In this document: positions 1 through 64,000 of the stretch, piece by piece
Layout: each line of letters starts with the position of its first letter
Position numbering within the stretch: the stretch's first letter is position 1
NCBI RefSeq assembly: GCF_021631985.1
Contig: NZ_CP070225.1
Location: 4,030,001-4,094,000 of the forward strand
Length of the DNA stretch: 64,000 nt
Origin: Sandaracinus amylolyticus
Lineage (GTDB): Bacteria; Myxococcota_A; Polyangia; Polyangiales; Sandaracinaceae
Direction: 5' to 3'
Translations under genes and position numbers: made by a program
The notes under the pieces: generated by a model
The model's input: the letters and a program-made list of their open reading frames with translations, nothing else
Databases searched by the model: none
What the model was told of the DNA's origin: nothing

Positions 1-11
1 GGGGAGGCGTG

Positions 12-407
12 ATGAACTGGGTATCCCTCGGCTTCGAGATCGCGCTCACGCTCGCGCGCGCGATCGTCTCGGCGATCCAAGCGGGCGACGCGTCCATCCT
101 CGACAAGCCCGTGCGCGAGCTGCTCGGGCCCGAGCTCGCGACGACGCTTGCGAAGAAGGTCGCGGACGCGAAGGCGCACGCGAAGTTCGGCGAGGCGTCG
201 ATCGTCGTGAACGGGCGCACGACGCCGATCGCGGCGGCGGTCATCGACTATGCGCTCGCGCGCTCGCTCGGCGGGTACGCGGAGGGCAGGAGCCCGTCGA
301 TCACGTGGCGGGCGGGCGGACGCGCGGGAATCCTCTCGCCCGGCAGCGCAGCGATCGCCGTGACGCCCGACCTCGTACTGAACGTGGTCGACACGGGCAA
401 CGCGTGA
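12..407 (+). CDS. Hypothetical island/phage-type protein, 131 aa
   Basis: A GGGGAGG ribosome binding sequence at positions 1-7 precedes GTG at 9 and ATG at 12; spacing favours the ATG. The N-terminus (about residues 5-25) is hydrophobic and helical, the middle is Lys/Ala-rich, and the C-terminal half reads like a small beta domain. It overlaps the next gene by four bases (GTGA at 404-407), so the two are probably translationally coupled. I do not recognise the family. Position directly ahead of a tiny one-TM protein suggests an envelope- or lysis-related cassette, but this is only inference. Confidence 0.65.
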   Translation: MNWVSLGFEIALTLARAIVSAIQAGDASILDKPVRELLGPELATTLAKKVADAKAHAKFGEASIVVNGRTTPIAAAVIDYALARSLGGYAEGRSPSITWRAGGRAGILSPGSAAIAVTPDLVLNVVDTGNA

Positions 408-535
408 GGCCGCGCCCGCCGCCGTACTGGTGGATCGTCGAGCCCGTCGCGGTGCTGGTGAGTGTCGTCGTGCTCGGCGCGGCGCTCGCGACCGCGATCG
501 AGGCGCTGCGCTGGCTCGGCTCTCTTGTGGGGTGA
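404..535 (+). CDS. Very small single-pass membrane protein, 43 aa
   Basis: GTG start at 404 overlaps the TGA of the upstream gene in the arrangement GTGA, a strong sign of translational coupling and the reason for choosing this start. After a short Arg/Pro/Trp-rich head (RPRPPPYWW) comes one hydrophobic segment, about residues 14-34 (Val/Leu/Ala-rich), and a short tail. There is no cleavable signal. Size and context resemble holin- or spanin-like accessory proteins of mobile elements, but there is no diagnostic motif. The next ATG follows four bases after its stop. Confidence 0.55.
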   Translation: MRPRPPPYWWIVEPVAVLVSVVVLGAALATAIEALRWLGSLVG

Positions 536-539
536 TCCG

Positions 540-1160
540 ATGACGAGACTCGCGTTCACGGGCGACCGCAACCGGCCGGGCAAGAAGGACTGGAGCGGCG
601 CGTTCGCGCCCGAGGCGCTGCGCTTCGCGGGCCACGCGCGGGACGTTGCGCGCATCCCGCTCGATGCGACCGCGAGCGACATGCGCATGCTCATCTCGGC
701 GTCGATCCGATCCGCGGGTCCGTCGATCGTCGGCTTTTTCTGCCACGGGCTCACGCGGCGCATCGAGCTCGGCTTCGACATGGGCACCGTCGACGAGCTC
801 GCCGCCGCGCTCGCTGAGGTCGGCTGCTCGCGCGTCGCGCTCTACGCGTGCTCGACGGGCAGCGGCAAGGGACCCGGCGGCGACGGCGGCTTCGCCGATG
901 CGCTGCGCGACGCGATGTGCCGCGCGGGCCTCGTCGACGCGCGCGTGCTCGCCCACGAGACCGCGGGCCACGCGACGCAGAACCCGCGCAAGCGCTTCTT
1001 CGACGGGATGGGATCGCCCGTCGGCGGTGTCGGCGGCTACTGGATCGTCGAGCCCGGCTCCTCGCTGTGGAAACCGTGGACGCGGCGGCTGCGCGAGGAT
1101 GCGGACTTTCGGCTCACGCTCGTCGAGATGTGCGTGGGCGAGATCCACCGCGAGCTTTAG
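540..1160 (+). CDS. Caspase/CHAT-like (DUF4347-type) His-Cys protein, 206 aa
   Basis: ATG at 540 lies 4 bases after the stop of the 43-aa membrane protein, so the three genes 12-1160 form one transcription unit. The centre has the layout of caspase-fold (CD-clan, CHAT/DUF4347-like) domains: a beta strand ending in Phe-Cys-His69-Gly, a helix that counts off subunit length, then a second strand ending Leu-Tyr-Ala-Cys104-Ser, followed by a small-residue loop. His69 and Cys104 would be the catalytic dyad. A C-terminal tail (about 150-206) is Trp/Arg-rich. The fold is inferred from motif spacing only; a non-catalytic role is possible. The last 47 bases overlap the convergent gene ending at 1114. 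Confidence 0.65.
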   Translation: MTRLAFTGDRNRPGKKDWSGAFAPEALRFAGHARDVARIPLDATASDMRMLISASIRSAGPSIVGFFCHGLTRRIELGFDMGTVDELAAALAEVGCSRVALYACSTGSGKGPGGDGGFADALRDAMCRAGLVDARVLAHETAGHATQNPRKRFFDGMGSPVGGVGGYWIVEPGSSLWKPWTRRLREDADFRLTLVEMCVGEIHREL

Positions 1161-1905
1161 ACGTGGTCGAGTCTCCTGAACGCTTCCCAGCGGGCGAGCT
1201 CCCGTTTTCCACCGCTGGCAGCAGATCGTCCGGTCGGAACGACGGGTGCAGCGTGAGCGACCCGCCACGTCGAAGCACAGCTTCTATCGGCACCTTCAGC
1301 CCCATCCGTTCCTCGTACCACCCAATCAGCGCGCGCTGCGCGTACCAGAGGAACGGAATCTGTGGGCGACCAATGTCAAGCAACCGCACGAGTTCCAACT
1401 TCCGCTCGGCGTCCGTCTCGAGCAGCGCGTCCACCAGCCGAGAGAGCGGGTGATCGTCCGGCGTTGCGAGTCTAGAGAGGACCTCTTGGCCGGCGTCAAC
1501 CTCCCCGATCGCAATCCGCAGCAAAGCAAGCGCGACGAGCGTCTCGGATTCGTCAGGCGCGACTCTATCCAGCATCGCCGCGGCATCTGCGAATCGACCG
1601 ACCTTCGTAGATCGATAGGCGAGTTCAATGTACAGCTGCGACCAGAAGCGCTGCGAAGACGATGGATCCGCGCCATCCGGCAGGACCGAGAGGGGCGAAG
1701 AAAGGTCGTGCGACGCCATCGGGAACGCGAGCACGTTGATGCGATAGAGCGAACGCAACCACCCGCGCTGTGGGCGCTTCACTTCGACCGGACGTCCGAA
1801 CCAATCGAAATACAACGAGCGGACGTTCGCGGGGAACTCTACGTCGGCCGCGAATGGGCTTACCCGGAGCACACAGTCGACGCCGTTGAGATCCTTGATC
1901 GGCAT
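1114..1905 (-). CDS. Hypothetical protein, helical-repeat middle; probably 3' part of an interrupted gene
   Basis: From ATG at 1905 this reads 263 aa. Residues about 85-190 are Leu/Ala-rich helices resembling TPR-type repeats. Coding character continues upstream of the ATG: the in-frame sequence between 1906 and 1971 translates to plausible protein (FHDLVESDGTYGVVELWL) but has no ATG, GTG or TTG. It is closed by a TGA at 1972-1974, beyond which the same frame remains open to 2220. The last 25 or so residues are Ser/Arg/Gly-rich and overlap the convergent gene, so the natural C-terminus may also be lost. Codon use is less GC-biased than the chromosome. Function unknown. Confidence 0.55.
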   Translation of the reverse strand: MPIKDLNGVDCVLRVSPFAADVEFPANVRSLYFDWFGRPVEVKRPQRGWLRSLYRINVLAFPMASHDLSSPLSVLPDGADPSSSQRFWSQLYIELAYRSTKVGRFADAAAMLDRVAPDESETLVALALLRIAIGEVDAGQEVLSRLATPDDHPLSRLVDALLETDAERKLELVRLLDIGRPQIPFLWYAQRALIGWYEERMGLKVPIEAVLRRGGSLTLHPSFRPDDLLPAVENGSSPAGKRSGDSTTSKARGGSRPRTSRRA

Positions 1906-1971
1906 TCGAAGCCACAGCTCGACGACTCCGTAAGTGCCATCACTCTCGACGAGATCGTGGAACGCGTCGAC

Positions 1972-2220
1972 TCAGTGTTCCGCCGCCGCGCGCAGCGTAC
2001 CGCCGCCGCCACGAAATGAACTAATCTTTGGAAGATCCCGTTCGAACTCGGGGAACTTGCCCGACCACGTCCGAACAAGGTGATCCACGAACGCACCGCG
2101 CGTGAGCCGCTGAAACCTGAGTTTGACGCTACCCGCGTGACCAGCATCGATTCGCCAGCCAACCGCCTTCGGGCTGAACTCGGCGTCACGTAGCGACTTC
2201 GTGTACGCCGTCAGAGCCAA
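1972..2220 (-). CDS. Hypothetical protein, 82 aa; probably 5' part of an interrupted gene
   Basis: A TTG start at 2220 overlaps the end of the HNH gene by 10 bases. The 82-aa product has no recognised domain; it contains a charged Trp/Phe-rich stretch around residues 40-65. It ends at TGA 1972-1974, and the downstream gene (1114-1905) is in exactly the same frame with coding-like sequence right up to that TGA. The two are therefore best read as one gene of about 368 codons with a nonsense codon, unless the downstream part has its own start at 1905. No start-proximal ribosome binding site is obvious, consistent with coupling to the HNH gene. Confidence 0.45.
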   Translation of the reverse strand: MALTAYTKSLRDAEFSPKAVGWRIDAGHAGSVKLRFQRLTRGAFVDHLVRTWSGKFPEFERDLPKISSFRGGGGTLRAAAEH

Positions 2221-2579
2221 ACGACGAGCGACGAACCCCGCGCCTCCCCGCCTCCAGCAACGAACTTCGACGGCAGTTCTAGAAGACGGGTGGCAAGACG
2301 CTCAGTGACGTAAGGCGCTCGCTTGAACGCGCGCAGGCGCTCGGTCGAGTAGAGGCCGCGATCATTGCCCTTGGGGTCCGCTGCATCGTGATGGACGCGA
2401 CAGAGCGCGATCATCCCTTCGGGATTGTGCGAGCGCCCCTCGTGAAACGGGGGATCGAAGTGGTGGAACGTGAGGAGCGGGTTGCCGCATCCAGGTACGG
2501 GGCACCCGTAGTTGACCTCCGCCCTCAGAGCCCGTTGCACGGCCTCAGGGATCGCCCGTGTCTGTTCGTCTTCGCTCAT
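2211..2579 (-). CDS. HNH endonuclease-family protein, 122 aa
   Basis: The protein has the HNH core in its middle: a first Cys pair (CPVPGC), then LLTFHHFDPP with the catalytic-type His pair, an Asn in the SHNPEG turn, and LCRVHH closing the fold. HNH enzymes bind one divalent metal and cut DNA; small stand-alone members are common in phages and genomic islands, as packaging-associated or restriction nucleases. ATG at 2579 follows the upstream gene's stop by 51 bases in the same direction. The tail after residue 95 is unassigned. No partner that would fix its role (terminase, McrA-type specificity domain) is visible nearby. Confidence 0.8.
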   Translation of the reverse strand: MSEDEQTRAIPEAVQRALRAEVNYGCPVPGCGNPLLTFHHFDPPFHEGRSHNPEGMIALCRVHHDAADPKGNDRGLYSTERLRAFKRAPYVTERLATRLLELPSKFVAGGGEARGSSLVVWL

Positions 2580-2630
2580 CGACAGAATCGTACTCCCTCC
2601 CGTCGGTCGCGAGGTCGGCGTGAGCGACGG

Positions 2631-2885
2631 CTACGAACCCTGCGACCGCACCCGCCCGTACAGGGCGAGCAGCTCCCGCTCGAGCTCCGCGTGCGACCAC
2701 TGCCGCACGGGCGAGTCGATCGGCGCGTGCCACGTCGACGCGCGCAGGTAGACGGTGTAGCCGCGCACGTCGTACTCGACTTCGCATCCGTGCCAGCGAT
2801 GGCCGCGGCGCAGGAGCGGCGCCCAGCGGAGGCCGAGGCCCACCGACTCGGGCCACGAGACGACGACGATGCGGCGCTCGCTCAC
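2631..2885 (-). CDS. Hypothetical protein, 84 aa
   Basis: GTG at 2885 overlaps the TGA of the preceding frame in the GTGA arrangement, which fixes this start. The product is small, beta-rich and aromatic (SWPESVGLGLRW, then DVRGYTVYLR) and has a helical, acidic C-terminus ending near YGRVRSQG. I do not recognise a family. It belongs to the minus-strand run of island genes between 5457 and 1114 and is followed 51 bases later by the HNH gene. Confidence 0.6.
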   Translation of the reverse strand: MSERRIVVVSWPESVGLGLRWAPLLRRGHRWHGCEVEYDVRGYTVYLRASTWHAPIDSPVRQWSHAELERELLALYGRVRSQGS

Positions 2886-2995
2886 GGGCGCGGCGCGGAC
2901 GTCGCCTGCCGCACGGTGATCGCGTCGCCCGCGTGCTCGACGATCACGCCTCCGAGCCACCGGCCGTCGCGGTGCACGAGGTCCCATCGCGTGCG
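2882..2995 (-). other. Out-of-frame C-terminal continuation of the 3258 gene
   Basis: Read from CGC at 2995 (one base back from the frame of the ATG at 3258), this stretch encodes 37 plausible residues, with WDLVHRDGRWLGGVIVEH near the start, and ends TGA at 2882-2884 overlapping the GTG of the next gene. That overlap is how genuine neighbours in this run are joined, which argues this is the real 3' end. Either a one-base indel (biological or sequencing) or a -1 ribosomal frameshift would join the halves; I see no classic slippery heptamer at the joint. Confidence 0.45.
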
Positions 2996-3258
2996 GCGAG
3001 CCGCAGCAGCTCGCGGCCGAGATCGGCGGCGTGCTCCGACGACAGCGGGATCTCGGCATCGCCGGTCGGCGTCACGACGCGGAGCGCGAGCGGGTATGTC
3101 GAGACGTTCTCGCCCTCTCGCGGATCCCGGAGCCGGACGCGGACTTCGGCGAACGGACCGAGGGAGTGCCACCGCGCGAGAGTGCGCTCGCGGTGCTCCG
3201 GCTCGCCGGCGATCGGGTCATCGACGATCACGGCGTCAGGGCGGCGGTCGTTGCTCAT
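2944..3258 (-). CDS. Hypothetical protein, N-terminal frame of a frame-broken gene
   Basis: ATG at 3258 begins a convincing protein (MSNDRRPDAVIVDDPIAG) that includes a beta-rich segment near LRVVTPTGDAEIPLS and a helix HAADLGRELLRLAA. In this frame the end after about residue 88 turns to low-complexity Ser/Thr/Ala/Gly (TATAGGSEA), stopping at 2944. The -1 frame over the same bases instead gives WDLVHRDGRW and a sensible C-terminus ending at 2882 in a GTGA overlap with the next gene. The intact product was therefore probably about 125 aa, with a single-base frame change near 2995. Function unknown. Confidence 0.5.
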   Translation of the reverse strand: MSNDRRPDAVIVDDPIAGEPEHRERTLARWHSLGPFAEVRVRLRDPREGENVSTYPLALRVVTPTGDAEIPLSSEHAADLGRELLRLAARDGTSCTATAGGSEA

Positions 3259-3269
3259 CGACACCGATC

Positions 3270-4157
3270 CTACTCCTCGCGCTCGATCCTCGGCCGACGC
3301 GCACGCAGCCGGAGGTTGCCTCCGGTGTCGTGCCACTGCGCGTCCGGCGGCGTCTCCTCGCCGACCTCCGGATCGAACGTCTTCCAGCGCTCCGCGACGT
3401 CGGCCGGGTTGTTGATCTTCTCGACAACCCGGTACCGCCCACGGACGAAGAACGGGCCGAGCGTGAACTCGTCGGATCGGGTCGCCGGCTCGAGAACGAA
3501 CATCCGCTGCGCGTGTCGCCCACCGTCGCCGAACTTGATCGCGACGCGCCGGAACTCGCGGATGACGCCGTCGATAACACGGCCGTCACGGCCGCTCTCC
3601 TCGAACGCTCCGCCCTTCACCATGAAGCTCGCCCCCGGCGCGTTCCCGATGCGGAGCTCGAGCGCAGGCGCGGGCGCCGCGCGGGGCCCGCGGCGCGCCA
3701 CGCGCTCGCGGTAGGTCGCGATCGACGCGGGGTCGATCAGGTACACGTTCCCGCGCTTCACCGCGGCGAGCTTCTCGCTCGCGATCGCCTGACGCACGGC
3801 GCCCTCGCTCATCTCGAGCCTCTCAGCAGCTTCCGCGACGGTGAGCGAGAACGCGGCGTTCGCCGCGCCCGCATCGAGGTTCCCACTCTGCACGCGCTTG
3901 GCGTCGAGCAGGTCCTGCATCACGTGCCACACGGGGTTCGCGTGCACGGCCTTCGTGACCGCACCGCGACCCGGGAACACGCTCTGATCGAGCACGGGGT
4001 TCCCGCGGCCGTAGACGAGTTCGGAGAGCTGCGCCTCGCTCACGCCGGGATCGTGCGCGGCGCGCTTCACGCGCTCGAGGAAGGTCGCGACCTCGGCGCT
4101 CGGCTTCGCGTACTCGATCACCTCGCCGAGGATCGTCGTGTAGCGCTCGGTGGTCAT
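3270..4157 (-). CDS. Helix-turn-helix (excisionase-like) domain protein, 295 aa
   Basis: ATG at 4157 is preceded by GAGAGGAACAGAG. An all-helical N-terminal segment (about 1-100) is followed by a clear HTH of the excisionase/MerR-like class at about residues 103-150: LTVAEAAERLEMSEGAVRQA, then the wing-like KRGNVYLIDP. The C-terminal half (150-295) is a beta-rich domain ending in Arg-rich residues. The N-terminus has PGVSEAQLSELVYGRGNPVL, which could be a further HTH-like element. It probably binds DNA, as an island regulator or excision factor; the C-terminal domain is unassigned. It is followed 11 bases later by the frame-broken gene. Confidence 0.75.
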   Translation of the reverse strand: MTTERYTTILGEVIEYAKPSAEVATFLERVKRAAHDPGVSEAQLSELVYGRGNPVLDQSVFPGRGAVTKAVHANPVWHVMQDLLDAKRVQSGNLDAGAANAAFSLTVAEAAERLEMSEGAVRQAIASEKLAAVKRGNVYLIDPASIATYRERVARRGPRAAPAPALELRIGNAPGASFMVKGGAFEESGRDGRVIDGVIREFRRVAIKFGDGGRHAQRMFVLEPATRSDEFTLGPFFVRGRYRVVEKINNPADVAERWKTFDPEVGEETPPDAQWHDTGGNLRLRARRPRIEREE

Positions 4158-4227
4158 GGCTCTCTGTTCCTCTCGCTCGAAAAGGCGACGGGGGGCTCGC
4201 TTCCTCCAAGCGGCCCCCCGTCCAGAA

Positions 4228-4542
4228 TCAGACGATCTCGGCCACCCCCAGGTACCGGGTGTAGATGGCGAGCTGTCGGTAGTGCGCTTTCGCGAAATCG
4301 ATGACTTCGCGGAGCGCATCCGCCTGCTTCACCATCCCCTCGACTGCGACGACCATCGCGACCGTCGCGTCTCGGTAGGTGATTCCGCCCTCGTCGCGCC
4401 AGAGGCCCTCGCTGCCCTTTGGGAGCCAGCTGAGGCCTCCGAAGCGGTCGAGGACGAAGGCCTCGAACACGCGGTGGTGAGTGGCGGAGAAGTGCTCGCC
4501 GTCGTTGTCGGCGAGCGGGACCAGGATGGTCACCTCGATCAT
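4228..4542 (-). CDS. Hypothetical alpha/beta protein, 104 aa
   Basis: ATG at 4542 has GGAAG upstream at suitable spacing. The product starts MIEVTILVPLADNDGEHF and has two beta-alpha units, with a strand VAMVVAVE and a C-terminal helix-strand AIYTRYLGVAEIV. The order of elements recalls ferredoxin-like small domains such as the DUF3574 group, but this is a weak resemblance and no catalytic motif is seen. A 70-base gap separates it from the HTH gene downstream. Confidence 0.6.
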   Translation of the reverse strand: MIEVTILVPLADNDGEHFSATHHRVFEAFVLDRFGGLSWLPKGSEGLWRDEGGITYRDATVAMVVAVEGMVKQADALREVIDFAKAHYRQLAIYTRYLGVAEIV

Positions 4543-4701
4543 CTGTCTTCCGTTTTCAAGGAGTCCCGGGGTCCGCCCGGTCGGTTGTCGACGTTGCCGC
4601 CGACCAGATGAAACTAGCACTTCAACTGACGCGCGCAACAGTTTTGACGACAGTAACCGTCGATTGCGCGGGTGATGTAGGAGCGTCGCGCGAACGTGCC
4701 T

Positions 4702-4932
4702 TCACGCGGCCGAGCGCTCGTCTGGTCTGACGATGGTCACCACGCCGGAGCGGACCGCGTCGGGTCCGAGCCGTCGCGCGACGCGCACCATCTCGTCGAG
4801 TCCGCACGCGACGCACACGAACCGTCGGTCCGCGAACACCCACGCCCGCTCGCACGCGCGGCAGATGTGGCGTCGACATCCCCCGCGACACCGATGCGTC
4901 CGCCGCTCCGCTCCACAGGCCTCGCACGTCAC
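4702..4932 (-). CDS. Small CxxC zinc-ribbon-like protein, about 76 aa
   Basis: GTG at 4932 is the start nearest to the first Cys pair; an ATG at 5013 would extend it but would overlap the upstream gene. The product carries repeated metal-ligand-type pairs: CEAC, CRGGC, CRAC and CVAC within the first 50 residues, enough for two zinc sites, then a helix and a strand (GVVTIVRPD). Such proteins are frequent in mobile islands, where they bind nucleic acid or protein partners. Specific function unknown. It is separated by about 160 bases from the next gene downstream, in which I see no further gene. Confidence 0.6.
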   Translation of the reverse strand: MTCEACGAERRTHRCRGGCRRHICRACERAWVFADRRFVCVACGLDEMVRVARRLGPDAVRSGVVTIVRPDERSAA

Positions 4933-4969
4933 GCGAATGAGGACGCGCGCGGCGCGCCGGTCTGACGCG

Positions 4970-5233
4970 CTATGGCGCCTGCAGGTCGGGCGGGAGCAGT
5001 TCCGGCACGCCATCGATCTGGATCGCGATCGTGCGCGCCACGAGCTCGAGCAGTTCGGGAGTCAGCCCCGCGCCGTGGGCCGCCCGCCACGACGTCCAGT
5101 CGTCATACCGCACGAGCAGCGCGTCCAGGTCGGTCGCCACGCAGTACTCGACGCGCCCTCCGCTCGCGAGCTTGCCGAGGGGCGACCACGGGCGCTCGGG
5201 CTCCGCGTGCGCCCTCACGAGGTACATCCGCAT
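4970..5233 (-). CDS. Hypothetical protein, 87 aa
   Basis: ATG at 5233 overlaps the previous stop as TGATG, indicating coupled translation with the 74-aa gene. The product begins MRMYLVRAH, has a beta-alpha core (RVEYCVATDLDALLVRYDDW) and a helical C-terminus (LTPELLELVARTIA). No family recognised. The pair 5457-4970 looks like a small two-gene cassette. Confidence 0.65.
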   Translation of the reverse strand: MRMYLVRAHAEPERPWSPLGKLASGGRVEYCVATDLDALLVRYDDWTSWRAAHGAGLTPELLELVARTIAIQIDGVPELLPPDLQAP

Positions 5234-5457
5234 CACGCGTTCGCGGCGAGGAGCAGCCCGCCGCGGAGCGGACGCGTCGCGAGCTCGAGCACCGCGGCCA
5301 TCTCGCGCTCGCCAACGAGCTGTACGAGCCCTGGTGCGCGCTCGCGCAGGAGGCGCTCGAGGCGCGTGCGATCGAAGAACGGCGAGTAGTCGAACGCCAT
5401 CTCGACGATGCGACGGCGCGCGGCGATGCGGCGCGTGAGCAGCGAGCGACGCTTCAT
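5233..5457 (-). CDS. Small basic helical protein, 74 aa; paralog of the gene at 19698
   Basis: ATG at 5457 opens MKRRSLLTRRIAARR. It is closely related to the 66-aa product of 19698-19898: over the 55 residues from RIAARR to RPL I count 34 identities, including MA, PFF, RAP-LV and LVGERE. The family looks all-helical with a positively charged N-terminus. The C-terminal LLLAANA is absent from the paralog. One copy lies in the island and the other in chromosomal context, so the family moves between the two. Function unknown; DNA or RNA binding is a guess from charge. Confidence 0.7.
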   Translation of the reverse strand: MKRRSLLTRRIAARRRIVEMAFDYSPFFDRTRLERLLRERAPGLVQLVGEREMAAVLELATRPLRGGLLLAANA

Positions 5458-5523
5458 GCAGAGACGGAGAGCACGACGGGTCGGGCCGCGCAACGCGCGC
5501 GAGCTCGCGCCGATGCGACGGGC

Positions 5524-5718
5524 ATGGAGACCTGGAACAGCTGGACACTGTGGGCACCCGGCGACGGGTACGGGTGGCGACTCGAATTGCACGAGCGCGA
5601 GACCGGCGGGATCCCCATCGATGCCGAGCTCGTCATCGGGCACAGGCGCTCGTGGCTGGTCTGGCGAATCGGCGACGCGGGGAAGGTGCTCCGACGGGTG
5701 TCGAGTGCGAGTGCGTAG
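5524..5718 (+). CDS. Possible small Trp-rich protein, 64 aa
   Basis: ATG at 5524 reads METWNSWTLWAPGDGYGWRL, then LELHERETGG and a strand RRSWLVWRIGDAG. Composition looks protein-like, but no ribosome binding site stands out. The opposite frame is also open over the region as an upstream extension of the 74-aa gene. It lies immediately before the SIR2-like gene on the same strand (42-base gap), so it might be its small partner. Low certainty. Confidence 0.35.
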   Translation: METWNSWTLWAPGDGYGWRLELHERETGGIPIDAELVIGHRRSWLVWRIGDAGKVLRRVSSASA

Positions 5719-5760
5719 CGCGCGGAGCACCGGCGCGCGCAGACGAGTATTCTTCTATCC

Positions 5761-6834
5761 ATGACATCGCACGTGATTGTTCTCGGGGCCGGTGCATCCG
5801 TGGACTGCGGGGGCCCCGTGATGCGCGACTTCCTCGACATCGCCGAGGACCTGATGCGTGACCGGGCCTCCGGGGTGGATCACGCGGCGTTCGCTCGGGT
5901 GTTTGAGGGCATTCACCACCTGCGGCGAGCGCATTCGAATGCGCAGCTCGACGTTCAGAACATTGAGACGGTGCTCGCTGCGTTCGAGATGGCGGAACTG
6001 TTCGGCACGCTCGGTGACATGGCTCCCGAGGACGTCAAGAAGCTCTCCGCATCGATGCGAACGCTGATCGTCGACACCATCGAGAACAGAATTCAGTTCA
6101 AGAGGGGAACCGCCTCGCTGGAGCCTCCGCGCACGTATTCGTGGCTGGCCCTCCTCTGCAAGCAGATGCTCGACGACGGCAAGCCGCCGACGATCATCAC
6201 ATTCAACTACGACACGGCGCTCGACTACGCGCTGCATTACTACCGAGCGAATCCGTCGTACTGTCTCGATGGCGCGGAGCCGAACGGCGTCCGGCTGCTC
6301 AAGCTTCATGGCTCACTAAACTGGGCGACCTCGCCCGATGCGCCGGAAGAGATCGTCGCCCTTCCGTGGTCGCAGCTCACAGGGTCCATGCATCTCGGAT
6401 CGTCCGAGACGCTCTCCGTTCCCGTGAGCAAGTTCCTGGGGAAGCTCGGCGACAAGTACGCCCGCAGACCGGTCATCGTTGCTCCGTCGTGGAGCAAGCT
6501 GCCGTCGTATCAACTGCTCGCACCAGTATGGCGGCGGGCCGCGCGTGAGCTCCGCGACGCGGAGTACATCGACGTCGCGGGATTCTCGCTCGCGGCATCC
6601 GACGGCTTCTTCCAGATGCTCTACGGGATCGGAACTACGGGCCGCGCGCGCATTCGGCGATTCGCAGTGGCCGACCCCAACATCGAGGAGATCCGAGACC
6701 GGTTCGAAAACCTGCTCGGACAAGCTGCGCTACCTCAGTTCAAGCCGGTCGATGAGTACTTCGATGGTTTCGTAGAGAACCATCTGCGGCATGCTTGGGG
6801 ATACCCGACGTACCCGCTCCATCACTACTACTAG
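5761..6834 (+). CDS. SIR2-like (SIR2_2 family) NADase-type protein, 357 aa
   Basis: The N-terminus VIVLGAGASVDCGG is the NAD-binding GAGAS loop (residues 9-13). Residues 145-151 (IITFNYD) supply the conserved Asn149 and Asp151, and LLKLHGSLNW places the catalytic-type His at 183. A C-terminal strand IDVAGFSLAASD completes the Rossmann sheet. Stand-alone SIR2-like proteins of this architecture (as in Thoeris ThsA, DSR and related systems) act as NAD hydrolases in antiphage defence; a deacetylase role is unlikely because the Cys4 zinc module is absent. It sits alone on the + strand inside the island, with a lower GC bias than neighbours. Defence function is inferred. Confidence 0.85.
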   Translation: MTSHVIVLGAGASVDCGGPVMRDFLDIAEDLMRDRASGVDHAAFARVFEGIHHLRRAHSNAQLDVQNIETVLAAFEMAELFGTLGDMAPEDVKKLSASMRTLIVDTIENRIQFKRGTASLEPPRTYSWLALLCKQMLDDGKPPTIITFNYDTALDYALHYYRANPSYCLDGAEPNGVRLLKLHGSLNWATSPDAPEEIVALPWSQLTGSMHLGSSETLSVPVSKFLGKLGDKYARRPVIVAPSWSKLPSYQLLAPVWRRAARELRDAEYIDVAGFSLAASDGFFQMLYGIGTTGRARIRRFAVADPNIEEIRDRFENLLGQAALPQFKPVDEYFDGFVENHLRHAWGYPTYPLHHYY

Positions 6835-6863
6835 CGGCTTCGAAGCTTGCCCGGCGCGAGCGC

Positions 6864-7385
6864 CTAAGGATCGGTCATCGCTGCGAGCTCGGCGATTCGC
6901 GCGTCCGTGATGTCGCGCTCGACGAGGTACCGCGCCGCGCGCTTCAGCGCGCGCAGGCGGGGCTTGTCGTCGCCGAGCATCCCGACGACCAGCGCGTGCG
7001 TCTCGGTCGCGTCGGCGTGCGCAGCGAGGCGCGCCGCGACACCGAGCACGCCCGCGTGCGCATCGGCGATGTGCTCGCGCAGGTCGCGCTCGAGCTCGGC
7101 CGCGACGTCGCCCGGGAGCCGTCCGCGCCGATGCGCGATCGTCCACACCGAGACGAGCCCGCCCGGCGCGATCGACGCCGTCGCGCGCGCATCACCGAGC
7201 CCGTCGACGCCGACCGAGACGCGCCACTCGATGCCGTCGATCACGAGCGCGCCCGTCGGCGCCACGAGGCGGGCGAGCTCCGCGCCCGCGCGCGCTCGCT
7301 CGTCGGCTGCGCGCCTCGCGGCTTCGGCCTCCTGCCGAGGGGTCGGGATCTTGGCGCCTCGAACACCTGAGCGACCGGAGATCAT
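6864..7385 (-). CDS. Hypothetical protein, 173 aa
   Basis: ATG at 7385. The first 40 residues are an Arg/Ala/Glu-rich helix (possible coiled coil). They are followed by a beta-rich middle (GALVIDGIEWRVSV, then GLVSVWTIAHRRGR) and a helical C-terminal third. No domain recognised. It is divergent from the RNase H-fold/kinase pair and ends 30 bases from the 3' end of the SIR2-like gene, so it is probably a separately regulated island gene. Confidence 0.65.
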   Translation of the reverse strand: MISGRSGVRGAKIPTPRQEAEAARRAADERARAGAELARLVAPTGALVIDGIEWRVSVGVDGLGDARATASIAPGGLVSVWTIAHRRGRLPGDVAAELERDLREHIADAHAGVLGVAARLAAHADATETHALVVGMLGDDKPRLRALKRAARYLVERDITDARIAELAAMTDP

Positions 7386-7692
7386 GGACGTCCAGACGCG
7401 AGGGCGGACGCGCCACTGACGCTGACGTCAGAACGGCGCCGAATCGAATGCGCGCGAACTACAGCGCGCGAACATACGACCCGGAGACACGACGCCGTTC
7501 CGGTCCGAGCGGTTCGAGCTCGACGAGCGGCTTGGACATGCGTCTCGACGTCCCCCCTGGGGGCGTACTGACGTCTGGCTAGGGAAAACACTGACCCTGA
7601 TGAATGTTCGCGTGCCGCTGTTGCCTTCCCGGACAGCAGCATTACCGATCCCACCCCTTCGGCCGGGGCCGGCCAGAGCTTGCGGGGGGTGC
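7386..7692. promoter_or_regulatory. Divergent intergenic region with repeated CTGACGTC motif
   Basis: This 307-base gap separates the divergent starts at 7385 and 7693. It contains the palindrome CTGACGTCAG at 7422-7431, a preceding CTGACG half-site at 7417-7422, and a second ACTGACGTC near 7567-7575. There is also a CCCCCTGGGGG palindrome near 7555. Repeated half-sites between divergent genes suggest an operator. GGGGGG directly before ATG 7693 serves as ribosome binding site. No gene is seen here. Confidence 0.35.
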
Positions 7693-8157
7693 ATGAGGGC
7701 TTTGGGAGTTCGCGCGATCAACGGCGGTGCGCACTGGGTGCTCGTCGAAGGCACTGTCACCGCGCCGAAGCTCATCGCGAGCGGTGCGATCGAGAAGGCG
7801 AAAGCATTCGACGACAACAAGGCGCTGAGCAATCTCCGAGAGAAGCTCCGCGCGCTAATCACCGACCAGAAGGTCGACGCGGTCGTCGTTCGCGAGAGCG
7901 ACTACACGCCGGGCGCGACGAAGCTCTTCCCGCGCGTGCGAGCCGAGGGTGTCGCGCTCGAGGTTGCGTCGGCACACGCGAAGCCCGTCGAGCTCCTCAA
8001 ATGGCCGACGATCGCTTCGCGACTCGGCGTCGAGAACAAGGCAGGAAAGCGGAAGGGATACCTCGCAGCGCCTGAGTTCCGCGGCGTCAATTGCGCTGGG
8101 TTTTCCGCGGAGGACCACGACGCGCTGCACGCCGCCTGTGCGGGGCTCGCAAAGTGA
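7693..8157 (+). CDS. RNase H-fold protein resembling DUF3010, 154 aa
   Basis: ATG at 7693 follows a GGGGGG run. The protein starts MRALGVRAINGG, a first strand with a resolvase/RNase H-like hairpin. Around residues 40-75 it has FDDNKALSNLREKLRAL, then KVDAVVVRE, the pattern seen in DUF3010 proteins, a family assigned to the RNase H-like superfamily. The C-terminal half has AEGVALEVASAHAKPVELL. It lacks an obvious full set of acidic metal ligands, so nuclease activity is uncertain. It is translationally coupled (GTGA, 8154-8157) to the kinase gene downstream, implying a joint function. Confidence 0.6.
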   Translation: MRALGVRAINGGAHWVLVEGTVTAPKLIASGAIEKAKAFDDNKALSNLREKLRALITDQKVDAVVVRESDYTPGATKLFPRVRAEGVALEVASAHAKPVELLKWPTIASRLGVENKAGKRKGYLAAPEFRGVNCAGFSAEDHDALHAACAGLAK

Positions 8158-9239
8158 GCTCGGCACCTAGCAGAGAACGGCGCGTCGCGATCAGTTCTCG
8201 ATTCGAGCGCATCGAGCGGATCGGCCGTGGCGAAGGCCAAAACTCGCAGGTCTGGCGTGCCTTCGATCGCCAACGTGGCGACCAGGTGATCCTCAAGGAG
8301 ATCGACTTACGCTTCTTCGACGGCGATCCCGAACTCTTCTTCGAGGAGACGCAAGCGGTTTGCGCCGCGGCCTGCGACCGCGTCGTCCCGCTCTACGTGG
8401 CCGGCAGGAACGACACGCACATCTGTCTGACGATGCCGATCATGGCGGGGTCGCTCGCGAAGGAGATCCGCGATGCACCGATCCCCGCGGCCCGTGCAAT
8501 CGCGATCGGCCAGGACATCTGCGATGGCGTCGGTGCAGTTCACCGAGCCGAACGTCTTCACCTGGACCTCAAGCCCGCGAACGTGCTTCTCGACGCTCAC
8601 GGACGAGGTGTGATCGCCGACTTCGGGCAAGCGATGCGCGTCGACGGGCTCGGAATCGCGATCAGCGAGCCACGCATGTACGAGCCCTACTGGCCGCCCG
8701 AGGTCTTCGCTAAGAAGCGGTCGCTCACCGTCCTCTCCGATGTGTATCAGATCGGCCTGACCCTCTATGCAGCGGTCAACGGCGACAACTGGTATCGCTC
8801 CCAGCTCGATCAGCTGCACGAACTCGAGCTCGCGCCGAAGATCCTTGACGGCACGTTCCCCGATCGCGACGCGTTCTTGCCTCACGTTCCCGATCACCTG
8901 CGCCGCGTCATCCGGAAGGCGACGGCGCTCAAACCCAGCGATCGCTTCGAATCCGCCGCGGACCTATCCGACGCTCTGGGAGACGTCGACCCGAAGCACC
9001 CGTGGCGCGTGACCCAGGACGATCACGATGGCTATGCATGGGTGTTGGACGAGACGGCCGACCGCTCGGCCGTGAAGGTCTATGCACGCTTCGACGGCAA
9101 GTACTGGAGTGTCGAAGTCTGGACGCAGACCGGCGACGCATCGCCGCGAAAACGCGCCGCGAGCAGCCTCTGGGGCAAGAAGCTGACGTGGGTGAAGGCC
9201 AACACCCTCCTCAAGCGCGCTTTCCGCTCGCTGCCCTAG
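8154..9239 (+). CDS. Ser/Thr protein kinase with C-terminal extension, 361 aa
   Basis: GTG at 8154 overlaps the upstream TGA. The kinase domain spans about residues 17-275: Gly loop GRGEGQNSQVW (24-34), ATP-anchoring Lys48, catalytic loop HLDLKPAN (136-143, Asp138, Asn143), and DFG at 156-158. The usual HRD Arg is Leu, so it is a non-RD kinase probably not gated by activation-loop phosphorylation. Residues 285-361 form a small beta-rich domain (GYAWVLDE, KYWSVEVW). There is no membrane segment, unlike the chromosomal kinases at 13442 and 60080. Island location and coupling to an RNase H-fold partner suggest a regulatory or defence module rather than developmental signalling. Confidence 0.85.
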   Translation: MSSAPSRERRVAISSRFERIERIGRGEGQNSQVWRAFDRQRGDQVILKEIDLRFFDGDPELFFEETQAVCAAACDRVVPLYVAGRNDTHICLTMPIMAGSLAKEIRDAPIPAARAIAIGQDICDGVGAVHRAERLHLDLKPANVLLDAHGRGVIADFGQAMRVDGLGIAISEPRMYEPYWPPEVFAKKRSLTVLSDVYQIGLTLYAAVNGDNWYRSQLDQLHELELAPKILDGTFPDRDAFLPHVPDHLRRVIRKATALKPSDRFESAADLSDALGDVDPKHPWRVTQDDHDGYAWVLDETADRSAVKVYARFDGKYWSVEVWTQTGDASPRKRAASSLWGKKLTWVKANTLLKRAFRSLP

Positions 9240-9396
9240 GCCTTGCTCGTTTCGCGGCGGGTCGCGCGTTCGACAAGCGGATTCGATCCTGTAGGCACAG
9301 GCTGCAAAACGGGTTCTCCGCTGCCGACCGCGCCGATGTTTGGCGCTGTCGCCGACAGAATCGGCAGATCCCCGGCTCGCCCATATCGCGCTTCAT
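9211..9396 (-). CDS. Possible small two-CxxC protein, 61 aa
   Basis: From ATG at 9396 the product has CRFC and CSLC separated by about 17 residues, a compact zinc-ribbon spacing, followed by a Lys/Arg/Ala-rich tail that may contact nucleic acid. It overlaps the 3' end of the convergent kinase gene by 29 bases. A hairpin-like inverted repeat CTGATC-ACAA-GATCAG lies upstream at 9428-9443 and could be its operator. The reading is supported only by the Cys pattern and length. Confidence 0.4.
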   Translation of the reverse strand: MKRDMGEPGICRFCRRQRQTSARSAAENPFCSLCLQDRIRLSNARPAAKRARPRAASGKRA

Positions 9397-9575
9397 TCTA
9401 CGCGCTCGCCGCGCGACACATACATACCTGATCACAAGATCAGCATCAACACGCAGCTGGCTTCCACCTGAACTTCCACTTCGAGCGCATCGCGTTGCAT
9501 CGGCCCGCAACGCCACGAGGCGCTAACTGTTGAAGATCACACGACTTCGATCATGGTTGCGGGCCCGACATCCCT

Positions 9576-9619
9576 CTTCCCAAGCTGAATGTCGTGGGTT
9601 CGAATCCCATAGCCCGCTC
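9576..9619 (+). repeat. tRNA-Gly(CCC) 3'-half fragment, att-type direct repeat copy 1
   Basis: The 44 bases start in the anticodon loop (CTTCCCAAG, anticodon CCC), continue through the 3' anticodon stem, the T arm (GTGGGTTCGAATCCCAT) and the acceptor 3' strand (AGCCCGC). The 5' half is missing: the upstream bases do not pair with GCTG of the anticodon stem. The same 44 bases recur exactly at 11253-11296 with mismatches immediately outside on both sides. This is the pattern left by integration at a tRNA 3' end. Confidence 0.85.
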
Positions 9620-9665
9620 TGAAAATCCGGTAGGCGTCTGAGTCGATCCCCGGCTCGATCCCCGG

Positions 9666-9986
9666 CTACGCACCCCCTTTCACGACCTTCACCACGGCGT
9701 GGACGGCGGTGCGTTTCTCGTCCTCGCCCACCTTCGAGTACCGCTCGTTGTTCGCCTCGTCGGCGTGGCCGATGAGCGCCTGACGCACGAGCTCGCTCGC
9801 GTGCTGGCGTACGAGGTTGTTCCAGGTGTGCCGGAGGCAGTGCACCGCGGGGCGGTCGCCGAGCTTGATCTTCGCGACGGCGCAGACCTTCTCGACGCTC
9901 TTCCGGACGTACCCGTTCGTGACGTACTGGACGGTGCCTCGCCGTTTCCTCGCAAACGCCTGGCTTCGGGTACCGTCCACCACCAA
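9666..9986 (-). pseudogene. C-terminal fragment of a tyrosine recombinase (integrase)
   Basis: About 106 residues of the catalytic domain remain: the HCLRHT motif (His-x-x-Arg box) at about residues 68-73, GHADEANNERYSKV with the second His and the nucleophile Tyr near residue 93, and a short tail. A full integrase is 350-400 aa, so the N-terminal core-binding domain and the first catalytic Arg are gone. The frame loses integrase character just upstream of 9986, where the immunity-type gene on the other strand begins. Its end lies 46 bases from att copy 1, as expected for an integrase of the 9620-11296 element. It should be inactive. Confidence 0.8.
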
Positions 9987-10017
9987 GCTCGCGCGCGGCC
10001 GGGAGCACGGAGCCGCG

Positions 10018-10275
10018 GTGCGCGACTACGACGAGCGATTCGATCGATTGCGAGAGTCCCTCGCCGAACGCGTGGACGCCGCGGTCCTCAGTGACGCGCT
10101 CGCATACCTCTCGTTTCGCGAGTGGGGCCTCGCCCTCGAAGCGCTCTGCGACCAGCTCCTCGAGCACGCCGTGGTCATCTCGCAACGCGAGTGCGAACTT
10201 ATCGAGGAGCTCAGGTCGGCGATGGGGATCCCGAAGGAGCGCCTCGCGTTCGTGCGCGAGCTCGTCGCCCGCTAA
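10018..10275 (+). CDS. MafI-like immunity protein, 85 aa
   Basis: GTG at 10018 is used because coding character begins there (VRDYDERFDRL). The signature is the run ALAYLSFREWGLALEALCDQ followed by a helix ending in HAVVISQRECELIEEL, closely matching the all-helical MafI family of immunity proteins, which neutralise secreted MafB-type toxins (repeat-helix, GEWGLALE-CDQL, then IS--E--LIE-L). Length is normal for the family. No cognate toxin gene is visible, so it looks like an orphan immunity gene captured on the remnant island next to the broken integrase. Confidence 0.7.
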   Translation: MRDYDERFDRLRESLAERVDAAVLSDALAYLSFREWGLALEALCDQLLEHAVVISQRECELIEELRSAMGIPKERLAFVRELVAR

Positions 10276-10315
10276 CGACCGCGCTCACGCCGAACGCTGT
10301 AGGTAGGCTTCGGCC

Positions 10316-11020
10316 ATGACCCATGTCGACGACGCCACGCTGTTCGCTGCGCTGCGGAGCGCTGACCCGGATGCCGTCGACGCTGCCCTCGCGAACGGCG
10401 GGGATCCCGACGGCCCGCGTGATCGATACGGGCGGACCGCGCTCCACGTCGCCGTGAGAACCGGGCGGCACACCTGCATCGCGCGACTGATCGCGCGCGG
10501 CGCGGATCCGTTCGTTTCCGATCCTCGCGGCGAATCCGCACTCGACGCTGCGCTCGACGAGGGCGACGCGACGCTCTTCGACGCGATGCCCAGCGCAGGC
10601 CGAAGCTTGCCCCCGTTGAAGCTGGCGCGCCGGCTCAACGTCGCCGTCCGATGGCCGAAGCTCGCGAGCTGGATTCTCCAACCGGGCGATGCGCCCCTAA
10701 CCGACGCGACATCCTCGGAACGAGCCATCGCGGAGGATTGGGAGGATGACGCCCTCCCCGAGCCGGTCACGGCGAGCCTGCTCCATGCGCTCGTCGACGC
10801 GCACAACTGGGACAGCGGGAACGAGCTCGTCGTGCGCGTCGTCGCGCATCCGCTCTGCACGCCGCTCACCGCGCGGCTGGCGTATGACCGCGCGGAGCTC
10901 GCGTCCTACGATCCCAGTGAACCGGTTCCCGCTTGGCAGCGGGCCGACGTGCGATGGCAGGCCGACTTGTTCGTCGTGCTCCACACGCGATTCGCAGCAG
11001 CGATCGACGAACCTCGCTGA
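10316..11020 (+). CDS. Ankyrin-repeat protein with DUF4274-like C-terminal domain, 234 aa
   Basis: ATG at 10316. Residues about 8-90 contain ankyrin repeats (YGRTALHVAVRTGRHTCIARL, with the following GADPFVSDPRGESALDAAL). Residues about 155-205 read LLHALVDAHNWDSGNELV then HPLCTPLTARLAYDRAE, resembling DUF4274, a domain seen in proteins neighbouring polymorphic toxins. The combination, beside a MafI-like gene, suggests a second immunity or toxin-neutralising protein. It is cytoplasmic, with no signal. The gap to the upstream gene is 40 bases, so the two may be co-transcribed. Confidence 0.7.
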   Translation: MTHVDDATLFAALRSADPDAVDAALANGGDPDGPRDRYGRTALHVAVRTGRHTCIARLIARGADPFVSDPRGESALDAALDEGDATLFDAMPSAGRSLPPLKLARRLNVAVRWPKLASWILQPGDAPLTDATSSERAIAEDWEDDALPEPVTASLLHALVDAHNWDSGNELVVRVVAHPLCTPLTARLAYDRAELASYDPSEPVPAWQRADVRWQADLFVVLHTRFAAAIDEPR

Positions 11021-11252
11021 GCGCGGTCAAAGCTCGCCGAGCGCGCTCGCGCATTCTTGGTGATGCCGGAGCTGGCGCTGGGGCGCGGTCTCGGCGCTCG
11101 AGTGAGCAGGCCGACTTCGATGCCGGCGTCATCCGGGATCCCCGGCTCGGACCCCGGCAACCGGCTACGACGCGCCGATTGTTGACCCATGTCGGAGGCA
11201 CCGCGACGGCAAGAAACGCCCGGAAACGCGCAAAACTGAGACCGCGCGCTTG

Positions 11253-11296
11253 CTTCCCAAGCTGAATGTCGTGGGTTCGAATCCCATAGCCCGCTC
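11253..11296 (+). repeat. tRNA-Gly(CCC) 3'-half fragment, att-type direct repeat copy 2
   Basis: Exact copy of 9576-9619 in the same orientation, 1677 bases downstream. It too lacks the 5' tRNA half. It would be the chromosomal-side boundary of the right-hand remnant element; sequence to its right resumes ordinary chromosomal character by about 11.5 kb. Confidence 0.85.
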
Positions 11297-11301
11297 AGAG
11301 A

Positions 11302-11499
11302 AACGATCGTGATCGTCGGCCGGTTAATTCCGTCCGCGCGAGTGCCACCTCGGCTGACGAGCTGGACGACGACGCCGCCTGCTTCTGGTCGTCGACGATC
11401 CTCGGTCACGTGCACGGTGATCGCGCGCGCGACGTCCGCCGAGGCGACGCACTTCGCGGCGTGGTCGAACGCCCTCCGATCACGCGACCCGTGAGACAC
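11302..11499 (-). pseudogene. Possible gene remnant abutting the att repeat
   Basis: From GTG at 11499 the minus strand reads a protein-like stretch (DHAAKCVASADVARAITVHV, GGVVVQLVSRGG) that runs without a stop into the tRNA fragment at 11296 and then becomes shadow sequence. This is what an island insertion that cut off the 3' end of a host gene would look like. No homolog recognised, and the opposite strand is also open here, so the call is tentative. Apart from this I see no gene between 11021 and 11527. Confidence 0.25.
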
Positions 11500-11527
11500 C
11501 CACGCGAGCGATCCTGCATCGTAGGGC

Positions 11528-12289
11528 GTGCGAACGTTCGACCTCGATGCCCACGACGCTGGCGACACCTTGCGTCGCGTCGCCGCTGGCGCGCTTCGCA
11601 ATTCCCGATTCGCGCTCTGGGCGCTCGAGACGTTCGACGGCGACGAGGAGCTCGCCAGAGCAGCGCTCATGGACGCGCGGCGCGTGCAGATGGCGCGCGA
11701 CTCGTTCGAGCACGTCAGCCGTCATTCACCGGGCTCGCCGTGGGCAGAGCACTGGGCTGGCGTCGTGGCAGAACGTCAGCGATTGCTCGCACTGCGCCCC
11801 GCAACGCCCATCGTGCCGGTGGAGATCACGCGTTGGGCTCACGCGCGCCTCGGGCTCACCGAAGACCACGGGGAGAACGCGAGGCGAGCGCGCAAAGTGG
11901 GCACTCGCGCGTTCGTTTCGATCTTCGCGACACCGGGCGAGCAAGATGCGACTCGGGTCGCCGATCGAATGGCCCTCGGAGTAGGCGTCTTTCCCATCGC
12001 GAATGGCTGGCGGCCCATGCCGCGCCCCGACGCCGACACCGATCTCGCACATACGATCGGTCACCACCTCGCGTACGAGACGGTGCGTCGATCAGCGGCG
12101 TCGGCCGCTCATCGCGCGCGACGCTTCCTCGACGTCGCCGGCAGCGACGCCATCGTGCTCGGCAACAGCACGCCGCGGAGAGGAACGGGTCGGAGCTGGA
12201 GCCCGCTCACCGCCGCCACCTTCGATTGGGGTGTCGCGGCGATCGGGCGCGAGTGGTGCGTGATCGCAGTCTTCACTGGCGAGGACTGA
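11528..12289 (+). CDS. Hypothetical protein, 253 aa
   Basis: GTG at 11528. The first 80 residues are helical and charged (ELARAALMDARRVQMARDSF). The second half is mixed alpha/beta with ADRMALGVGVFPIANGW and a C-terminal WGVAAIGREWCVIAVFTG. There is no signal peptide and no recognised motif. It is the first full gene to the right of the island and converges on the lipoprotein gene at 12330 with a 40-base gap. Confidence 0.6.
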   Translation: MRTFDLDAHDAGDTLRRVAAGALRNSRFALWALETFDGDEELARAALMDARRVQMARDSFEHVSRHSPGSPWAEHWAGVVAERQRLLALRPATPIVPVEITRWAHARLGLTEDHGENARRARKVGTRAFVSIFATPGEQDATRVADRMALGVGVFPIANGWRPMPRPDADTDLAHTIGHHLAYETVRRSAASAAHRARRFLDVAGSDAIVLGNSTPRRGTGRSWSPLTAATFDWGVAAIGREWCVIAVFTGED

Positions 12290-12329
12290 CGCCGTCGACG
12301 CGGGCGCGCGCGAGCCGGCCCGGTGCGCG

Positions 12330-13055
12330 TCAGTGCGTCGGCAGCTCGGGCGGGAAGCCCTGGTGCACGACCGCCCCGCGCCCGAAGAGCGCGTCGAGCA
12401 TCGCGCAGCGCTCGTCCTCGGCGCGGCATGCGAGCCACTCGCTGCGCACCCGATCGATCGCGACGAGGTGCTCGTCGTGCGGGCGCAGCGCGAGCGAGAC
12501 GAACGCGCCCGCGATGATCTCGTCTCGCACCTCGCGGCCGTGACAGCCGCCGCAGAGCGTGCCCGTCGAGCCGAGCCGCTCGTAGGGCGCGGCCTCGCTC
12601 AGCGGCAGCGACACCGGGAACGCGAGCTCCGCCTTGCGGCTGCGCGTCGTGTCGACGAATTCGCTCATCTCGAGCAGCGGCGCGCCCAGTCCCTCGGGCA
12701 CCACCGAGATCACGAGATCGCCGAAGAACAAGAAGATGCGCGGGCTGCGCTCCCCCACCGCGGGCTGCGCGCTCAAGCGGCTCGACGTCGCCTCGACGTA
12801 GAGCGGGCGGTCGAGGCTCTCGAGCACGCACGGGATCGTCACCGGCGGAGGCAGCGCGTCGATCAGCGCCACCACGTCCGCGATCGTCCGCGGCGATCCG
12901 CTCACGCCCGCGGGAGCCACGCAGCGCCGCTCGGGCATCGCGGCGTCCGCGGCATCGACTGGGCGCGTCGACGCATCGTGCGATCGCGGGCCCGCCGGTG
13001 TCGCGCACCCGACGAGCACGACGAGCGTCGCGGCGGCGAACGAGCTGCGCACCAT
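12330..13055 (-). CDS. Lipoprotein with single CxxCH (c-type haem) motif, 241 aa
   Basis: ATG at 13055 starts a lipoprotein signal with lipobox LVGC (Cys17), so the protein is probably anchored in the outer or inner membrane. A linker rich in Asp/Ala/Pro follows. Residues about 60-180 are beta-rich. Near residue 180 the motif TGTLCGGCHGRE is a canonical CxxCH haem c attachment site within a short helical C-terminal region. One haem motif in a large lipoprotein is typical of uncharacterised myxobacterial periplasmic cytochromes. No maturation or redox partner genes are adjacent. A starts-upstream alternative at 13112 would place the signal internally and is rejected. Confidence 0.75.
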   Translation of the reverse strand: MVRSSFAAATLVVLVGCATPAGPRSHDASTRPVDAADAAMPERRCVAPAGVSGSPRTIADVVALIDALPPPVTIPCVLESLDRPLYVEATSSRLSAQPAVGERSPRIFLFFGDLVISVVPEGLGAPLLEMSEFVDTTRSRKAELAFPVSLPLSEAAPYERLGSTGTLCGGCHGREVRDEIIAGAFVSLALRPHDEHLVAIDRVRSEWLACRAEDERCAMLDALFGRGAVVHQGFPPELPTH

Positions 13056-13441
13056 CGAGACCGAATGCTGTCGCGGCGACCCCCCTCGCTCGAGAGCGAG
13101 CCCGCATGGCACCGCGCGGTGCGGTGCGTACCTCCTCGCGCCTCGCGCGGCGCGGACGTTTGCGAGCAGCGAGCACGTGCTGCGGGTCCACCGAGGGGTG
13201 TCGACGCTGGCTCCGGACCCTCGTGGAGCAGCGTGCGACGCGGGCTCGCGACATTCGCGCCACAGTCGAGGCAGCGCGCATCACGCGCACGATCGCACCG
13301 TAGCGTGATTCTACGTGCTCACGAGAGGCACGAGGGTTGCTCGACGGCCCTCGCGTGGCGCGGACGCGTGCTCGGAGTCGTGCGGATCACGACTCCTCGA
13401 GCACGTGACACCGCGATCCGCTCGAAGGAGGCGTCCCGCGC
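13056..13441. other. 386-base divergent intergenic region
   Basis: This lies between the divergent lipoprotein (start 13055) and kinase (start 13442) genes and should hold both promoters. Apart from the GAAGGAGG ribosome binding site near 13426-13432 I see no gene, repeat or clear promoter hexamers. Confidence 0.4.
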
Positions 13442-15091
13442 ATGAACGCGAGCTTGGCCAGTCCCGCGCTGCCGCAGCGCATCGGCCCGTTCCCGATCCT
13501 CGCCCGCCTCGCGTGCGGCGGCATGGCGGAGGTCTTCCTCGCGAACCGCGCGTGCATCGGCGGCTTCCAGCGCCGCGTCGTCGTGAAGCGGATGCTCCCG
13601 CACCTCGCGCACGATCCTTCGCTCGCGCACGCGCTGCTCGACGAAGGACGCATGATGGCGCGGCTCCGCCATCCGAACGTGGTCGCGGTCGAGGAGCTCG
13701 GGAGCGACGACGAGTCGCTCTACCTCGTGATGGAGCTCCTCCGCGGCGCGAGCCTCTCGTCGATCGTGCGCGGAGTGCGCGCTCGCCGTCAGCGCCTCCA
13801 CCCTGTCCTCGCGATGCACGTCGTCGCCGAGATGTGCGCCGGGCTCCACGCCGCGCACGAGCTGCGCGACGAGACGGGACGCTGGCTCGGGCTCGTCCAT
13901 CGCGACGTCTCGCCGCACAACGTGATGCTCACCGTCGAAGGCGAGGTGAAGCTGATCGACTTCGGCATCGCATTCTCGAACGACGCACGCGAGAAGACGC
14001 GCACCGGGTTCGCCAAGGGCAAGTTCGCGTACATGGCGCCCGAGCAGTTCTCGGGCGCGCGCCCCGATCGTCGAACCGACGTCTACGCCGCGGGCGTCGT
14101 GCTCCACGAGCTGCTCACGGGAGGTCGCCTCTTCCAGTGCCGCACCGACGTCGAGACCGTTCGCGCGGTGCTCCACGACGCCGTGCCGCGCCCCAGCGAC
14201 CGCGTGCCGCGCCTCGGCGTCCCGCGTGAGGTCGAGGACATCTGCATGCGCGCGATCGATCGCGACCCCGCGGCGCGCTTCGCCACCGCGGCGGAGCTCC
14301 GCGCCGCGCTGCGCGCGCAGATCGTCGCGTCGCGAGAGCTCGACGATGCACGCGAGCAGATCGCGGAGCTCGCGGTCGCGCACGGCGACCCCGGTCTGAT
14401 CGGCGCGCAGCCGGCGACGACGCAGCCGAAGGAGACCGCGACGTTGCCCTCGGTGCCGTGGTGGATCGGCGGCGCCGTCTCGGGCGTCCAGCTCCGCGTG
14501 GCGGACGAGGAGGACGAGCCCTCGTCGCAGCCCATCTCGCTCGAGGTGCGGGTCGACGACGTCGCGCGGCCGCCGACCGGTGCGTCGCAGGTGATCCCGG
14601 TGCGTCCGACGCTCGACGCGCGCTGGCTGTGGGCCTGCACCGTGTCCGGCGCGGCGATGCTCGCGCTCCTGGTCGTGATGCATCGCTCGACGCTGCCCGC
14701 GAGCGACACCGCCGAGCCGTCGATCGACGAGGCGGCGACGGCACCGCTCCCGCTCGTCGCCTCCGCGCCGCAGCCGAGCGATCGCGTGCGCATCGCGATC
14801 GACAGCGTTCCGCCCGACGCCGAGGTGCGCACGAGCGACCGCACCCTCGGTCGCACGCCGCTCACGCTCGAGATCACGCGAGGCGAGGCCGCGATCCCGA
14901 TCACGATCACGGCGGCGGGGCACGTCACGGTCACGAAGCCGCTGGTGCCCGACGCCGATCACGACGTCCGGATCGAGCTGGAGCGCGAGACCGGCGCGAC
15001 GGCGCGACGCGCTCGCGATGCGCTGCGCGGTCCGAGCTCGTCGGTCGCATCGGCTGCGGCGCACGTGGAGCCTCCTGGCCTGGTGCCCTAG
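13442..15091 (+). CDS. Membrane-anchored Ser/Thr protein kinase with PEGA-like tail, 549 aa
   Basis: A strong GAAGGAGG site precedes ATG 13442. The kinase domain (about 14-285) has LACGGMAEVF as Gly loop, Lys49, HRDVSPHN (153-160) and DFG (173-175). The HRDVSPxN variant is characteristic of myxobacterial kinases. A long Pro/acidic linker leads to one transmembrane helix (about 394-414, WLWACTVSGAAMLALLVVM). The outer C-terminal part (about 450-515) matches PEGA-type surface domains (IDSVPPDAEVR, LGRTPLTLEI). It therefore spans the inner membrane with the kinase inside. The downstream receiver-like gene begins 18 bases after its stop and is probably co-transcribed. Confidence 0.92.
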   Translation: MNASLASPALPQRIGPFPILARLACGGMAEVFLANRACIGGFQRRVVVKRMLPHLAHDPSLAHALLDEGRMMARLRHPNVVAVEELGSDDESLYLVMELLRGASLSSIVRGVRARRQRLHPVLAMHVVAEMCAGLHAAHELRDETGRWLGLVHRDVSPHNVMLTVEGEVKLIDFGIAFSNDAREKTRTGFAKGKFAYMAPEQFSGARPDRRTDVYAAGVVLHELLTGGRLFQCRTDVETVRAVLHDAVPRPSDRVPRLGVPREVEDICMRAIDRDPAARFATAAELRAALRAQIVASRELDDAREQIAELAVAHGDPGLIGAQPATTQPKETATLPSVPWWIGGAVSGVQLRVADEEDEPSSQPISLEVRVDDVARPPTGASQVIPVRPTLDARWLWACTVSGAAMLALLVVMHRSTLPASDTAEPSIDEAATAPLPLVASAPQPSDRVRIAIDSVPPDAEVRTSDRTLGRTPLTLEITRGEAAIPITITAAGHVTVTKPLVPDADHDVRIELERETGATARRARDALRGPSSSVASAAAHVEPPGLVP

Positions 15092-15109
15092 CGCAGCGGA
15101 GGAGACGCG

Positions 15110-15589
15110 ATGCGACGTCGAGCCCTCTCGTCGATTCCACCGAGACCGATCGAGCACGCGCGCCGGCGCGATCGTGCGTCGGGCACGATGTTGCGAGCGC
15201 ACCCACGCGCCGAGCTGCTCGCGGGCATGACGGTGCTCGTCGTCGACAGCCACGCGGACACACGCGAGATGGTGGCGCAGTACGTCGAGCTGCACGGCGC
15301 GCGGGTCATCTCGATCGCGACCGCGGCCGACGCGTTGGTGGTGTTGAGGGCGTTCCAGGTCGACGTGTTGATCTCGAGCGCATCGACGCTCGACGACGAC
15401 GATCCCGGGCTCGCGCTCGTCACGCGGATGAGCACGCACCCGAAATGGCGCGCGATCGGGTGCGTGGTCGTGAGCTGCGAAGCCCAACCACGTGAGCTCG
15501 TCGGCAAGTGGCGACGCATCGTGGTGCTGCGGCGTCCGTTCGAGCTGGAGCGCGTCCTGACCGCGACGCTCCAGGTGGCGCCGCCCTGA
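15110..15589 (+). CDS. Receiver-like protein lacking the phospho-acceptor Asp, 159 aa
   Basis: GGAGGAG precedes ATG 15110. After a basic 40-residue head, the receiver fold starts TVLVVDSHADTREM (41-54), keeping one acidic residue (Asp46). The strand that normally ends in the phosphorylated Asp reads VDVLISSAST, with Ser90 in place of Asp, and the conserved Lys region reads VVLRRPFE, with Arg. A conventional phosphorylation switch is therefore unlikely; it may be a constitutive or protein-interaction receiver serving the kinase encoded just upstream. No output domain. Confidence 0.75.
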   Translation: MRRRALSSIPPRPIEHARRRDRASGTMLRAHPRAELLAGMTVLVVDSHADTREMVAQYVELHGARVISIATAADALVVLRAFQVDVLISSASTLDDDDPGLALVTRMSTHPKWRAIGCVVVSCEAQPRELVGKWRRIVVLRRPFELERVLTATLQVAPP

Positions 15590-15715
15590 TCGCGTCACCG
15601 GAGGCTCGCGCGGTCCGTCGAGCGCTCCGCAGAGCATCGGCGGTCCGAATCTCGACCCGGACCCTTCCGCAGAACGCTCCGCGCAATCGTCGACCTCGGC
15701 GACGAGGTCCAGGTC

Positions 15716-16321
15716 GTGTTCGCCGAGCGCGACCGCTTCTCGAGCGCGCGCGTGCGGCCGCACCGCGACGCGTTCATCAACTACTGGGCGGCGCTCCACG
15801 AGCTCCTGGTGTCGAAGGCCCGGCTCGGCACGGCCTTCGGCGACGACGGCGTTCGAGCGCAGGCGCTCCTCGACGCGTACTTCCCCGAAGGCGTGGGGTT
15901 CGCGCGGCTCGATGCGTACGCCGCCTGGTTCGAAGGCCAGCGCCGCCTCGATCGGATGGTCGAGGAATACCGGCTGGAGGAGATCGGAGCGCTCGCGGGC
16001 GCGGCGATGCTCACCGCGGTGAAGAAGGGAACCGCTGCGCTGGGCGAGGCGATCGGCGTCGGCCGGACGGCGCGCACCGAGGTCCCGAGCGCGACCGCGC
16101 TGCAGGAAGCGCTCGCGAAGCTCTCGCGCGCCGTGGGCGCCTACGCGCGCCTCCTGGCGGCGAAGGTGGACGAGGAGGACGCGGCGTCGATCGAGCGATT
16201 CCGCCGCGCGGTCGCTCCGATCGACGAGTACCGCGCGATGCGGGTCAAGGAAGGTGTCGTCGAGGAGCCCGTCGAGCCGGCGATCGAGCCCGGCGCGTCT
16301 CCGACTCCGGCGAGCGAATGA
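15716..16321 (+). CDS. Hypothetical protein, about 201 aa
   Basis: GTG at 15716 gives 201 aa: an N-terminal helical part, a middle rich in Ala/Leu helices with short Gly turns (LAGAAMLTAVKKGTAALGEA) that could pack as a helical bundle, and an acidic Pro/Glu tail (EEPVEPAIEPGA). Protein-like codons extend upstream in frame to about 15665 (RTLRAIVDLGDEVQV) without ATG, GTG or TTG, so the true start may be an unusual codon or the region is eroded. No family recognised. Confidence 0.55.
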   Translation: MFAERDRFSSARVRPHRDAFINYWAALHELLVSKARLGTAFGDDGVRAQALLDAYFPEGVGFARLDAYAAWFEGQRRLDRMVEEYRLEEIGALAGAAMLTAVKKGTAALGEAIGVGRTARTEVPSATALQEALAKLSRAVGAYARLLAAKVDEEDAASIERFRRAVAPIDEYRAMRVKEGVVEEPVEPAIEPGASPTPASE

Positions 16322-16367
16322 GGGCGCGAGGACATGCGCGATCCGCGCCGCCGCAGGGCATCGATCC

Positions 16368-18056
16368 TCAGCCGGGATCGATCGTGACCGCGAGATCCTC
16401 GCGCAGGCGATAGCCGCGGTCACCGGTGCGGATCGCGTCGCGCAGCCCGAGGCGGCGCAGCGTCGCGATCGCGACGTTCATGCGGTTCTCGAGGAGGCGC
16501 TCGCCGAGCCGCGCGTCCTCGGGCCACAGGCGCGCGACCAGGGTTGCGCGCGCAACCGTCACGCCGGGCTCGGCGACGCGCGCTTCCGCGAGCACGGCGA
16601 GGGTCCTGCGCAGCACCGGGCGCGACTCGAGGTCGATCGGCCGCGAGCCCTCGAGCGAGAACCAGCGTCCGTCGTGCGCGATCACGAGGCCGGGCGTGGG
16701 CTCGATGCGCGGCAGCTTCGACGCGGCCTCGCCGACGATCGCGCGGCGCGCGAGCGCGCACGCGACGCGCAGGTCGGCCCAGTGCGCCGCGACCGAGCCG
16801 CGCTCGATCTCCGCGAGCACGTCGCGCGCGTCGTCGACCGGCGCGCCCTCGGTGACCGCGAGCACCTGCTCGAGCACGCGCATCAGCTCGGCGCCGTACG
16901 CGGGGCCGACGCCCTCCTGCATCAGGAGGCGCGCCTGGGCGAACGCGGCGCGCGCTTCGGTCGGCCGTCCGGCGAGCGCCTCCGCAGCTCCGAGGAACGC
17001 GGAGAACGTGATGCGCGCGTGACGATTGCCGACGTCCTCGAGCACCAGATCGGCCTCGACGAGATCGCGCGCCGCGGGACGCGGATGGCCACGCACCAGG
17101 TGCACGACGCCGACCGAGCCGTGCACCATCGCGCGTGCCACGCGCGAGCCGCGCGCCATCGCGACCTCGCGCGCGCGGCCGAGGCAGTGCAGCGCGTGGA
17201 GCGGCCGTCCGGCGTCGACCTCGAGCATCGAGAGATAGAGGAGCGCGCGGCACTCGTTCTCGCCCTCGCCCCGCTCTCGCTCGAGCGCGATCGCGCTCTC
17301 GAGCACGCGCCGTCCTTCGTCGTGCACGCCGCGCTCGACGAGCACGATGCCGAGCTGCGCCTGCGCGCGACCGAGCACGTCCTTCGCGCCGATGCGCTCG
17401 GCGAGCAGGATGGCGCGACGCGCGTGGCGCGCGGCGTCCGGCGCGAGCTCGTGCGAGCCGATCGCGGCGAGCCCGACGTGCGCGAGCGCCTCGAGCGCGA
17501 CCAGCTCGTTCGACGCTGCGATCGAGCGCGCCACTTCGGTGTGGGCGCGCGCCGTGGCCCACTCGCTGCGACCGAACGCGATGCGGCCCTGCTCGAGCGC
17601 GACGCGCGCGCGCAGCTCGGGCGGCGCGTCGTCCCCGGCGCATTCGCTCGCACGATCGGCCGCGGACTGTGCGCGCGCGATACGGCCGTGGGCCCACGCG
17701 TCGATCGCGATGCGGAGCCAGATCTCGGCGGCGGCCGTTCCCCCGAGCGCGTTCGCGGCGGAGGCGGCGACATCGTAGGCGCGCGTCCGCTCGGCTTCGC
17801 CGCGCGCGATCGAGAGCGCCGCGAGCGCGCCCTCCGACGCGAGCGCGGGGTGCTTCGCGACGGCGCGCGATGCATCGTCGACCAACGTCGCGAAGAGCGC
17901 CTCGGCGCGGGCGACGAGCTTCGGCGCGGGCGCGTCACGTCCCGCGAGCAGCACGGGCGCGAGCTTCGCGGCCTCGCCCAGCGCCTGCTGCAGCGAGGAC
18001 GACGACGCGCCTCGAGAGCGCGTGCGAGAAGGCGCGGCGGCGGGACGACGTGCCAT
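16368..18056 (-). CDS. TPR protein with C-terminal winged-helix (OmpR-type) DNA-binding domain, 562 aa
   Basis: ATG at 18056. Residues about 60-450 are a long series of helical pairs with TPR-like spacing (ASNELVALEALAHVGLAA, DVLGRAQAQLGIVLVERG, ECRALLYLSMLEVDAG). Residues about 465-555 form a transcriptional-regulator winged helix: VLRRTLAVLAEA, then ARATLVARLWPED, a recognition helix LLENRMNVAIATLRRLGL and the wing IRTGDRGYRL. The order is the reverse of most SARP/AfsR-type regulators. It lies 53 bases downstream of the pseudokinase-like gene and probably forms an operon with it, making it a candidate transcriptional output. Confidence 0.85.
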   Translation of the reverse strand: MARRPAAAPSRTRSRGASSSSLQQALGEAAKLAPVLLAGRDAPAPKLVARAEALFATLVDDASRAVAKHPALASEGALAALSIARGEAERTRAYDVAASAANALGGTAAAEIWLRIAIDAWAHGRIARAQSAADRASECAGDDAPPELRARVALEQGRIAFGRSEWATARAHTEVARSIAASNELVALEALAHVGLAAIGSHELAPDAARHARRAILLAERIGAKDVLGRAQAQLGIVLVERGVHDEGRRVLESAIALERERGEGENECRALLYLSMLEVDAGRPLHALHCLGRAREVAMARGSRVARAMVHGSVGVVHLVRGHPRPAARDLVEADLVLEDVGNRHARITFSAFLGAAEALAGRPTEARAAFAQARLLMQEGVGPAYGAELMRVLEQVLAVTEGAPVDDARDVLAEIERGSVAAHWADLRVACALARRAIVGEAASKLPRIEPTPGLVIAHDGRWFSLEGSRPIDLESRPVLRRTLAVLAEARVAEPGVTVARATLVARLWPEDARLGERLLENRMNVAIATLRRLGLRDAIRTGDRGYRLREDLAVTIDPG

Positions 18057-18109
18057 CGAGCGGCATCGAGCTTCCCACGCGTGCGCGCACGCGACCAGCG
18101 CGCGGAGCG

Positions 18110-19306
18110 TCAGCGCGAAGCGCGCTCGATCTCCGCGACGATCGGCTCGTCGGAGCAGGCCCGCGCGCGGGCGATCGCGTCGCGCGCGGCGGCGTGTTCG
18201 CCGCGCTCCTGATGGACCCGCGCGACGACGAGGTGGGCGCGGGCGAGCGTAGCAGGCGAGAGCTCTTGGCGCCGAGGAGCGACGAGGAGCTCGATGTCGC
18301 CGATGTGCTCGGACGGAACCGGGGGAGGCGCGAGCGCGCGCTCCGCATCGGCGAGCGCGCCGTTGAGATCGCCGAGCTCGAGCCGGACCACGGCGCGCGT
18401 GAGGCGCTGGCTCGGCTCGTCGTCGAGCTCGACCGCGCGCTCCGCATCGCGCCGGGCGAGGTCGAGCTCGCGACGAACGAGCGCGAGACGCGCGCGCTGG
18501 TCGAGCGCGAAGGCGAGCGGATAGCGGGTGTAGTCGACTCGCGACGGGTGGACGGGCGCGGCGAGATCGGCCTCGAGCGAGTCGATCACGCGCGTCCAGT
18601 CGGTCGGCATCGGGCGTAGCTCGACGACGTCGGGGATCGACGCGGCGCGATCGCGCCATCGCCCGGGCGCGAGCACGTGGGCGAGCTGCGCCGCGCTCTC
18701 GACCCGAGCGAGCGCGCGTGAGAGCCGGGCGACTTCCATGCGCGGTGCGTCGATCTCGCCGACCCAGATCCGCGCGAGCCGCGCCGCCTGCAGCAGATCG
18801 CCGCGGATCGGTCCGATCGCCCGCACCACCTCGTGGTCGTGGTCGGGCGCGGCCGGACCGACCGCGGGGAACGCGACGCGCACCTGCACACCGTGCTCGC
18901 GCCGTTCGACGCCGACCTGCGCGGGAATCAGACAGCGATGCGCCCACCCCGCGGCATGCAGCTGGCCGAGCGCCTCGAGCAGCTGGAGCAAACACTCGAT
19001 CGCCTCGGACGCGTCGAGCGCCGGTGTCGCAGGGGGCGCCTCGACAACGAGCGGATCGCTCGCGATCACCGGGAGAAACGCCGGGCTCGCCAGGCGAGCA
19101 GCCACCTCCGCCGCCTGCAGCCGTCGCACGTGCGCGCGGCGATCGAACGCGAGCCAGTGTCGCGCGAGCGGCTGCGCGTCGTGGAGACAGTCGGTGTCGT
19201 CGGACGCGACGCGCACAGGGATCCCGGTGCGTGTGTCGCGCCCCTCCGACCATCCGAGCTTCGACCAGCGGGGAGCGTCGAGCCACCCGGGCCATGCCGA
19301 GCTCAC
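18110..19306 (-). CDS. Degenerate kinase-like (pseudokinase) protein with TPR tail, 398 aa
   Basis: GTG at 19306 overlaps the TGA of the 70-aa gene (GTGA), fixing the start. Residues about 1-210 follow a protein-kinase layout: after AIECLLQLLEALGQLHAAGW comes AHRCLIPAQVGVE, where HRD-LKP-N is replaced by HRC-LIP-Q, and no DFG Asp follows (VRVAFPAVG). It should be catalytically dead. Residues about 250-390 contain TPR-like helices (DYTRYPLAFALDQRARLALV, LARRDAERAVELDDEPSQRL). Together with the TPR/winged-helix protein downstream it may be a sensing and scaffolding module. Assignment as pseudokinase is from motif remnants only. Confidence 0.65.
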   Translation of the reverse strand: MSSAWPGWLDAPRWSKLGWSEGRDTRTGIPVRVASDDTDCLHDAQPLARHWLAFDRRAHVRRLQAAEVAARLASPAFLPVIASDPLVVEAPPATPALDASEAIECLLQLLEALGQLHAAGWAHRCLIPAQVGVERREHGVQVRVAFPAVGPAAPDHDHEVVRAIGPIRGDLLQAARLARIWVGEIDAPRMEVARLSRALARVESAAQLAHVLAPGRWRDRAASIPDVVELRPMPTDWTRVIDSLEADLAAPVHPSRVDYTRYPLAFALDQRARLALVRRELDLARRDAERAVELDDEPSQRLTRAVVRLELGDLNGALADAERALAPPPVPSEHIGDIELLVAPRRQELSPATLARAHLVVARVHQERGEHAAARDAIARARACSDEPIVAEIERASR

Positions 19307-19515
19307 GATCGCTTCCTCCCGCGAACGACGAGGATGCCGGCGAGCACGACCACGCCGATTCCGGCGACCACCTCGGTCGGCCGAGGTGTCGGCAGCGGGG
19401 CCTCGTCCCAGTCGGGACCCGGGCGCGAAGGCATCGGGATCGCGTCGGCGCTCGCCGGAGAAGCCGCGACGCACGTTCCGATCACGATCGCGAGGATCAG
19501 CAGCGCGCGTTGCAC
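19303..19515 (-). CDS. Small exported/membrane protein with MYXO-CTERM-like tail, 70 aa
   Basis: GTG at 19515 starts a signal peptide (ALLILAIVIGTCVAASPASA). A short Pro-rich linker follows, then one hydrophobic helix EVVAGIGVVVLAGILVV and a basic end RGRKRS. The helix plus Arg/Lys cluster resembles a sorting-type C-terminus, but the Cys typical of MYXO-CTERM is missing. It is translationally coupled to the pseudokinase-like gene and is probably its membrane-located partner. Confidence 0.6.
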   Translation of the reverse strand: MQRALLILAIVIGTCVAASPASADAIPMPSRPGPDWDEAPLPTPRPTEVVAGIGVVVLAGILVVRGRKRS

Positions 19516-19697
19516 GCTCGCAGTCTACTTCTCGGGCCCGCTCGCGAGACGGCAGATCGCCGATGCTCGCTTCGCGGCGCGAGGTGGTGGCTCAGCGGCA
19601 TCCGGACTTTCGTCCGTGAGCACGCGCGCAGACAGCGGGTGACGATCAGCCCCCGCATCGCGCCGCGGCCTCCTGTGGAGAGCCGAGATTGTCCAGG

Positions 19698-19898
19698 TCA
19701 GGCGGCGCCCAACGGTCTCGAGACGAGCTCCACCATCGCCTGGACCTCACGCTCGCCGACGAGCTTCACGAGGTCCGGGGCGCGGTCGCGCAGCATCCGC
19801 GCGAGCCTCTCTCGACCGAAGAACGGGGCCGCCTCGTGCGCCATCGCGTGCAGCTTCCGCCTTGCAGCGATGCGTCGAGAGAGGTCGCGCTTCTTCAT
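19698..19898 (-). CDS. Small basic helical protein, 66 aa; paralog of the island gene at 5233
   Basis: ATG at 19898 opens MKKRDLSRRIAARRK. About 34 of 55 aligned residues match the 74-aa island protein (5233-5457), including PFF, LVGERE and RPL. It lies 78 bases downstream of the PD-(D/E)XK-like gene on the same strand and may be co-transcribed with it. Function unknown; the pairing with a nuclease-like gene hints at a nucleic-acid context. Confidence 0.7.
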   Translation of the reverse strand: MKKRDLSRRIAARRKLHAMAHEAAPFFGRERLARMLRDRAPDLVKLVGEREVQAMVELVSRPLGAA

Positions 19899-19976
19899 TC
19901 GTGGCGCGGGTTCTAGTCGCGCGCGAGAAAGCCGCAAGGCCGACACCCGTGGTGGTGTCGATCCGACTCCGACATG

Positions 19977-20660
19977 TCACTCGGGCCACGCGACGATCAC
20001 GTCGGGAAGGTGCTCGGGATCGACCCGCAGCTCCCGCATCGCCCCCGGCGATCCGTGGTGCGCCGCCAGCGCCCGCGCGATCCGCTGGAAGAACGGGTAG
20101 AGCTCGGCTCGCTGGGCGTGGAGTCGGCTCGCGTACGCCCGCGCCTGGGCCCAGGCGTCGCCGCCCTTCTTCGGGTCGTGGGCGCGCGCCGCGGCCTCCG
20201 ACTTCTTGAGCTCGATCACGATCCATCGACCCCGCGACGGATCGACCGCGAGCAGATCGATCTTCGTGCGGTCCTCGAAGCGCCACTCCTGGTGCACGAA
20301 ATACGTGTCCGGCCACGGCAGCGCGAGATCGCCGCCGAGCGCTCCCGCCATCAGCCGGAGCGCGTGCCTCTCCTCCAGGCTCGGCCGCGCCAACGTCGCG
20401 CGCTTCGCGTCGTACCCCGCGAGCGCCCGCGCGACGTGCTCGGGCGAGGGAGGCAGCCGCGTGAGCACGTGATCTTCTCGGTCGCGACCTCCGACCCCGA
20501 TCATGCTCGCGCACGACGCGTCGAGCCCGAGCACCACGAGCCCGCGCTCGGTCGGTCGCAGGTACACGCCGCCGGGGATGCGCCCGTACGCGGCGCGCGT
20601 CGCGAGGTAGTCGTCGCCGCGCTCCAGCTCCTCGACCGCTCGCCGATGTCCGTCGCGCAT
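19977..20660 (-). CDS. PD-(D/E)XK nuclease-like protein, 227 aa
   Basis: ATG at 20660. Residues about 125-165 hold the nuclease core pattern: EWRFEDRTKIDLLAVD supplies the first acidic residue, and RGRWIVIELKKSEAA the E-x-K pair at the end of the next strand. The N-terminal half (beta-rich, GGVYLRPTERGLVVLGLD) is unassigned. The C-terminal part is helical. The layout fits endonuclease-NucS-like/DUF91 or restriction-type folds used for DNA ends or repair, but substrate cannot be told. The small basic paralog gene follows it. Confidence 0.65.
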   Translation of the reverse strand: MRDGHRRAVEELERGDDYLATRAAYGRIPGGVYLRPTERGLVVLGLDASCASMIGVGGRDREDHVLTRLPPSPEHVARALAGYDAKRATLARPSLEERHALRLMAGALGGDLALPWPDTYFVHQEWRFEDRTKIDLLAVDPSRGRWIVIELKKSEAAARAHDPKKGGDAWAQARAYASRLHAQRAELYPFFQRIARALAAHHGSPGAMRELRVDPEHLPDVIVAWPE

Positions 20661-20772
20661 CGCCCTGGTTTCCCTCCGCGCCACTCTCGCGTGAGTTTCG
20701 AGCGCCGTAATCGTACTGCAGCCGTGTGGCCGGAACTCTTGCACACGAAAACATTGGTGTGAGCAGGTTTAA

Positions 20773-20798
20773 CCGGTGCCGGTATTGACGAGCACCGG
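20773..20798. promoter_or_regulatory. Inverted repeat CCGGTGC-N12-GCACCGG upstream of the terpenoid fusion gene
   Basis: Perfect 7-bp arms at 20773-20779 and 20792-20798, about 70 bases before ATG 20865, in the 204-base region between the divergent nuclease-like and fusion genes. A spacer of 12 places half-sites about two helical turns apart (centre to centre 19), as for a dimeric repressor or activator. The spacer contains TATTGACGA. Otherwise I see only the GAGAGGAG ribosome binding site in this gap. Confidence 0.3.
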
Positions 20799-20864
20799 GG
20801 CCGGCCAGTACTCGCGCACTCGGCCGTGGGGTGAGGGCCCGGGGCGCGGCCGAGAGGAGTCGTC

Positions 20865-23123
20865 ATGCTGGATCGACCGACCGATTGGCCTCTGCCCGGA
20901 CCGATCGACCTCGACGTTCACGACCTTCCACACGCGTCGTCGACGACCGAGTGGTGGTACGTGAACAGCCACCTCGAGGTCGCCGGGGGGCGACGACTGG
21001 CGCTCTTCGCGTCGTTCTTCCGCATCCTCAGCGGGGTCGACAAACAGACGAAGGAGCGCCAGCACGCGCACTCGCTCACCTGGGCGATCGTCGATCTCGA
21101 CCGCGGCGAGTACGTCGCGGACTCGCTCGTCGACAAGCAGGCGCCGCGCATCGGTCTCGAGAAGCTCGATCGCGGTCACGGCACCAGCGATCAGCGCCTC
21201 CGCCGCGCGATCCGCGAGATCCTGGAGAAGGGCGAGGTCCCGCTCCCCGATCGCATGTTCGAGGGCGACGTCACGGTCGCGACGCGCAAGCTCGAGCTCG
21301 ACTACGACGGCCAGCGCTTCGTGAAGAACGACGACGGCACCTACTCGCTGACGCTGCGCCATCCGGGCCGCGCGCTCGGCTGCGATCTGCAGTTCCGCCT
21401 CGACAAGCCGGTGGTGCGCCACGGCGACGACGGCGTGGTCCGCGGGCCGGCCGGCGAGGACATGTTCTATTACTTCTGCCCGCGCGCGACGGTCACGGGG
21501 TCGCTCGTGCTCGACGGGCAGCGCGTGCCGGTGGAGCGCGCGATCGGCTGGTACGACCACGAGTTCGGCGGGCATCGCGAGAGCGGGACGACGGACGCTC
21601 CCGCCGAGGGCGAGCCGGAGCCGGAGCGCGAGGTCGCGTGGAACTGGGTCTCGCTGCAGCTCGACAACGGCGTCGAGATCTCGGCGTACGACCTCTTCGA
21701 TCTCGCGCGTCAGGGCGAGAAGCGCATCGAAGGGCGCACGAAGGTCATCGATCGGGCTGGGCGCGTCGCGAGCCACGACGCGTTCACGCTCGAGGCGAGC
21801 GGACGCTTCGTCTCGACCCGCACGTTCAACGAGTACCCGACGTCGTGGCGGCTGCGTCAGCCCGAGGCGCGGCTGGATCTCGAGCTCGTCGCGCCGGTCG
21901 ACGATCAGGAGTTCATCACCGTGCTCTCGGAGCCGGCGTTCTGGGAAGGACGAGTCGAGGTCCGAGGGACCATCGCGGGCGAGGCGGTGCGCGGCGTCGG
22001 CTTCGTGGAGCGCAGCGGCTTCTCGCACACCGACACGCTCGACGAGTTCTTCTCCGCGGTGGGCACCGAGACGCGCCGCAGCGTGCACTCGATCATGCCG
22101 CTCGAGCCGAGCGTCGCGGAGATGCGCGAGCTGATCGCCTCGCGCGAGCGCGAGCAGTACATGCGCGGCGTCGACGTGCAGCTCGTCGCCGACTACCTGA
22201 CCAAGCCGATCCGCGAGATCGTCGATCGCGGCGGCAAGTCGTGGCGTTCGTACGCGGCGCTCGCGTGCTGCGACGTCGTCGGCGGCGACTCCCGACGCTA
22301 CGTGCGCTGGCTCGCGATGCCGGAGCTGATGCACACCGGATCGCTGATCGTCGACGACGTGCAGGATCGATCGGAGGTCCGGCGCGGCGGGCCGACATGC
22401 CACGCGGTGCACGGCGACGCGATCGCGATCAACTCGGGGACCGCGGCGTACTTCCTCGGGCAGAAGCTGCTGCGCGACGAGGCGATGTCGTCGGCGCGCC
22501 AGGTGCGCATCTACGACCTCTACTTCGAAGCCCTGCGAGCCGGGCACGGCGGTCAGGCGCTCGACCTCGCGGGGCTGCACCAGTTCGTGCCGGCAGCGGT
22601 CGAGTCGGGCGACAGCGCGGATCTCGAGGAGCGTGTGCTCGCGATCCATCGGCTGAAGACCGCGGCACCCGCGGCCGCGCTCGCGCGGATGGGCGCGCTC
22701 GCGGGCCAGGGCACCGAGGCGCAGATCGAGGCGGTCGGCGGGTTCTTCGAGGCGCTCGGCCTCGCGTTCCAGATCGTCGACGACGTGCTCAACCTCGAGG
22801 GCTTCCGCGGCGATCTGAAGACGCGCGGCGAGGACGTGATGCACGGCAAGGTCACCCTGCCGTTCGCGAAGGCGATGTCGCGGCTCGGGCGCGAGGAGCG
22901 CGTCGAGCTGTTCCGCATCGTCGCGTCGAAGCCGAGCGACACGACGGTGGTCGCGCGCGCGGTCGAGATGATGGCGAGCTCGGGCGCGATCGCGGCGTGC
23001 AAGCAGCAGGCGCGCGATCTCGTGGAGGACGCGTGGGCGCGCTTCGATCCGCTGGTCGAGGCGTCGCTCGTGAAGGTGATGCTCCGCGGCTTCGGCTGGT
23101 ACGTGCTGGAGCGCCATTACTGA
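20865..23123 (+). CDS. Fusion: CrtC/AttH-type lipocalin-like domain + polyprenyl diphosphate synthase, 752 aa
   Basis: GAGAGGAG precedes ATG 20865. Residues about 15-400 match the CrtC/AttH double-lipocalin family (carotenoid 1,2-hydratase, attH): EWWYVNSHLE at 29-38, FYYFCPRATVTGS near 205, GWYDHEFGG at 228-236. Residues about 425-745 are an all-helical isoprenyl diphosphate synthase with the first Asp-rich motif DDVQD (497-501), R-RG-PT-H after it, and the second motif QIVDDVLN (636-643) followed by GKVTLPFAKA. A Gly lies five residues before DDVQD where farnesyl synthases have an aromatic, suggesting a C20 or longer product. The fusion implies that the prenyl product is passed to the CrtC-like domain for hydration or cyclisation. 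Substrate and product are inferred. Confidence 0.88.
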   Translation: MLDRPTDWPLPGPIDLDVHDLPHASSTTEWWYVNSHLEVAGGRRLALFASFFRILSGVDKQTKERQHAHSLTWAIVDLDRGEYVADSLVDKQAPRIGLEKLDRGHGTSDQRLRRAIREILEKGEVPLPDRMFEGDVTVATRKLELDYDGQRFVKNDDGTYSLTLRHPGRALGCDLQFRLDKPVVRHGDDGVVRGPAGEDMFYYFCPRATVTGSLVLDGQRVPVERAIGWYDHEFGGHRESGTTDAPAEGEPEPEREVAWNWVSLQLDNGVEISAYDLFDLARQGEKRIEGRTKVIDRAGRVASHDAFTLEASGRFVSTRTFNEYPTSWRLRQPEARLDLELVAPVDDQEFITVLSEPAFWEGRVEVRGTIAGEAVRGVGFVERSGFSHTDTLDEFFSAVGTETRRSVHSIMPLEPSVAEMRELIASREREQYMRGVDVQLVADYLTKPIREIVDRGGKSWRSYAALACCDVVGGDSRRYVRWLAMPELMHTGSLIVDDVQDRSEVRRGGPTCHAVHGDAIAINSGTAAYFLGQKLLRDEAMSSARQVRIYDLYFEALRAGHGGQALDLAGLHQFVPAAVESGDSADLEERVLAIHRLKTAAPAAALARMGALAGQGTEAQIEAVGGFFEALGLAFQIVDDVLNLEGFRGDLKTRGEDVMHGKVTLPFAKAMSRLGREERVELFRIVASKPSDTTVVARAVEMMASSGAIAACKQQARDLVEDAWARFDPLVEASLVKVMLRGFGWYVLERHY

Positions 23124-23453
23124 GCTCGGTGATCCACCGGGAACGACGCGGCGCGATCCCGGGCCTGATCGTCCACCGCTCGCTGCGCTCCCTCCTCACG
23201 TACCGAAGTACGCTGCGGGGGGTGCTCGCGACCGGCGGCCGCTGAGGCCCGGTCTCCCGCCGCGCGATGGTCTTCGGCGATGCTGCGCGATCCGATCGCG
23301 GGCGACGTCATGACTCGAGAGGTCGGACGGCCATCCGTTCGGCCGCCCGGGGGACGGTTCGGGGGCTCCTGACGACAGGTCGGCCGAATCGCCGTGACCC
23401 GCATTGCACGGGGCGGGGCGTGCTTTCACGCCTTCGGGGTGAGCGGTGCGGCG

Positions 23454-24080
23454 ATGCAGGGCGCGGTGATCGACCGGGCGCGGTCGATCGACGACGTGGC
23501 GTGCGAAGCGGCGTGGGGCGTGGACGCGACGTGCGCGCTCTCGGGCACGGTGCGCGGGCTCCTGGTGCGGCGCTGGGCGGAGAACCTGCGGCGCCGCTTC
23601 GGCGCGGACGCCGCCGATCGGGTGAAGGCGCGGATGGGCGCGCTGGCGCTCGCGGACGATCCCCGCGACGACGCGTGGGTGCCGGTCGCAGCGCAGCTGC
23701 GAGCGACCGAGCTCGTCGTCGAGCTCTTCCTCGGCGGAGATCGCCGCGCGCTCGTGCCGGTCGTGATCGACGACGCGATGCGCAACGCGAGCACGATGTC
23801 GAAGCTCGCGCTGCGCACCGCAGGACCGGGCGCGCTGCTCTCGCGCACCGGGTCGCTGCACGGGCACGCATGCAGCGAAGGACGCGCGGAGGCGTCGGTG
23901 CAGGGCTCGCGGGCGCGGCTGCGCTACGTGGAGAGCCCGCTCTTCGAGCATCCGACGTGGCGCCTGCTCGCGATGACCGGCGCGTGCGGGCTCGTCGCGC
24001 TCTCGAGCCGCACGCTGGTGTCGATCGAGGCCCACGACGTCGGACCGCACGGCTTCGGCCTCGAGATCGCCTGGCGCTAA
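23454..24080 (+). CDS. Hypothetical protein, about 208 aa, DUF2378-like architecture
   Basis: ATG at 23454 is preferred; GTG at 23394 or 23439 would add low-complexity residues. The N-terminal part has GTVRGLLVRRWAENLRRRF, a helical middle with charged and small residues, and a beta-rich end (VESPLFEHPTWRLLAMTG and HGFGLEIAWR). The pattern resembles the myxobacterial DUF2378 (TIGR02265) proteins of unknown function, but only weakly. Its stop (TAA 24078-24080) overlaps the stop of the convergent vWA gene. The 330 bases before the start (23124-23453) hold no recognisable gene. Confidence 0.5.
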   Translation: MQGAVIDRARSIDDVACEAAWGVDATCALSGTVRGLLVRRWAENLRRRFGADAADRVKARMGALALADDPRDDAWVPVAAQLRATELVVELFLGGDRRALVPVVIDDAMRNASTMSKLALRTAGPGALLSRTGSLHGHACSEGRAEASVQGSRARLRYVESPLFEHPTWRLLAMTGACGLVALSSRTLVSIEAHDVGPHGFGLEIAWR

Positions 24081-26638
24081 CGTCCGTCCGCGATGCGCGA
24101 GAGCACGTCGAGGAGCAGCGAGGGGAGCTCCTCGGCCTTCTTCATCGTCATCGTCTCGCCGCCGATCGACGAGACCAGCGCGTCGCGGCTCTCCTTCATC
24201 ACGCAGCCGTGCGCCGCGGCGATCAGCGACACGCCGTGATCGGCGATGCGCGATCCGAGGGTGCGTAGCTCGTCCGGGCGCTCGCTGAACGCGAAGTCGC
24301 TCAGCACGAAGAGCACGCGCAGCGTGGCCTCGACGCCAGTCATCTCGTCCTCGACGAAGCGCAGCGCCTGATCGACGCAGGTGCCGCCGCGCGCGTAGAG
24401 GTCGAGCAGCTCGTCGGCGACCGCGTCGAGATCGGCCTCGTCCGCGAAGCGCTTCACCACGTGGGTGTCGCTCTCGAAGAGCGCGAGGCTGATCTCGTCG
24501 GAGCGCAGCTTCCCGAGGAGCATCACCACCGCGATCGAGCACATCGCGAGATCGGGCCCGCTCATCGAGCCCGAGATGTCGATGAGCACCGAGACCGCGG
24601 CGCGCCCGCGCACCGTCTCCGACACGAGCAGATCGTCGTCGCGCGCGTCGTCGAGGCGACGTCCTTCTTCGATCACGCGCTCGAGGCTCGCGTCGAGATC
24701 GAGCAGATCGAGGTCGTCGCCGGCGCGCATCGGGCGGGTGCGGGTCTCGGGGATCAAGCCGCGCTCCGCGCTCGCGCCCGACTTGCCGAGCCACTCGAAC
24801 GCGAGATCGACCAGCGCGTCCTTCGCGATCGCCTTGATGCGCGACTTGAGGGGATCGACGAGCGCGCCGCGGTGCGAGAACCACTGCTTGAGCAGGTTCG
24901 AGCCGCCGCCGATCCCCTTGAAGCCGAGGCCCTGCATCACGAGGTCCTCGGGCAGGCGCTGGGTCGCGCCGCCGAGATCGATCGCGAGCAGCGCGGCGAT
25001 CGCCTCGAGGTTCGAGGTCTCGCTCGCGACGCCGCAGAGCTCGTCGAGGAGCGCGTGCGGGATCGACCCGATGCGATCGACCAGGCGCGCGTAACGATCG
25101 GCGTCGTGCGCGTCGCCGAGGACCATCGCGCGGAGCTGCTCGAGGGCCTGGCCGATGCGGTCGTAGACCTCGTTGGGATCGATGCCGAGCAGCGTCGCGA
25201 CCTCGACGAGCCGCTCGAGATCGTCGGGGACGAGCGCGTGCTCGAGGAGCTCGTCGAGGAGCGGCAGGAAGTGCGCGGCGACGCGCACGGTGCACGGGAC
25301 CTCGGTGGCGAGCCGTCGCGCGGCCTTCACCGCGGAGGAGACGTTGGTGCCCGCGAGATCGCGCGCGAGCACGATGCTCGCGGCGAGCGCGTGGGGCACC
25401 GGCGGGAGCGCATCGGTGGTCGCGTCGAGGTAGTCGTCCGCGGCCTCTTCGCGCATCTCGAGCACGTGCGCCTCGAGGGCGGGACCGACGAGCGCGTGAT
25501 AGCGGGCCGAGTCGACCGCGACGTCGACGAGCTCGCGCAGCGTGGGCGCACGGCCGAGCGCGCTCGCCCACGCCTCGAGCACACGATCCTCGACGCTGTG
25601 CCCGAAGCGCTCGCGCAGCGTGCGCGCGGCGTTCATCGCGCGCCTCGGGCTCTCGATCGCGGAGCGCGTGATCAGCGCGGCCGAAGGATCGACGTACTCC
25701 TCGAGCCCGAGCAGGAGCTCGGCGTGCTCGGCGAGATCGAGCGGGCGCGCGAGCGCGGCACGGCGGAAGTCGCGCGAGTCGATCGTGTGGGGCGCGACGA
25801 AGCGCAGCGTGGTGCCGAGATCGCGCGGTGACGCGCTGGTCGCGAGATCGGCGAGGTGGGTGCGGAGCTCGCGATCGCGGCCCAGGCCCGCGAGGAAGCC
25901 CGCGACCTCCCAGGGATGACGCGCCTCGTGCGCGAGCAGCGTGCCGAAGCCCGCGCTGCACGCGTGCAGCACGTGCGGGGGCGTGAGCGCGCCGACCTGC
26001 GCGAGGAGGCGCTCACGCACCAGCACGCGAACGTGATCGACGGTGCGCGCCGAGACCGACGCCATCTCCGCGGCGCCGCCGAAGAGCACCACGAGCTCGC
26101 CGAGCGCGCGCTCCTCGGGATCGGCAGACGAATAGAGGCGCTCGAAGAGCTCGAAGGGATCCGAGGAGTCCGGCTTCGCGCCGTCGTCGATCATCGACTC
26201 GAGATCGGCGAGATCGGCGAGCGAGTCGAGGTCGACATCGAGCGCCGCGAGATCACCGAGGATGCCGGAGACCGCGTCGGGCACCGGCGCGGTCGCGACG
26301 ACCTTCGCGTCCTCGCGCACCTTGGTGGGCGACGACGCCGCGCCCGCGGTCTCGGCGCGCGGAAAGAGCAGCTCGCGCGCGACGGACTCCGCGATCGCCT
26401 GGTCCTCGAAGGGCGTCGTGAGGATCGCCGCGTCGAGGTAGTCGCGCGCAGTGAGCCGCTTCGTGCGCGCATAACGCGCGGTGAGGAAGCGCGGGATCGC
26501 GATCGTCGCGCGCAGGCTCGGGGTGCACGCGATCCCGGCGTGACGACGGAGCCTCCGGGTGAGCTCGACCGCGAACGCGATCGGCGTCCACTCCGGCGTC
26601 TCGTCGCCGCGGAAGCGTCCGTCGTCGATCTCGCTCAA
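24077..26638 (-). CDS. Large C-terminal von Willebrand factor A protein, 853 aa
   Basis: TTG at 26638 overlaps the TGA of the MoxR gene (TTGA) and is the only start that leaves no gap. Most of the protein (1-650) is helical and unassigned, with an acidic patch near 190-230. A vWA domain fills about 675-850, with MIDAS LIDISGSMSG near residue 685, and later GGTCVDQALRF and VLFVLSDFAF. MoxR AAA+ proteins commonly work with such C-terminal vWA partners (RavA-ViaA, NorQ-NorD, CbbQ-CbbO), the pair remodelling or metal-loading a client. Here the client is probably encoded in the same operon, which also has a Rad50-like ATPase. Confidence 0.85.
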   Translation of the reverse strand: MSEIDDGRFRGDETPEWTPIAFAVELTRRLRRHAGIACTPSLRATIAIPRFLTARYARTKRLTARDYLDAAILTTPFEDQAIAESVARELLFPRAETAGAASSPTKVREDAKVVATAPVPDAVSGILGDLAALDVDLDSLADLADLESMIDDGAKPDSSDPFELFERLYSSADPEERALGELVVLFGGAAEMASVSARTVDHVRVLVRERLLAQVGALTPPHVLHACSAGFGTLLAHEARHPWEVAGFLAGLGRDRELRTHLADLATSASPRDLGTTLRFVAPHTIDSRDFRRAALARPLDLAEHAELLLGLEEYVDPSAALITRSAIESPRRAMNAARTLRERFGHSVEDRVLEAWASALGRAPTLRELVDVAVDSARYHALVGPALEAHVLEMREEAADDYLDATTDALPPVPHALAASIVLARDLAGTNVSSAVKAARRLATEVPCTVRVAAHFLPLLDELLEHALVPDDLERLVEVATLLGIDPNEVYDRIGQALEQLRAMVLGDAHDADRYARLVDRIGSIPHALLDELCGVASETSNLEAIAALLAIDLGGATQRLPEDLVMQGLGFKGIGGGSNLLKQWFSHRGALVDPLKSRIKAIAKDALVDLAFEWLGKSGASAERGLIPETRTRPMRAGDDLDLLDLDASLERVIEEGRRLDDARDDDLLVSETVRGRAAVSVLIDISGSMSGPDLAMCSIAVVMLLGKLRSDEISLALFESDTHVVKRFADEADLDAVADELLDLYARGGTCVDQALRFVEDEMTGVEATLRVLFVLSDFAFSERPDELRTLGSRIADHGVSLIAAAHGCVMKESRDALVSSIGGETMTMKKAEELPSLLLDVLSRIADGR

Positions 26639-27531
26639 CCGGTGGTCCCCAGCGTCTTGGTGAGGAGCGAGTCGAGGTAGTGCTCGAGGTTGCGGCCCGG
26701 CTTCACGCGGATCGCCTCGGAGAGCACGAGGCGCGCGGCCTGCGCGAGCAGCTTGTGATCGATGGGCTGACCGAGGCGTCGCGCGCGCTCGGCGGCGAAG
26801 CGCGCGATGCCGATGCTCGAGCGGATCGACGCGGGCGACTCGATCGCGGGGTCCTCTCGCGTCTGCTCGACCATCTCGAGCACGAGCTCGATCTGACCGG
26901 GCGCGAGCTTGTACTCGCCGCAGTGCTGCTCGACGATCTTCAGCTCGGTCGCGCGCTTCGGGTACGCGAGGCGGATCCAGACCTTGATGCGATCGCGGAT
27001 CGCGCTCGGGAGGCGTCGCGTGCCGCGGTTCTCGGTCGGGTTCATCGCGGCGATCAGATAGAAGTCCTCGTGCACGCGGTACCACGCGCGCAGTGCGGGG
27101 ATGTAGAGGCGACGCTCCTCGAGCGCGTCGAGCATCGTGTTGAGCACGTACTCGTCGCCGCGGTTGAGCTCGTTCGCGAGGAACACGCCGCCCTTCAGCG
27201 CGGCGAGCGTGAAGGGCCCGGGCACGAACGCCTCGGGCGCGTAGCCGTACTTGAACACGAGCGTCGGATCGAAGCTGCCGACGAGGTTCGCGGGGCGCAC
27301 GAGATCGCTGAACGTGACCCACTCGAAGGGCCGCCCGAGGTCCTCGGCGAACTTGCGGCACAGCGCGGTCTTGCCCGCCCCCACCGGCCCGATCAGCCCG
27401 ACGAAGAGCCCCGCGTTGTGTGCGTCGAGCATCGCGTCGTACGCCTCTCGGTACTGCCCCTCGAGCACGACGCCGGACTCGCTGCGCGGATCGTCGACCT
27501 TCGCGCGCGCCAAGAGCTCCACGTGATCCAC
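26635..27531 (-). CDS. MoxR-family AAA+ ATPase, 298 aa
   Basis: GTG at 27531 lies two bases after the upstream stop. Walker A is GPVGAGKT (48-55); Walker B is FLANELNRG (117-125) with Glu121; a sensor-1 Asn follows in LIAAMNPTENRG; the arginine-finger region is RLPSAIRDRIK. The C-terminal lid is helical (RSSIGIARFAAERARRLG). MoxR ATPases form hexamers that remodel partner proteins together with vWA proteins. The coupled vWA gene follows directly (TTGA overlap). Confidence 0.92.
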   Translation of the reverse strand: MDHVELLARAKVDDPRSESGVVLEGQYREAYDAMLDAHNAGLFVGLIGPVGAGKTALCRKFAEDLGRPFEWVTFSDLVRPANLVGSFDPTLVFKYGYAPEAFVPGPFTLAALKGGVFLANELNRGDEYVLNTMLDALEERRLYIPALRAWYRVHEDFYLIAAMNPTENRGTRRLPSAIRDRIKVWIRLAYPKRATELKIVEQHCGEYKLAPGQIELVLEMVEQTREDPAIESPASIRSSIGIARFAAERARRLGQPIDHKLLAQAARLVLSEAIRVKPGRNLEHYLDSLLTKTLGTTG

Positions 27532-27533
27532 GA

Positions 27534-28103
27534 TCAGTCCTCCGTCTCGTCGCTCGTCGTCTCGTCTTCGCCCGCGAAGAAGCGCTCGGTCGTCGTCGGC
27601 TCGACCACGCGCGGCAGCGTGAGCTTGATCCGCGCGCACGCCTCTTCGAGCTTCGCGAGCTCGTCCTTGCCGAGCACGCGACGTCGCTCGAACCCGAGGC
27701 TGCGCATCAGGCTCTTGCCGTGATAGGTGCGGACGAGCTCGGTGCAGTCGTAGCTCGCGCGACCACGCGCGCCGCGCTGCACGATGCGCGCGGACGCGAG
27801 CTCCTTGAGGCGCACCGCGGCGACGAGCTTCGCGAGCCACGGCCATCCGGGCTGCGCGACGAAGCGATGCGCGATCGCGGGCTCGGCATCGAGGCGCGCC
27901 TTGAGCAGCCCGAGCACGACCTTCTGCGCGCGCGCGGTCGCGACCGCCTCCGCGACCTCTTCGAAGGGCCCCATGCCCGCGAGGATCTCGGGCTGCGTGA
28001 GGATCGGATCGCGCAGCCCCTCGTCGACGAAGCCGTGCAGCTCGTACCAGACGCGGTAGACGGGCGAGCGCCAGGTGCGATCGACCTCGGGCGTGTCGCT
28101 CAC
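27534..28103 (-). CDS. Hypothetical operon protein between SMC-like and MoxR genes, 189 aa
   Basis: GTG at 28103 overlaps the stop of the SMC-like gene (GTGA). The product begins SDTPEVDRTWRSPVYRVWYE, has a helical centre (FEEVAEAVATARAQKVVLGL, VAAVRLKELASARIV) and an acidic Glu/Asp/Thr end (GEDETTSDETED). The segment with helix-turn-helix-like arrangement near 95-130 could be a winged helix, but I do not recognise the family. Its invariant coupling in the operon suggests it is a client or adaptor joining the Rad50-like and MoxR/vWA parts. Confidence 0.7.
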   Translation of the reverse strand: MSDTPEVDRTWRSPVYRVWYELHGFVDEGLRDPILTQPEILAGMGPFEEVAEAVATARAQKVVLGLLKARLDAEPAIAHRFVAQPGWPWLAKLVAAVRLKELASARIVQRGARGRASYDCTELVRTYHGKSLMRSLGFERRRVLGKDELAKLEEACARIKLTLPRVVEPTTTERFFAGEDETTSDETED

Positions 28104-30193
28104 GCGGCCTCCACGCGGCTGTGCTTGCCGTGCCGCACGACGCGGAGGCGGCGTCCGGTGACGCCCTCGGTGTCGTGGTGCGTGATGAGCAGGATCTGCG
28201 GCGTGATCTCGAGCGACGCGATGCGCGCGAGCAGCGCGGCGCGGCGCGGCCGATCGAGGCCGTAGGTCGGCTCGTCGAGGAGCAGGAACGGCGGAGGTCC
28301 GACGAGGCGCGCGATCGCGAGCTCGAGCGCGAGCCCGAGCAGGAGGCGATGACCGCCGCCTTGTGCCGCGCTGGCGGGCACCTCGCGACCGATGTCGTTC
28401 GGCGTGACCAGGAGCGCGTAGCTCTCGGGATCGAGGCGCACGCTCTTGAGCTCGGCGTTCTTCGCGTCGTGCGCGTCGCCCTGGAGCGCGCGGTGGATCG
28501 TGTGGGTGTGCTCGGCGAGCGCGCTCGCTGCGCGATCGCGGAGGATCGCCTGGAGCTCGCGGAATCCTTCGGAGAGCACGCGCAGCCGGCTCGCGGTCGA
28601 CGCGAGCTCGCGCAGTCGCTCGCACGCGGTGAGGGTGCGCGCGTGCTCGCGCTCGATCTCCGCGGCGCGCCGCGTGCGCGCATCATGCTCCGTCGCGTAG
28701 CGCCCGCGGCTCTCGCGCACCACGTCGCGCTCGGCATCGAGGCGCGCGCGTCGAGTGCGCAGCGCGTCGCGCTCGGCCTCCAGCTTCGCGGCGAGCGCCG
28801 CGGCGAGCGCATCGGCGTCGGCGGGCGGATCGGAGAGCTGCGGGCGCGCTGTGTCGATCGCGACCGCGAGCGCGCGCGCCGCTTCGTCGAAGGACGCGGT
28901 GCGGCGCTCGACGAGCCTCTGCGCATCGGCGCGACGTGCGGCGAGCGCCTCGGCGCGGGCGCGCGACTCCGCGATGCGCCGCGACTCGGCGCGGAGCGTC
29001 GCGCTGGACTCGCGCATCGTCGCGAGCTCGGCCTCGATCGCGCCGAGGCGCGCATCGGTGCTCGCGAGCTCCGCGCTCCACGCCTCGATCTCGCGCGCTG
29101 CGAGCGCAGCGTCGATCGTCTGCCCACACGCCTCGCACCGGGCGCCCGCGCCGGCGTGCGCGTGATCGCGGCGACGTGCGATCCGCGCACCGATATCGCC
29201 GCGCGCGCGATCGAGCGTGCGACGCTCGGCGTCGAGCTTCTGCTGGTGCGCGTCGATCTCGCGCTCGCGCATCGCGAGGTCGGACGCGCGCTGATCCTCG
29301 TTCGCGCCGCTCGCCTCCGCGCTCGGCAGCGACTCGAGCGCGCTGATCGCATCGGCGCGCGCTTCCTCGGCACGGCGATGCTCGGCACGTGCACGCTCGA
29401 GCCGGGCGGCCACGTCCGAGAGCGGCGCGATCGCAGCGAGCGCGCTCGCGATGGCGGCGGCCTCTCCCTCGAACGACGCGAGGCGCTCGTCGAGCCGTGC
29501 GCGCTCGGTCGCGAGCCGCTCGATCTCGGCGCGTCCTCCCTCGCGATCGAGCTCCATCCGACGCAGCGACTCCTCGAGCACCGGGAGCGTCGCGCACTCC
29601 TTCTCGCGCTCGAGCGCCATCGCGCGCATCTCGTCCGCAGCGACCACCGCCGACGTGACGCCGAGCACGATGTCGAGCTCGCGCGGCGCGCCCTCGAGGA
29701 TCGCGGTGATCTCGCCCTGCCGGAGGTGCACCGCGACGTCGAAGAAGCGCCGGGTGAGCCCGAGCGCGCGAGAGAGCTCGAGGGCGAGCGCGTCCTCGCG
29801 ATCCTCGAAGTCCGAGCTCGCGACGTAGGTCTCGACGTCCTCGCCCTCTTCGCTCGGCGCGTCGATCGGGCGCGCGCTGCGCTTCAGCGTGAAGTGCCCG
29901 ATCGTCGTGCTGCGCGAGCGCGGCGGGAGCGCGTGCATGCGCTGGAGGCGATAGCGGTGTCCATCGCGACCGCGGAACACGAGCTCCACGCCCATCGCGC
30001 GCGCCTTGGGCGCCATCAGCGCGGCGATCGTCTTGTGCCCGGTGACGCGACCGAAGAGCGCGTACTCGATCGCGTAGAAAACCGTGCTCTTGCCGGCGTT
30101 GTTCTCGCCCTCGACGAAGTTGATCCCCGGCGCGAACGTGAACGTCTCGTCGCGATAGCGACGGAAGCCCTTGAGGCGCAGCGAGAGGATCAC
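28100..30193 (-). CDS. Rad50/SMC-like ATPase with Cys hook, 697 aa
   Basis: GTG at 30193 overlaps the upstream stop (GTGA). The N-terminal head has Walker A GENNAGKST (29-37). Two coiled-coil arms (about 190-340 and 365-560, rich in Ala/Glu/Arg) flank a Rad50-type zinc hook GARCEACGQT near residue 350. The C-terminal head has the signature AAQGGGHRLLLGLAL, Walker B PPFLLLDEPT near 633, and a terminal His loop ITHHDTEG. It is shorter than SbcC (about 1000 aa), with short arms. No SbcD/Mre11 nuclease gene is present; instead it is coupled to an unknown protein, MoxR and vWA genes. Confidence 0.9.
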   Translation of the reverse strand: MILSLRLKGFRRYRDETFTFAPGINFVEGENNAGKSTVFYAIEYALFGRVTGHKTIAALMAPKARAMGVELVFRGRDGHRYRLQRMHALPPRSRSTTIGHFTLKRSARPIDAPSEEGEDVETYVASSDFEDREDALALELSRALGLTRRFFDVAVHLRQGEITAILEGAPRELDIVLGVTSAVVAADEMRAMALEREKECATLPVLEESLRRMELDREGGRAEIERLATERARLDERLASFEGEAAAIASALAAIAPLSDVAARLERARAEHRRAEEARADAISALESLPSAEASGANEDQRASDLAMREREIDAHQQKLDAERRTLDRARGDIGARIARRRDHAHAGAGARCEACGQTIDAALAAREIEAWSAELASTDARLGAIEAELATMRESSATLRAESRRIAESRARAEALAARRADAQRLVERRTASFDEAARALAVAIDTARPQLSDPPADADALAAALAAKLEAERDALRTRRARLDAERDVVRESRGRYATEHDARTRRAAEIEREHARTLTACERLRELASTASRLRVLSEGFRELQAILRDRAASALAEHTHTIHRALQGDAHDAKNAELKSVRLDPESYALLVTPNDIGREVPASAAQGGGHRLLLGLALELAIARLVGPPPFLLLDEPTYGLDRPRRAALLARIASLEITPQILLITHHDTEGVTGRRLRVVRHGKHSRVEAA

Positions 30194-30444
30194 GTCGGAT
30201 CGCCCTCGCCGTCGCGCTCCTCGACCCCGAGCAGCTCGAGCGTGCGCGCGCGCAAGCGCTCCTTCGCGGCGCCGCTCAGGTTGCCGGTGCGCGTGAGGTT
30301 CTCCTCGTCGTCGAGGAGGAACTGCGCGAAACGGAACGCGCCGCGCGCGACCTCCACGAGGTCGGGGCGCGGCGCGAGAGAGGGCACGTCGGCGAGCAGG
30401 GCGTCGACGCTCGCATCGTGCTTCGGATCCGCCGGTTCGCTCAC
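30190..30444 (-). CDS. Small acidic hypothetical protein, 84 aa, first gene of the SMC-MoxR-vWA operon
   Basis: GTG at 30444 follows the upstream gene by 34 bases. The product starts SEPADPKHDASVDALLADVP and is helical (EVARGAFRFAQFLLDDEENL, RLRARTLELLGVEE). It has no motif I recognise. Its stop overlaps the start of the SMC-like gene (GTGA), so it is made in step with it and may be a small subunit. Confidence 0.65.
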   Translation of the reverse strand: MSEPADPKHDASVDALLADVPSLAPRPDLVEVARGAFRFAQFLLDDEENLTRTGNLSGAAKERLRARTLELLGVEERDGEGDPT

Positions 30445-30478
30445 GCGCGAGACGATACCACCACGCGTGCTCGCACGA

Positions 30479-31348
30479 TCAGAGGCGGTACGGATAGACG
30501 ACGGGGAGCTCCTCGCGCGCGAAGCGCGGGAAGGTCGCGCTCTCGACGATCGTCGCGACGCACGCCGCGTTCGCCCCTTCGCCGCGCACGTCGACGCGCG
30601 ACACGCGGCCGGTCGCGCCGTCGATCACGAGGTGCGCGGTGGCCATGCCACCCTCGCCTTCGCGGCACGTCGCGACACGACGCTCGAGCGCACGCAGCGT
30701 CGCGCTCACGTCGCGCTGCGCGGGGAGCAGCGGGAGCGACTCGCGCGCCGCGCCGCCCACGCCGCCGGAGAGCGCGGCATCGACCGCGCTCGCGACCGAA
30801 GGATCGAGCGCGCCCTGCGGCACGTCGGTGGTCACGCGCACCGGGCTCGTGCTCGACGCCGACGGGCGGGTGCGAGCCGCATCGGGCACCACCGCGACGT
30901 GCGGCCGCACGCGCACCGCGGGCGCGCGCTCCGGCATCGTCTCGACCGGCGCCGCGGGCTCCGCCTCGACGGGCGCGGCGACGACGGGCTCGGGCGGACG
31001 CGGACGCGGACGCGGCGTGGTGCTCGCCTGCGTCTCCACGGTTCGCTCGCGCTCGGCACGCGGCGCGAGCAGGCGCGGCACCGCCGCGAACGCGATCATC
31101 GAGAGCGTGAGCACTGCGAGCATCGACGCGCCCGCGAGCGCCCAGCGACGCGGCGCGCGCTCGGCCTCGGGCAGCGGGAGCGTCTCGGGCGGGACCAGCG
31201 CGTGACGCGTCGTCACGATGTCGATCAACGAATCGCGCGCATCGTCACCGCACGCTGCGGGCGCGAGCAGCGCGCAGAGCTCGCTCGAAGTCGGGACCTC
31301 GTCCTCGGGAACGTCGCGCTCCCGCGAAGGAACACGTACGTCGCTCAT
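30479..31348 (-). CDS. TonB/AgmX-like membrane-anchored protein, 289 aa
   Basis: ATG at 31348. A cytoplasmic acidic N-terminus (1-70) is followed by one transmembrane helix (about 72-95, LAGASMLAVLTLSMIAFAAV), a long Pro/Arg/Val/Glu-rich linker typical of energy-transducing TonB-like proteins, and a compact C-terminal domain (about 215-289) with RVATCREGEG, AHLVIDGATGRVSRVDV and ACVATIVESATFP, as in AgmX/PglI C-terminal domains. It probably spans the periplasm in envelope or gliding-related machinery. It might be the first gene of the SMC operon (34-base gap) but functionally looks separate. Confidence 0.7.
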   Translation of the reverse strand: MSDVRVPSRERDVPEDEVPTSSELCALLAPAACGDDARDSLIDIVTTRHALVPPETLPLPEAERAPRRWALAGASMLAVLTLSMIAFAAVPRLLAPRAERERTVETQASTTPRPRPRPPEPVVAAPVEAEPAAPVETMPERAPAVRVRPHVAVVPDAARTRPSASSTSPVRVTTDVPQGALDPSVASAVDAALSGGVGGAARESLPLLPAQRDVSATLRALERRVATCREGEGGMATAHLVIDGATGRVSRVDVRGEGANAACVATIVESATFPRFAREELPVVYPYRL

Positions 31349-31435
31349 GATCGGCCTCCTCGGCCCTCGTCGGGGCCATGCGCGCTTCGACGAGGGGAGG
31401 CGCGCGCGCATTCTCGCGCTCAGTCCAGCTGGAGT

Positions 31436-31504
31436 GCTCGCTGGCGGAGGGCCCGCACGGGAGCGTGCGGCGAACGCGGACGGGAGGGCCCTCCGCCGGC
31501 GAGC
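31436..31504. terminator. Long GC-rich inverted repeat between minus-strand operons
   Basis: Arms of 19 bases at 31436-31454 and 31486-31504 (GCTCGCTGGCGGAGGGCCC against its complement) pair with a single G-T wobble. A nested hairpin GCACG-GGAG-CGTGC sits in the loop. It lies 19 bases past the stop of the DUF3999 gene and about 90 bases before the start at 31348, so it fits a transcription terminator of the DUF2339/DUF3999 operon. No U-tract follows, so Rho-independent function is not certain. Confidence 0.5.
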
Positions 31505-31522
31505 CGATTTTCGGACACTCGC

Positions 31523-33556
31523 TCAGATCTCCGGCTGTTCCGCGGGCTCGGGCGCGCTCCGCGCGACGCGCAGCGTGATCACCGCGAGCACGATCACCGC
31601 GAGGATCAGCACGGCCCACACGACGAGCGTCTCGCCGCCTGCGCGGTCGAAGAATCCCGGCCCGCGCCACGCGGGGTTGCGCGTCACCGCGCCGATGCTC
31701 GCGGCGCCGGGCTGCACCGCGAGCACGAGCTCTCTCGCGCGCTGGATCTCGTAGCGCGGCGCCGGCGCGTCGGGCGCGCCCGCGAGCACGCGGTAGTCGC
31801 CTGCGGGCGCGGTGACGAAGAGATCGAACGTCGGCACCCGCGCGATCGCCGACGTGATCGCGAGCGGCGCTTCGTCTCCGTCGTGCACGCGGAGCTCGAG
31901 CGAGCGCACACGCGTGGGCCGCGTCGCGACGATCAGCGGGCGCGCTTCTCCCGGTGTGCGCGAGAGCCACGTGCGCGCGATCTCGATCTCGGTGTCGTCC
32001 TCGCCGCGCCCGACGATCACCACCTCGCGCTCGACGAAGCCTGCGCTCGTGACGAGCTCGATCGCGCTCGTGGTGATCCGCTCGATCGGTGCGTCGAGCG
32101 CCACACGGCTCCACCCCTCGGCGAGCTCACCGCGATCGAGCGCACGGACCGAGAGCGCGACGTCGAGCGGCGCCGCAGTGTCACCGAGGAGGTAGCCCCG
32201 CTGCGCGCCATCGCCGTCGACGACGCGCAGATCCGCGAGATCGGTGCGCGCTGCCGAGAGCACGGCCGCAGGCAGCACCACGTGTGCGAGCCCGTCGCGC
32301 GTCTCGGGGATCGTGAGCGTCGCGACGTGCTCGAACGCGCGCTCGTCCGCGTGCGCGCCGGGCCGCATCGCGACCTCGAGCGCCGGGCCCGCCACGAAGC
32401 CCGGCTCGCGCTCGATCACGCCCAGCACCGCGGTGCCCGCGAGGCGTCGATCGAGCAGCTCCTCGCCGACGCGCGTGCCGAAGAGCCGCTGCAGATCGTA
32501 GCTCGGCGCGCGCACGCGCCCTCCGCCGAAGCGCAGCATCGCCGCGCGATCGCCCTCGAACACCAGCGACGGAGCGCGCACCATCGCGGTGATCTCGAGC
32601 CCCTCGAGCGGCGGGCTGTCGCCGTCGTCGATCGTGATCTCGAGCCGATCGCCGCGCGCCGGCGCGACGTCGAGCGATCGCTCGTCCGCGCCGGGGACAC
32701 CCGGCACGCGCAGCACGGTGCCGGTCGCGAGCGGCAGTCGTCCGTGCGCTGCGTCGATCGCGGTGACGTCGATCCGCCGCACGAAGCTCGCGGTGCGCGT
32801 GCCGATCACGATCCGTTCCGGCGTGATGCCCGCGGGGCGCGTCGCGATCACGATCGTGCGACCGCGATCGCGGCGCGTGCTGGCGATCGCGAGCGGCACG
32901 TCGAGCGTCGAGGCGCGCGCGTCGTCACGCACCGCGAGCCACACGAACGTGGGCTCGAGGTAGCCGTCCTCGCCCTCCAGCTCGACGCGCACCCGGCCTC
33001 GACCGAGGCCCGACGTCGGGATCTCGAGCTTCTCGCGCGCCGGGGCGCCGATCCGGAAGAACGCACCGCGCGCGACCTCGCGCTCGCCCTCCGGCGCTTG
33101 CGTCCACACCAGCCTCGCCCGCGTGACGAAGCGCGATCGCGCCGTCGACACGCGCAGCACCCAGGTCGCCCCGACCGGAGGCGCGCTCGGCGTCTCGATC
33201 GTCAGCACCTCGCGCACCTGCATCACACCGCGCACGCGCGTCGCTTCGCGCTCGGCATCGAGCACCGGCGCCGGCGCGTAGGGCGGCGCATCGTGCGGCA
33301 CCGGACGCTCGCCGCGATCGACGAGATAGGGCACCTCGTGGTCGTCGGGGTCGAGCACGCGCACGTCGGACAGATCGGCGCGCGACTCGACGAGCACCTC
33401 GGCGGGCAGCGCGAGCCGCACGAGCCCCGGAGGCGCGTCGATCGTCGCGCGATGCGGGAAGAGCCGCACGAGCGGCGGCGTGGCCTGCGCCGACGCGATG
33501 CTCGGTGCGATCACCAGCGCGGCCACGACGATCGAGAGCGAGCGGAGCGAGCTCAT
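31523..33556 (-). CDS. DUF3999-like exported protein, 677 aa
   Basis: ATG at 33556 overlaps the stop of the DUF2339 gene (ATGA). A signal peptide (LSIVVAALVIAPSIASA) is followed by about 600 residues of beta-rich repeats in two related halves (VRLALPAEVLVESRADLSDV near 40 and HVVLPAAVLSAARTDLADL near 420), and one C-terminal transmembrane helix (LVVWAVLILAVIVLAVITL). DUF3999 proteins occur next to DUF2339 membrane proteins in many Gram-negative genomes; the pair is presumed to act in the envelope, role unknown. The periplasmic portion would face outward. Confidence 0.85.
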   Translation of the reverse strand: MSSLRSLSIVVAALVIAPSIASAQATPPLVRLFPHRATIDAPPGLVRLALPAEVLVESRADLSDVRVLDPDDHEVPYLVDRGERPVPHDAPPYAPAPVLDAEREATRVRGVMQVREVLTIETPSAPPVGATWVLRVSTARSRFVTRARLVWTQAPEGEREVARGAFFRIGAPAREKLEIPTSGLGRGRVRVELEGEDGYLEPTFVWLAVRDDARASTLDVPLAIASTRRDRGRTIVIATRPAGITPERIVIGTRTASFVRRIDVTAIDAAHGRLPLATGTVLRVPGVPGADERSLDVAPARGDRLEITIDDGDSPPLEGLEITAMVRAPSLVFEGDRAAMLRFGGGRVRAPSYDLQRLFGTRVGEELLDRRLAGTAVLGVIEREPGFVAGPALEVAMRPGAHADERAFEHVATLTIPETRDGLAHVVLPAAVLSAARTDLADLRVVDGDGAQRGYLLGDTAAPLDVALSVRALDRGELAEGWSRVALDAPIERITTSAIELVTSAGFVEREVVIVGRGEDDTEIEIARTWLSRTPGEARPLIVATRPTRVRSLELRVHDGDEAPLAITSAIARVPTFDLFVTAPAGDYRVLAGAPDAPAPRYEIQRARELVLAVQPGAASIGAVTRNPAWRGPGFFDRAGGETLVVWAVLILAVIVLAVITLRVARSAPEPAEQPEI

Positions 33557-36549
33557 GCGGCCTCCGGTGCAGGCTTGCGGAACACGAAGCGCTGGTACGC
33601 GAGCGACACGAGGATCAGCGACACCGCGAGCCCCGAGAGCGCGGCGACGCGATAGAGATCGCGCAGGTGCGAGAGGTCGTAGAGGAAGACCTTCGCGCAC
33701 GTGATCACGAGCAGGCCCAGGCTCGTCGCGCGCAGCCCGGTGCTGCCGCGCGCCATGCCGAGCGCGAGGAGCACGAGCGCGTAGACCGCCCACGAGATCG
33801 ACATCGCGAGATCGCGCGCCGGCATCCGCTCCATCGGGATCGTCAGCGCGGGCCCGGTCGCGAACCAGTCGATGATCGTGAGGTTGAGCCACACGAACAC
33901 GACGACGAGCCCGGCCGCGAAGAGCGTCGGCGCGAGCAGCGCGCCCTCTGGATAGAGCCCTCGCTCCCACGCGCGACGGCGCGCGACCTCGAGATCCGCG
34001 AGCGCGCGGCTGCCCACGAAGAGCGCGAGCGCGGGCACGAGGTACGTGTACGAGAGCCAGTTGACGATCCGCAGCTCGCCGCGCGGGTAGTAGACGAGCA
34101 CGTCGGGGTTCAGCACCAGACGCACCGTCACCGCGGCGAAGAGCGCCATCGCGAGGTAGCGCACGCCCGCGTGATCGAAGCGACGATCGAGCACGAGCAG
34201 CGCGGCGGCCTCGAGCGCCCAGCCGATCGTCCACCACTCGCGATCGAGCTGCAGCGGGATCGCGAGCGTCACGAACCCGGCCGCGACCGCGATGGGCCAC
34301 ACCAGCGCGACGCGACGCACCGCGCCGTCGAGGCTGCGCGACCGCGCGATCTGCGCGACCGCGAGCGAGAGCAGCGCACAGAGGATCGCGAGCGCACCGA
34401 CGAAACGATCGCCGAGCACCGCGAGCCAGAGGTGACGCAACGAGAGGAACGAGAGCGGCGCGACGAGCGCGGCCGCGCGCCAGCCCCACTCGGTGCGCGC
34501 GAGCCGCGGGGCGAGCGAGGGCCACGCGGCGAGCACGAGCGTGGATCCGGCGAGCAGCGCGAGCCGCTGCGCGTCGATCTCCGCGGGCGCACCGGGGAGC
34601 GCGAAGCGCGCCTGCACGAGCGCGGTCACGACGATCGCTGCCACCGCGATCCACGCACCGCCCTCGCGCGACGCGGCGAAGAGCGCGAGCAGCGCGCACA
34701 CCAGCGACGCGCCGAGGCCTGCGACCGGCGGCACGCCCGGCGCGAGCGCGAGCATCATCCCGCCGAAGAGCGCCGCGACCGCCGCCGCGGCATCGAGCGC
34801 GCGCCGCGAGGTCGGCGTCGCGAGCGACGCGGCGATCTGGAAGGGCACCGCCTGGAGCGGGATCAGCGCTGCGACGAGCGCAGGCGAGGCAGCATCGCGC
34901 GCCGCGTGCGCGAGCGCGTAGGTCGCGATCGGCGCGAGGACCGCCGCGGGCAGCGCGAGCGCCGCACGCCCGGGCAGACACGATGCACGCAGCGCGAGCG
35001 CGAGCAGCACGAGCGCGGCGACCGCGAGGGGCACCCACGCCGGATCCCGCGAGAACGCGACCATCGCGATCGTCGCGAGCGGCGCGGTCGAGGCCAGCGA
35101 CGACGCCGCGCCGAGCTCGAAGCGTGCGCCGCGATCGAGCTCCGCCGACACGTGGAACACCAGCGCGATGACGAGCGCGATCGCGAGCGGCGCGGAGGCG
35201 TCCCCGATCGACGCGAGCGGCCACGAGAGCATGCCGACCGACCACACGCCCACCGCCGCTGCGGACGCGAAGAGCGCGATCCACGGCAGCCCGTCGCGGC
35301 GCGCGACGAACGCGCTGCCGATCGCGAGCACCACGAGGAGCGCCGCGGTCGCGCCGAGCGCGAGCGGCGCGCTCGAGAGGCGAGCGAACGCGAGAACGAG
35401 CAGGAACGGATGGAGCACCGCGCCCGCGCGGAGCAGCACGGTCCACCCATCGGACGTCGCGTCCCCCTCGCGTCGGGGAGCGGGCGCTAGCACGAAGAGC
35501 GCGGCGAACGCGACGACGATCGCCACGCCGACGAGCACCGTCGCATCACCCATCGAAGCGAAGACCCAGAGCAGCTGATAGAGCGCGGTCGCGACGAACG
35601 AGAGCAGCGCGAGCCCCGGCCAGCGCTTGCGATACGCGAGCACGAGCAAGCCCGCGTCGAGCACCAGCAGGTACGCGAAGAGCGGGATGGGTCGATCGGC
35701 GCCGGTCGAGAGCGCGAGCGGCGTGAGGAACCCGCCGGAGAGACCGAGCAGTGCGATCGGGAGCGAGCTGCGTCGCGCCGAGAGCACCACGCAAGCGACG
35801 GTGACCGCGACCATGAGCGCGCCCGAGATGCCGAGCGGCACGAGCTCGTAGAGCGCGCTCGCGGCCCACGACGCGAGATAGAGGATCGCGACGCCCGCGC
35901 CCGCGATCCATCCGGAGAGCGCAGGGAAGCGCGTGCGCAGCGGCCACTCCGAGGCGACGACGCACGCGAGCCCGACCAGCCCCCCGAGCGCGACGCGGAG
36001 CGCGGGCGTGATCCACCCGTGCTCGATCGAGTACTGGAAGAGCGAGAGCCCCGCGATGACGAGCACGATCGCGCCCGCGGCCGCCGCACCACGCACGCCG
36101 ATCCAGCGCTCCCACGCGCCGGTCGAGTCGCTCGGAGCCGGCGGAGGCGGAGGCGGAGGCGGAGCAGGCGGGGGCGGTGCGGGCGGGCTCGCACCGGAGG
36201 GCGGCGCCACGTCGCTCTCGGTCGTCTCAGCCGCAGGAGCCGGCGCGACGGGCTCGGTCTCGGCTTCGGTCTCGCTCTCGGCCGCAGTCTCGGACTGCTC
36301 CACGACCGTCTCGACGCGCGGCGTCATCACGACCGCCGCGCCGTCCCACCGCGACATCCGAGTCAGGAGCGTGGTGTGTTCACCACGCAGTCGAACCACT
36401 TCGGCTTCGAGCTCGGCGACACGCCGCGCGAGCTCGTGGTCCGGTTTCGGTCGCGCGATCGCGACGATCCCAGCGATGGCTGCGAGCACGAGGGCCACCG
36501 GCCCTCCCAAGCACAACGCCATCGCGAACAGAGTCTCGAGCTCCTGCAT
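33553..36549 (-). CDS. DUF2339 polytopic membrane protein, 998 aa
   Basis: ATG at 36549 has GGGAGG upstream. One N-terminal hydrophobic helix (8-30) is followed by a coiled coil (about 38-65), a Glu/Pro-rich linker with a polyproline tract (about 120-140), WERWIGVRGAAAAGAIVLV, and then some 25 or more hydrophobic helices to the end. This is the standard DUF2339 layout. Function is not established for the family. It is co-transcribed with the DUF3999 gene through an ATGA overlap. Confidence 0.9.
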   Translation of the reverse strand: MQELETLFAMALCLGGPVALVLAAIAGIVAIARPKPDHELARRVAELEAEVVRLRGEHTTLLTRMSRWDGAAVVMTPRVETVVEQSETAAESETEAETEPVAPAPAAETTESDVAPPSGASPPAPPPPAPPPPPPPPAPSDSTGAWERWIGVRGAAAAGAIVLVIAGLSLFQYSIEHGWITPALRVALGGLVGLACVVASEWPLRTRFPALSGWIAGAGVAILYLASWAASALYELVPLGISGALMVAVTVACVVLSARRSSLPIALLGLSGGFLTPLALSTGADRPIPLFAYLLVLDAGLLVLAYRKRWPGLALLSFVATALYQLLWVFASMGDATVLVGVAIVVAFAALFVLAPAPRREGDATSDGWTVLLRAGAVLHPFLLVLAFARLSSAPLALGATAALLVVLAIGSAFVARRDGLPWIALFASAAAVGVWSVGMLSWPLASIGDASAPLAIALVIALVFHVSAELDRGARFELGAASSLASTAPLATIAMVAFSRDPAWVPLAVAALVLLALALRASCLPGRAALALPAAVLAPIATYALAHAARDAASPALVAALIPLQAVPFQIAASLATPTSRRALDAAAAVAALFGGMMLALAPGVPPVAGLGASLVCALLALFAASREGGAWIAVAAIVVTALVQARFALPGAPAEIDAQRLALLAGSTLVLAAWPSLAPRLARTEWGWRAAALVAPLSFLSLRHLWLAVLGDRFVGALAILCALLSLAVAQIARSRSLDGAVRRVALVWPIAVAAGFVTLAIPLQLDREWWTIGWALEAAALLVLDRRFDHAGVRYLAMALFAAVTVRLVLNPDVLVYYPRGELRIVNWLSYTYLVPALALFVGSRALADLEVARRRAWERGLYPEGALLAPTLFAAGLVVVFVWLNLTIIDWFATGPALTIPMERMPARDLAMSISWAVYALVLLALGMARGSTGLRATSLGLLVITCAKVFLYDLSHLRDLYRVAALSGLAVSLILVSLAYQRFVFRKPAPEAA

Positions 36550-36649
36550 GCGCCTCCCACGGCGCGGGGCTCAGCAGCGGTCGTGCCACGACGCGCGACG
36601 CAGTCGCCGCTTCGCTTCCGACGCAGCGCGTCGGAGCGGCTCGAGCCCC

Positions 36650-36689
36650 AAGTACATCGGATGCACACACCCGTACATCCGATGTACTT
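36650..36689. terminator. Perfect 14-bp inverted repeat directly after the ogt stop codon
   Basis: AAGTACATCGGATG (36650-36663) and CATCCGATGTACTT (36676-36689) pair perfectly across a 12-base spacer. The arms are AT-richer than anything nearby. The repeat starts one base beyond the stop of the gene at 36691 and lies about 100 bases upstream of the DUF2339 start, so it could terminate the repair operon or be an operator for the DUF2339 operon. A second, smaller hairpin TCCGACGC-AGC-GCGTCGGA is at 36617-36635. Confidence 0.5.
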
Positions 36690-36690
36690 C

Positions 36691-37179
36691 TCACGCCGCG
36701 CGGCGCGCCTCGTGCGCGAGCAGCCACTCCTTGCGCGCGAGCCCGCCCGCGTAGCCCGTCAGCGATCCATCGGCGCCGATCACGCGATGACACGGCACCA
36801 CGATCGACAGCGGATTGCGCGCATTCGCCGCGCCCACCGCGCGGATCGCGCGAGGCCGACCGACGCGCCGCGCGAGGTCCGCGTACGACACGCGCGCGCC
36901 GAACGGAAGCTCGGCGAGCGCGCGCCACACCTCGCGCGAGAACGTCGTGCCCACCGGCGCGATCGGCACCTCGAAGCGCACGCGCTCCCCCGCGAAGTAC
37001 TCCGCGAGCTGCTCGCACGCGACGCGCAGCACGCGCTCGCCCGCGCGCTCGATCACGTCGTCGGGCAGCACCGGCGCGGGCCGATGCCCCTCGAAGTACA
37101 CGCCGACCAGCGCACCCTCGCGCGCATAGATCCGGAGCGCGCCGAAGGGCGCGTCGAACGTCGTCGTCACCGTCTCCAC
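36691..37179 (-). CDS. ogt: Methylated-DNA--protein-cysteine S-methyltransferase, 162 aa
   Basis: GTG at 37179 follows the upstream stop by one base, marking an operon with the Ada-AlkA fusion. The active-site motif is IVVPCHRV with acceptor Cys130, preceded by the HTH segment PFGARVSYADLARRVGRP, with GAANARNP next to it. The enzyme transfers O6-methyl (and related alkyl) groups from guanine to Cys130 in a suicide reaction. Length is typical. A hairpin directly follows the stop codon. Confidence 0.95.
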   Translation of the reverse strand: METVTTTFDAPFGALRIYAREGALVGVYFEGHRPAPVLPDDVIERAGERVLRVACEQLAEYFAGERVRFEVPIAPVGTTFSREVWRALAELPFGARVSYADLARRVGRPRAIRAVGAANARNPLSIVVPCHRVIGADGSLTGYAGGLARKEWLLAHEARRAA

Positions 37180-37180
37180 G

Positions 37181-38611
37181 TCACTCCTCCTCGCCGCGCG
37201 CCCACACGTGCATCACGCCGTACGCGCGCCACGGTCGCCATCGCTCCGCGTGGGCGCGCACCGCACCCTCGGTCTTCACGCCCAGTCGCTTCTTCAGCAC
37301 GAGATCGCTCGCAGGGAGCGCGTCGGGCCAACGCAGCGCGCGCATCGCGACGTACGACGCGGTCCACGGACCGACGCCCTCGATCGTCTGCAGCGCGGCC
37401 ATCGTCGCCTCGGGATCGGCGCCGCGATCGAGCCGCAGCCCACCTTCGTCGACCGCGCGTGCGAGCGCGACGATCGATCGCGCACGCGCGGGAAGCACAC
37501 CGAGCGCGCTCAGTCGATCGGGCCCGCCGCGCACGATCGACGACGGGTCGGGGAACGCGAGCGCACCGTCGATCGGCGCAGGCCCGAGGGCCACCACGAT
37601 GCGCGCCGCGAGCGTGCGCGCCGCGGCGACCGACACCTGCTGTCCGAGGATCGCACGCACCGCGAGCTCGAAACCGTCCCACGCCCCCGGCACGCGCAGC
37701 CCGGGACGGCGCGCGACCGCGCGACGCAACGACGGGTCCGCCGCGAGCGTCTCGTCGATGCGCGCAGGCGCGGCGTCGAGATCGAGCACCGCGCGCACCC
37801 GCGACGCGATCGTCATCGCGTGGGGCGCGAGCGCGGTCGGGATCTCCACCCGCACCATCGCGCGCGCGGGCTCGCTCGACGCGCGGATCACACCGGCGCG
37901 ATCCTCGATGCGCACCGCGCGGTGCCACGCGTCGCCCTCGACCCACTCGAGCCCGGGCAGCGCGCGCGACGCCAGGAACGCCAGCGCCTCGCTCCACGCG
38001 AACGGCACGCGCACGCCGAGGTGCAGCGTGACCACCCCCTCGCTCTCTCGCGCGCGACCGGCTCGCAGCGCGGTCGGCGTGCGGGCGAAGCGCGCGCGGA
38101 ACGCATCGTTGAAGCGACGCACGCTGCCGTACCCGCTCGCGAACGCGACCTGCGCCAGCGAGAGCGACGAGCCCACGACGAGCTGCTTCGCGATCGCGAG
38201 TCGGCGCGACGCGACGAGCTCGCGCGGCGAGACCCCGAGCTCGGCCTCGATCGCGCGGCGCAGGTGACGATCCGAGACGCCGAGATCGTTTGCGATCGCG
38301 GCGACGCTGACCTCGCCGCGCGCTGCCTCGTCGAGGCGCGCGACCGCACGCGCGACGAGGCGCGGCACCGAGTCGATCGGCGCATCGCCCGGCGCGAGCT
38401 CGGGACGACATCGAAGGCACGCGCGGAACCCCGCGCGCTCGGCGGAAGCCGCGCTGCGATGGAACGTGCAGCGATCGCGTCCGGGCGTGCGCGCGCGACA
38501 GACCGGACGGCAGTAGATGCCGGTCGTCTCCACGCCGACGAAGAACACTCCGTCGAAGCGCGGATCCCGCGCGACGAGCGCGCGATAACAAGTGTCGGCG
38601 TCGAGCGTCAC
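37181..38611 (-). CDS. alkA: Ada-AlkA fusion: AraC-type regulator and DNA-3-methyladenine glycosylase II, 476 aa
   Basis: GTG at 38611 is the start matching the Ada N-domain. Residues 1-75 form the Ada metal-binding domain with Cys34, Cys38, Cys65 and Cys68; Cys34 sits where E. coli Ada accepts methyl from phosphotriesters. Residues about 85-190 are an AraC-type double HTH (ASGYGSVRRFNDAFRARF). About 200-280 is the AlkA N-domain. About 285-470 is the HhH-GPD glycosylase, with LGQQVSVAAARTLA, the hairpin EGVGPWTASYVAMRAL and the catalytic Asp in LPASDLVLKK. It excises N-alkylated purines and can sense alkylation to control its own operon with the adjacent ogt. Confidence 0.93.
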   Translation of the reverse strand: MTLDADTCYRALVARDPRFDGVFFVGVETTGIYCRPVCRARTPGRDRCTFHRSAASAERAGFRACLRCRPELAPGDAPIDSVPRLVARAVARLDEAARGEVSVAAIANDLGVSDRHLRRAIEAELGVSPRELVASRRLAIAKQLVVGSSLSLAQVAFASGYGSVRRFNDAFRARFARTPTALRAGRARESEGVVTLHLGVRVPFAWSEALAFLASRALPGLEWVEGDAWHRAVRIEDRAGVIRASSEPARAMVRVEIPTALAPHAMTIASRVRAVLDLDAAPARIDETLAADPSLRRAVARRPGLRVPGAWDGFELAVRAILGQQVSVAAARTLAARIVVALGPAPIDGALAFPDPSSIVRGGPDRLSALGVLPARARSIVALARAVDEGGLRLDRGADPEATMAALQTIEGVGPWTASYVAMRALRWPDALPASDLVLKKRLGVKTEGAVRAHAERWRPWRAYGVMHVWARGEEE

Positions 38612-38670
38612 GACGCGATCCCTATCGCGCCGCGGGCCCGGCGTCTGGCCGCTTTCGGACGTGGGAGCGA

Positions 38671-38946
38671 TCAGCCGAAACGGCGCCGCAGGTAGTCGAC
38701 GATGTCCGCCGACTCCGGCATCCACTCGTCGCCGCCCTCCCTGCGGATGCGCAGCACCGGCACCGTGCGCCGGCCGCGCGCGGCGACGAGATCCTGCAGG
38801 TGCTGCGGGCTCTCGACGATGTTCCGCATCTCGACGCGCACGTCGAGATCGTCGAGCGCCTGCCGCACGCGCGAGCAGTAGAAGCAGCCGTCGTAGTAGT
38901 AGAGCGCGAGGTCGTCGGGGTTGTGCATGCGCTTGCTCGGTACCAT
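38671..38946 (-). CDS. Glutaredoxin-like protein, 91 aa
   Basis: Two ATG codons, 38946 and 38928, are possible; the longer is given. The thioredoxin fold starts LALYYYDGCFYCSRV with the dithiol site Cys21-Phe-Tyr-Cys24; the cis-Pro loop is RRTVPVLRI and the glutathione-binding acidic turn is PESADIVDYL. It should reduce disulfides or glutathione adducts using glutathione. It is divergent from the flavoprotein disulfide reductase gene with about 50 bases between the starts, so both probably share a promoter region and act in one glutathione system. It lies 59 bases from the upstream edge of the Ada-AlkA gene, same strand. Confidence 0.88.
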   Translation of the reverse strand: MVPSKRMHNPDDLALYYYDGCFYCSRVRQALDDLDVRVEMRNIVESPQHLQDLVAARGRRTVPVLRIRREGGDEWMPESADIVDYLRRRFG

Positions 38947-38996
38947 GGTGCCCCGCCCGGGCGCTCGGTAGGGGCCCGCCGGAGGAGGCGGATTCG

Positions 38997-40373
38997 ATGG
39001 CGCGTCGCTGGGACTACGACCTCTACGTGATCGGCGGGGGCTCGGCGGGCGTGCGGCTGGCGCGCACGTCGGGCGCGCTCGGCGCGAAGGTCGCGCTCGC
39101 CGAGGAAGCGCGCCTCGGTGGCACCTGCGTGAACGTCGGGTGCGTGCCCAAGAAGCTCTTCGTCTACTCGTCGCGCGTCGCGCACGAGCTCGCGGACGCG
39201 GCGAATTACGGCTGGACGATCCCGACACCGAGCTTCGACTGGCGCGTGCTGCGCGCGAACGAAGAGAAAGAGGTCGCGCGCCTCAACGGGATCTATCGAC
39301 GCCTGCTCGTCGAGTCGCACGTCGACGTGCACGACGCGCGCGCGGTGATCGAAGGCCCGAACACGCTGCGCGTCGACGGGCGCGTCGTCACCGCGGAGCG
39401 CATCGCGATCTGCACCGGCAGCACGCCGCGCCGCCCCGACATCCCGGGCGCCGAGCTCGGCATGATCTCGGACGACGTGTTCGTGCTCGAGCAGCTGCCG
39501 CGCTCGATCATCATCGTCGGCGCGGGCTACATCGCGTGCGAGTTCGCGTCGATCTTCGCGTCGCTCGGCGTCGAGACGCGCCTCGTCGCGCGCGGCGAGC
39601 GTCTCCTTCCGCACTTCGATCGCGAGGTCGGCCTCACGCTGCAGCGCGAGCTCGCGAAGCAAGACATCCACGTCACGTGCGAGCGCCACGTGATGGCGCT
39701 CGAGAAGCGCGGCGATCGCATCGCAGTGCGCTTCGATCGCGGCGACGAGAAGTGCCCCGAGGAGCTGCTCGCCGATCGCGTGCTCTTCGCGATCGGGCGC
39801 CACCCGAACTGTGCGGGCCTCGGGATCGAGGCCCTCTCGATCAAGTACAAGCCCGACGGCGCGATCACCGTCGACGACGAGTTCCGCACGAACGTCCCCT
39901 CGATCCACGCGCTCGGCGACGTGATCGGGCGCGTCCAGCTCACGCCGGTCGCGCTCGCGGAGGGCACCGCGCTCGCGCACACGCTCTTCGGATCACGCGG
40001 CAAGATCGTCGTCGACTACGAGGCGATCCCCACCGCGGTGTTCACCACGCCCGAGATCGCGACGGTCGGGCTCACCGAGGCCCAGGCGCGCCGGCACCAC
40101 GAGATCCTCGTGTTCCGCACCGACTTCCGCCCGCTGAAGCACACGGTCTCGGGGCGTGACGAGCGCACGCTGATGAAGATGATCGTCGATCGTCAGACCG
40201 ATCGCGTGCTCGGTGTGCACGTCGTCGGCGAGAGCGCGGCGGAGATGGTGCAGAGCGTCGCGGTCGCGATGAAGGCGGGCGCGACCAAGGCGCACTTCGA
40301 CGCGACGATCGGGATCCACCCGACCGCCGCCGAAGAGCTGGTCACGCTGCGCACCCCGGTGAAGGAGCCTTGA
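38997..40373 (+). CDS. gor: Glutathione-disulfide reductase-type flavoprotein, 458 aa
   Basis: GGAGGAGG precedes ATG 38997. FAD-binding GGGSAG (13-18) is followed by the redox disulfide GTCVNVGC (Cys44, Cys49). The second Rossmann motif VGAGYIACEF precedes LVARGERLL, where Arg residues favour NADPH. C-terminal HPTAAEE has the proton-transfer His441-Glu446 pair. Length is normal for the class I pyridine nucleotide-disulfide oxidoreductases. Substrate GSSG is inferred from resemblance to glutathione reductase and from the divergent glutaredoxin gene; mycothione- or trypanothione-type alternatives are unlikely. Confidence 0.92.
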   Translation: MARRWDYDLYVIGGGSAGVRLARTSGALGAKVALAEEARLGGTCVNVGCVPKKLFVYSSRVAHELADAANYGWTIPTPSFDWRVLRANEEKEVARLNGIYRRLLVESHVDVHDARAVIEGPNTLRVDGRVVTAERIAICTGSTPRRPDIPGAELGMISDDVFVLEQLPRSIIIVGAGYIACEFASIFASLGVETRLVARGERLLPHFDREVGLTLQRELAKQDIHVTCERHVMALEKRGDRIAVRFDRGDEKCPEELLADRVLFAIGRHPNCAGLGIEALSIKYKPDGAITVDDEFRTNVPSIHALGDVIGRVQLTPVALAEGTALAHTLFGSRGKIVVDYEAIPTAVFTTPEIATVGLTEAQARRHHEILVFRTDFRPLKHTVSGRDERTLMKMIVDRQTDRVLGVHVVGESAAEMVQSVAVAMKAGATKAHFDATIGIHPTAAEELVTLRTPVKEP

Positions 40374-40410
40374 TCTTCGAAGCGCTGACCCCGAGAGCTC
40401 GACCGACCCT

Positions 40411-40446
40411 CTCTGCGGCCCTCTGCGATCTCTGCGGTTGAATCTC
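40411..40446. repeat. Three spaced CTCTGCG units in a convergent intergenic region
   Basis: CTCTGCG occurs at 40411, 40421 and 40430, followed by GTTGAATCTC up to 40446. This spaced motif resembles a dispersed extragenic sequence found in many unrelated bacteria. It lies between the convergent stops of the reductase (40373) and acetyltransferase (40449) genes, where a transcription-end function would fit. Confidence 0.4.
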
Positions 40447-40448
40447 GA

Positions 40449-41498
40449 TCAGCTTCGGATGCGGCTCATCAGGTGCGCGTCGCAGTAGGTGCCGCGACGG
40501 AACGACGCGTAGCGCTGCGTGCCCTCGAGCTCGAAGCCGTGCTTCCGATAGAGCGCCTGGGCGCGCAGGTTGTCGGCGTAGACCTCGAGCTGGATGCGCT
40601 TCGCGCCGATCCAGCGATCCGCGAGCTCGCACGTCGCGGCCGTGAGCGCGTCGCCGACGCCGCAGCCCTGGAAGTCGGGGTGCACCGAGATGCCGAACCC
40701 GCACGCGTGCGCGAGGCGCGGCGACGCGTGCGCGAAGAGCGCGGCCGAGCCCGCGAGCTTGCCGTCGACGATCGCGACGAGCCCGCGCACGCTCGCGTCC
40801 ATCCCGGTGAGCCGCGCGCGCCACTCGCGCTCGCTCTGGAACGGCGTCGCGAACGTGCCCTCCATCACCGAGTCCGTGCCCTGCATCGCGGCCATCTCGG
40901 CCGCGTCGTCGGGGCGATGGGGACGGACACGAATTCGAGCCGGGCTCAGTCTCGTGCCCCGGTGCGCGATCACCGGCGCGCTCGCGAGCTCCTCGGGCGG
41001 CGTGAACCCCGGACGGATGCGCGCCATGTGCAGCCCGTCGACGATGCGTCCGTCGCGCAGCATGTCGCAGCGCTTCTGCGCCTCGACCTCGAACCCGAGC
41101 GATCGATAGAGCGCGATCGCGGGCGCGTGATCGGCGTGCACGTCCAGCTCGAGCCGGACGAACGCCCACCAGCGATCCGCCGCGTCGACGAGCGCGCCCA
41201 TCATCTGCTTCGCGACGCCGCGCCCCCAGCGCGTGGGATCGACCGCGACCCACATGCGCGCGATGTGCTTGCGACGCGCGCGCAGCTGACCGTCGAGCAT
41301 CGCGACGCCGATCAGCGCGCTCTCCTCGAACGCGCCGATCAGGCTCGCACGATCGTGCGGGAGCTCGAGGATGCGCTTCTTCCAGCCGTCGAGACCGTCG
41401 GTGGGAAGGCCTCCGAGGAAGCGTGCGACCTCGGCGTGCGCGCAGAGGCGATGCACGTCGCTCGCGTCGTCGATCGTGATCGCGCGCAGCGTGATCAC
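40449..41498 (-). CDS. Tandem GNAT N-acetyltransferase, 349 aa
   Basis: GTG at 41498 overlaps the stop of the peptidase gene (GTGA). Two GNAT domains are in tandem: domain 1 (about 2-165) with the acetyl-CoA loop RWGRGVAKQMMGALVDAA and AIALYRSLGFE; domain 2 (about 185-345) with FQGCGVGDALTAATCELA and RAQALYRKHGFELEG. Both have intact motif A (R/Q-x-x-G-x-G/A). Fusion of two GNAT domains usually means one catalytic and one regulatory unit, or two substrates. The substrate is unknown; linkage to an M20 peptidase suggests amino acid or peptide chemistry. Confidence 0.88.
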   Translation of the reverse strand: MITLRAITIDDASDVHRLCAHAEVARFLGGLPTDGLDGWKKRILELPHDRASLIGAFEESALIGVAMLDGQLRARRKHIARMWVAVDPTRWGRGVAKQMMGALVDAADRWWAFVRLELDVHADHAPAIALYRSLGFEVEAQKRCDMLRDGRIVDGLHMARIRPGFTPPEELASAPVIAHRGTRLSPARIRVRPHRPDDAAEMAAMQGTDSVMEGTFATPFQSEREWRARLTGMDASVRGLVAIVDGKLAGSAALFAHASPRLAHACGFGISVHPDFQGCGVGDALTAATCELADRWIGAKRIQLEVYADNLRAQALYRKHGFELEGTQRYASFRRGTYCDAHLMSRIRS

Positions 41499-42904
41499 GA
41501 TCGCTTCTTCGGTGCGAGCTCGGGCACCGCGGCGAGCTCGGCGTAGAGGTGCACGTTCGCGCGGATCGCCTTGCGGAAGACCTCGACGTGCATCGACTCG
41601 TTCGGTCCGTGCGCGCCGGTCTCGGGATCCATCACGCCGTTCAGGACGAGCGGTCGATCGCCGAACCGTCGCCCGAAGAGCGCGACGAACGGGATCGATC
41701 CGCCGACGCCGATCTGCAGGAGCGAGCGCCCCCACGCCGCGCGATACGCGCGATCCGCGGCGTCGAACGCGGGGCCCTGCGGCTCGTAGAGCCAGCTCAT
41801 GCCCGGCTTGCCGCGCGGCGTGAGCGACACGCGCAGCCCGCCCGGCACGTGATGCGTGAGCTCCTGCTCGACGAGCGCGAGCAGATCCTTCGCCTCCTGC
41901 CCCGGCGCGACGCGGAACGAGAGCACGCACGACGCGCGACGGCGCACCGCGTTCTTCTCCGAGCCCGCGGGCGGCAGCGTGGTCGAGAGCACGGTCACCG
42001 CCGGCTGCCTCCACACCCACTCGGCCGGCGGATGACCGCGATCGGGCAGCGGCTCGACCCCCGGCAAGAGGCGCGCGCCCTTCTTCACGACGTCGGGCCC
42101 GAGCGGCACGTCCCACGCGGCGTCGCGCCACGCCTCGGGCACGTCCTGCCGCCCGAGCTTCAGGCGTCCGTCCTCGTCCACCAGGCGCGACACGAGCTGC
42201 ATCATCACGATCGACGGATCGGGGATCAGGTTGCCCCAGAGCCCCGAGTGCACGTCGGACGAGAGCGCCTCGCACACGAGCTCGACCTCGACGAGACCAC
42301 GCAGCGAGACGGTGAGACCGGGGATGTCGACCGACGGATTCTCGCAGTCGGTCAGCACCATCACGTCGCTCTCGAACGCCTCGGGGTACGCGTCCATGAA
42401 GCGCTCGAGGTTCGGCGAGCCGATCTCCTCCTCGCCCTCGATGAGCAGCTTCACGTTGCACGGCAGCTCGCCGTTCACCGCGAGCCAGCTCTCGAGCGCC
42501 GCGAGGTGCGAGACCCAGCCGCCCATGTCGTCGGCCGCGCCGCGTGCGTAGACGCGATCCCCGCGACGCTGCATCTCGTGCGGCGGGCTCGACCAGTCCT
42601 CGCCGGCGATCGGCTGCAGGTCGAGGTGACCGTAGACGAGCACGGTGGGCGCGCTCGGCGACGCGATGCGCTCGGCCGCGACGCAGGGCAGCGCGCCCTC
42701 GAGCTCGAGCACGCGCGCGTCCGTGAACCCGAGCGCGGAGAGGTCGTCCTTGATGCGCGTCGCGAGCGCACGCACGTCCTCGGCGCGCGAGCGATCGCAG
42801 GAGATCGCGGGGAAGCGGAGGTACAGCGCGAGCCGCTCGAGGGTCGCCTCGAAGCGCTCGTCGGCGTGCTTCGCGACGTCGTGGGTCTTCGGATGGATCG
42901 TCAT
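41495..42904 (-). CDS. M20-family metallopeptidase (dipeptidase), 469 aa
   Basis: ATG at 42904 is followed by TIHPKTHDVAKHAD. Metal-ligand motifs are VYGHLDLQP (His93, Asp95), RGAADDMGG (Asp126) and EGEEEIGSPN (Glu158/159). The dimerisation lid begins near ENPSVDIPGL, with SSDVHSGLWG supplying the inter-subunit His. A later His is in GPNESMHVE. Length and motifs fit cytosolic Zn dipeptidases of the DUG1/CNDP-like M20 group, which cleave Cys-Gly or other dipeptides. It is coupled to a tandem GNAT gene. Confidence 0.92.
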   Translation of the reverse strand: MTIHPKTHDVAKHADERFEATLERLALYLRFPAISCDRSRAEDVRALATRIKDDLSALGFTDARVLELEGALPCVAAERIASPSAPTVLVYGHLDLQPIAGEDWSSPPHEMQRRGDRVYARGAADDMGGWVSHLAALESWLAVNGELPCNVKLLIEGEEEIGSPNLERFMDAYPEAFESDVMVLTDCENPSVDIPGLTVSLRGLVEVELVCEALSSDVHSGLWGNLIPDPSIVMMQLVSRLVDEDGRLKLGRQDVPEAWRDAAWDVPLGPDVVKKGARLLPGVEPLPDRGHPPAEWVWRQPAVTVLSTTLPPAGSEKNAVRRRASCVLSFRVAPGQEAKDLLALVEQELTHHVPGGLRVSLTPRGKPGMSWLYEPQGPAFDAADRAYRAAWGRSLLQIGVGGSIPFVALFGRRFGDRPLVLNGVMDPETGAHGPNESMHVEVFRKAIRANVHLYAELAAVPELAPKKRS

Positions 42905-43064
42905 CGTCGTCGCGAGAGACTGCCGGCGCTCCCATTCGCGCGCCAGCGAGAGAACTCTCGCGCGTCGGCCGACGGCGCCACACGCGCGCAACACGTCGCG
43001 TCGCGCCCCGACGCGTCCCGCGCTCCACCCCTCGTCGCCCCACTCGCCGAAGCGCCTGCGGCCT

Positions 43065-43697
43065 TCAGTCTCGGCGACACAACGTGAACCAGAAGTCGAG
43101 CTCGCGATCGCCGTGCTCGTCTTCCTTCGATGCGCGTCCGATCGACACGTGCTGCGACACGCGGCGCATGAAGTCGCGCGTGCGGAAGTAGACGAGCCGC
43201 TGCAGGCCCACCGAGTTCGGCACGACCTTCGGCCACGCGCCCGGCACGTCCTCGTCGGGCACGAGGTGGTAGTCGATCACCACCGGCCCGCGATCGGCCC
43301 ACTCGTCGTGCCCCGCGGTGTCGTACGCGACGAAGTAGCCGGGGTGCACGAACGACGCGTTCGACGCGTTGTAGCCGAAGAGCCGCCCCGTCTCGCCGCG
43401 CGGCTTGCAGAAGCGCTTCTCGAAGTGCTGGAAGTAGCGGAACGTCGGGATCGTGTTGCGCCCGGGGTGGTGCACCGGCTCGAGCTCGGCGCGCTTGGGC
43501 GGCACGAAGTGCGCGAGATCGATGCGCGGCCCATCGGCCGACATCTCCCAGAGCAGCGCCTGCTCGCGCCCCGAGAGATCGTTCGCCTGTCGCTCTCGCT
43601 CGTCGTCGTCGAGCGCGTCGAGGTGGGCGGCGATCGCGTGGATGCCCGCTTTTTCCGAGAGAAGCTGATGAAGGTCGGCCACGGCGGCGACGATCAT
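43065..43697 (-). CDS. Hypothetical protein, about 210 aa
   Basis: ATG at 43697 (alternative 43715 adds six residues). The N-terminal 60 residues are helical and charged (LLSEKAGIHAIAAHLDALDD). The rest is beta-rich and aromatic, with GRLFGYNASNASFVHPGYF, then VVIDYHLVPDEDVPGAWP and a C-terminal FWFTLCRRD. Conserved-looking His, Tyr and Asp suggest an enzyme-like pocket, but I cannot name a family. The 160 bases between its stop and the M20 gene hold nothing I recognise. Confidence 0.65.
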   Translation of the reverse strand: MIVAAVADLHQLLSEKAGIHAIAAHLDALDDDERERQANDLSGREQALLWEMSADGPRIDLAHFVPPKRAELEPVHHPGRNTIPTFRYFQHFEKRFCKPRGETGRLFGYNASNASFVHPGYFVAYDTAGHDEWADRGPVVIDYHLVPDEDVPGAWPKVVPNSVGLQRLVYFRTRDFMRRVSQHVSIGRASKEDEHGDRELDFWFTLCRRD

Positions 43698-43748
43698 AGT
43701 CGTCGCTGCAAGCATTTGCGAAGGGGTCCGGGCACGCGCTCTGCAGTG

Positions 43749-43768
43749 TTTGTCGCGAGGACGACAAA
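43749..43768. promoter_or_regulatory. TTTGTCG inverted repeat in a divergent promoter region
   Basis: TTTGTCG (43749-43755) and CGACAAA (43762-43768) form a perfect 7-bp inverted repeat with a 6-base spacer; TTTTGTTGAC follows at 43773. It lies between the divergent starts at 43697 and 43897, is AT-rich for this genome, and would suit an operator overlapping a promoter. Confidence 0.35.
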
Positions 43769-43896
43769 GCCGTTTTGTTGACGGTCCGAGCGCGGCTCGG
43801 ATACCAGCGAACGTCGGCGCACGAGAGCGCGCACGTCCCGGGGCGAACGGGAGCGAGGCGCGAGAGCACGTCGGAGAGCGCCGCACTGGAGGCCCC

Positions 43897-44346
43897 ATGC
43901 GTCGAACTTGGTCGGGCGCGATCGCGCTCGTGATGTCGTGGTCCGTCTTCGTCGCGGCGCACGCCGCGGGCGATGCGCCGCCGACGATCGCGGTGGGCGA
44001 GACCGCCGCGCGCGAAGGAGGTCCGGCGATCGCGGGCGCGCTCGGGGATGCGCTCTCCGAGGAGATCGCGGCACGCCGCGACGTGCGCCTCACCGAGGAC
44101 ACGCGCCGCGCGCGTTGGGTCGTGCGTGGCTCCGTGGTGCAGCTCGACGAGCACGCGGTCGCCGATGGGCTCGAGGTGCGCTGCGAGGTGTCGCTGATCG
44201 TCGCAGATGCGCGCGGCGGCTCGGTGCGCGCAATGCTCCAGGGGCGCGCAGGCGCGCGTGGCGTCGACGATCCCGAGCGCCTCGCGCGCGCCGCGCTCCA
44301 GGCTGCGGTGCGTGGGGCGCTGCGCCCCATCGCGAACATTCGTTGA
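43897..44346 (+). CDS. Small exported protein, 149 aa
   Basis: ATG at 43897 starts a signal peptide (RRTWSGAIALVMSWSVFVAA HAAG) with likely cleavage after the AHA-AG region. The mature part is an alpha/beta unit (ALGDALSEEIAARRDVRLTE, WVVRGSVVQLDEHAV, CEVSLIVADARGGSVRAML), similar in outline to periplasmic lipoproteins that bind or assemble complexes (a CsgG/LpoB-like order), but without a lipobox. Function unknown. It converges on the cyclase gene with a 3-base gap. Confidence 0.7.
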   Translation: MRRTWSGAIALVMSWSVFVAAHAAGDAPPTIAVGETAAREGGPAIAGALGDALSEEIAARRDVRLTEDTRRARWVVRGSVVQLDEHAVADGLEVRCEVSLIVADARGGSVRAMLQGRAGARGVDDPERLARAALQAAVRGALRPIANIR

Positions 44347-44349
44347 CGA

Positions 44350-46257
44350 TCAGGCGCGCGCGGCCTCGTGCTCGGGGTCGCGCGCGCCCGACGGCTCGCT
44401 CGGCGCGCCGAGGCTCGCTGCGTCGATGCCGACGAGCTTCTGCTCCTCGCGGATCCCCTTGAGCGCCGCGTCGAACTCGCGGCGCGGCATGCCCTCGAGC
44501 AGCGCGCGCACCGGAGGCTGACGCGAGAGCGACTCGGTCATCACGACCTCGCTCGCCTTCGCCTGCGCCTGCAGGCGCGCCGCGACGTTCACGGTCGTGC
44601 CGAAGTAGTCGAGACGATCGTTCGCGCGCACCGCGAGGCAGGGCCCGGCGTGCACGCCGATCTTCACGCCGAGGCCCATCGATGCGTACTTCGCGTCGTG
44701 CGCCGCGATCATCGCGAACGACGCGGCGATCGCCTCGCGTGCGCTGGCGAAGCTCGCCATCACCGCGTCGCCCATCGTCTTCACGATCGCCCCACCCTGC
44801 TCGGCGATCGCGCGCTCCATCAGGCGGAAGTGATCCTCGACGATCGCGAACGCGCGCGCGTCACCGACCTTCTCGTAGAGCGCGGTGCTCCCCGTGAGGT
44901 CGCTGAAGAGCAGCGCGATGTGGCCGACCGTGAGCTCGACGCCCGCGGCCGGCGCCTCGGTCGCGAAGAGGCTCGTGAACTCCGGCATCGACGCGATCAC
45001 GGTGCCGAGCACCGCGTCCGCCGACCACGCGTTGCGCTCGACGAGGAGCACCACCTCGCGCGACGACGCGTTCTCGCAGCGCACCTTCGTCGGCGCGCCG
45101 CGCGCGGCCTCGCCTTCGATCTCCACGTGGATGTGCTCGTCGCCGACGCGAACCGTCATCGAGGCGGGCACGCGCTCGTTCTCGAGGTCCGCGGTGCGCC
45201 GGTGCCAGAGCGTGCGCAGGTGCAGCGCGCCGCGCGGCAGATCCATCTCGTCCTCGCGCACCTCGCCGGGCACGAGGCGCAGCTGCGCGAGCACGTGCGG
45301 CAGGAACGCGGGGCTCGACGCGCAGTAGAGCTGCGGCACCACGCGCCGCACCGAGGGGCTCACCGGGAACACCGCCTCGACGTGCCGCGCGAAGTCGATC
45401 TCGTAGTCGATCTCGCACGCGCCGCAGTGCGACTTGCCGTCGAGCGCGCCGAGGTCGTCGACCAGGCGCGCGCCCACGCGACAGATCGGGCAGTTGATCT
45501 GCCAGCTGAGATCGACGAGCCCGACCTGCGTCGCGTGCAGGAACGCGCGCAGCACGTCGCGTCGATCGACCTCCCACTGCCGCGCGAGCTCGAACGGGCG
45601 CAGCTGCGCGACGTCGTCGTCGGGGCGCTCGCGGATCCACGCGATCAGGCGCTCGGCGATCGCGGGATCGACCGGCGTGCGCGCGAGCGACTCGCGGCGC
45701 ACCGCGAGGATGTCCTCGTCGACCGGCGTGCGCGGGCCGACCGCGACCGCGTCGTGGGTCGTCGCGAGCAGGCGTCGCGCGCGCACCACCGCGGGCTCGT
45801 CGCTCTCGCGCACCTCGGCGGCGCCGCGATCGAGCACCGCCTGGATCGCATCGAAGTAGCGCGACAGGCCGCGCGAGAACTTCGGCTTCTGGATCCAGCC
45901 CACCCAGAAGGGCCCATCGACGTAGAGCGTCGCGTGCACCTCGGTGCCCTCGGGCACGTCGCGCAGCGTGACGACGAGCCCGCCTTCCTTCGGCGGACCC
46001 TTCTGGAAGAAGCGGTTCGTCTCGATGAAGCGCCCTTCGATCCAGCGATAGGGCGGCTCGAGCCACTCGAGCTCGATGCCGAGCTCGGTCGCGCTCGCGT
46101 GACGGATGAGACGATCCTCGTCGCGCACCCACTTGTAGCGAGGCACCGCGAGCCCCGCGGCGCGATCGACGCGATTCGTGTCGCAGACGATCGCCCACAC
46201 GAGCGCGCGCGGGGCGCGGAAGACGCGGGTCTGCTCGACCTGGTACCGAGCGCTCAC
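44350..46257 (-). CDS. SRPBCC - DUF5939 - class III adenylate cyclase, 635 aa
   Basis: GTG at 46257. Residues about 5-145 are a START/SRPBCC-like ligand pocket (RVFRAPRALVWAIV, GTEVHATLYVDG). About 180-410 is a DUF5939-type region with a Cys4 site CPIC (256-259) and CGAC (278-281). The cyclase domain (about 445-590) has FSDLTGSTALYE with Asp453, KTMGDAVM with Lys493 and Asp497, and DYFGTTVNVAARL with Asp550, Asn557 and Arg561. Lys493 and Asp550 are the adenine-specifying pair, so the product should be cAMP. The protein is soluble; the N-terminal pocket probably senses a hydrophobic ligand. Confidence 0.9.
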   Translation of the reverse strand: MSARYQVEQTRVFRAPRALVWAIVCDTNRVDRAAGLAVPRYKWVRDEDRLIRHASATELGIELEWLEPPYRWIEGRFIETNRFFQKGPPKEGGLVVTLRDVPEGTEVHATLYVDGPFWVGWIQKPKFSRGLSRYFDAIQAVLDRGAAEVRESDEPAVVRARRLLATTHDAVAVGPRTPVDEDILAVRRESLARTPVDPAIAERLIAWIRERPDDDVAQLRPFELARQWEVDRRDVLRAFLHATQVGLVDLSWQINCPICRVGARLVDDLGALDGKSHCGACEIDYEIDFARHVEAVFPVSPSVRRVVPQLYCASSPAFLPHVLAQLRLVPGEVREDEMDLPRGALHLRTLWHRRTADLENERVPASMTVRVGDEHIHVEIEGEAARGAPTKVRCENASSREVVLLVERNAWSADAVLGTVIASMPEFTSLFATEAPAAGVELTVGHIALLFSDLTGSTALYEKVGDARAFAIVEDHFRLMERAIAEQGGAIVKTMGDAVMASFASAREAIAASFAMIAAHDAKYASMGLGVKIGVHAGPCLAVRANDRLDYFGTTVNVAARLQAQAKASEVVMTESLSRQPPVRALLEGMPRREFDAALKGIREEQKLVGIDAASLGAPSEPSGARDPEHEAARA

Positions 46258-46278
46258 GCGCCCGATCGTACACCCACT

Positions 46279-46605
46279 TCAGGCGCGGCCGAGCGCCTTG
46301 TCGACGATCGGCTGGAGCTCGCCGCCTTCGAACATGTCGCGGACGATGTCGCACCCGCCGACGAAGCGACCGTCGACGTAGAGCTGCGGGAACGTCGGCC
46401 AGCTCGCGTAGTCCTTCATGCCCTGACGCAGCTCGGCGTCCTGCAGGATGTTCACCGTGTGGAAGTCGGCGTTCACCCGCTTGAGCACCTCGACCACCGT
46501 CGCCGAGAACCCGCACTGCGGGAAGCTCTTCGTGCCCTTCATGAAGAGCACGATCTTGTGCGTGCCCAGGATCCCCTCGATGCGCTGACGAAGCTGCTCG
46601 TCCAT
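46279..46605 (-). CDS. grxD: Monothiol glutaredoxin (Grx4 type), 108 aa
   Basis: ATG at 46605 has GGAGGTCGG upstream. The signature KGTKSFPQCGFS puts the single active Cys at 31; WPTFPQLYVDGRFVGGCDIV supplies the cis-Pro and glutathione-binding elements. CGFS glutaredoxins bind and carry [2Fe-2S] clusters with glutathione and pair with BolA proteins. The bolA gene is immediately upstream (13-base gap), as in many proteobacteria. Confidence 0.96.
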   Translation of the reverse strand: MDEQLRQRIEGILGTHKIVLFMKGTKSFPQCGFSATVVEVLKRVNADFHTVNILQDAELRQGMKDYASWPTFPQLYVDGRFVGGCDIVRDMFEGGELQPIVDKALGRA

Positions 46606-46618
46606 CTGACCGACCTCC

Positions 46619-46873
46619 TCAGCCGTTCTTCTTCTTCCACGCCTCGGGCGTGTACGTCTGGAGCGCGAGCGCGTGCACCGGGCCCGCCATGAGCTCACCC
46701 AGGGCGCGATAGACCGCCTGGTGCTGCTCGACCCGCGTCATCCCCTCGAACGACGGCGAGACGACGACGGCCTGGTAGTGGTCCTTGGTGCCCGTGAGGT
46801 CCTCGATGCGCACGACCTCGACGTCGGGCATCGCCGATCGGATCCGCTGCTCGACCGTCTCGGGCTCGACCAT
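46619..46873 (-). CDS. bolA: BolA/YrbA-family protein, 84 aa
   Basis: ATG at 46873 follows GGAGGAG. The fold is recognised from VEQRIRSAMPDVEVVRIEDL, DHYQAVVVSPSFEGMTRVEQ (helix-turn-helix-like class II KH), and GPVHALALQTYTPEAW with the conserved His67. BolA proteins form heterodimers with monothiol glutaredoxins and share a [2Fe-2S] cluster, influencing iron homeostasis. The partner gene follows directly. Confidence 0.95.
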   Translation of the reverse strand: MVEPETVEQRIRSAMPDVEVVRIEDLTGTKDHYQAVVVSPSFEGMTRVEQHQAVYRALGELMAGPVHALALQTYTPEAWKKKNG

Positions 46874-46977
46874 TCGCTCTCCTCCGCGCCGCGCGCGTGG
46901 CGCCGGCGGCGGACAGTCGTGCGGCGCGTTCTCTGCTCCGTCAAGGCTGTCCGCCGCGTTACCCTGCCCGCTCGCGC

Positions 46978-48405
46978 ATGCCCGACGACCGGCGGTCCTG
47001 GCTCACGGTGGCCCCGCTGCCCGCGCCGCTCGAGCGCGGCGTCGCGTACCTGAGCCGCGCCCTCTTCGAGATCGACGAGACCACGCTGTCTCCGCCGCGC
47101 CGATGGCTCGTGCTGGCGCTGCGCCTCGCGTGGCTCACGACGCGCGGCTTCTTCCGCGAGCGCCTCCAGATCCGCGCCGCGTCCCTCGCGTTCGCGACCA
47201 TCCTCGCGATCGTCCCCGCGGCCGCGCTCGCGTTCGCGATCGCCGACGTCCTCGGCGCGACCGATCTCCTCATCCACGACACGCTCGAGCCCTTCCTCGG
47301 CCAGACCCTCGGCGACGCCGACGATCCCACCCTCCCCCAAGGCGTGCGCGGCCTGCGCTCGACGCTCGACGGGCTCTTCGTGCTGGTGCGATCGACGCAC
47401 GTCGCGGGGCTCGGGATCGCCGGTCTCGTCGTGCTGGTGTGGGCCCTCGTGCGCGTGCTGCTCGGCGTCGAGGAGGCGTTCGAGCACGTGTTCCAGCACC
47501 GCGGCCCGCCGCGCCCGTTCCTGCGCCGGGTGCGCGCGATGCTCGTCGTCGCGATCACCGCGCCGATCGGCCTCACCTACGCGATGACCAGCGCCGTGCT
47601 CTCGCACCAGACGCTCGCGAGCCGCGTCGTCGTGCACGTCATCCCGTTCCCGTTCGTGCGCGAGGTGCTGCTCTCGGTGCTTCCGCCGCTCGCGGTGATG
47701 CTCGCGCTCTTCGTGCTCTACCTCGAGCTCCCCGACGCCTCGGTGCGACGCGGATCCGCGCTCCTCGGCGCCGCGCTCGCCGCGATCGGCTGGTACGGCA
47801 TCCAGCTCGCGCACATCCGCTTCCAGGTCGGCCTCGCTCGATACAACGCGATCTACTCGGGCTTCGGCGCGTTCCCGATCCTGCTCTTCTCGATCCAGGT
47901 GTCGTGGGTGATCGTGCTGCTCGGCGCGCAGATCGTCGCAGCGCACCAGGACGCACCGACGTTGCGACAGCTCGCGCGCGGCACGCTGCGCGATCACGCC
48001 GAGCGGCAAGCGCTCGCGGTGCGCGCGGTGATCGCGCTCGCCCAGCGCGGCGCGGGCGCGCGCAGCAGCGGGGTCGCGCTGCGCGTGCTCGCGGGCGAGC
48101 TCGGCGTCGGGCTCCGCCCGCTTCGCAGCGTCCTCGACGAGCTCGCGGCACACGGCCTGGTCCGCGCCAGCCTGGAGCGCACCGATCGTCGCTACGCGCT
48201 GGTGCCCGATCCCGCGACGCTGCGCGCGTCGACCGTGCTCGATGCGCTCGAGCGCGCGCCCGGCACACCCGATCTGCCGTGGGAGGAGAGCGACGCGCCG
48301 ATCCAGGCGCTCCTCGTCGCGCGTCGCGCCGCTGCGTCGACGTCGAGCGCGGACCGCACGATCTCCGAGCTCGCCGAGACGAACGCGAGCGAGACCCGAG
48401 GCTGA
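46978..48405 (+). CDS. YihY/BrkB-family membrane protein with C-terminal HTH-like domain, 475 aa
   Basis: ATG at 46978. About six transmembrane helices lie between residues 55 and 320 (LAFATILAIVPAAALAFAI, GIAGLVVLVWALVRVLLGV, SALLGAALAAIGWYGI, ILLFSIQVSWVIVLLGAQIV), in the YihY/BrkB pattern (long called ribonuclease BN in error). The cytosolic C-terminus (about 335-475) contains a winged-helix-like segment (LRVLAGELGVGLRPLRSVLD). Function of the family is unsettled; transport or envelope roles are proposed. Divergent from bolA with about 104 bases between starts. Confidence 0.88.
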   Translation: MPDDRRSWLTVAPLPAPLERGVAYLSRALFEIDETTLSPPRRWLVLALRLAWLTTRGFFRERLQIRAASLAFATILAIVPAAALAFAIADVLGATDLLIHDTLEPFLGQTLGDADDPTLPQGVRGLRSTLDGLFVLVRSTHVAGLGIAGLVVLVWALVRVLLGVEEAFEHVFQHRGPPRPFLRRVRAMLVVAITAPIGLTYAMTSAVLSHQTLASRVVVHVIPFPFVREVLLSVLPPLAVMLALFVLYLELPDASVRRGSALLGAALAAIGWYGIQLAHIRFQVGLARYNAIYSGFGAFPILLFSIQVSWVIVLLGAQIVAAHQDAPTLRQLARGTLRDHAERQALAVRAVIALAQRGAGARSSGVALRVLAGELGVGLRPLRSVLDELAAHGLVRASLERTDRRYALVPDPATLRASTVLDALERAPGTPDLPWEESDAPIQALLVARRAAASTSSADRTISELAETNASETRG

Positions 48406-48458
48406 CCCGCCGGATTGTATCGTTGCCGCCGCGTCCCTCTCGTGAGACAGATCGCGGC

Positions 48459-49184
48459 GTGAGCGAGCCCGCGATCCTCGGAAAGATCCGCGAGACGCTG
48501 GAGGCGACCCTCCCGTCGCGAGACGCCGCGCGTGTCCTGCTCGATGCGCTCGCGGAGTGGGGGCAGCGCGTGCCCTCGGAGATCGAGGAGATCGAGTCCT
48601 TCGTCGCAGTCCCTCTGCGCGACGCGCTGCGCGCGCGGCTCGGCGACGCGCACGCGAAGCGCGTGATGATCGCGCTCGAAGACGTGCTCGCGACGGCGTC
48701 GGCGCCCACGGAGGAGCACACGATCCCCGTCGACCTCTCCGAGATCCCCGACGTGTGGGTCGAGGAGGAGACCCACGATCTCCCGGTGCTCGACGCGCCG
48801 GTCCCGGTGCTCGTTCTCGCGGGGCGCGGCGGGCTCGCGATGCGCCTCGCCGCGGCGCTCGGGCCGGAGCGCATCCACGCGCGCGCCGCGGCGAGCGGGG
48901 CGGCGATCGATCGCGCGCTCGCGACCCCGCCCGTGGTCGTGATCACCGACGCGTCCGACGTGCCCGCGGTCGCGGCCGAGGAGCTCTTCTGGCGCCTGTC
49001 GCGCCTGCCCTCGAGCGTGACCGCGGTCGTGTGGGGCAGTGATCTCGTCTACGGCGCGCGCCTCGCGGAGCTCGCATCGCACTCCGGTCGCGCGATCGCG
49101 TGCCTCCGCGTGGTCGACGGGTTCGACCCGGTGCTCGATCTCGTGCTCGCGCGTCGCGCGGGGGCACCGCGCGACGACGCGTGA
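48459..49184 (+). CDS. Hypothetical protein, 241 aa
   Basis: GTG at 48459, 53 bases after the YihY-type gene. An N-terminal helical part (KIRETLEATLPSRDAARVLL) is followed by an acidic Pro/Glu linker (near 95-115) and a C-terminal alpha/beta unit of about 120 residues (VPVLVLAGRGGLAMRLAAAL, PVVVITDASDVPAVAAEELF, VTAVVWGSDLVYGARLAELA) resembling a receiver-like Rossmann fold without clear phosphorylation residues. No family assigned. Confidence 0.65.
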   Translation: MSEPAILGKIRETLEATLPSRDAARVLLDALAEWGQRVPSEIEEIESFVAVPLRDALRARLGDAHAKRVMIALEDVLATASAPTEEHTIPVDLSEIPDVWVEEETHDLPVLDAPVPVLVLAGRGGLAMRLAAALGPERIHARAAASGAAIDRALATPPVVVITDASDVPAVAAEELFWRLSRLPSSVTAVVWGSDLVYGARLAELASHSGRAIACLRVVDGFDPVLDLVLARRAGAPRDDA

Positions 49185-49191
49185 GCGACGA

Positions 49192-49773
49192 TCACTCCGC
49201 GGGCGGCTCGGTCCCGACGCACGACGTGCAGTCGGTCACGGTCACGTCGAGCTGGATGAAGTCCTCGTCGACGATCTCGTCGCCGCGCCTCACCACGAGC
49301 CGGAACGAGTAGCTGTTCTCGCCGATCGCGTACTGCGACGGATCGATGCCCCAGCGCACGCCGCCCTCACCGGGCACGTTCGAGAGCGAATCGGTCCAGC
49401 ACGAGGGGTCCTCGCCTGCGATGTTCACGCAGCGCTCGAGGTCGAGCGTGTATACGAACGGATCGCCGTCGACCGTGTACGAATAGCGGTACGCGTAGTC
49501 GAGGCCGATGTCGCGATCGATCTCGAGCGCTTCGGGCTCGATCAGCCACTCGACGTCTGCGGCAGGGCCCGCGTCGACCGGCGGCGGCCCGGCGTCGGGC
49601 TCGTCGGCACCGCTGTCGGTGTCCTCCTCGGTCGGGCCGGAATCCACGTCGCCCGAGCCCGCGTCGACGCCCCCACCGGCGTCGGTGTCGGCGTTCGCGC
49701 CTTCGTCACCACCACAGCCCGAGAGCGCGAGGAGCACCGAGACGAGCATCGAGATCGAGATCGCGTGACGCAT
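49192..49773 (-). CDS. Asp-rich lipoprotein, 193 aa
   Basis: ATG at 49773 with AAGGAG upstream. The lipobox is ALSGC (Cys20). An Asp/Gly/Ala/Pro low-complexity linker (about 25-75) leads to a beta-rich C-terminal domain with a Cys pair CTSC near the end. Such linkers are typical of myxobacterial surface lipoproteins. Function unknown. Converges on the gene ending at 49184. Confidence 0.75.
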   Translation of the reverse strand: MRHAISISMLVSVLLALSGCGGDEGANADTDAGGGVDAGSGDVDSGPTEEDTDSGADEPDAGPPPVDAGPAADVEWLIEPEALEIDRDIGLDYAYRYSYTVDGDPFVYTLDLERCVNIAGEDPSCWTDSLSNVPGEGGVRWGIDPSQYAIGENSYSFRLVVRRGDEIVDEDFIQLDVTVTDCTSCVGTEPPAE

Positions 49774-49848
49774 GCGAGGACGACTCCTTGAAGGTCCTCA
49801 GCGTGCAGCCCGAGCGGCTCGCGCGGCTAGCCGTCGTCGCGCGTTTTC

Positions 49849-49865
49849 GTATACCCGCGGTATAC
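49849..49865. promoter_or_regulatory. GTATACC-CGC-GGTATAC palindrome
   Basis: Perfect 7-bp inverted repeat with a 3-base spacer, 76 bases upstream of the lipoprotein start (49773) and 12 bases after the stop of the DUF4388 gene (49877). TATAC-type sequence is rare here. It could be an operator for the lipoprotein gene or part of a termination signal. Confidence 0.35.
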
Positions 49866-49876
49866 GCTCGCGCCGC

Positions 49877-51121
49877 TCACATCCGGATGCGCTTGAGCCG
49901 CGTCGTCACGTCGCGCGAGAGCATCAGCTCCTGATCGCGCGGCAGCGAGGTCGTCGCCGCGAAGAGCGCGAACGCCGCGAGCTCGTGCAGCGCCTGGTGG
50001 AGGCCCTCCATCGGGTTGTCCACCTTGATGTCGGCGAGCGCGCGCGCGACCACCGCGGGATCGATGCTGCCGTCCTCCTCGACGTGCTCGCCGAAGATCG
50101 GCCCGTAGCCGCTGCCCACGATCCACGCCTCGAGCGTGCTGCGCGTCTGGTCCATCCCGCCGTACGTCGCGACGGCCATGAAGATGTCGCGGAGCACGTC
50201 GTTGAACTGCGACACGACCTTGCGCACCGCGGTCGAGTCGACCGACTTCTTCGGCCGCAGCACGACGAGGTTCTGCTGGAGGAGGCCGTAGAGCGCCTTC
50301 ACCGTCATGAACTGCCCGAGACCGGTCTCGCGCGCGATGTCCTCGATGGTGCGGTTGCCGTCGGCCCACGCGAGGACGGTCTGCGCCTTCTCCTCGAGCG
50401 AGTGCACGCTCACGCGTGGCTGCACCTCGGGCACGAGCTCGTCGTGCGGGATGCGCTCGCGGAAGAGCGCCATCTCGTCGATGCGCTGGACGCCCTCCAT
50501 GAGCAGCGCCTGCACCGGCAGGTGCACCGGATGCACCGGCGCCTCCGCCCCGTCGTCGGGCTGGACGAACACGTAGTGCCCCTCGCGGATCAGGAGGGAC
50601 GCGAAGAAGATCTGCTCGACCTGCTTCTGCAGCTGCTCGAAGAGCTGCTCCTGCGAGATCGCGCCCTTGTCGACGACGATCTGTCCGAAGCGCCGCTCGG
50701 GATCGACCTCGGCGAGGATCTCGTCGAGCTGCTGCTTGCTGAGGATCCCGTTGCGATAGAGCACCTGCCCGAGGCGATCGTCGGGGTGGGTGCTGGTCGC
50801 GCTCTTGAGCGCGGCCTGATCGATCGAGAGCACGCGGTGCGCGTCGGGACCGAAGATGTGCATGTCGCCGCGCCAGCTCGCGCTCGCGATGATGTTCACG
50901 AGCTCGAGGATCGACGTGCGCGAGACGATCTCGCCCGCCATCAGCACGCGCGGCTGCGCGGCACCGTCGCTCTTCTCGGCGCGAAGGACGATCAGCCCCG
51001 TCGCGTCGACCACCAGCCGATAACGTCCGGCACGGTCGCGCAACCGCCGATCCGCGCCGCGCCCGGGGACCCGCACCGAGCCATCGGCCTCGACGATCAC
51101 GAGATCGTTGGGCTCCGCCAC
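49877..51121 (-). CDS. DUF4388 (PATAN-type) domain protein, 414 aa
   Basis: GTG at 51121. Residues about 55-130 match DUF4388 (LMAGEIVSRTSILELVNIIA, GDMHIFG), and about 130-220 form a second unit (LGQVLYRNGILSKQQLDEIL, FGQIVVDKGAISQEQLFEQL) as in PilB/GspE-like N-terminal repeats. The rest is helical with an HTH-like piece (RTIEDIARETGLGQFMTVKA). DUF4388 proteins in myxobacteria are linked to signalling, gliding and cell polarity. It is divergent from the receiver gene at 51230. Confidence 0.85.
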   Translation of the reverse strand: MAEPNDLVIVEADGSVRVPGRGADRRLRDRAGRYRLVVDATGLIVLRAEKSDGAAQPRVLMAGEIVSRTSILELVNIIASASWRGDMHIFGPDAHRVLSIDQAALKSATSTHPDDRLGQVLYRNGILSKQQLDEILAEVDPERRFGQIVVDKGAISQEQLFEQLQKQVEQIFFASLLIREGHYVFVQPDDGAEAPVHPVHLPVQALLMEGVQRIDEMALFRERIPHDELVPEVQPRVSVHSLEEKAQTVLAWADGNRTIEDIARETGLGQFMTVKALYGLLQQNLVVLRPKKSVDSTAVRKVVSQFNDVLRDIFMAVATYGGMDQTRSTLEAWIVGSGYGPIFGEHVEEDGSIDPAVVARALADIKVDNPMEGLHQALHELAAFALFAATTSLPRDQELMLSRDVTTRLKRIRM

Positions 51122-51229
51122 GACCGGAGCGTACCGCAGCCCGAGTCACAGCGTGAAGAACGCAGATGGGCCGCCACCATGACCGGTTGTGGCAGAGCGC
51201 CTCGGGGGCTAGTTGGTGGCGCGTCTGAC

Positions 51230-52264
51230 ATGGCCCGAGTCCTCGTCGTCGACGACTTCGCGGATGCCCGCGACCTGCTCTCCGGCCACCTCGCCGCGCG
51301 CGGCTTCGAGACCGAGGAAGCGGTCGACGGAGAAGACGCCGTCGCGCGCGCCGCCGAGCGCCCGCCCGACGTGATCCTGATGGACATCGGGATGCCCAAG
51401 ATGGACGGCATCGAGGCGACGCTGCGGATCAAGGCGGACCCGCGCACCGCACACGTGCCGGTGATCGCGGTGACCGGTCAGGCGCACGACGGATTGCAGG
51501 TGGTGCCGCCCTGCGACGCGGTGCTCGCGAAGCCCGTCGATCCGGTGCGCGTCGAGGCCGAGGTGCGGCGCGTGCTCGCGGAGAAGAGCTCGCCCGCGAG
51601 CGCGCTGAGCGCGGCGCGCGCAGCGAAGAGCTCGACGAAGCGACAGCGCGAGAGCCAGCAGCGGAAGCGCTCGGTGGTGTGGCTCATCGCGGGCCCGGAG
51701 CGCGTGCGCAGCGCGATCGCGATGCTGATCGAGCGCGTGGGCCTCGAGGTGCGCGCGTTCGGATCGGCGATGGACGCGCTCGACGACGCGAGCGATCCCG
51801 ACGCGGTGGTGATCGATCTCGAGCAGGAGGACGCGGTCGAGCTCGCGCTCGCGATGCGCAGCCGGCCCGAGCTCGAGGAGCTGGTGCTGATCGCGCTCGA
51901 GCCCGAGGACGGCGCGCCCGACGAGGTGCGCCCCCTCTTCGACGCGCGCGTCGGGAAGAACGACGAGGTCGTGAAGCTCCCGAAGCTCCTGCAGAAGGCG
52001 CTGAAGGAGCGCGACGCGAGCCGCGGCCCGGCGGCCGAGGTGACGGTCGAGGTCGGTCAGGCGATCCACGCGCGAGGTCGCGCGGAGCCGCTCGGCACCG
52101 TGCTCGACGTGCGCCGCGAGCTGCTCGTGATCGACGTGCCGGGCGCGGGCGCGTTCGTGGTGCCCGCGACCGCCGTGAGCTCGATCGAGCACGGGCGGAT
52201 CGAGGTCGAGCCCGACGCGCTCGACGACGATCTGCGCGAGGCGATCGGCGCGAACCACGAGTGA
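51230..52264 (+). CDS. Response regulator, receiver plus second degenerate receiver-like domain, 344 aa
   Basis: ATG at 51230. Residues 1-120 form a complete receiver: Asp8/Asp9, phospho-acceptor Asp52 in ILMDIGMPKMDG, and the conserved Lys in AVLAKPVDP. A Lys/Arg/Gln-rich linker (about 128-150) leads to a second receiver-like fold (about 152-255: VVWLIAGPERVRSAIAMLI, VVIDLEQEDAVELALAM) that has one acidic residue at the acceptor strand but lacks the N-terminal acidic pair. The C-terminal 70 residues form a beta-rich PilZ-like or unassigned domain. Possible two-input regulator. Confidence 0.85.
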   Translation: MARVLVVDDFADARDLLSGHLAARGFETEEAVDGEDAVARAAERPPDVILMDIGMPKMDGIEATLRIKADPRTAHVPVIAVTGQAHDGLQVVPPCDAVLAKPVDPVRVEAEVRRVLAEKSSPASALSAARAAKSSTKRQRESQQRKRSVVWLIAGPERVRSAIAMLIERVGLEVRAFGSAMDALDDASDPDAVVIDLEQEDAVELALAMRSRPELEELVLIALEPEDGAPDEVRPLFDARVGKNDEVVKLPKLLQKALKERDASRGPAAEVTVEVGQAIHARGRAEPLGTVLDVRRELLVIDVPGAGAFVVPATAVSSIEHGRIEVEPDALDDDLREAIGANHE

Positions 52265-52268
52265 GCGA

Positions 52269-53276
52269 TCACCGCAGCGGCGCGTGGCAGCTCGTGCACG
52301 CGGCGCGGCTCCCGGTGAGCATCAGATCGCTCACCGGCATCGTGTCGCCGCGCTCCTCGAAGCGGGCGATCCAAGCGTCGAGATCGGCGAGCAACGCCTC
52401 GACCTCGATGCGCTGCGCCCAGGTGTCGGCGTGCCTCGCCGCGAGCGCGCGCTCGAGGTGCACCCGTGCGCGCTCGCGATCGCCGACCCGCGCGTAGACC
52501 TCGGCGTACGAGAGCTCCTGCCCCGCGAACGTGTAGGGCGCCCGATGGAAGGTCCATCCGCACCACGGCTCGCACGAGATGCCCTCCGCGATTCCGTCGA
52601 CGATCTCGACCGCGATGTCGGGCCAGCCCGACTCGCGAGGCATCGCCGCCGCGACCGCCATCACGGTGCCCGCGGTGCCGCCGGGATCGCGCTCGTAGAG
52701 CGCCCACAGCTCGTCGAGCAGCTCGGGCTCGACGCGCTGACCGAGCAGCACGCGCTGGTTGATCTGCACGGTCTTCAGCCAGCCCTGGAGGATCGTGTTC
52801 TCGGGCTCGTGCTCGAGCGCGTCGCGGATGTGCTGCTCGACGTGGATCCCCGCCATGAGCACGCCGTTCTCCGCGACGATCGCGACCCCGAGCTGACCGA
52901 GCCGCCAGTGCAGGCGCGCGCGCTGATGGCGATCGAGCTCCGGATCGTCCTCGGCCTCGATGCGCTCGACGAGCGCGACGAGCTGGTCGTAGCCCTCGGC
53001 GCGCCGCTCGTGATCGAACTGGAAGACCTGCCAGAAGATCTGCTCCGCGCAGCCGAACGCGTCGGCGCCGGAGACGCCCTCGCAGCCCTCGGGATAGCTG
53101 CCGTCCCAGCGCGCCTCGCGGCTCGTGAAGTCGGGATAGCGCACGTCGCTGCAGCGGTCGTAGCCGAGGTACGGCCCATCGGGCTCGAGCCCGCGCTCGG
53201 GGCAGCTCGCAGGCTCTTCGCCGCCGCAGCTCACCGCACCGAGGGCCCACACCAGGATCGCGATCGTCTTGTTCAT
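52269..53276 (-). CDS. Lipoprotein with TPR-like helices and terminal CxxCH motif, 335 aa
   Basis: ATG at 53276 with lipobox GAVSC (Cys17). The body is helical and TPR-like (HIRDALEHEPENTILQGWLK, ERARVHLERALAARHADTWA). The C-terminus carries a single haem c motif ACTSCHAPLR (Cys327, Cys330, His331), 5 residues from the end. Placing a haem site at the extreme C-terminus is unusual. The next gene upstream on the same strand (53294-53875) is another lipoprotein, 17 bases away, so an operon is likely. Confidence 0.75.
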   Translation of the reverse strand: MNKTIAILVWALGAVSCGGEEPASCPERGLEPDGPYLGYDRCSDVRYPDFTSREARWDGSYPEGCEGVSGADAFGCAEQIFWQVFQFDHERRAEGYDQLVALVERIEAEDDPELDRHQRARLHWRLGQLGVAIVAENGVLMAGIHVEQHIRDALEHEPENTILQGWLKTVQINQRVLLGQRVEPELLDELWALYERDPGGTAGTVMAVAAAMPRESGWPDIAVEIVDGIAEGISCEPWCGWTFHRAPYTFAGQELSYAEVYARVGDRERARVHLERALAARHADTWAQRIEVEALLADLDAWIARFEERGDTMPVSDLMLTGSRAACTSCHAPLR

Positions 53277-53293
53277 GATCGTCCCCTCTCGGA

Positions 53294-53875
53294 TCAGAAC
53301 GGCAGGCTCGCGTTGAGATCGATGTCGCGCGCGACGACGGTCGCGCTCGACACCGTCACCTGCGGAGAGCTCAGGCCCATCAGGCTCACGAGGTCGCCGC
53401 GATCGGGACCGGCGCGGCGGGGATCGCTGGTGTCGGCGTTGCCGTTGTCGTCGAGGAACGCGACGACGTAGTAGGGCTCGGCGCGCGGCGGGATGCCGAG
53501 GACCGAGTACACGATGCGCGCGCCGCTCGCGCTCATGTCGGCGTCCATCACGAGGCCGTTCGCGACGACGGTCGCGCCGTCGCGATCGAGCACCGGGTCG
53601 CGATCGAAGATCGCGATGTAGAGGTGGCCGCGTCCTCCGGCCATCGGCATCGCCGAGCGCGTCACCACGCCCATGAGCGAGCCTTCGCCCTCGGGCGGCG
53701 TGCCGGCGTCCTCGACGAGCGGCGCACCGGAGTCGGCCGCCGGCCGTGGAGCGCCCGAGTCGGTGCCGCTCGTGATCGAGCCGGCGTCGGTTCCTTCGGT
53801 GCCTTCGTCGCTGCTGCACGCAGCGAGCGAGAGACCGGTCAGCGCAACGAGCGAAGCGATGGTGCGGCGATGCAT
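53294..53875 (-). CDS. Lipoprotein with beta-rich C-terminal domain, 193 aa
   Basis: ATG at 53875, lipobox SLAAC (Cys20), then a Ser/Gly/Asp/Ala linker. From about residue 65: SLMGVVTRSAMPMAGGRGHL, YIAIFDRDPVLD and PYYVVAFLDDNGNADTSDP, the last resembling calcium-binding DxDxN loops. Outline resembles Ig-like or transthyretin-like lipoproteins. It is upstream of the CxxCH lipoprotein in the same direction. Confidence 0.78.
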   Translation of the reverse strand: MHRRTIASLVALTGLSLAACSSDEGTEGTDAGSITSGTDSGAPRPAADSGAPLVEDAGTPPEGEGSLMGVVTRSAMPMAGGRGHLYIAIFDRDPVLDRDGATVVANGLVMDADMSASGARIVYSVLGIPPRAEPYYVVAFLDDNGNADTSDPRRAGPDRGDLVSLMGLSSPQVTVSSATVVARDIDLNASLPF

Positions 53876-53933
53876 CGAGACCCCCCTGGTGCACCGCGAC
53901 GATGCTGGCGCGGGATGGCTCGCGTAAATAGTT

Positions 53934-53955
53934 GAAAGTGGGACTTCTCACTTTC
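53934..53955. promoter_or_regulatory. GAAAGTG-N8-CACTTTC inverted repeat in a divergent region
   Basis: Perfect 7-bp arms at 53934-53940 and 53949-53955, in an AT-rich patch (TAAATAGTTGAAAGTGGGAC) between the divergent starts at 53875 and 54000. Position and composition fit an operator or a promoter-overlapping site for the two lipoprotein genes. Confidence 0.45.
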
Positions 53956-53999
53956 GACCAATCGACATCGCGCGAAGACCCGCGTGGTAGCGTCGGCGG

Positions 54000-54362
54000 A
54001 TGCGCTTCGTCCTGCTCGCGATCCCAGCCGCGCTCGGGCTCTCCGCTTGTGGCGCGTGCGCCTGCCTCCCGTGCCCGCCGCCGATCACGATCGACGTGCA
54101 CCTCGACGAGACGCACGACGCATCGAGCGTCTCGGTCGCCGGCTTCGCGTGCATCGCGGCCGACGCGCCGAGCACCGTGACGTGCACCTCTCCGCAGCTC
54201 GGCGGCGGCACGCACGGCCTCGTGGTGCACGTCGGCGAGCGCACGATCCCGATGCGCGTCCACCTGCCCGGGGACGGCGGAAGCTGCTGCGGATGCGGCT
54301 ACCAGCCGGTGCGCGAGCAGGTCTTCGTGCTCGAGGGCGATCCCCTGATGAGCGGCGTGTGA
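54000..54362 (+). CDS. Cys-rich lipoprotein, 120 aa
   Basis: ATG at 54000; lipobox GLSAC (Cys17), directly followed by GACACLPC, then a beta-rich domain (ITIDVHLDETHDASSVSVAG) and a late cluster GSCCGCGYQ. The many Cys residues suggest disulfides in the periplasm or at the surface. Function unknown. Confidence 0.72.
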   Translation: MRFVLLAIPAALGLSACGACACLPCPPPITIDVHLDETHDASSVSVAGFACIAADAPSTVTCTSPQLGGGTHGLVVHVGERTIPMRVHLPGDGGSCCGCGYQPVREQVFVLEGDPLMSGV

Positions 54363-54407
54363 CGTAGGACGCGGAAGCTCCGGCGCGCGCCCGGATGTCT
54401 TCGACCC

Positions 54408-55532
54408 GTGCTCGGGTCTCGCTCTCCACACATCTCGCTGATCTCGGTGATCGCGCTCTCGACCTCGAGCTGCATCGCCGCGTCGCACGACGCGCCGGCG
54501 CCGATCACGACCGGCGCGCCCTCACCACCGAGCACGCCTCGCTGGGAGCGCCCACCGAGCGCACCGGCCGACGTCACTTGGCCAGCGCCCGAAGTGTTCG
54601 AGGCGACACGCGCATCGCTCGGTCGGGCGATCACGCTCGGGCAGGTCGCGCACGCGGGGCACTGGGAGGTCGCGTTCGCGCGGCGCACGAGCGAGGGATG
54701 GGAGCTCGTCGGGATCACCGGCGAGGCTTCGTACGACGGAACGCTCTGCGACTCGTTCCCGTGCGCGTGGCCGCGTGCGCTCGCGGGACAGGAGCCCGCA
54801 GACGAGCCGAGCGCGCTCCCCGACGCCCTGCTCGACGACGTCGCGTACGCGCGCACGTTGCTCGCGTTCGAGGGTCCGCTCGTCGCCGAGCCCGACGAAG
54901 CCGAGACGTCGGACGCGCCCGCGCTGGTCGTGATCACGCCAGAATTCGAGCGCGCCCGCCAAGATCCCCTGTCCAGGATCCCCGACGACGCGTGGGATCT
55001 CGACCTCGACGCCGACCAGCTGCCCTATCTCGCGCCGCACCTCGACGTGCTGCGCCTCCGTCCGCCTCGTCGCGTCTTCGTCTGCGGGTTGGAGATGCTG
55101 AGTCCGCGCCCGCGGCAGATCGCGTTCATGCGCGCGCTCGCGGCCGCGCAGGCGGGGCGAACGGGGTGGGCCGTCGAAGGTTGGACGCACACGATCCGCC
55201 GCTGGTTCTCGCCTCCGTCGTCGCCCCCGCGCAGGCATGGGCGGCTCCTCGCCATGCTCGGCGTCGACGCAGCGCGCCTCGTGCTCGGGCTGAGCATCGA
55301 GCTGACCGGCCATCGACGCGTGCTCTCGCTGAGCGAGGTCCGGCGCGTCGTGGCCGATCTCGGTGGAGACCTCGTCGCGCGTCTCCGCACGCTCGCCGCC
55401 GACCCGGCCGTCGATCCGCTGAACCGCGTGCTCGCGATCGCGGCGGTCGCCGCTCCCCCGCTCTCGAGCGATCCCCTCTACGCGACGCTGCCCGACTCGG
55501 CGCGCGCGCTCCTCGACGCATGGTCGCGCTGA
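54408..55532 (+). CDS. Lipoprotein-like hypothetical protein, 374 aa
   Basis: GTG at 54408 gives a signal (SPHISLISVIALSTSSC) with lipobox-like STSSC at Cys22. A Pro-rich linker is followed by a large mixed domain: AGHWEVAFARRTSEGWELVG, VAYARTLLAFEGPLVAEP, and helical C-terminal segments (RLLAMLGVDAARLVLGLSIE, SLSEVRRVVADLGGDLVARL). No family recognised. It converges on hppA, separated by a hairpin terminator. Confidence 0.68.
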   Translation: MLGSRSPHISLISVIALSTSSCIAASHDAPAPITTGAPSPPSTPRWERPPSAPADVTWPAPEVFEATRASLGRAITLGQVAHAGHWEVAFARRTSEGWELVGITGEASYDGTLCDSFPCAWPRALAGQEPADEPSALPDALLDDVAYARTLLAFEGPLVAEPDEAETSDAPALVVITPEFERARQDPLSRIPDDAWDLDLDADQLPYLAPHLDVLRLRPPRRVFVCGLEMLSPRPRQIAFMRALAAAQAGRTGWAVEGWTHTIRRWFSPPSSPPRRHGRLLAMLGVDAARLVLGLSIELTGHRRVLSLSEVRRVVADLGGDLVARLRTLAADPAVDPLNRVLAIAAVAAPPLSSDPLYATLPDSARALLDAWSR

Positions 55533-55538
55533 AACGCG

Positions 55539-55570
55539 AAACGGGCGCCGAGCTCTTCGCTCGACGCCCG
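55539..55570. terminator. Bidirectional hairpin terminator between convergent genes
   Basis: Arms ACGGGCGCCGAGC (55539-55551) and GCTCGACGCCCGCT (55557-55570) form a stem with one internal mismatch and a TCTTC loop. On the minus strand it is followed by TTTCGCGTTTC. Lying 7 bases after the stop at 55532 and 24 bases past the hppA stop, it should terminate hppA and probably the facing gene. Confidence 0.6.
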
Positions 55571-55593
55571 CTTCTCTCGTCCGTTCGCTCAGC

Positions 55594-58155
55594 TCACTCG
55601 GCCGGCGCGGCCGCGGTCTTCGCGTGGCTCTCGCCCTCGACCGCCGCGATGCGCATGCCGTAGAACGAGCGGTACACGAAGAACGCGCTGATCGCGAAGA
55701 GCACCGCCGCGATGACGACGCGCATCGTCGCGCCGTTCTCGATGCTGCCCTGGAGGATCTCCGCGAGCTCGACCGCGAGCAGGCCGAACAGCGTGGTGAA
55801 CTTGATCACCGGGTTCATCGCGACCGACGAGGTGTCCTTGAAGGGATCACCCACGGTGTCGCCGACGACGCACGCCGCGTGGAGGTCCGTGCCCTTCGCC
55901 TTGAGCTCGGTCTCGACGACCTTCTTCGCGTTGTCCCACGCGCCACCCGCGTTCGCGAGGAAGAGCGCCTGGAAGAGACCGAAGAGCGCGATCGCGACGA
56001 GGTACCCGATGAAGAAGTACGACTCGAGGAACGCGAACGCGAGCGTCGAGAAGAAGACCGTGAGGAAGATGTTGAACATCCCCTTCTGCGCGTAGACCGT
56101 GCAGATCTCGACGACCTTCTTCGAGTCCTCGATCGACGCCTTCTCGACGCCCTCGAGCTTGATGTTCGCCTTGATGAACTCGACCGCGCGGTACGCACCG
56201 GTCGAGACCGCCTGCGTCGACGCGCCGGTGAACCAGAAGATCACCGAGCCGCCCGCGAGCATGCCGAGCAGGAAGGGCGGGTGCATCAGCGAGAGCTGCG
56301 TCAGCAGCTCGGGGCGAAGGCCCGTGAGCAGCACGATGATCGAGAAGATCATCGTCGTCGCGCCGACCACCGCGGTGCCGATGAGCACCGGCTTCGCGGT
56401 CGCCTTGAACGTGTTGCCCGCGCCGTCGTTCTCCTCGAGGAGCTCCTTCGCGACCTCGAAGTTCGCGTCGAACTTGAAGTCCTTCTTGATCTCTTCCTTG
56501 ACGTTCGGGACGTTCTCGATGAGCGAGAGCTCGTACACCGACTGCGCGTTGTCCGTGACCGGGCCGTAGCTGTCGACCGCGATCGTGACCGGGCCCATGC
56601 CCAGGAAGCCGAACGCCACGAGGCCGAACGCGAAGATCGGCGAGACGTCGACCCAGCCGGCCTCGGTCTGGAAGCGGATGATCGCGCCGAGCGCCTCGCT
56701 CGTGCCCGCGTCCAGCATCGTCACGCCGTACGCGACGCCCATCAGCGCGACGAACACGATGCCCATCCAGTACGCGCTGAAGTTGCCCGCGGTGAGGCCG
56801 GCGAGGACGTTCAGCGACGCGCCGCCTTCCTTCGACGCGGTCACGACCTCGCGCACGTGGCCCGAGTCGACCGAGGTGAACACCTTGATGAGCTCGGGGA
56901 TGATCGCGCCCGCGAGCGTGCCGCAGCTGACGATCACCGAGAGCTTCCACCACGCGCTCGACGCGCCGCCGAGCTCGGGGATCAGCGCCGAGCTGACCGC
57001 GAACGTCGCGATGATCGAGACGATCGACGTGAGCCACACGAGGACCGTGAGCGGGTGCTCGAAGTTGAACTTGCCGAGGTTGCCGTAGCGGCTCTTCGCG
57101 ATCGCCTCGTTCACGAGGTACGAGCCCGCGCTCGCCACGACCATCACGACGCGGATCATGAAGAGCCACACGAGCAGCATCTTCTGCGCCTCGGCGGCCT
57201 CCGGGCTCGTGAGCACGAGGAGGATGAACGAGATGAGCGCGACGCCGGTCACGCCGTAGGTCTCGAAGCCGTCGGCGCTCGGACCGACCGAGTCACCCGC
57301 GTTGTCGCCCGTGCAGTCCGCGATGACGCCGGGGTTACGCGCGTCGTCTTCCTTGATCTTGAAGACGATCTTCATGAGGTCCGAGCCGATGTCGGCGATC
57401 TTCGTGAAGATGCCGCCCGCGATGCGGAGCGCCGACGCGCCGAGCGACTCGCCGATGGCGAAGCCGACGAAGCAGGGGCCCGCGAACTCACCCGGCACGA
57501 AGACCAGGATGAGGAGCATCATCATCAGCTCGACCGAGATGAGCATCATGCCGATGCTCATGCCGGCCTTGAGCGGGATCGCGTAGACCGGGTGGCCCTT
57601 GCCCTGGAGCGACGCGAACGCGGTGCGCGAGTTCGCGAACGTGTTGACGCGGATGCCGTACCACGCGACGCCGTAGCTGCCGGCGACGCCGATCAGCGCG
57701 AACACGAGGATCATCCCGACGCGCAGCCAGCGCTCGCCCGCGGGCAGGTGCGCGAAGGCGAACACGCCGTAGTACACGACCATGATCGCGCCGATGAAGG
57801 CGAACAGGATCATGATGAAGCGGCCCTGGGTGACCAGGTACGTCTTGCACGTCTCGTAGATCAGCTCGCTGATGTCGAGCATGGTCTTGTGGACCGGCAT
57901 CGCCTTCAGCTGGTTGAAGATCACGAAGCCGAACGCGAGACCGAGCGCGCACACCGCGAGGCCGCTCATCAGGAGCGTGCGGCCGTCGACGCCGAGCATC
58001 GTGACGGTCGAGAAGTCGGGCAGGCGGAGGCTGGCCTCGCCGCCTGCGGCGTGGCTGGTCTCCTGGGCGAGCGCGATGCTCGGCGCCGCGAAGGCCGCCA
58101 GCGAGGCAGCGGCGGCTGACACGCGAGCGAGAAGCGAGTGCAGACGGCTGGACAT
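55594..58155 (-). CDS. hppA: Membrane-bound proton/sodium pyrophosphatase (divergent), 853 aa
   Basis: ATG at 58155 with AGGAG upstream. An N-terminal signal-like helix ends in ALAQE. About 15-16 transmembrane helices follow. The substrate region reads GSDLMKIVFKIKEDDARNPG, VIADCTGDNAGDSVGPSADG and later DSYGPVTDNAQS, GDTVGDPFKDT, matching membrane PPase motifs, although DVGADLVGK and DNVGDCAGMAAD of the classical enzyme are altered. GNTFKA (about 525) has Lys where K+-dependent enzymes have Ala, indicating K+-independence. It couples PPi hydrolysis to ion pumping. At 853 aa it is longer than typical 660-770 aa members. Confidence 0.95.
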   Translation of the reverse strand: MSSRLHSLLARVSAAAASLAAFAAPSIALAQETSHAAGGEASLRLPDFSTVTMLGVDGRTLLMSGLAVCALGLAFGFVIFNQLKAMPVHKTMLDISELIYETCKTYLVTQGRFIMILFAFIGAIMVVYYGVFAFAHLPAGERWLRVGMILVFALIGVAGSYGVAWYGIRVNTFANSRTAFASLQGKGHPVYAIPLKAGMSIGMMLISVELMMMLLILVFVPGEFAGPCFVGFAIGESLGASALRIAGGIFTKIADIGSDLMKIVFKIKEDDARNPGVIADCTGDNAGDSVGPSADGFETYGVTGVALISFILLVLTSPEAAEAQKMLLVWLFMIRVVMVVASAGSYLVNEAIAKSRYGNLGKFNFEHPLTVLVWLTSIVSIIATFAVSSALIPELGGASSAWWKLSVIVSCGTLAGAIIPELIKVFTSVDSGHVREVVTASKEGGASLNVLAGLTAGNFSAYWMGIVFVALMGVAYGVTMLDAGTSEALGAIIRFQTEAGWVDVSPIFAFGLVAFGFLGMGPVTIAVDSYGPVTDNAQSVYELSLIENVPNVKEEIKKDFKFDANFEVAKELLEENDGAGNTFKATAKPVLIGTAVVGATTMIFSIIVLLTGLRPELLTQLSLMHPPFLLGMLAGGSVIFWFTGASTQAVSTGAYRAVEFIKANIKLEGVEKASIEDSKKVVEICTVYAQKGMFNIFLTVFFSTLAFAFLESYFFIGYLVAIALFGLFQALFLANAGGAWDNAKKVVETELKAKGTDLHAACVVGDTVGDPFKDTSSVAMNPVIKFTTLFGLLAVELAEILQGSIENGATMRVVIAAVLFAISAFFVYRSFYGMRIAAVEGESHAKTAAAPAE

Positions 58156-58179
58156 GAGGACTCCTGGGTCTCCGAACGC

Positions 58180-58195
58180 CCGGAGCGCGCTCCGG
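58180..58195. promoter_or_regulatory. 16-bp perfect palindrome upstream of hppA
   Basis: CCGGAGCGCGCTCCGG lies 25 bases before the hppA ATG (58155). It could form a hairpin in the 5' leader or be an operator. The rest of the 58156-58397 gap shows no gene; it contains the promoter region of the divergent lipoprotein gene. Confidence 0.35.
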
Positions 58196-58397
58196 ACGAG
58201 GCAATGACACCGCTGGGCGAGATGTCGGGTCGAGCGCTTCCCTATCCCGCGCGCCCACCCTCGGCGGGGCCGCCTGATAGCAAGGGGCGCCGGCGATGTC
58301 TACACCCGTTGGGCCGGCCGCGTCTCGGGGTGAGGAAGGGTCGCGGTCGGGCCGAGTAGAATCCTCCGCCGAGGGCGGCCGACGGGCGGAGGTGCGG

Positions 58398-59999
58398 ATG
58401 AGGCGGGATGCGTGGCGCGGGATCGCGATGGTGCTCGCGGCGATCGCGGCGGGGTGCGGAGAGTCCCACCCAGCGGGCGACGGCGGCGAGGACGACGTCG
58501 ACGCGTCGATCGCGCCCGACCAGGACGCCGGGGTGACGCCCGGCGACGACGCGAGCGCCCCGGACGAGGACGCGTCGTCGCCCGACGTCGACGCCGGCCC
58601 GCCCGCGAGCTGCGACTCACCCGGCACGGTCGAGAGCGTCCCGTGCGGCAACTGCGGCACCGTCTCGCGCTTCTGCACGGCGGCGCGGGTCTGGGAGTAC
58701 GCGGAGTGCGAGGACGAGGGCGTCTGCGCGCCCGGCACCATCGACCAGGTCGCGTGCGGCAACTGCGGCCGGCAGGCCGCGCGCTGCACCACCGCGTGCG
58801 TCTGGGAGCGCACCGGCGCGTGCACCGACGAGGGCGAGTGCGCGCCCGGCGCGCGGACGCGCAGCGGCGAGACCTGCCCCGCGCCCCAGACCCGCGAATT
58901 CCTGTGCAGCGACGCGTGCACGTTCGAGCCCGCGAGCGAGTGCTCGGCGGACGGGTGCACGACGCCCGGCACCATCGAGCAGGTCGCCTGCGGCATGTGC
59001 GGGACGCGCGAGCGCTTCTGCACGGCGGAGCGCGTCTGGGAGTACGGCGCCTGCGAGGACGAGGGCGTGTGCATGCCCGGCACGACCGGCCCCGTCGCCT
59101 GCGGCAACTGCGGCACCCGCACCGCGCGCTGCACCGCCTCGTGCCAGTGGGACGGCAGCGGCACCTGCGCCGGCGAGGGCGTGTGCGCGCCCGGGACGAT
59201 CACGCGGAGCGGCGCGCTCTGCCCGCCGATGCAGACGCAGCGCGTGCAGTGCACGGCGTCGTGCGCGTACACCCCGCTCGACGCGTGCCGCAGCACGGTG
59301 CCGGTCGACGTGATGGTGCTGCTCGACGTGACCGGCTCGCACGCGACCTACGTGCGCGACAACGTCACGACGTTCGGCACGCGCCTGGTGGCGCCGCTGC
59401 TCGCGATGGACGACGTCGCGGTCGGCGTCGCGTGGTACGCGGACTTCCCGATCGACTCGTACGGCAGCGCGGGCGATCATCCGTTCGAGGGCGGCGTGCA
59501 GCCGACGCGCACGCGCAGCGAGGTCGACGGCGCGTTCGCCGCGGTCCCGCAGCGCGGCGGGAACGACCTGCCGGAGAGCGGCATCGAGGCGCTCTCGATC
59601 CTCGCCGGCGGCACGACGCCGGCGTCGGCGATCCCGCTCGTGTGCTCGAGCGGGCGCACCGCCGGCGGCTGCTGGCGGGGCGGCGCGCGGCGCGTGGTCG
59701 TGATCTACACCGACGCGTCGAGCCACAACGGGCCGAGCCCGACGTCGACCGCGCTGCACTCGCCCTACACGACCATCCCCACCGCCGCGACGTGGCCCAC
59801 CGTGCGCTCGCGGCTCTTGGCGGACGGCACGCTGCTGCTGGTCCTCTATCGCACGAACACCGACGCCGACGCGGCCGGCCAGTACGACGAGATGCTGCGG
59901 GATCTGGGGCAACCCGTGACCGATCGCATCGCCGCGGACACCATCGGGCCGGCGCTCGACGCGGTGGTGGCGCGGGTGCGGGGGATCGCGATGCCCTGA
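58398..59999 (+). CDS. Lipoprotein with Cys-rich ABC-ABC repeats and C-terminal vWA domain, 533 aa
   Basis: GGAGG precedes ATG 58398; lipobox AIAAGC (Cys20) and an Asp/Ala linker follow. Residues about 70-300 are six Cys-rich units of 37-40 residues, each starting PGT/PGA: units 1 and 4 share RFCTAARVWEY-type sequence, 2 and 5 ARCT-SC-W, 3 and 6 TRSG-CP--QT. This is a two-fold repeat of an ABC triplet. Residues about 305-525 are a vWA domain with MIDAS-type VMVLLDVTGSHATYV and VVVIYTDASSH. It is probably a surface-exposed adhesin-like lipoprotein. Confidence 0.8.
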   Translation: MRRDAWRGIAMVLAAIAAGCGESHPAGDGGEDDVDASIAPDQDAGVTPGDDASAPDEDASSPDVDAGPPASCDSPGTVESVPCGNCGTVSRFCTAARVWEYAECEDEGVCAPGTIDQVACGNCGRQAARCTTACVWERTGACTDEGECAPGARTRSGETCPAPQTREFLCSDACTFEPASECSADGCTTPGTIEQVACGMCGTRERFCTAERVWEYGACEDEGVCMPGTTGPVACGNCGTRTARCTASCQWDGSGTCAGEGVCAPGTITRSGALCPPMQTQRVQCTASCAYTPLDACRSTVPVDVMVLLDVTGSHATYVRDNVTTFGTRLVAPLLAMDDVAVGVAWYADFPIDSYGSAGDHPFEGGVQPTRTRSEVDGAFAAVPQRGGNDLPESGIEALSILAGGTTPASAIPLVCSSGRTAGGCWRGGARRVVVIYTDASSHNGPSPTSTALHSPYTTIPTAATWPTVRSRLLADGTLLLVLYRTNTDADAAGQYDEMLRDLGQPVTDRIAADTIGPALDAVVARVRGIAMP

Positions 60000-60079
60000 G
60001 CCCGTGTGGGGCCTTGGAGGGTGCGCAAGCAGGTTCGCGTTGCGCTCGCGCCTTAGTCTTCCGATGATTGGGGGGCTCG

Positions 60080-61885
60080 ATGTCGCGCCCTGCCCCGTCC
60101 GAAGCTCCGCTCGTGTCTCCCGCCGACTCGTTCGTCGGTCGGGTGCTGGAGCAGCGATACCGCGTCGAGCAGCGTCTCGGCGAAGGCGGGTTGGGCACCG
60201 TCTACCGCGCGCAGCACCTCAAGCTCGCGCGCAACGTCGCGGTGAAGGTGCTGCGCGACGATCTACGCGGCATCCCGCAGCTGCGCGCGCGCTTCGAGCG
60301 CGAGGTGAAGGCGCTCTCGTCGCTCTCGCATCCGAACGTCGTGACGATCACCGACTACGGCGTGGAGGGCGGCATGCCCTTCCTCGTCATGGAGCTGGTG
60401 GAGGGCACCGAGCTCGCGAAGATCGTCGGCGAGCCGCTGCCCCCGGAGCGCGCGCTCTCCATCGTGCGTCAGATCCTCGCGAGCCTCGCCTACGCGCACG
60501 AGCGCGACGTGGTGCATCGCGATCTGAAGCCCGCGAACGTGATCGTGCGGCAGCTCCCCGACGGACGCGATCACGTCACGGTGCTCGACTTCGGGCTCGC
60601 GAAGTTCGTCGGCGACGATCCCGGCGGCGACCTCACGCGCAGCGGGCTCGTCGTGGGAACGCCCGCGTACATGCCGCCCGAGCAGATGGCCGCGGGCGCG
60701 CGGCGCGCCGATGCGCGCTCCGATCTCTACGCGGCGGGCCTCATCCTCTTCGAGCTGATCGCGGGCCGTCGTCCCTTCACGTTCGAGGAGCCCGCGGAGC
60801 TGCTGCGCGCGCATCTCGTGATGCAGCCTCCGACGCTCGCCGAGGCGCTCCCTGGCGCGGTGGTGCGGCCCGAGCTCGAGGAGCTCCTGGTGCGCGCGCT
60901 CGCGAAGTCGCCCGACGATCGCTTCCCCGATGCGCGCGCGATGATCGATGCGATCGACGCGCTGCCCTACGAGCCACTGGTGCGCGGCGGCGTCGGTGGT
61001 CACGACGCGCGGCACGACGCGACGCGCCCTGCGCGGCCGACGCCGATCTCGGCGGCTGCGGCGGCGAGCGAGCGTCCGCCGCCGAGCCCGACCGCGGCCG
61101 AGCGTGCGCGCGCGATGGGCATGCGCGCCGGGATCGCGGCGCTCGTGTTCCTGATGACGATCGCGGGCATCGCGTGGGCTGCGCGGCGCGCGACGACCGA
61201 GCCGGTCGCCGACGCGACCGACACGACCCGAGCGAGCCCGCCGCCGGTCGCGCCGCCCGCGCGCAGCGAGGGCCCGGGCACGACCGCGGCGCCGCCGTCG
61301 GCGGCGGTCGCAGTGGCCGAGGCGACGCCGGGCGACGATCCGGTCGCAGCGGGCGACGAGGACACCGAGGCGCTGGTCGGCGACGAGGACGAGGGCGAGG
61401 TCGCGCCCGAGGTCGAAGCGCCGTTCGTCGCGCCGGTGCGCGTCGGCCCGCGACCGCCGGCGCGCAATCCGCTGCGGGGTCGGCTGCCGGCGGTGCTCTC
61501 GCGCGTCGATGCGCGCATCGAGCGCGGCCGTCCGATCGGCGCGGGCGACATCCGCTCGCTGCAGCGATATCGCAACGACCGCCCCGGCGACGTGCGCGGT
61601 CGGCTCGTGCTCGGGCACGCGTACGCGGCGCGCGGCTGGCTCTCGCCGGCGATGGATCAGTACGAGCGCGCGGTGGGCGTCGACGAGAGCGTGCGGGGCG
61701 ATCCGGCGATCCTCGAGAACCTGCTGCGCGCGGTGCGGACCGAGTCGCTGACGGCCCGGGCGAGCGAGCTCGTGGTGCGGATCTACGGGCTCGAGGCGCA
61801 GGCCGGTGTGCGACGGGCGATCTCTCGGGTTCGCGATCCGGCGGAGCGCGGACGGCTCGAAGCGCTCGCTGGTCGACTTCGCTGA
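60080..61885 (+). CDS. Membrane-anchored Ser/Thr protein kinase with TPR-like tail, 601 aa
   Basis: ATG at 60080 with GGGGGG upstream (TTG at 60068 possible). The kinase domain (about 27-290) has GEGGLGTVY (34-42), Lys56, HRDLKPAN (146-153), DFG (170-172) and PEQMAAG. A Pro/Ala/Thr-rich linker contains one transmembrane helix (about 350-367, GIAALVFLMTIAGIAWAA). After an acidic linker (420-455), the C-terminal 130 residues are TPR-like (GRLVLGHAYAARGWLSPAMD). The kinase is cytosolic and the tail periplasmic. It is the third kinase in the window and is isolated, 80 bases after the repeat lipoprotein. Confidence 0.93.
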   Translation: MSRPAPSEAPLVSPADSFVGRVLEQRYRVEQRLGEGGLGTVYRAQHLKLARNVAVKVLRDDLRGIPQLRARFEREVKALSSLSHPNVVTITDYGVEGGMPFLVMELVEGTELAKIVGEPLPPERALSIVRQILASLAYAHERDVVHRDLKPANVIVRQLPDGRDHVTVLDFGLAKFVGDDPGGDLTRSGLVVGTPAYMPPEQMAAGARRADARSDLYAAGLILFELIAGRRPFTFEEPAELLRAHLVMQPPTLAEALPGAVVRPELEELLVRALAKSPDDRFPDARAMIDAIDALPYEPLVRGGVGGHDARHDATRPARPTPISAAAAASERPPPSPTAAERARAMGMRAGIAALVFLMTIAGIAWAARRATTEPVADATDTTRASPPPVAPPARSEGPGTTAAPPSAAVAVAEATPGDDPVAAGDEDTEALVGDEDEGEVAPEVEAPFVAPVRVGPRPPARNPLRGRLPAVLSRVDARIERGRPIGAGDIRSLQRYRNDRPGDVRGRLVLGHAYAARGWLSPAMDQYERAVGVDESVRGDPAILENLLRAVRTESLTARASELVVRIYGLEAQAGVRRAISRVRDPAERGRLEALAGRLR

Positions 61886-61912
61886 TCTCCGCGCGGGGTG
61901 AGGCTTCGGTGT

Positions 61913-62176
61913 GGGGCGCGGGGAGGGGGCCGGTGCTCGGCCAGTCCTCGCGATCCGACCTGCTGCGCGGTGTGATGGTCGATGGCCGGGGCTCTCGCTC
62001 GCGCAGCGCTCCGCGCTTTGCTCGCTCGCATTCGCGGGCCTCGCCGAGACTGGTCGGCGCTGCGGACGCGAAGCACGGACGACGCGAAGCGGCGGCCGGG
62101 CGTGAGCGCAATGCTCGACACGCGACGAAGGAGCGGGTCGAGCAGCAACTGCGCGCGGGCCCCCTCCCCGCGCCCC
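61913..62176. repeat. Perfect 19-bp inverted repeat spaced by 226 bases
   Basis: GGGGCGCGGGGAGGGGGCC (61913-61931) is the exact reverse complement of 62158-62176. It lies in the 831-base gene-poor gap 61886-62716, directly downstream of the kinase stop. I see no gene between the arms. A small element footprint, a long-range RNA or DNA hairpin, or a recombination product are possible readings. Confidence 0.5.
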
Positions 62177-62359
62177 GGCTGGCAAGGCTTCGGCCGCGCG
62201 CGGAGGTGAACGCAGCTCGGTGTGGTGGGGGGACGCGTGCTGACTCGCCCTTCGGGCATCGTGGAGCCGATTGATCGGGCTCGCGCTGCGCGCCTCGCCC
62301 CGATGAGTCGCGACCGAACGCGATCGTGGTGACGGGATCGCCCGGCATGCCCGAGACGG

Positions 62360-62660
62360 TCGCGCTCTCGCGCTCTCTCGCGCTCTCTCGCTCACTCGCT
62401 CTCTCGCTCTCTCGCTCTCTCGCGCTCTCGCGCTCTCTCGCGCTCTCGCTCGCTCTCTCGCTCACTCGCGCTCTCTCGCTCACTCGCGCTCTCTCGCGCT
62501 CTCGCTCGCGCGCTCTCTCTCGCTGTCTCTCACCCGCACGCGCCCCCGCCCTCGCCCTCGCCCTCGCCCTCGCCCTCGCCCTCGCCCTCGCACGCGCCCT
62601 CGCCCTCGCCCTCGCCCCCGCCCTCGCCCCCGCCCCCGCCCTCTCCCCCGCCCCCCGCCC
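62360..62660 (+). repeat. Low-complexity CTCTCGCG / CCCTCG tandem tracts
   Basis: From about 62360 to 62530 the + strand is built of CTCTCGCG, CTCTCGCT and CTCACTCG octamers with many repeats; from about 62543 to 62660 it becomes CCCTCG and CCCCCG hexamers. The tract is strongly C/T-biased on the + strand with phased G residues. It ends about 55 bases before ATG 62717. It is microsatellite-like, so prone to slippage; it encodes no recognisable protein. Confidence 0.75.
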
Positions 62661-62716
62661 TCCTGTGCGTCCGCTCTCGCCCTTCCGCGCGCGCAGTTCC
62701 GCTACTCTCCCGCGCC

Positions 62717-63763
62717 ATGCATGGCCACCGCTCGCTTCCAGGCTCTCTGATGCTCGCGTCCGCTCTCGTGCTCTCGACCGCGTGCGGGGGCTCCGAGGCG
62801 GCCGAGGACGCGGTCGACACGACGCCCATCGTCGGCGTGATGGAGCTGCCGATCTCGCATCGCGGCGACGCGACCGCGCCGAGCGATGCGCTGCGCGTCG
62901 AGATCAGCCCGACCGAGCTGCGCCTCGAGAGCCGTCCCGTCTACACGCTCGAGCGCGGGCGCGTGCCCGCCGCCGAGGTGACCGCCGACGGGCTCACCCA
63001 GCTGCGCACCGCGCTCCAGGCCGCGCCCGCGCGCCCCCGCGTCGCGCTCACCGCCCACGGCATGGTGCCCTACGGGACGCTGGTGCGGACCATCCAGACG
63101 CTCACCGCCGCGGGCTATCGCGACATCCTCCTCGCGGTGCGTCCGGTCTCGGGCACCGGCGCCGCGCCCACCGCGCCGAGCTGGATGCCGATCTCGTCGC
63201 CCCAGATCGCGCCCTTCGGCCCCGAGCCCGTCGACCCCGCGACCTACGGCGGACCGGCGCGCGGATGGGGCGACTTCACGTCGCGCTGGGAGGAGTCGTA
63301 CGACGCGTGCCGCGCCGCCGGCGCCGGCCAGTACACCGACTGCGATCCCAAGGCCTCGGTGACGCCCGAGGACGGCCAGATGCAGGTCGTGCTCTGGGCC
63401 CGCGGGCGCGGCATGCAGGTGCGCTTCAACCGCGTCGGCGCGCCCCCGCCCGAGCCCAGCAAGGCACCGAGCGGCCCCGCGCTCATCGAGGGCGTCCGCG
63501 CCGCACCGACCGGCGAGGGCGAAGAGATCCCGCCCGACCCGTCGACGACCGGCGCCTTCGCGTTCCGCGCCGAGGTCGCGACCGCGGCCGACTCCGCGAT
63601 CTCCGGCGTCACCCGCCCGGTGTGCGGCGCCTCGCCGTGCCCCACCGTCGTCGAGGCCGACGAGGAGACGCCGGTGATGCGCGTCGTGTCGCTGCTCGGC
63701 GCGGCGTTCCCCAACGGCTCGAGCCCGCCGCACCTCGTGCTGCGACTGCCCGCCGCGCGCTGA
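62717..63763 (+). CDS. Lipoprotein with ExbD/TolR-like periplasmic domain, 348 aa
   Basis: ATG at 62717; lipobox LSTAC (Cys23). Residues about 55-145 follow the ExbD/TolR periplasmic pattern: RVEISPTELRLESRPVYTLE, then GLTQLRTALQAAP, RVALTAHGMVPYGTLVRTIQ and AGYRDILLAVRP. The transmembrane helix of ExbD is absent, replaced by lipid anchoring. The rest (150-348) is a Pro/Ala-rich region with a few Cys residues and ends in RVVSLLGAAFPNG. No TonB or ExbB gene is adjacent. Similarity to ExbD is by motif order only. Confidence 0.72.
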   Translation: MHGHRSLPGSLMLASALVLSTACGGSEAAEDAVDTTPIVGVMELPISHRGDATAPSDALRVEISPTELRLESRPVYTLERGRVPAAEVTADGLTQLRTALQAAPARPRVALTAHGMVPYGTLVRTIQTLTAAGYRDILLAVRPVSGTGAAPTAPSWMPISSPQIAPFGPEPVDPATYGGPARGWGDFTSRWEESYDACRAAGAGQYTDCDPKASVTPEDGQMQVVLWARGRGMQVRFNRVGAPPPEPSKAPSGPALIEGVRAAPTGEGEEIPPDPSTTGAFAFRAEVATAADSAISGVTRPVCGASPCPTVVEADEETPVMRVVSLLGAAFPNGSSPPHLVLRLPAAR

Positions 63764-63764
63764 G

Positions 63765-64000
63765 CTACGGCGCGACGAGCCAGTTGCGGTGGCCCTCGCT
63801 CTCGGGCGGCAGGACCTCGATGCAGCCCACCACCGCGTCCCCACACCGGCGCGCCTCGGACAGCGCGCCGGCGACGCGCTCGAGCGGGCCGTACCGCCGC
63901 CGGTGCTCGCGGGCCAGCGCGTTGTACTCCGTGACGAGCGCGCCCAGGTCGTCGCCCGCCGCCCACCCGATCGGGCCGATGCCCTCTCCGTGATCACGCA
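63765..64000 (-). CDS. Partial gene, C-terminal 78 codons, open at right edge
   Basis: The minus strand reads from the window edge to TAG at 63765-63767 without a start inside. Residues visible include GIGPIGWAAGDDLGALVTEY, NALAREHRRRYGPLERVAG and the C-terminal VVGCIEVLPPESEGHRNWLV. The clean codon pattern and convergent position to the gene ending at 63763 support a true gene. The family cannot be told from this fragment. Confidence 0.6.
   Translation of the reverse strand, partial: RDHGEGIGPIGWAAGDDLGALVTEYNALAREHRRRYGPLERVAGALSEARRCGDAVVGCIEVLPPESEGHRNWLVAP

What the first reader, a model, noticed from the sequence alone, without database searches (positions are those of the whole stretch)
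7693..9239. Coupled RNase H-fold (DUF3010-like) protein and non-RD protein kinase in the island
Two genes joined by GTGA encode a small RNase H-like protein and a soluble kinase whose catalytic loop is HLD instead of HRD. They are divergent from another island gene across a region with repeated CTGACGTC. Kinase-containing two-gene modules with a nucleic-acid-related partner are a known style of antiphage system, but this combination is not one I recognise.
Basis: partly seen in the sequence, partly recalled or inferred. Interest (0 to 1): 0.7.

Follow-up and report, generated by a model that had tools for sequence, protein, structure and literature searches.

The report
Prophage-borne Stk-type kinase exclusion pair
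A dormant virus in this bacterium carries a two-gene unit, a protein kinase plus a RuvC-like protein that has probably lost its nuclease activity; it is a distant relative of the unit holding the stk kinase of E. coli phage 933W, which is known to make cells abort infection by a rival phage.

Summary
In detail: window 7693-8157 (154 aa) and 8154-9239 (361 aa, non-RD HLD kinase) overlap by GTGA and both are coding. The combination is not new in kind: it is a divergent member of the module that holds stk of phage 933W, a kinase reported to abort HK97 infection (PMC8008677, PMC6356687). In Stx-type phages the same small protein sits directly upstream of stk, overlapping it. Scans with the small protein alone found 85 loci; in 84 a kinase of this type follows at once, and the 85th is cut by its contig end. 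Divergence of the two proteins is tightly correlated (Mantel r 0.92). The small protein is RuvC-like rather than DUF3010; arginines stand where RuvC carries its first two catalytic acids, so it is probably a dead nuclease acting as sensor or regulator. Best reading: a prophage superinfection-exclusion (abortive infection) module with the kinase as effector. Membership is near certain, function likely by homology, the partner's role inferred.

The parts
7693..8157 (+). P0001, 154-aa RuvC-like protein, probable pseudonuclease (R7 and R67 at the positions of RuvC D7 and E66)
   Evidence: ORF with coding GC profile
8154..9239 (+). P0002, 361-aa Stk-type protein kinase (residues about 17-283 kinase domain, HLD catalytic loop, unusual G-loop GRGEGQNSQV) with a short C-terminal domain
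   Evidence: start overlaps P0001 stop as GTGA
7386..7692 (.). 307-bp region between the pair and the divergent 173-aa ORF; holds all three CTGACGTC hits of the window; no sigma-70-type promoter match found
9576..9619 (+). attR: exact 44-nt copy of the 3' half of tRNA-Gly(CCC); right end of the 54-kb prophage that carries the pair
   Evidence: sister genome lacks the insertion
5761..6834 (+). SIR2-like ORF, neighbour in the same prophage end; context only, not part of the module
   Evidence: Pfam SIR2_2 1.8e-4 below cut-off, PADLOC SIR2 4.3e-9

Best explanation
The pair is a prophage-encoded superinfection-exclusion (abortive infection) module of the 933W-Stk type. The kinase is made with its partner in the lysogen and kept quiet. 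Something made by an incoming phage is sensed, possibly through the RuvC-like pseudonuclease, and switches the kinase on; phosphorylation of host or phage proteins then stops the cell and the invader. Shown here: gene structure, family membership of both genes, near-invariant pairing, prophage location. Reported for the E. coli relative only: activation on HK97 infection and abortive outcome. Inferred: the same function in this host, loss of nuclease activity, and the sensor or regulator role of the small protein.
For: Kinase profile without the window kinase scores it 214 bits against 81 and 68 for two ordinary kinases in the window. Small-protein profile without P0001 finds it as the only hit in the window, E 8e-7. 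Homologous pair, overlapping, in Stx-type phages where the kinase is stk, SPbetaL7, 47 of 48 viral loci and 37 of 37 genome loci; Mantel r 0.916, 0 of 2000 permutations. Prophage location beside attR. Non-phage copies sit near R-M, type I-F Cas, DarG and AbiEii genes, random stretches do not; DarT-like and macro-domain genes beside the Mesorhizobium copy. 933W kinase: expressed in lysogeny, abortive infection on HK97 superinfection (PMC8008677; PMC6356687); [quoted passage not shown]
Against: No experiment on any member but 933W Stk is known to me. Identity to that kinase is only about 25% and P0001 is the most divergent small protein. The RuvC link rests on weak sequence scores and no structure could be predicted. 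The neighbour control comes from another phylum and is only qualitative.
Confidence: 0.72

Rival explanations
1. Toxin-antitoxin or inhibitor pair: the small protein mainly neutralises or stabilises a kinase that is toxic when free, and the pair maintains the prophage; any phage protection is secondary.
For: Small gene first, overlapping a kinase gene, and near-absolute pairing is the layout of many toxin-antitoxin operons; other bacterial kinases (HipA) are toxins.
Against: [quoted passage not shown] Many copies are in defence-rich surroundings. A pure antitoxin need not keep a RuvC-like fold.
Confidence: 0.15
2. The small protein is an active nuclease effector with a rearranged active site, and the kinase is its regulator.
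For: RuvC-like sequence; conserved acids remain at positions 70, 85, 90 and 143, which could form a different metal site.
Against: Arginine is invariant at the position of RuvC D7 and R or K at the position of E66 in 62 unique sequences; the kinase of 933W is the part credited with exclusion (PMC8008677).
Confidence: 0.07
3. Lysogeny-tuning module: the pair modulates the prophage's own repressor or induction and has no role against other phages.
For: It sits between cI and N in Escherichia phage JLK-2012 and beside a LexA-family repressor gene in a Providencia record.
Against: Copies on chromosomes and plasmids sit beside R-M, Cas and DarT/DarG-like genes, where prophage regulation cannot be the job; the window copy is at attR, far from phage regulatory genes.
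Confidence: 0.05

Closest known systems
stk locus of Stx-type phages (933W, phi24B and relatives): 'RuvC-like' ORF plus Stk kinase
   Same: Both genes homologous, same order, overlapping; kinase non-RD (HFD), same unusual G-loop region; prophage-borne; cargo of a temperate phage
   Different: About 25% identity in the kinase; window pair lies at attR rather than between cI and N; host is a Myxococcota-type genome of 11 Mb; activity not tested
SPbetaL7/SPbetaL6 phage genes 73-72 (Bacillus)
   Same: Small RuvC-like ORF overlapping a non-RD kinase, kinase E 3e-34 to the window kinase
   Different: No function reported in the papers searched; phage genome of another phylum
RuvC Holliday-junction resolvase (PF02075)
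   Same: Sequence similarity of the small protein over most of its length
   Different: Catalytic D7 and E66 replaced by arginine throughout the family; not in a ruv operon; this genome has its own canonical RuvC
PD-T4-6, Mads mad6 and Stk2 defence kinases (PADLOC)
   Same: Protein kinase domain; E 1.9e-32 (mad6), 4e-32 (PD-T4-6), 5.3e-7 (Stk2)
   Different: Match limited to the kinase domain; I know of no RuvC-like partner in these systems (from memory)

Membership tests
933W-Stk module | Stk-type kinase: family profile match clearly above that of ordinary kinases | tested here: met
   214 bits against 81 and 68; phrog_2361 6.4e-41
933W-Stk module | RuvC-like small gene directly upstream, overlapping the kinase start | tested here: met
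   GTGA overlap; P0001 found by family profile without it, E 8e-7
933W-Stk module | Non-RD catalytic loop (HxD with x not R) and DFG | tested here: met
   HLD here; 59 of 59 unique full-length relatives non-RD with DFG
933W-Stk module | Carried by a temperate phage | tested here: met
   54-kb prophage in tRNA-Gly(CCC)
933W-Stk module | Kinase activated by a superinfecting phage and abortive outcome | not testable with these tools
   reported for 933W only (PMC8008677, PMC3681748)
RuvC resolvase | RNase H-like fold | tested here: inconclusive
RuvC resolvase | Catalytic acids D7, E66, D138, D141 | tested here: not met
   first two are R in the family; last kept as E or D
DUF3010 (PF11215) | Pfam profile match | tested here: not met
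   no match for P0001; 1 of 35 relatives at E 0.004
Stk2 defence kinase | Best PADLOC match to Stk2 | tested here: not met
   Stk2 5.3e-7, far behind mad6 and PD-T4-6 models

The most novel reading that the evidence does not exclude
A whole class of prophage and defence-island exclusion systems uses a dead Holliday-junction-resolvase fold as sensor of invading phage DNA or recombination proteins to license a non-RD kinase; 933W Stk is one branch of it, and the obligate partner has been largely overlooked.
Probability: 0.25. Interest if true: 0.75.

Novelty: new member of a known kind. Interest (0 to 1): 0.5.

Why it matters
It places the 933W Stk observation (exclusion of HK97) in a family spread over Proteobacteria, Bacillota, Bacteroidota, a cyanobacterium and this Myxococcota-type genome, and shows that in every complete locus found with the small protein the kinase follows it. 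The partner looks like a catalytically dead RuvC, which gives a direct, testable idea of how such kinases sense infection. PADLOC has no model that matched the small protein and sees the kinase only through other kinases' models.

Tried and rejected
P0001 alone as a query found nothing in phages, plasmids, viral or species genomes; the way in was the kinase. The kinase tail alone gave noise. DUF3010 membership rejected. S. meliloti and Rhodococcus plasmid kinases whose match covers the tail are other kinases, and no such partner was seen beside them. The weak Myxococcota hit G200 proved to be canonical RuvC beside RuvA, itself a small confirmation of the RuvC link. hhalign against RuvC was weak. 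A whole-genome search with the profile lacking P0001 missed P0001 at the prefilter, so counts in other genomes are lower bounds. The 933W paper itself is not held; I have a vague memory that it discusses the gene next to stk, but could not check it.

Full report
1. Observation. The two genes are as described. P0001 runs 7693-8157 and P0002 8154-9239, overlapping in GTGA. Both have the codon-position GC profile of coding DNA and lie in a stretch of lower GC than most of the window. The kinase has HLD in place of HRD and keeps DFG. P0001 has no credible Pfam match. CTGACGTC is not more frequent in the window than chance, although its three hits, two of them from one palindrome, all fall in this intergenic region.

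2. Relatives. P0001 alone found nothing. The kinase found Bacillus phage SPbetaL7 (3e-34), a Mesorhizobium plasmid (1e-30) and the stk genes of Stx-type phages (5e-18). In SPbetaL7 and Mesorhizobium a small ORF overlaps the kinase start. The SPbetaL7 small protein matches the Mesorhizobium one (1e-13) and the gene upstream of stk in Stx-type phages (3e-10), which is annotated there as RuvC-like Holliday junction resolvase and overlaps stk. The Mesorhizobium copy probably starts upstream of the annotated start, at TTG 4487 of L024.

3. Is the pair real? The scans were made with small-protein alignments only, so the kinase was not assumed. They gave 48 viral loci, of which 47 have a kinase of this type immediately downstream and one ends at the contig edge; in a few of these the kinase reading frame is interrupted or starts late (for example L049). 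They gave 37 genome loci, all 37 with the kinase, most overlapping or abutting. Hosts include Alpha- and Gammaproteobacteria, Bacteroidota, Bacillota and a cyanobacterium. Distances among small proteins and among kinases correlate at r 0.916 over 45 pairs, with 0 of 2000 permutations reaching it (maximum 0.30); shared descent alone contributes to such a correlation. In complete E. coli genomes 223 of 5426 match the stk pair and 221 hold at least 80% of it.

4. Does the window pair belong? A profile of 34 relatives without P0001 finds P0001 as the only hit among 679 window ORFs, E 8e-7. A kinase profile without P0002 scores it 214 bits, against 81 and 68 bits for two other kinases in the window. 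The window pair is very divergent: best identities are 24% (small) and 31% (kinase). P0001 keeps G5, R7, R49, R67, R81, E85 and E90, and has D where the others have E at alignment positions 70 and 143. A whole-genome search with the same profile missed it at the prefilter, so the absence of other family members among 377 genomes of the phylum (where the only other hit is canonical RuvC) is not proof of absence.

5. The small protein. RuvC is the most frequent Pfam match among family members (7 of 35, best 1.5e-4). The family profile finds RuvC in the PDB (0.014) and a canonical RuvC gene in a related genome (8.5e-4). A RuvC profile from this order finds P0001 (1.5e-4 with Z 1000). Profile-profile comparison is weak. 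On these alignments RuvC D7 corresponds to R7 and E66 to R67. Over 62 unique sequences R7 is present in all 61 that reach it, and position 67 is R in 61 and K in 1. The last catalytic acid is kept as E or D. That the protein is a pseudonuclease is an inference from sequence; no structure could be predicted.

6. Where it sits. An intact tRNA-Gly(CCC) lies 54 kb upstream. Its 3' half recurs as an exact 44-nt copy at window 9576-9619 and again at 11252-11301. Between the tRNA and the first copy are an integrase beside the tRNA (phrog_1 2e-53), terminase, major head protein, baseplate wedge, RusA, exonuclease VIII, a DnaC-like loader and a cytosine methyltransferase. In the sister genome the tRNA is followed, after about 1.4 kb, by the homologue of window 16368 onward. 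The pair is therefore cargo of a prophage, 337 bp inside attR. A SIR2-like gene (PADLOC SIR2 4e-9) lies 0.86 kb upstream at 5761-6834. In Escherichia phage JLK-2012 the pair lies between cI and N, and in a Providencia record beside a LexA-family repressor gene.

7. Defence context elsewhere. Among 138 neighbours of the non-phage copies, PADLOC at 1e-10 matches 199 models, including type I and type II restriction-modification, type I-F Cas proteins with TniQ, DarG, AbiEii and dGTPase. Sixty-one proteins from random Myxococcota stretches match 10 models, none of them restriction, Cas or toxin-antitoxin. The control is from another phylum and PADLOC models are redundant, so this is qualitative.

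8. Function. [quoted passage not shown] By homology and by position in a prophage the same role is the best reading here. That the RuvC-like partner senses the invader or holds the kinase is inference. Rivals are a toxin-antitoxin-like pair, an active nuclease effector, and a lysogeny-tuning role.

9. Verdict. Known kind, new and divergent member. The point of wider interest is the constant partnership with an apparently dead RuvC, for which I found no description in the papers searched; the primary 933W paper was not available.

Noticed in passing
G000:C1:3985612 to window 9619 (54 kb; window 1-9619 is its right end): Prophage integrated in tRNA-Gly(CCC), with integrase beside the tRNA and terminase, head, baseplate, RusA and methyltransferase genes; absent from the sister genome G181.
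   Followed up: partly
window 9576-11301: Second tandem copy of the tRNA-Gly 3' half at 11252-11301; between the two copies lie a tyrosine-integrase C-terminal fragment (9666-9986, minus) and an ankyrin-repeat ORF (10316-11020, plus): remnant of an earlier integration at the same tRNA.
   Followed up: partly
window 5761-6834 (+): SIR2-like ORF (PADLOC SIR2 4.3e-9) in the same prophage end, 0.86 kb upstream of the pair: possibly a second prophage-borne defence gene.
   Followed up: no
window 2211-2579 (-): Small ORF with an HNH-endonuclease-like stretch by eye (CPVPGCGNPLLTFHHFDPPFHEGRSHNPEGMIALCRVHH); no Pfam match.
   Followed up: no
L024 (Mesorhizobium plasmid pMspAR10a): DUF4433 and macro-domain genes (DarT/DarG-like) directly upstream of the homologous pair; the annotated start of the small gene is probably too far downstream.
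   Followed up: partly
L049 4453-5491: In this viral copy the kinase is split into two ORFs while its RuvC-like partner is intact: a broken copy or a sequencing error.
   Followed up: no
window 7386-7692: All three CTGACGTC hits of the 64-kb window (two from one palindrome) and several imperfect inverted repeats lie in this divergent intergenic region; possible operator, not tested.
   Followed up: partly

Follow-up and report, generated by a model that had tools for sequence, protein, structure and literature searches.

Domain architecture and integrity of the fusion gene

The locus, from a soil bacterium, is built around a gene at 20865..23123 on the plus strand of the window (the whole stretch of 64,000 nucleotides that was analysed), the single intact frame of which runs from ATG to TGA without an internal stop and encodes a 752-aa protein joining a CrtC/AttH-type double lipocalin to a trans-polyprenyl diphosphate synthase. 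A Pfam scan of the protein places three domains above the curated cut-off and recognises no further family: the CrtC N-terminal lipocalin domain (PF07143; residues 28-235, 20946..21569; E 2.5e-18; 67.7 bits against a cut-off of 22.5), Lipocalin_9 (PF17186; residues 255-385, 21627..22019; E 1.7e-20; 73.9 against 26.2 bits) and the polyprenyl synthetase domain polyprenyl_synt (PF00348; residues 444-703, 22194..22973; E 7.2e-48), all on the plus strand. The sequence-only reading, which had proposed this pairing on a single polypeptide with two complete sets of active-site motifs, is confirmed by the profile search of both halves, with EWWYVNS, GWYDHEFGG, DDVQD and QIVDDVLN lying at residues 29-35, 228-236, 497-501 and 636-643, respectively. 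With 132.7 bits against a curated cut-off of 450, the protein is not a member of the Family 2 encapsulin cargo polyprenyl transferases (NF041169). Within its genome (10.96 Mb, two contigs), profile search finds in the fusion protein the sole CrtC (PF07143) and the sole Lipocalin_9 match, and four other prenyltransferase matches besides it.

A frame error near 22100 that artificially joins two genes can be excluded, since the fusion is crossed in full and without a stop by 66 of the 75 ORFs that match, among them that of the window; the remaining nine, cut by contig ends or matching a part only, were set aside. Gene calls in GC-rich genomes followed a simple GC-by-codon-position rule. An antisense frame of 782 aa at 20769-23117 on the minus strand was rejected as a real gene because the homologues belong to the plus frame.

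Upstream of the fusion, a 7-bp inverted repeat (CCGGTGC at 20773..20779, GCACCGG at 20792..20798) had been put forward as a control element. The repeat, read from the sequence and not listed by a repeat finder set to a minimum length of 8, exists, yet G181, the sister species, has a different second arm; as the repeat is not conserved there, a control role is without support, a regulatory repeat was rejected, and 20773-20798 probably reflects chance. A search for a sigma-70-type promoter upstream of the fusion found none. Elsewhere in the window, a stretch of about 2.5 kb (33500-36000) has a strong AT skew (0.31-0.53), with a G+C content that is normal.

Predicted structure and relation to known proteins

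The full-length AlphaFold model (pLDDT 90.8, pTM 0.89) has the loop 240-253 as its sole segment below pLDDT 50. Modelled alone, the N-half (pLDDT 92.3) is predicted to form a double lipocalin beta-barrel, the best matches of which are AttH (2ich; Z 36.3, 3.3 A over 313 residues) and kievitone hydratase (7a0t; Z 32.7, 2.8 A over 297), followed by the Diels-Alderases CghA, Fsa2 and Phm7 (Z 23-25) and 25-phosphosteroid lyase (Z 22.8), with unrelated folds at Z 9.3 or less. The C-half is predicted to adopt the all-helical trans-prenyltransferase fold (GGPP synthase 1wy0; Z 37.1, 2.3 A over 326). The model thus agrees with a trans-prenyltransferase joined to a double-barrel lipocalin nearest to AttH and kievitone hydratase.

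AttH from Nitrosomonas europaea (NE1406) has EWWYV, WLDREW and WDW at the same places as the fusion, but is stand-alone, and we know of no reaction that it catalyses. Five stand-alone cyanobacterial CrtC/AttH proteins (L121-L125) were also collected, several of them, as judged by eye, beside ABC-transporter-like permease and ATPase genes, and none of the five lies near a prenyltransferase in the stretches fetched. Kievitone hydratase from Nectria haematococca (7a0q/7a0t), which has WYDRQW and WTW at corresponding places and a substrate carrying a prenyl double bond, is in contrast to the fusion a stand-alone, secreted protein that hydrates prenylated isoflavonoids, and is 17-18% identical over aligned residues. 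The carotenoid 1,2-hydratase CrtC (PF07143) shares the Pfam family, the Asp acid and the WxW cage; it differs in acting on lycopene and having no fused prenyltransferase. Trans-polyprenyl diphosphate synthases (PF00348) share with the fusion the fold, both Asp-rich motifs and the IPP-site residues, whereas DDVLN as second motif and the lipocalin half set the fusion apart.

Bifunctional terpene synthases such as PaFS, in which a cyclase is combined with a prenyltransferase, provide a precedent in layout: as in PvCPS, one polypeptide carries a C-terminal prenyltransferase with a modifying half before it. In these enzymes, however, the modifying half is a helical cyclase domain of class I or II, and such a domain is absent beside the prenyltransferase of the fusion, the N-half of which is predicted as a beta-barrel. 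The suggestion that MstE represents a CrtC-like cyclase was not borne out, as no lipocalin-fold cyclase was found here and MstE is classed as a helical class II cyclase with the helical beta-domain fold; its absence among the structures listed for the N-half model says nothing about its own fold.

Candidate active sites of the two halves

In the prenyltransferase half, D497, D498 and D501 of the first Asp-rich motif DDVQD (residues 497-501, 22353..22367) and D639 and D640 of the second, DDVLN (residues 639-643, 22779..22793), are present in 73 of 73 sequences. The same holds for R461, H490 and R507 of the IPP site, with K458 kept in 70. In the second motif, Asn takes the place of the third Asp in the fusion family (N643 in 69/73, D in three, S in one). 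Small residues precede the first motif (G492 in 72/73, S493 in 70/73), and according to established chain-length rules small residues at -5 and -4 go along with products of C20 or longer. Since Gly at -5 and Ser at -4 leave the pocket open, the product of the C-half is probably C20 or longer; the earlier suggestion that the Gly favours such a product holds as far as the conserved small residues are concerned, the chain length being what we infer from them.

In the lipocalin half, the proposed catalytic acid D231 (GWYDHEFG; 21555..21557), each residue of E29-W30-W31 (20949..20957) and W259-N-W261 (21639..21647) are invariant in 44 of the 44 core members (alignment A2). By sequence alignment, D231 corresponds to the Asp of WLDREW in AttH and of WYDRQW in kievitone hydratase, and W259xW261 to WDW and WTW of these proteins. 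For Rubrivivax CrtC (RgCrtC), the available part of PMC12402844 gives D268 as the acid and W110, W283 and W285 as the carbocation cage; the proposed equivalence of D231, W259 and W261 to D268, W283 and W285 builds on the alignment to AttH and kievitone hydratase, with the roles taken from that source. By inference and not by alignment to the RgCrtC sequence, EWW at 29-31 is the likely counterpart of the W110 region of the aromatic cage. As the accessible text of PMC4717167 describes H239, W241, Y266 and D268 as each essential in RgCrtC, it should be noted that the first three, not evidently kept in the fusion, fall on Y202, F204 and W229 by spacing from the Asp and not by alignment, the residue two before the acid being W229 and not Tyr.

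With distant members included, D231 is found in 70/73 sequences, the exceptions being Streptomyces canus (Glu), G426 (without Asp) and G117. The N-half of G117, like that of N. stercoris, is not recognised by Pfam. In a pair of sequences (L016/L017, from G151 and G152) D231 is kept and both WxW tryptophans and the EWW motif are lost, the prenyltransferase half being about 57% identical to that of the window; a changed reaction is possible for this subgroup. Two genes (L092:8436-10412, minus strand, and L082:7359-9305) combine a prenyltransferase half with an N-half unrecognised by Pfam; each is followed by an FMO-like monooxygenase gene, and they are possibly a second fusion type.

Distribution, inheritance and selection

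Of 377 Myxococcota genomes, 44 match a profile built from 44 sequences (E <= 1e-60), in some cases with just a fragment at the end of a contig, and comparison of the window protein with genome contigs gave 58 loci. Within the order, 16 of the 183 genomes searched gave a match. Beyond Myxococcota, where it is found in many members, the fusion or its relatives extend to Cyanobacteriota, Bacteroidota and Actinomycetota: Spirosoma, the cyanobacteria Iningainema and Cyanosarcina, and Saprospiraceae encode it at about 48-53% identity, and distant relatives reside on plasmids of Tolypothrix (34%) and Streptomyces canus (32%). Plasmid records name such proteins just "polyprenyl synthetase family protein", and the phage records searched gave prenyltransferase matches only, without the fusion. 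In Cytophagales no copy was detected outside Spirosoma, the one positive genome among the 291 of the order being the query's own. As both Spirosoma copies group with the cyanobacterial ones in the tree (support 99) and are rare in their order, acquisition by transfer is suggested. One copy on a contig labelled Klebsiella pneumoniae (L043) groups with the myxobacterial ones; the contig is probably a mislabelled metagenome bin.

Both halves are under purifying selection in eight of eight close pairs, mostly stricter on the prenyltransferase half: dN/dS is 0.03-0.30 for the whole gene, 0.04-0.34 for the lipocalin half and 0.02-0.24 for the prenyltransferase half, as obtained with a home-made Nei-Gojobori count in which dS exceeds 1 in some pairs. 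Pairwise identities of the two halves correlate with r = 0.84 (68 sequences), which fits a fusion inherited as a unit, although shared ancestry alone would give the same. The N-half diverges faster than the C-half, with a median identity of 47% versus 63%. Alignment A1 omits 11 of the 66 kept ORFs, mostly near-duplicates; the table of 73 rows adds eight distant members, among them a longer G113 sequence that replaces L018.

Neighbouring genes and five-domain relatives

Downstream of the fusion, a gene at 23394..24080 on the plus strand encodes a small protein of 228 aa without a Pfam or NCBIfam match; in 21 of 59 loci the fusion has a member of its family as neighbour. Members of this family of 205-228 aa (the window and 20 loci) share RG..L..W and F.(H/N)P.W.LLQ-like motifs, and one has a weak DUF2378 match (E 0.028). 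A membrane-protein-like family of about 605 aa adjoins the fusion in 15/59 loci. These families were built by single linkage, with a doubtful ORF (L024|43) left out of one alignment; for the majority of the myxobacterial loci, analysis of the flanks consisted in this grouping into families.

Among the flanking genes examined in the window no tailoring genes were recognised. In contrast to this copy, several relatives have such neighbours. Two Spirosoma loci continue beyond the fusion, in the same orientation, with an LMF1-like gene, a methyltransferase gene of FkbM type (shortened in one strain), an MGDG-synthase-like glycosyltransferase and two P450-type genes; the FkbM and second P450 genes were named by eye from translations, and one of the two P450s was profile-scanned. 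An FkbM methyltransferase and a UDP-glycosyltransferase (GT1) belong to the Cyanosarcina locus, a GT28-type glycosyltransferase to that of Iningainema, and the myxobacterial G395 locus holds an ecdysteroid-kinase-like gene, a P450, a GDP-mannose 4,6-dehydratase, an epimerase, judged by eye as GDP-fucose synthase-like, and a glycosyltransferase.

Two distant relatives carry tailoring domains within the same frame. A 1509-aa protein on a plasmid of Tolypothrix sp. PCC 7601 (L080:9646-14172) and a 1520-aa frame of the myxobacterial genome G113 (L091:7042-11601) both present Sulfotransfer_3, a GT1/28-type glycosyltransferase, CrtC, Lipocalin_9 and polyprenyl_synt, in that order, and are colinear with 36% identity over their length, though from different phyla (Cyanobacteriota and Myxococcota). 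The Tolypothrix gene sits, as read by eye, between ABC-exporter genes.

Proposed function and alternatives

We regard it as slightly better than an even bet (probability about 0.5) that the protein is a bifunctional isoprenoid enzyme, in which a polyprenyl diphosphate produced by the C-half is hydrated at its omega end by the N-half. The basis is formed by the domains, the predicted fold, the conserved motifs, purifying selection, and the tailoring genes and tailoring domains of relatives, and from it we infer the catalytic steps, the chain length, hydration over cyclisation and the use of the C-half product by the N-half. In this scheme, the C-half would couple isopentenyl diphosphate to an allylic diphosphate, giving a polyprenyl diphosphate of probably C20 or longer, the far (omega) end of which would be bound by the double lipocalin. 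D231 would protonate the terminal trisubstituted double bond, the tryptophan cage of W30/W31, W259 and W261 would hold the tertiary cation, and water would capture it to give a tertiary alcohol. In the relatives, the hydroxylated or further oxidised product would then be glycosylated, methylated or sulfated, and the pathway may end in a decorated terpenoid, either a secondary metabolite or a glycolipid. That one polypeptide may make and modify a prenyl diphosphate, as first proposed from the sequence, is thereby supported by domains, conserved motifs and predicted structure.

Omega-end hydration is favoured because a polyene synthase is joined to a domain whose characterised same-motif relatives hydrate terminal prenyl groups, and because glycosyltransferase, sulfotransferase and methyltransferase partners need a hydroxyl, which hydration supplies. 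Against it stand the lack of recognised tailoring genes among the flanking genes examined for the window copy, the loss of parts of the site in L016/L017, G426 and S. canus, the unrecognisable N-half of N. stercoris and G117, the Diels-Alder and phosphate-elimination chemistry that the same fold also performs, and AttH, which as the structurally nearest protein has no reaction known to us and figures as 'putative' in the structure listing. The available part of PMC5805349 describes the hydration of a prenyl double bond by kievitone hydratase; RgCrtC, on the other hand, also needs H239, W241 and Y266 according to the excerpt of PMC4717167, and two residues before the acid the fusion has W229 and not Tyr.

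Cyclisation, which starts from the same protonation, is ranked second to hydration. The lipocalin half would in this case be a protonation-initiated cyclase, with D231 starting a class II-type cascade, whose cyclic terpenyl diphosphate product (drimane/labdane-like or larger) would be decorated by P450s, glycosyltransferases and methyltransferases. The same acid and aromatic cage would yield the tertiary cation, the polyene substrate is supplied in cis, and the two P450s with the fusion in Spirosoma and the one in G395 are as expected for polycyclic terpenoids. However, no terpene cyclase of lipocalin fold is among the structures and papers found, the known same-motif members are hydratases and the Pfam scan gives no cyclase domain of class I or II, which leaves this alternative unlikely. 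We hold it to be quite unlikely that the lipocalin half catalyses terpene cyclisation with a fold not known for this reaction and that the five-domain proteins take C5 units all the way to a sulfated terpenoid glycoside within one polypeptide.

The lipocalin half might also act on a downstream intermediate instead of the nascent chain, as a lyase or isomerase in the manner of 25-phosphosteroid lyase, or as a pericyclase. The lyase and the Diels-Alderases share the fold, and the ecdysteroid-kinase-like gene of the G395 cluster recalls the steroid pathway, in which a kinase is paired with 25-phosphosteroid lyase (PMC11061730, available part). As the kinase occurs in one cluster only and these folds are clearly more distant (Z 23-25) than AttH and kievitone hydratase (Z 33-36), such a role strikes us as very unlikely.

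A carotenoid enzyme, that is a GGPP synthase fused to a carotenoid 1,2-hydratase as two distant steps of one pathway, seems highly improbable, although GDP-fucose and glycosyltransferase genes, as beside the G395 copy, are linked with carotenoid fucosides. This reading is weakened because G113, which has the sulfotransferase-glycosyltransferase form and a genome 98% complete, is without a match to SQS_PSY (phytoene/squalene synthase), and because the two SQS_PSY places of the window's genome are about 3.8 and 4.2 Mb off the fusion, one with its own prenyltransferase match 16 kb away; none of the six genomes searched has an SQS_PSY match beside the fusion. In its favour, CrtC hydrates carotenoids (PMC4717167), and the colonies of S. 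defensii are described as yellowish-orange in the accessible text of PMC9306752, which counts if the host is, as we presume, S. defensii. A non-enzymatic carrier or chaperone extracting the long prenyl product from the synthase, in line with the faster evolution of the N-half and the loss of acid or cage in some members, is hardly probable, as the invariance of both in the 44 core members goes beyond a carrier's need.

Novelty and biological meaning

Prenyltransferase-cyclase fusions are a known route to terpenoids, whereas a fusion to a lipocalin-type acid catalyst is undescribed in the open-access literature searched; no report of a CrtC/lipocalin and polyprenyl synthetase fusion was found in open-access full texts, with a paper elsewhere being possible, and CrtC has no occurrence in the accessible part of the sandacrabin study, which deals with the probable host species. 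Cumulatively, the fusion and its relatives with tailoring domains point to an uncharacterised kind of terpenoid-making machine. The fusion, conserved across many Myxococcota and reaching Cyanobacteriota, Bacteroidota and Actinomycetota, suggests a substrate route for AttH-type proteins and, as judged from motifs and model, offers a candidate hydratase whose substrate chain may be produced by the same polypeptide. In the relatives bearing sulfotransferase and glycosyltransferase domains, one protein would combine chain building with modification of the far end, glycosylation and sulfation.

Follow-up and report, generated by a model that had tools for sequence, protein, structure and literature searches.

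A conserved five-gene cassette of Myxococcota encodes a Rad50-like ATPase together with a MoxR-vWA pair and two small proteins

Five consecutive genes in the window, the whole 64,000-nucleotide stretch of Sandaracinus amylolyticus DNA that we analyzed (genome size 10.96 Mb), encode a Rad50-like ATPase, a MoxR-type AAA+ protein, a von Willebrand A (vWA) protein and two small proteins (Table 1). Judged from sequence comparison, the Rad50-like gene and the MoxR/vWA pair are a conserved unit, and they were never found apart in the searches made. We moderately favor the view that the five genes encode one machine, with a MoxR-vWA motor, a Rad50-like client and the small proteins as subunits or adaptors. 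A bolder proposal, in which the MoxR-vWA pair would be dedicated to loading or unloading a hook-dimerized, nuclease-free Rad50-like clamp via two adaptors and would thus represent a new class of DNA machine, we hold more tentatively, at a little short of an even chance.

Table 1. Genes of the cassette, in order of transcription (positions counted from the first letter of the window)
Product	Coordinates	Strand	Features
84-aa protein (P0005)	30444-30190	-	First cassette gene; core around FLLDDEENLT conserved; without known family
Rad50-like ABC ATPase (P0004), 697 aa	30193-28100	-	Pfam AAA_23/SMC_N; CxxC hook
189-aa protein (P0003)	28103-27534	-	Mostly helical; conserved C-terminal ARIKLTLPxxVEPTTTERFF
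MoxR-type AAA+ protein (P0002), 298 aa	27531-26635	-	Pfam AAA_5/AAA_3
vWA protein (P0001), 853 aa	26638-24077	-	Pfam VWA_2, residues 684-782

A first-pass annotation of the window had described five coupled minus-strand genes running from 30444 to 24077, and we recovered the reading frames and junctions exactly as it gave them. In the window sequence, adjacent genes are joined by three four-base start-stop overlaps (GTGA between the 84-aa and Rad50-like genes, GTGA between the Rad50-like and 189-aa genes, TTGA between the MoxR and vWA genes) and by one two-base gap between the 189-aa and MoxR genes. At the first and second junctions, RTGA starts were kept in all seven loci described below. The NTGA overlap of MoxR and vWA was present in five; the junction is TGATG in L021, and in L017 an opposite-strand gene lies in between. 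Retention of the start-stop overlaps across loci suggests linked stoichiometry. The intervening gene of L017 (7578-9830, minus strand), from the Sandaracinaceae SSF7 MAG, encodes a 751-aa secreted-type protein, and the contig ends inside the vWA gene.

The same five genes occur in the same order in the window and in six other genomes or MAGs. These seven loci represent about five Myxococcota lineages: the genus of the window (the window and G178), L017/G588, L019 and L020 (one genus), L018/G322, and L021/G216. When genome contigs were scanned with a MoxR alignment, five loci came up, all five with the cassette; searches of the class and the phylum gave the same carriers plus the sister species G178, and the MoxR search of the class gave three further carriers, each with the cassette, which is present in 5 of 318 class genomes. 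When the 189-aa, vWA and Rad50-like proteins were searched separately, as single-protein or profile queries, against 360-379 sampled Myxococcota genomes, each returned the same four carriers (the genome of the window, G000, with G178, G216 and G322). With the 189-aa profile the carriers scored down to 9e-73 and the next match was at 0.04, a wide gap without intermediates; for the Rad50-like profile we chose a cut-off of 1e-45 to keep out cross-matching ordinary SMC and Rad50 proteins. Since three queries converged on the same four genomes without intermediates, the association is not accidental. The in-depth survey covered Myxococcota, and the sole genome-wide scan used two short MoxR motifs, with which diverged relatives in other phyla would be missed. 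Pairwise divergences of the five proteins were correlated (0.89-0.98, with compatible groupings); close pairs raise the value, and we take it as supporting evidence only.

Apart from the sister species G178, no flanking genes were shared among the seven loci, and only the five cassette genes were conserved. We saw no defence or repair genes in the scanned flanks, which hold metabolic or surface genes instead. The gene pair on the left flank of the cassette in the window was present in four genomes of the same family without the cassette alongside, and in G588 the cassette lies on another contig than this pair. We conclude that the cassette is an accessory unit of variable position. Chance adjacency of the Rad50-like gene and the MoxR/vWA pair, the alternative that the first-pass annotation proposed to examine by a neighborhood survey, is ruled out by the co-occurrence and flank comparisons, with the five-gene order conserved at seven loci. 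A phage or plasmid origin of the cassette was unsupported: no MoxR relatives were found in viral contigs, the 189-aa, vWA and Rad50-like proteins had no plasmid matches, and among the matches listed the MoxR protein matched phage proteins at 24-30% only.

The Rad50-like protein carries an N-terminal P-loop (GENNAGKS), Q159 in the motif RQG, a Walker B motif (LLLDEP) and H672, and its short coiled coil bears a CEACG hook at residues 353-357. C353, C356, G357, Q159, D640-E641, D647 and H672 were invariant in all seven homologues. The two ATPase halves and the hook are the best conserved parts, and the coiled coil is the least conserved. The signature motif, at the position of the Rad50 GGE region in the alignment, reads QGGGHR instead of the SGGE type. 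In a profile comparison with solved proteins, archaeal Rad50 heads ranked first (1e-27). Together with the Pfam matches and the hook cysteines and glycine kept in 7/7 homologues, these features bear out the earlier reading of this protein as a Rad50/SMC-type ATPase with a Cys hook. In one MAG the Rad50-like gene has a frame break just past the P-loop (L020:7532-7741), which may reflect a faulty MAG sequence or a true pseudogene.

No Mre11 or SbcD gene lies beside the cassette in any of the seven loci, so the lack of a nuclease partner, also remarked on at first pass, holds throughout. An SbcD that scored above the curated cut-off was found elsewhere in the genomes of all seven carriers, and the genome of the window has a canonical SbcD-SbcC pair at about 1204.9-1210.1 kb (G000:C1; L049:4919-10074, plus strand). 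The Rad50-like protein as housekeeping SbcC is ruled out by this side-by-side pair in its own genome, and since canonical SbcD is encoded apart from the cassette in all carriers, the cassette is not housekeeping Mre11-Rad50. It shares with Mre11-Rad50/SbcCD the Rad50 head and the zinc-hook motif but has no nuclease gene, an atypical signature and a protein of 697 aa as opposed to the 1273-aa SbcC-type protein of the same genome. By its predicted features, then, the cassette ATPase is an additional, nuclease-free relative of Rad50.

The MoxR protein is the most conserved protein of the cassette (67-98% identity). It matched AAA_5 (9e-20) and AAA_3 (1e-13) in Pfam, with a weak bpMoxR match below the cut-off, and has a Walker A motif GPVGAGKT and a sensor AAMNP. 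In its Walker B motif, FLANELNR, Asn takes the place of the usual Asp (NE, not DE) and the Glu is retained; this catalytic Glu and Walker A were invariant among the homologues. Its closest solved relative is Midasin (E = 1e-28), and its best NCBIfam match, below the cut-off, is GvpN. The earlier claim of a MoxR-vWA pair thus stands on the AAA_5/AAA_3 and VWA_2 matches, although the MoxR member is nearer Midasin and GvpN than RavA or NorQ. The NE motif is not unique to the cassette, since a MoxR-vWA pair without a Rad50-like gene (L036:8053-9812, minus strand, in G083) has the Walker B motif LLLNELNR; this MoxR may belong to a sister lineage. Given the Walker B Asn and the QGGGHR signature of the Rad50-like protein, hydrolysis may be unusual in both ATPases. 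A MoxR paralogue near 4.16 Mb of the window's genome (L016) lies beside a DUF58-like gene and was set aside as apparently ordinary.

In the predicted structure of the vWA protein (mean pLDDT 70.9, with lower confidence in the vWA part), a helical N-terminal segment (residues 19-91) without a Pfam family is followed by a low-confidence linker, an all-helical region (161-616) and the C-terminal vWA domain (VWA_2, 2e-9). The MIDAS is intact (D687-S689-S691, T753 and D781) and invariant among the homologues. The best structural match of residues 603-851 was NorD (Z = 14.3, 3.1 A over 182 residues), with the MIDAS domain of Rea1/MDN1 at Z = 13.0-13.3, and both alignments reach upstream of the vWA core; other vWA domains also scored Z = 12.6-14, so the preference for NorD is slight. 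On this model the vWA domain is NorD/Midasin-like. It ends the protein in all complete homologues, and variable C-terminal effector domains are absent.

The two small proteins had no matches in Pfam, NCBIfam, PHROGs or PADLOC and no relatives among solved proteins. The 189-aa protein, which might have proved to belong to a housekeeping family, is thus placed in no known family. Its model is mostly helical (pLDDT 79.4), its best conserved part is the C-terminal stretch IKLTLP-VEPTTTERFF, and a fold search with the model gave no confident match; an XPB/Ssl2-like assignment of residues 100-166 was rejected because its Z score, at most 4.8, is below a trustworthy level. The 84-aa protein has a homologue in all seven loci and keeps a core around LLDD-LT.

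How such proteins might work together is suggested by NorQD, in which a finger of the vWA protein enters the AAA+ pore and ATP twists the vWA protein and its client (PMC13036017). By analogy, the cassette MoxR protein would form an AAA+ ring, and the MIDAS/finger region of the vWA protein would dock there in the way known for NorD on NorQ and for the MIDAS of Midasin on the ring of the same protein. As its dedicated client the pair would have the Rad50-like protein, acting as a hook-dimerized DNA-binding clamp without a nuclease. The 189-aa and 84-aa proteins could be subunits of the clamp or adaptors presenting it to the vWA protein, and a candidate ligand for the MIDAS is the acidic C-terminal stretch VEPTTTERFF of the former. 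The MoxR-vWA pair, twisting with the energy of ATP, would then load the clamp on DNA, open it or strip it. From co-occurrence, gene coupling and the known behavior of these families, we infer the mechanism and with it a physical complex, the identity of the client, the direction of remodelling, DNA as the substrate and an accessory role in defence or DNA maintenance. Several observations speak against such a machine: the client of the pair could be an enzyme encoded elsewhere, the gene that separates MoxR from vWA in L017 is unrelated to them, the Walker B Asn and the QGGGHR signature are atypical, and the vWA protein only slightly prefers NorD to other vWA proteins.

Like NorQ-NorD, CbbQ-CbbO and RavA-ViaA, the cassette has an adjacent MoxR-type AAA+ protein and a MIDAS-intact vWA protein, and the vWA region, including the residues upstream of it, is structurally similar to NorD. 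In contrast to these systems, whose client is a metalloenzyme, its client would be a Rad50-like ATPase; its vWA domain is preceded by a long helical region, its MoxR Walker B reads NE, and its MoxR sequence is nearer Midasin/GvpN. Midasin/Rea1, with the closest solved MoxR relative and a similar MIDAS domain, is a ring motor that pulls its client through the MIDAS, but in this eukaryotic protein, which works on pre-ribosomes, six AAA domains lie in a single polypeptide, while the cassette encodes separate bacterial proteins. Described MoxR-vWA-centric ternary systems have VMAP, iSTAND, FtsH or beta-propeller partners (PMC7159879). The cassette resembles them in having a MoxR-vWA couple with further dedicated components and a patchy distribution in bacteria of complex lifestyle; it differs in its third component, a Rad50-like ABC ATPase, and in a vWA protein without effector domains. 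The Pfam matches of the five proteins included no VMAP, iSTAND, FtsH or beta-propeller, and PMC7159879 makes no mention of an ABC ATPase, SMC or SbcC. The set of MADS was incomplete: the mad3 model alone matched well, to the Rad50-like protein, and mad8 scored just 0.05 against the MoxR protein.

The first-pass annotation had called the combination unfamiliar, and the literature searched holds no description of a Rad50-like protein with a MoxR-vWA pair, although an earlier passing mention is possible. The cassette would therefore extend the known MoxR-vWA-centric systems with an undescribed Rad50-like client. Known targets of remodelling by MoxR-vWA motors are respiratory enzymes, Rubisco and, among eukaryotes, pre-ribosomes; with a dedicated client of the SMC/Rad50 type, if true, DNA machines would join this list. 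The cassette would then offer a compact five-protein system for a direct test of an AAA+ ring that loads or releases a Rad50-like clamp, and a Rad50 relative decoupled from Mre11 that has kept its hook and catalytic Glu.

We weighed two rival readings of the cassette, each of which we consider unlikely taken singly. One possibility is a defence system of the Lamassu/ABC-3C kind, in which the Rad50-like protein would be the sensor of DNA that is foreign or damaged, with the MoxR-vWA pair replacing an enzymatic effector as switch or threshold-setter. The Rad50-like protein matched PADLOC LmuB over its full length (3.8e-26), as did all seven homologues; however, general Rad50 models fit it almost equally well (7e-23). 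LmuB, also of about 650 aa, has coiled coils that are short and frequently carries a CPxCG hook, but the Walker B Glu kept in the cassette protein is generally Gln in LmuB (PMC10586767). Lamassu usually consists of an LmuA effector, LmuC and LmuB, without MoxR or vWA (PMC10586767). The cassette shares with Lamassu/ABC-3C a short hook-bearing Rad50-like ATPase and a small co-encoded protein, yet it adds MoxR and vWA and lacks the effector: none of the five proteins matched LmuA in PADLOC. Neither small protein had a match in PADLOC or Pfam; LmuC is itself small and divergent. Known MoxR-vWA-centric systems have been proposed as conflict systems and are enriched in multicellular bacteria (PMC7159879), and the patchy distribution of the cassette, whose genomic position differs even inside one family, fits such a role. 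On the other hand, the scanned flanks are without defence genes, the components are constant between loci, and the MoxR conservation is unlike that of fast-diverging conflict systems.

Another possibility, equally doubtful, is an accessory of DNA repair or chromosome maintenance, in which the clamp would use its hook to hold DNA ends or sister strands together, uncut, and would be recycled by the MoxR-vWA pair. The kinship with archaeal Rad50 heads, the invariant hook, and the absence of a nuclease and of variable effectors are consistent with this role, which, with canonical SbcD retained in all carriers, would be an additional pathway; rarity and patchiness (4 of 360-379 phylum genomes, 5 of 318 class genomes) and the lack of adjoining repair genes argue against it. 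Patchiness and likeness to LmuB favor defence, and strong MoxR conservation and absent effectors favor DNA maintenance. That the MoxR-vWA pair instead serves the maturation of some unrelated metalloenzyme or complex with genes elsewhere, with the Rad50-like gene only co-regulated, is improbable even though the known bacterial pairs NorQD, CbbQO and RavA-ViaA mature or activate enzymes, as no conserved enzyme gene lies beside the cassette and the pair came with the Rad50-like and small proteins throughout the genomes searched.

Two further observations concern the neighborhood of the cassette in the window. A pair of genes encoding 677-aa and 998-aa proteins (31523-36549, minus strand) is conserved across the family; downstream of this pair the cassette is absent in other genomes, and G345 and G150 have an apparent sigma factor and a partner gene there. 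A gene at 20865-23123 (plus strand) encodes a 752-aa protein, of which the C-terminal part alone (about residues 433-734) matches other genomes of the family and is polyprenyl synthase-like. Its N-terminal half looks like a separate domain, possibly CrtC/AttH-like, and the protein may be a fusion.
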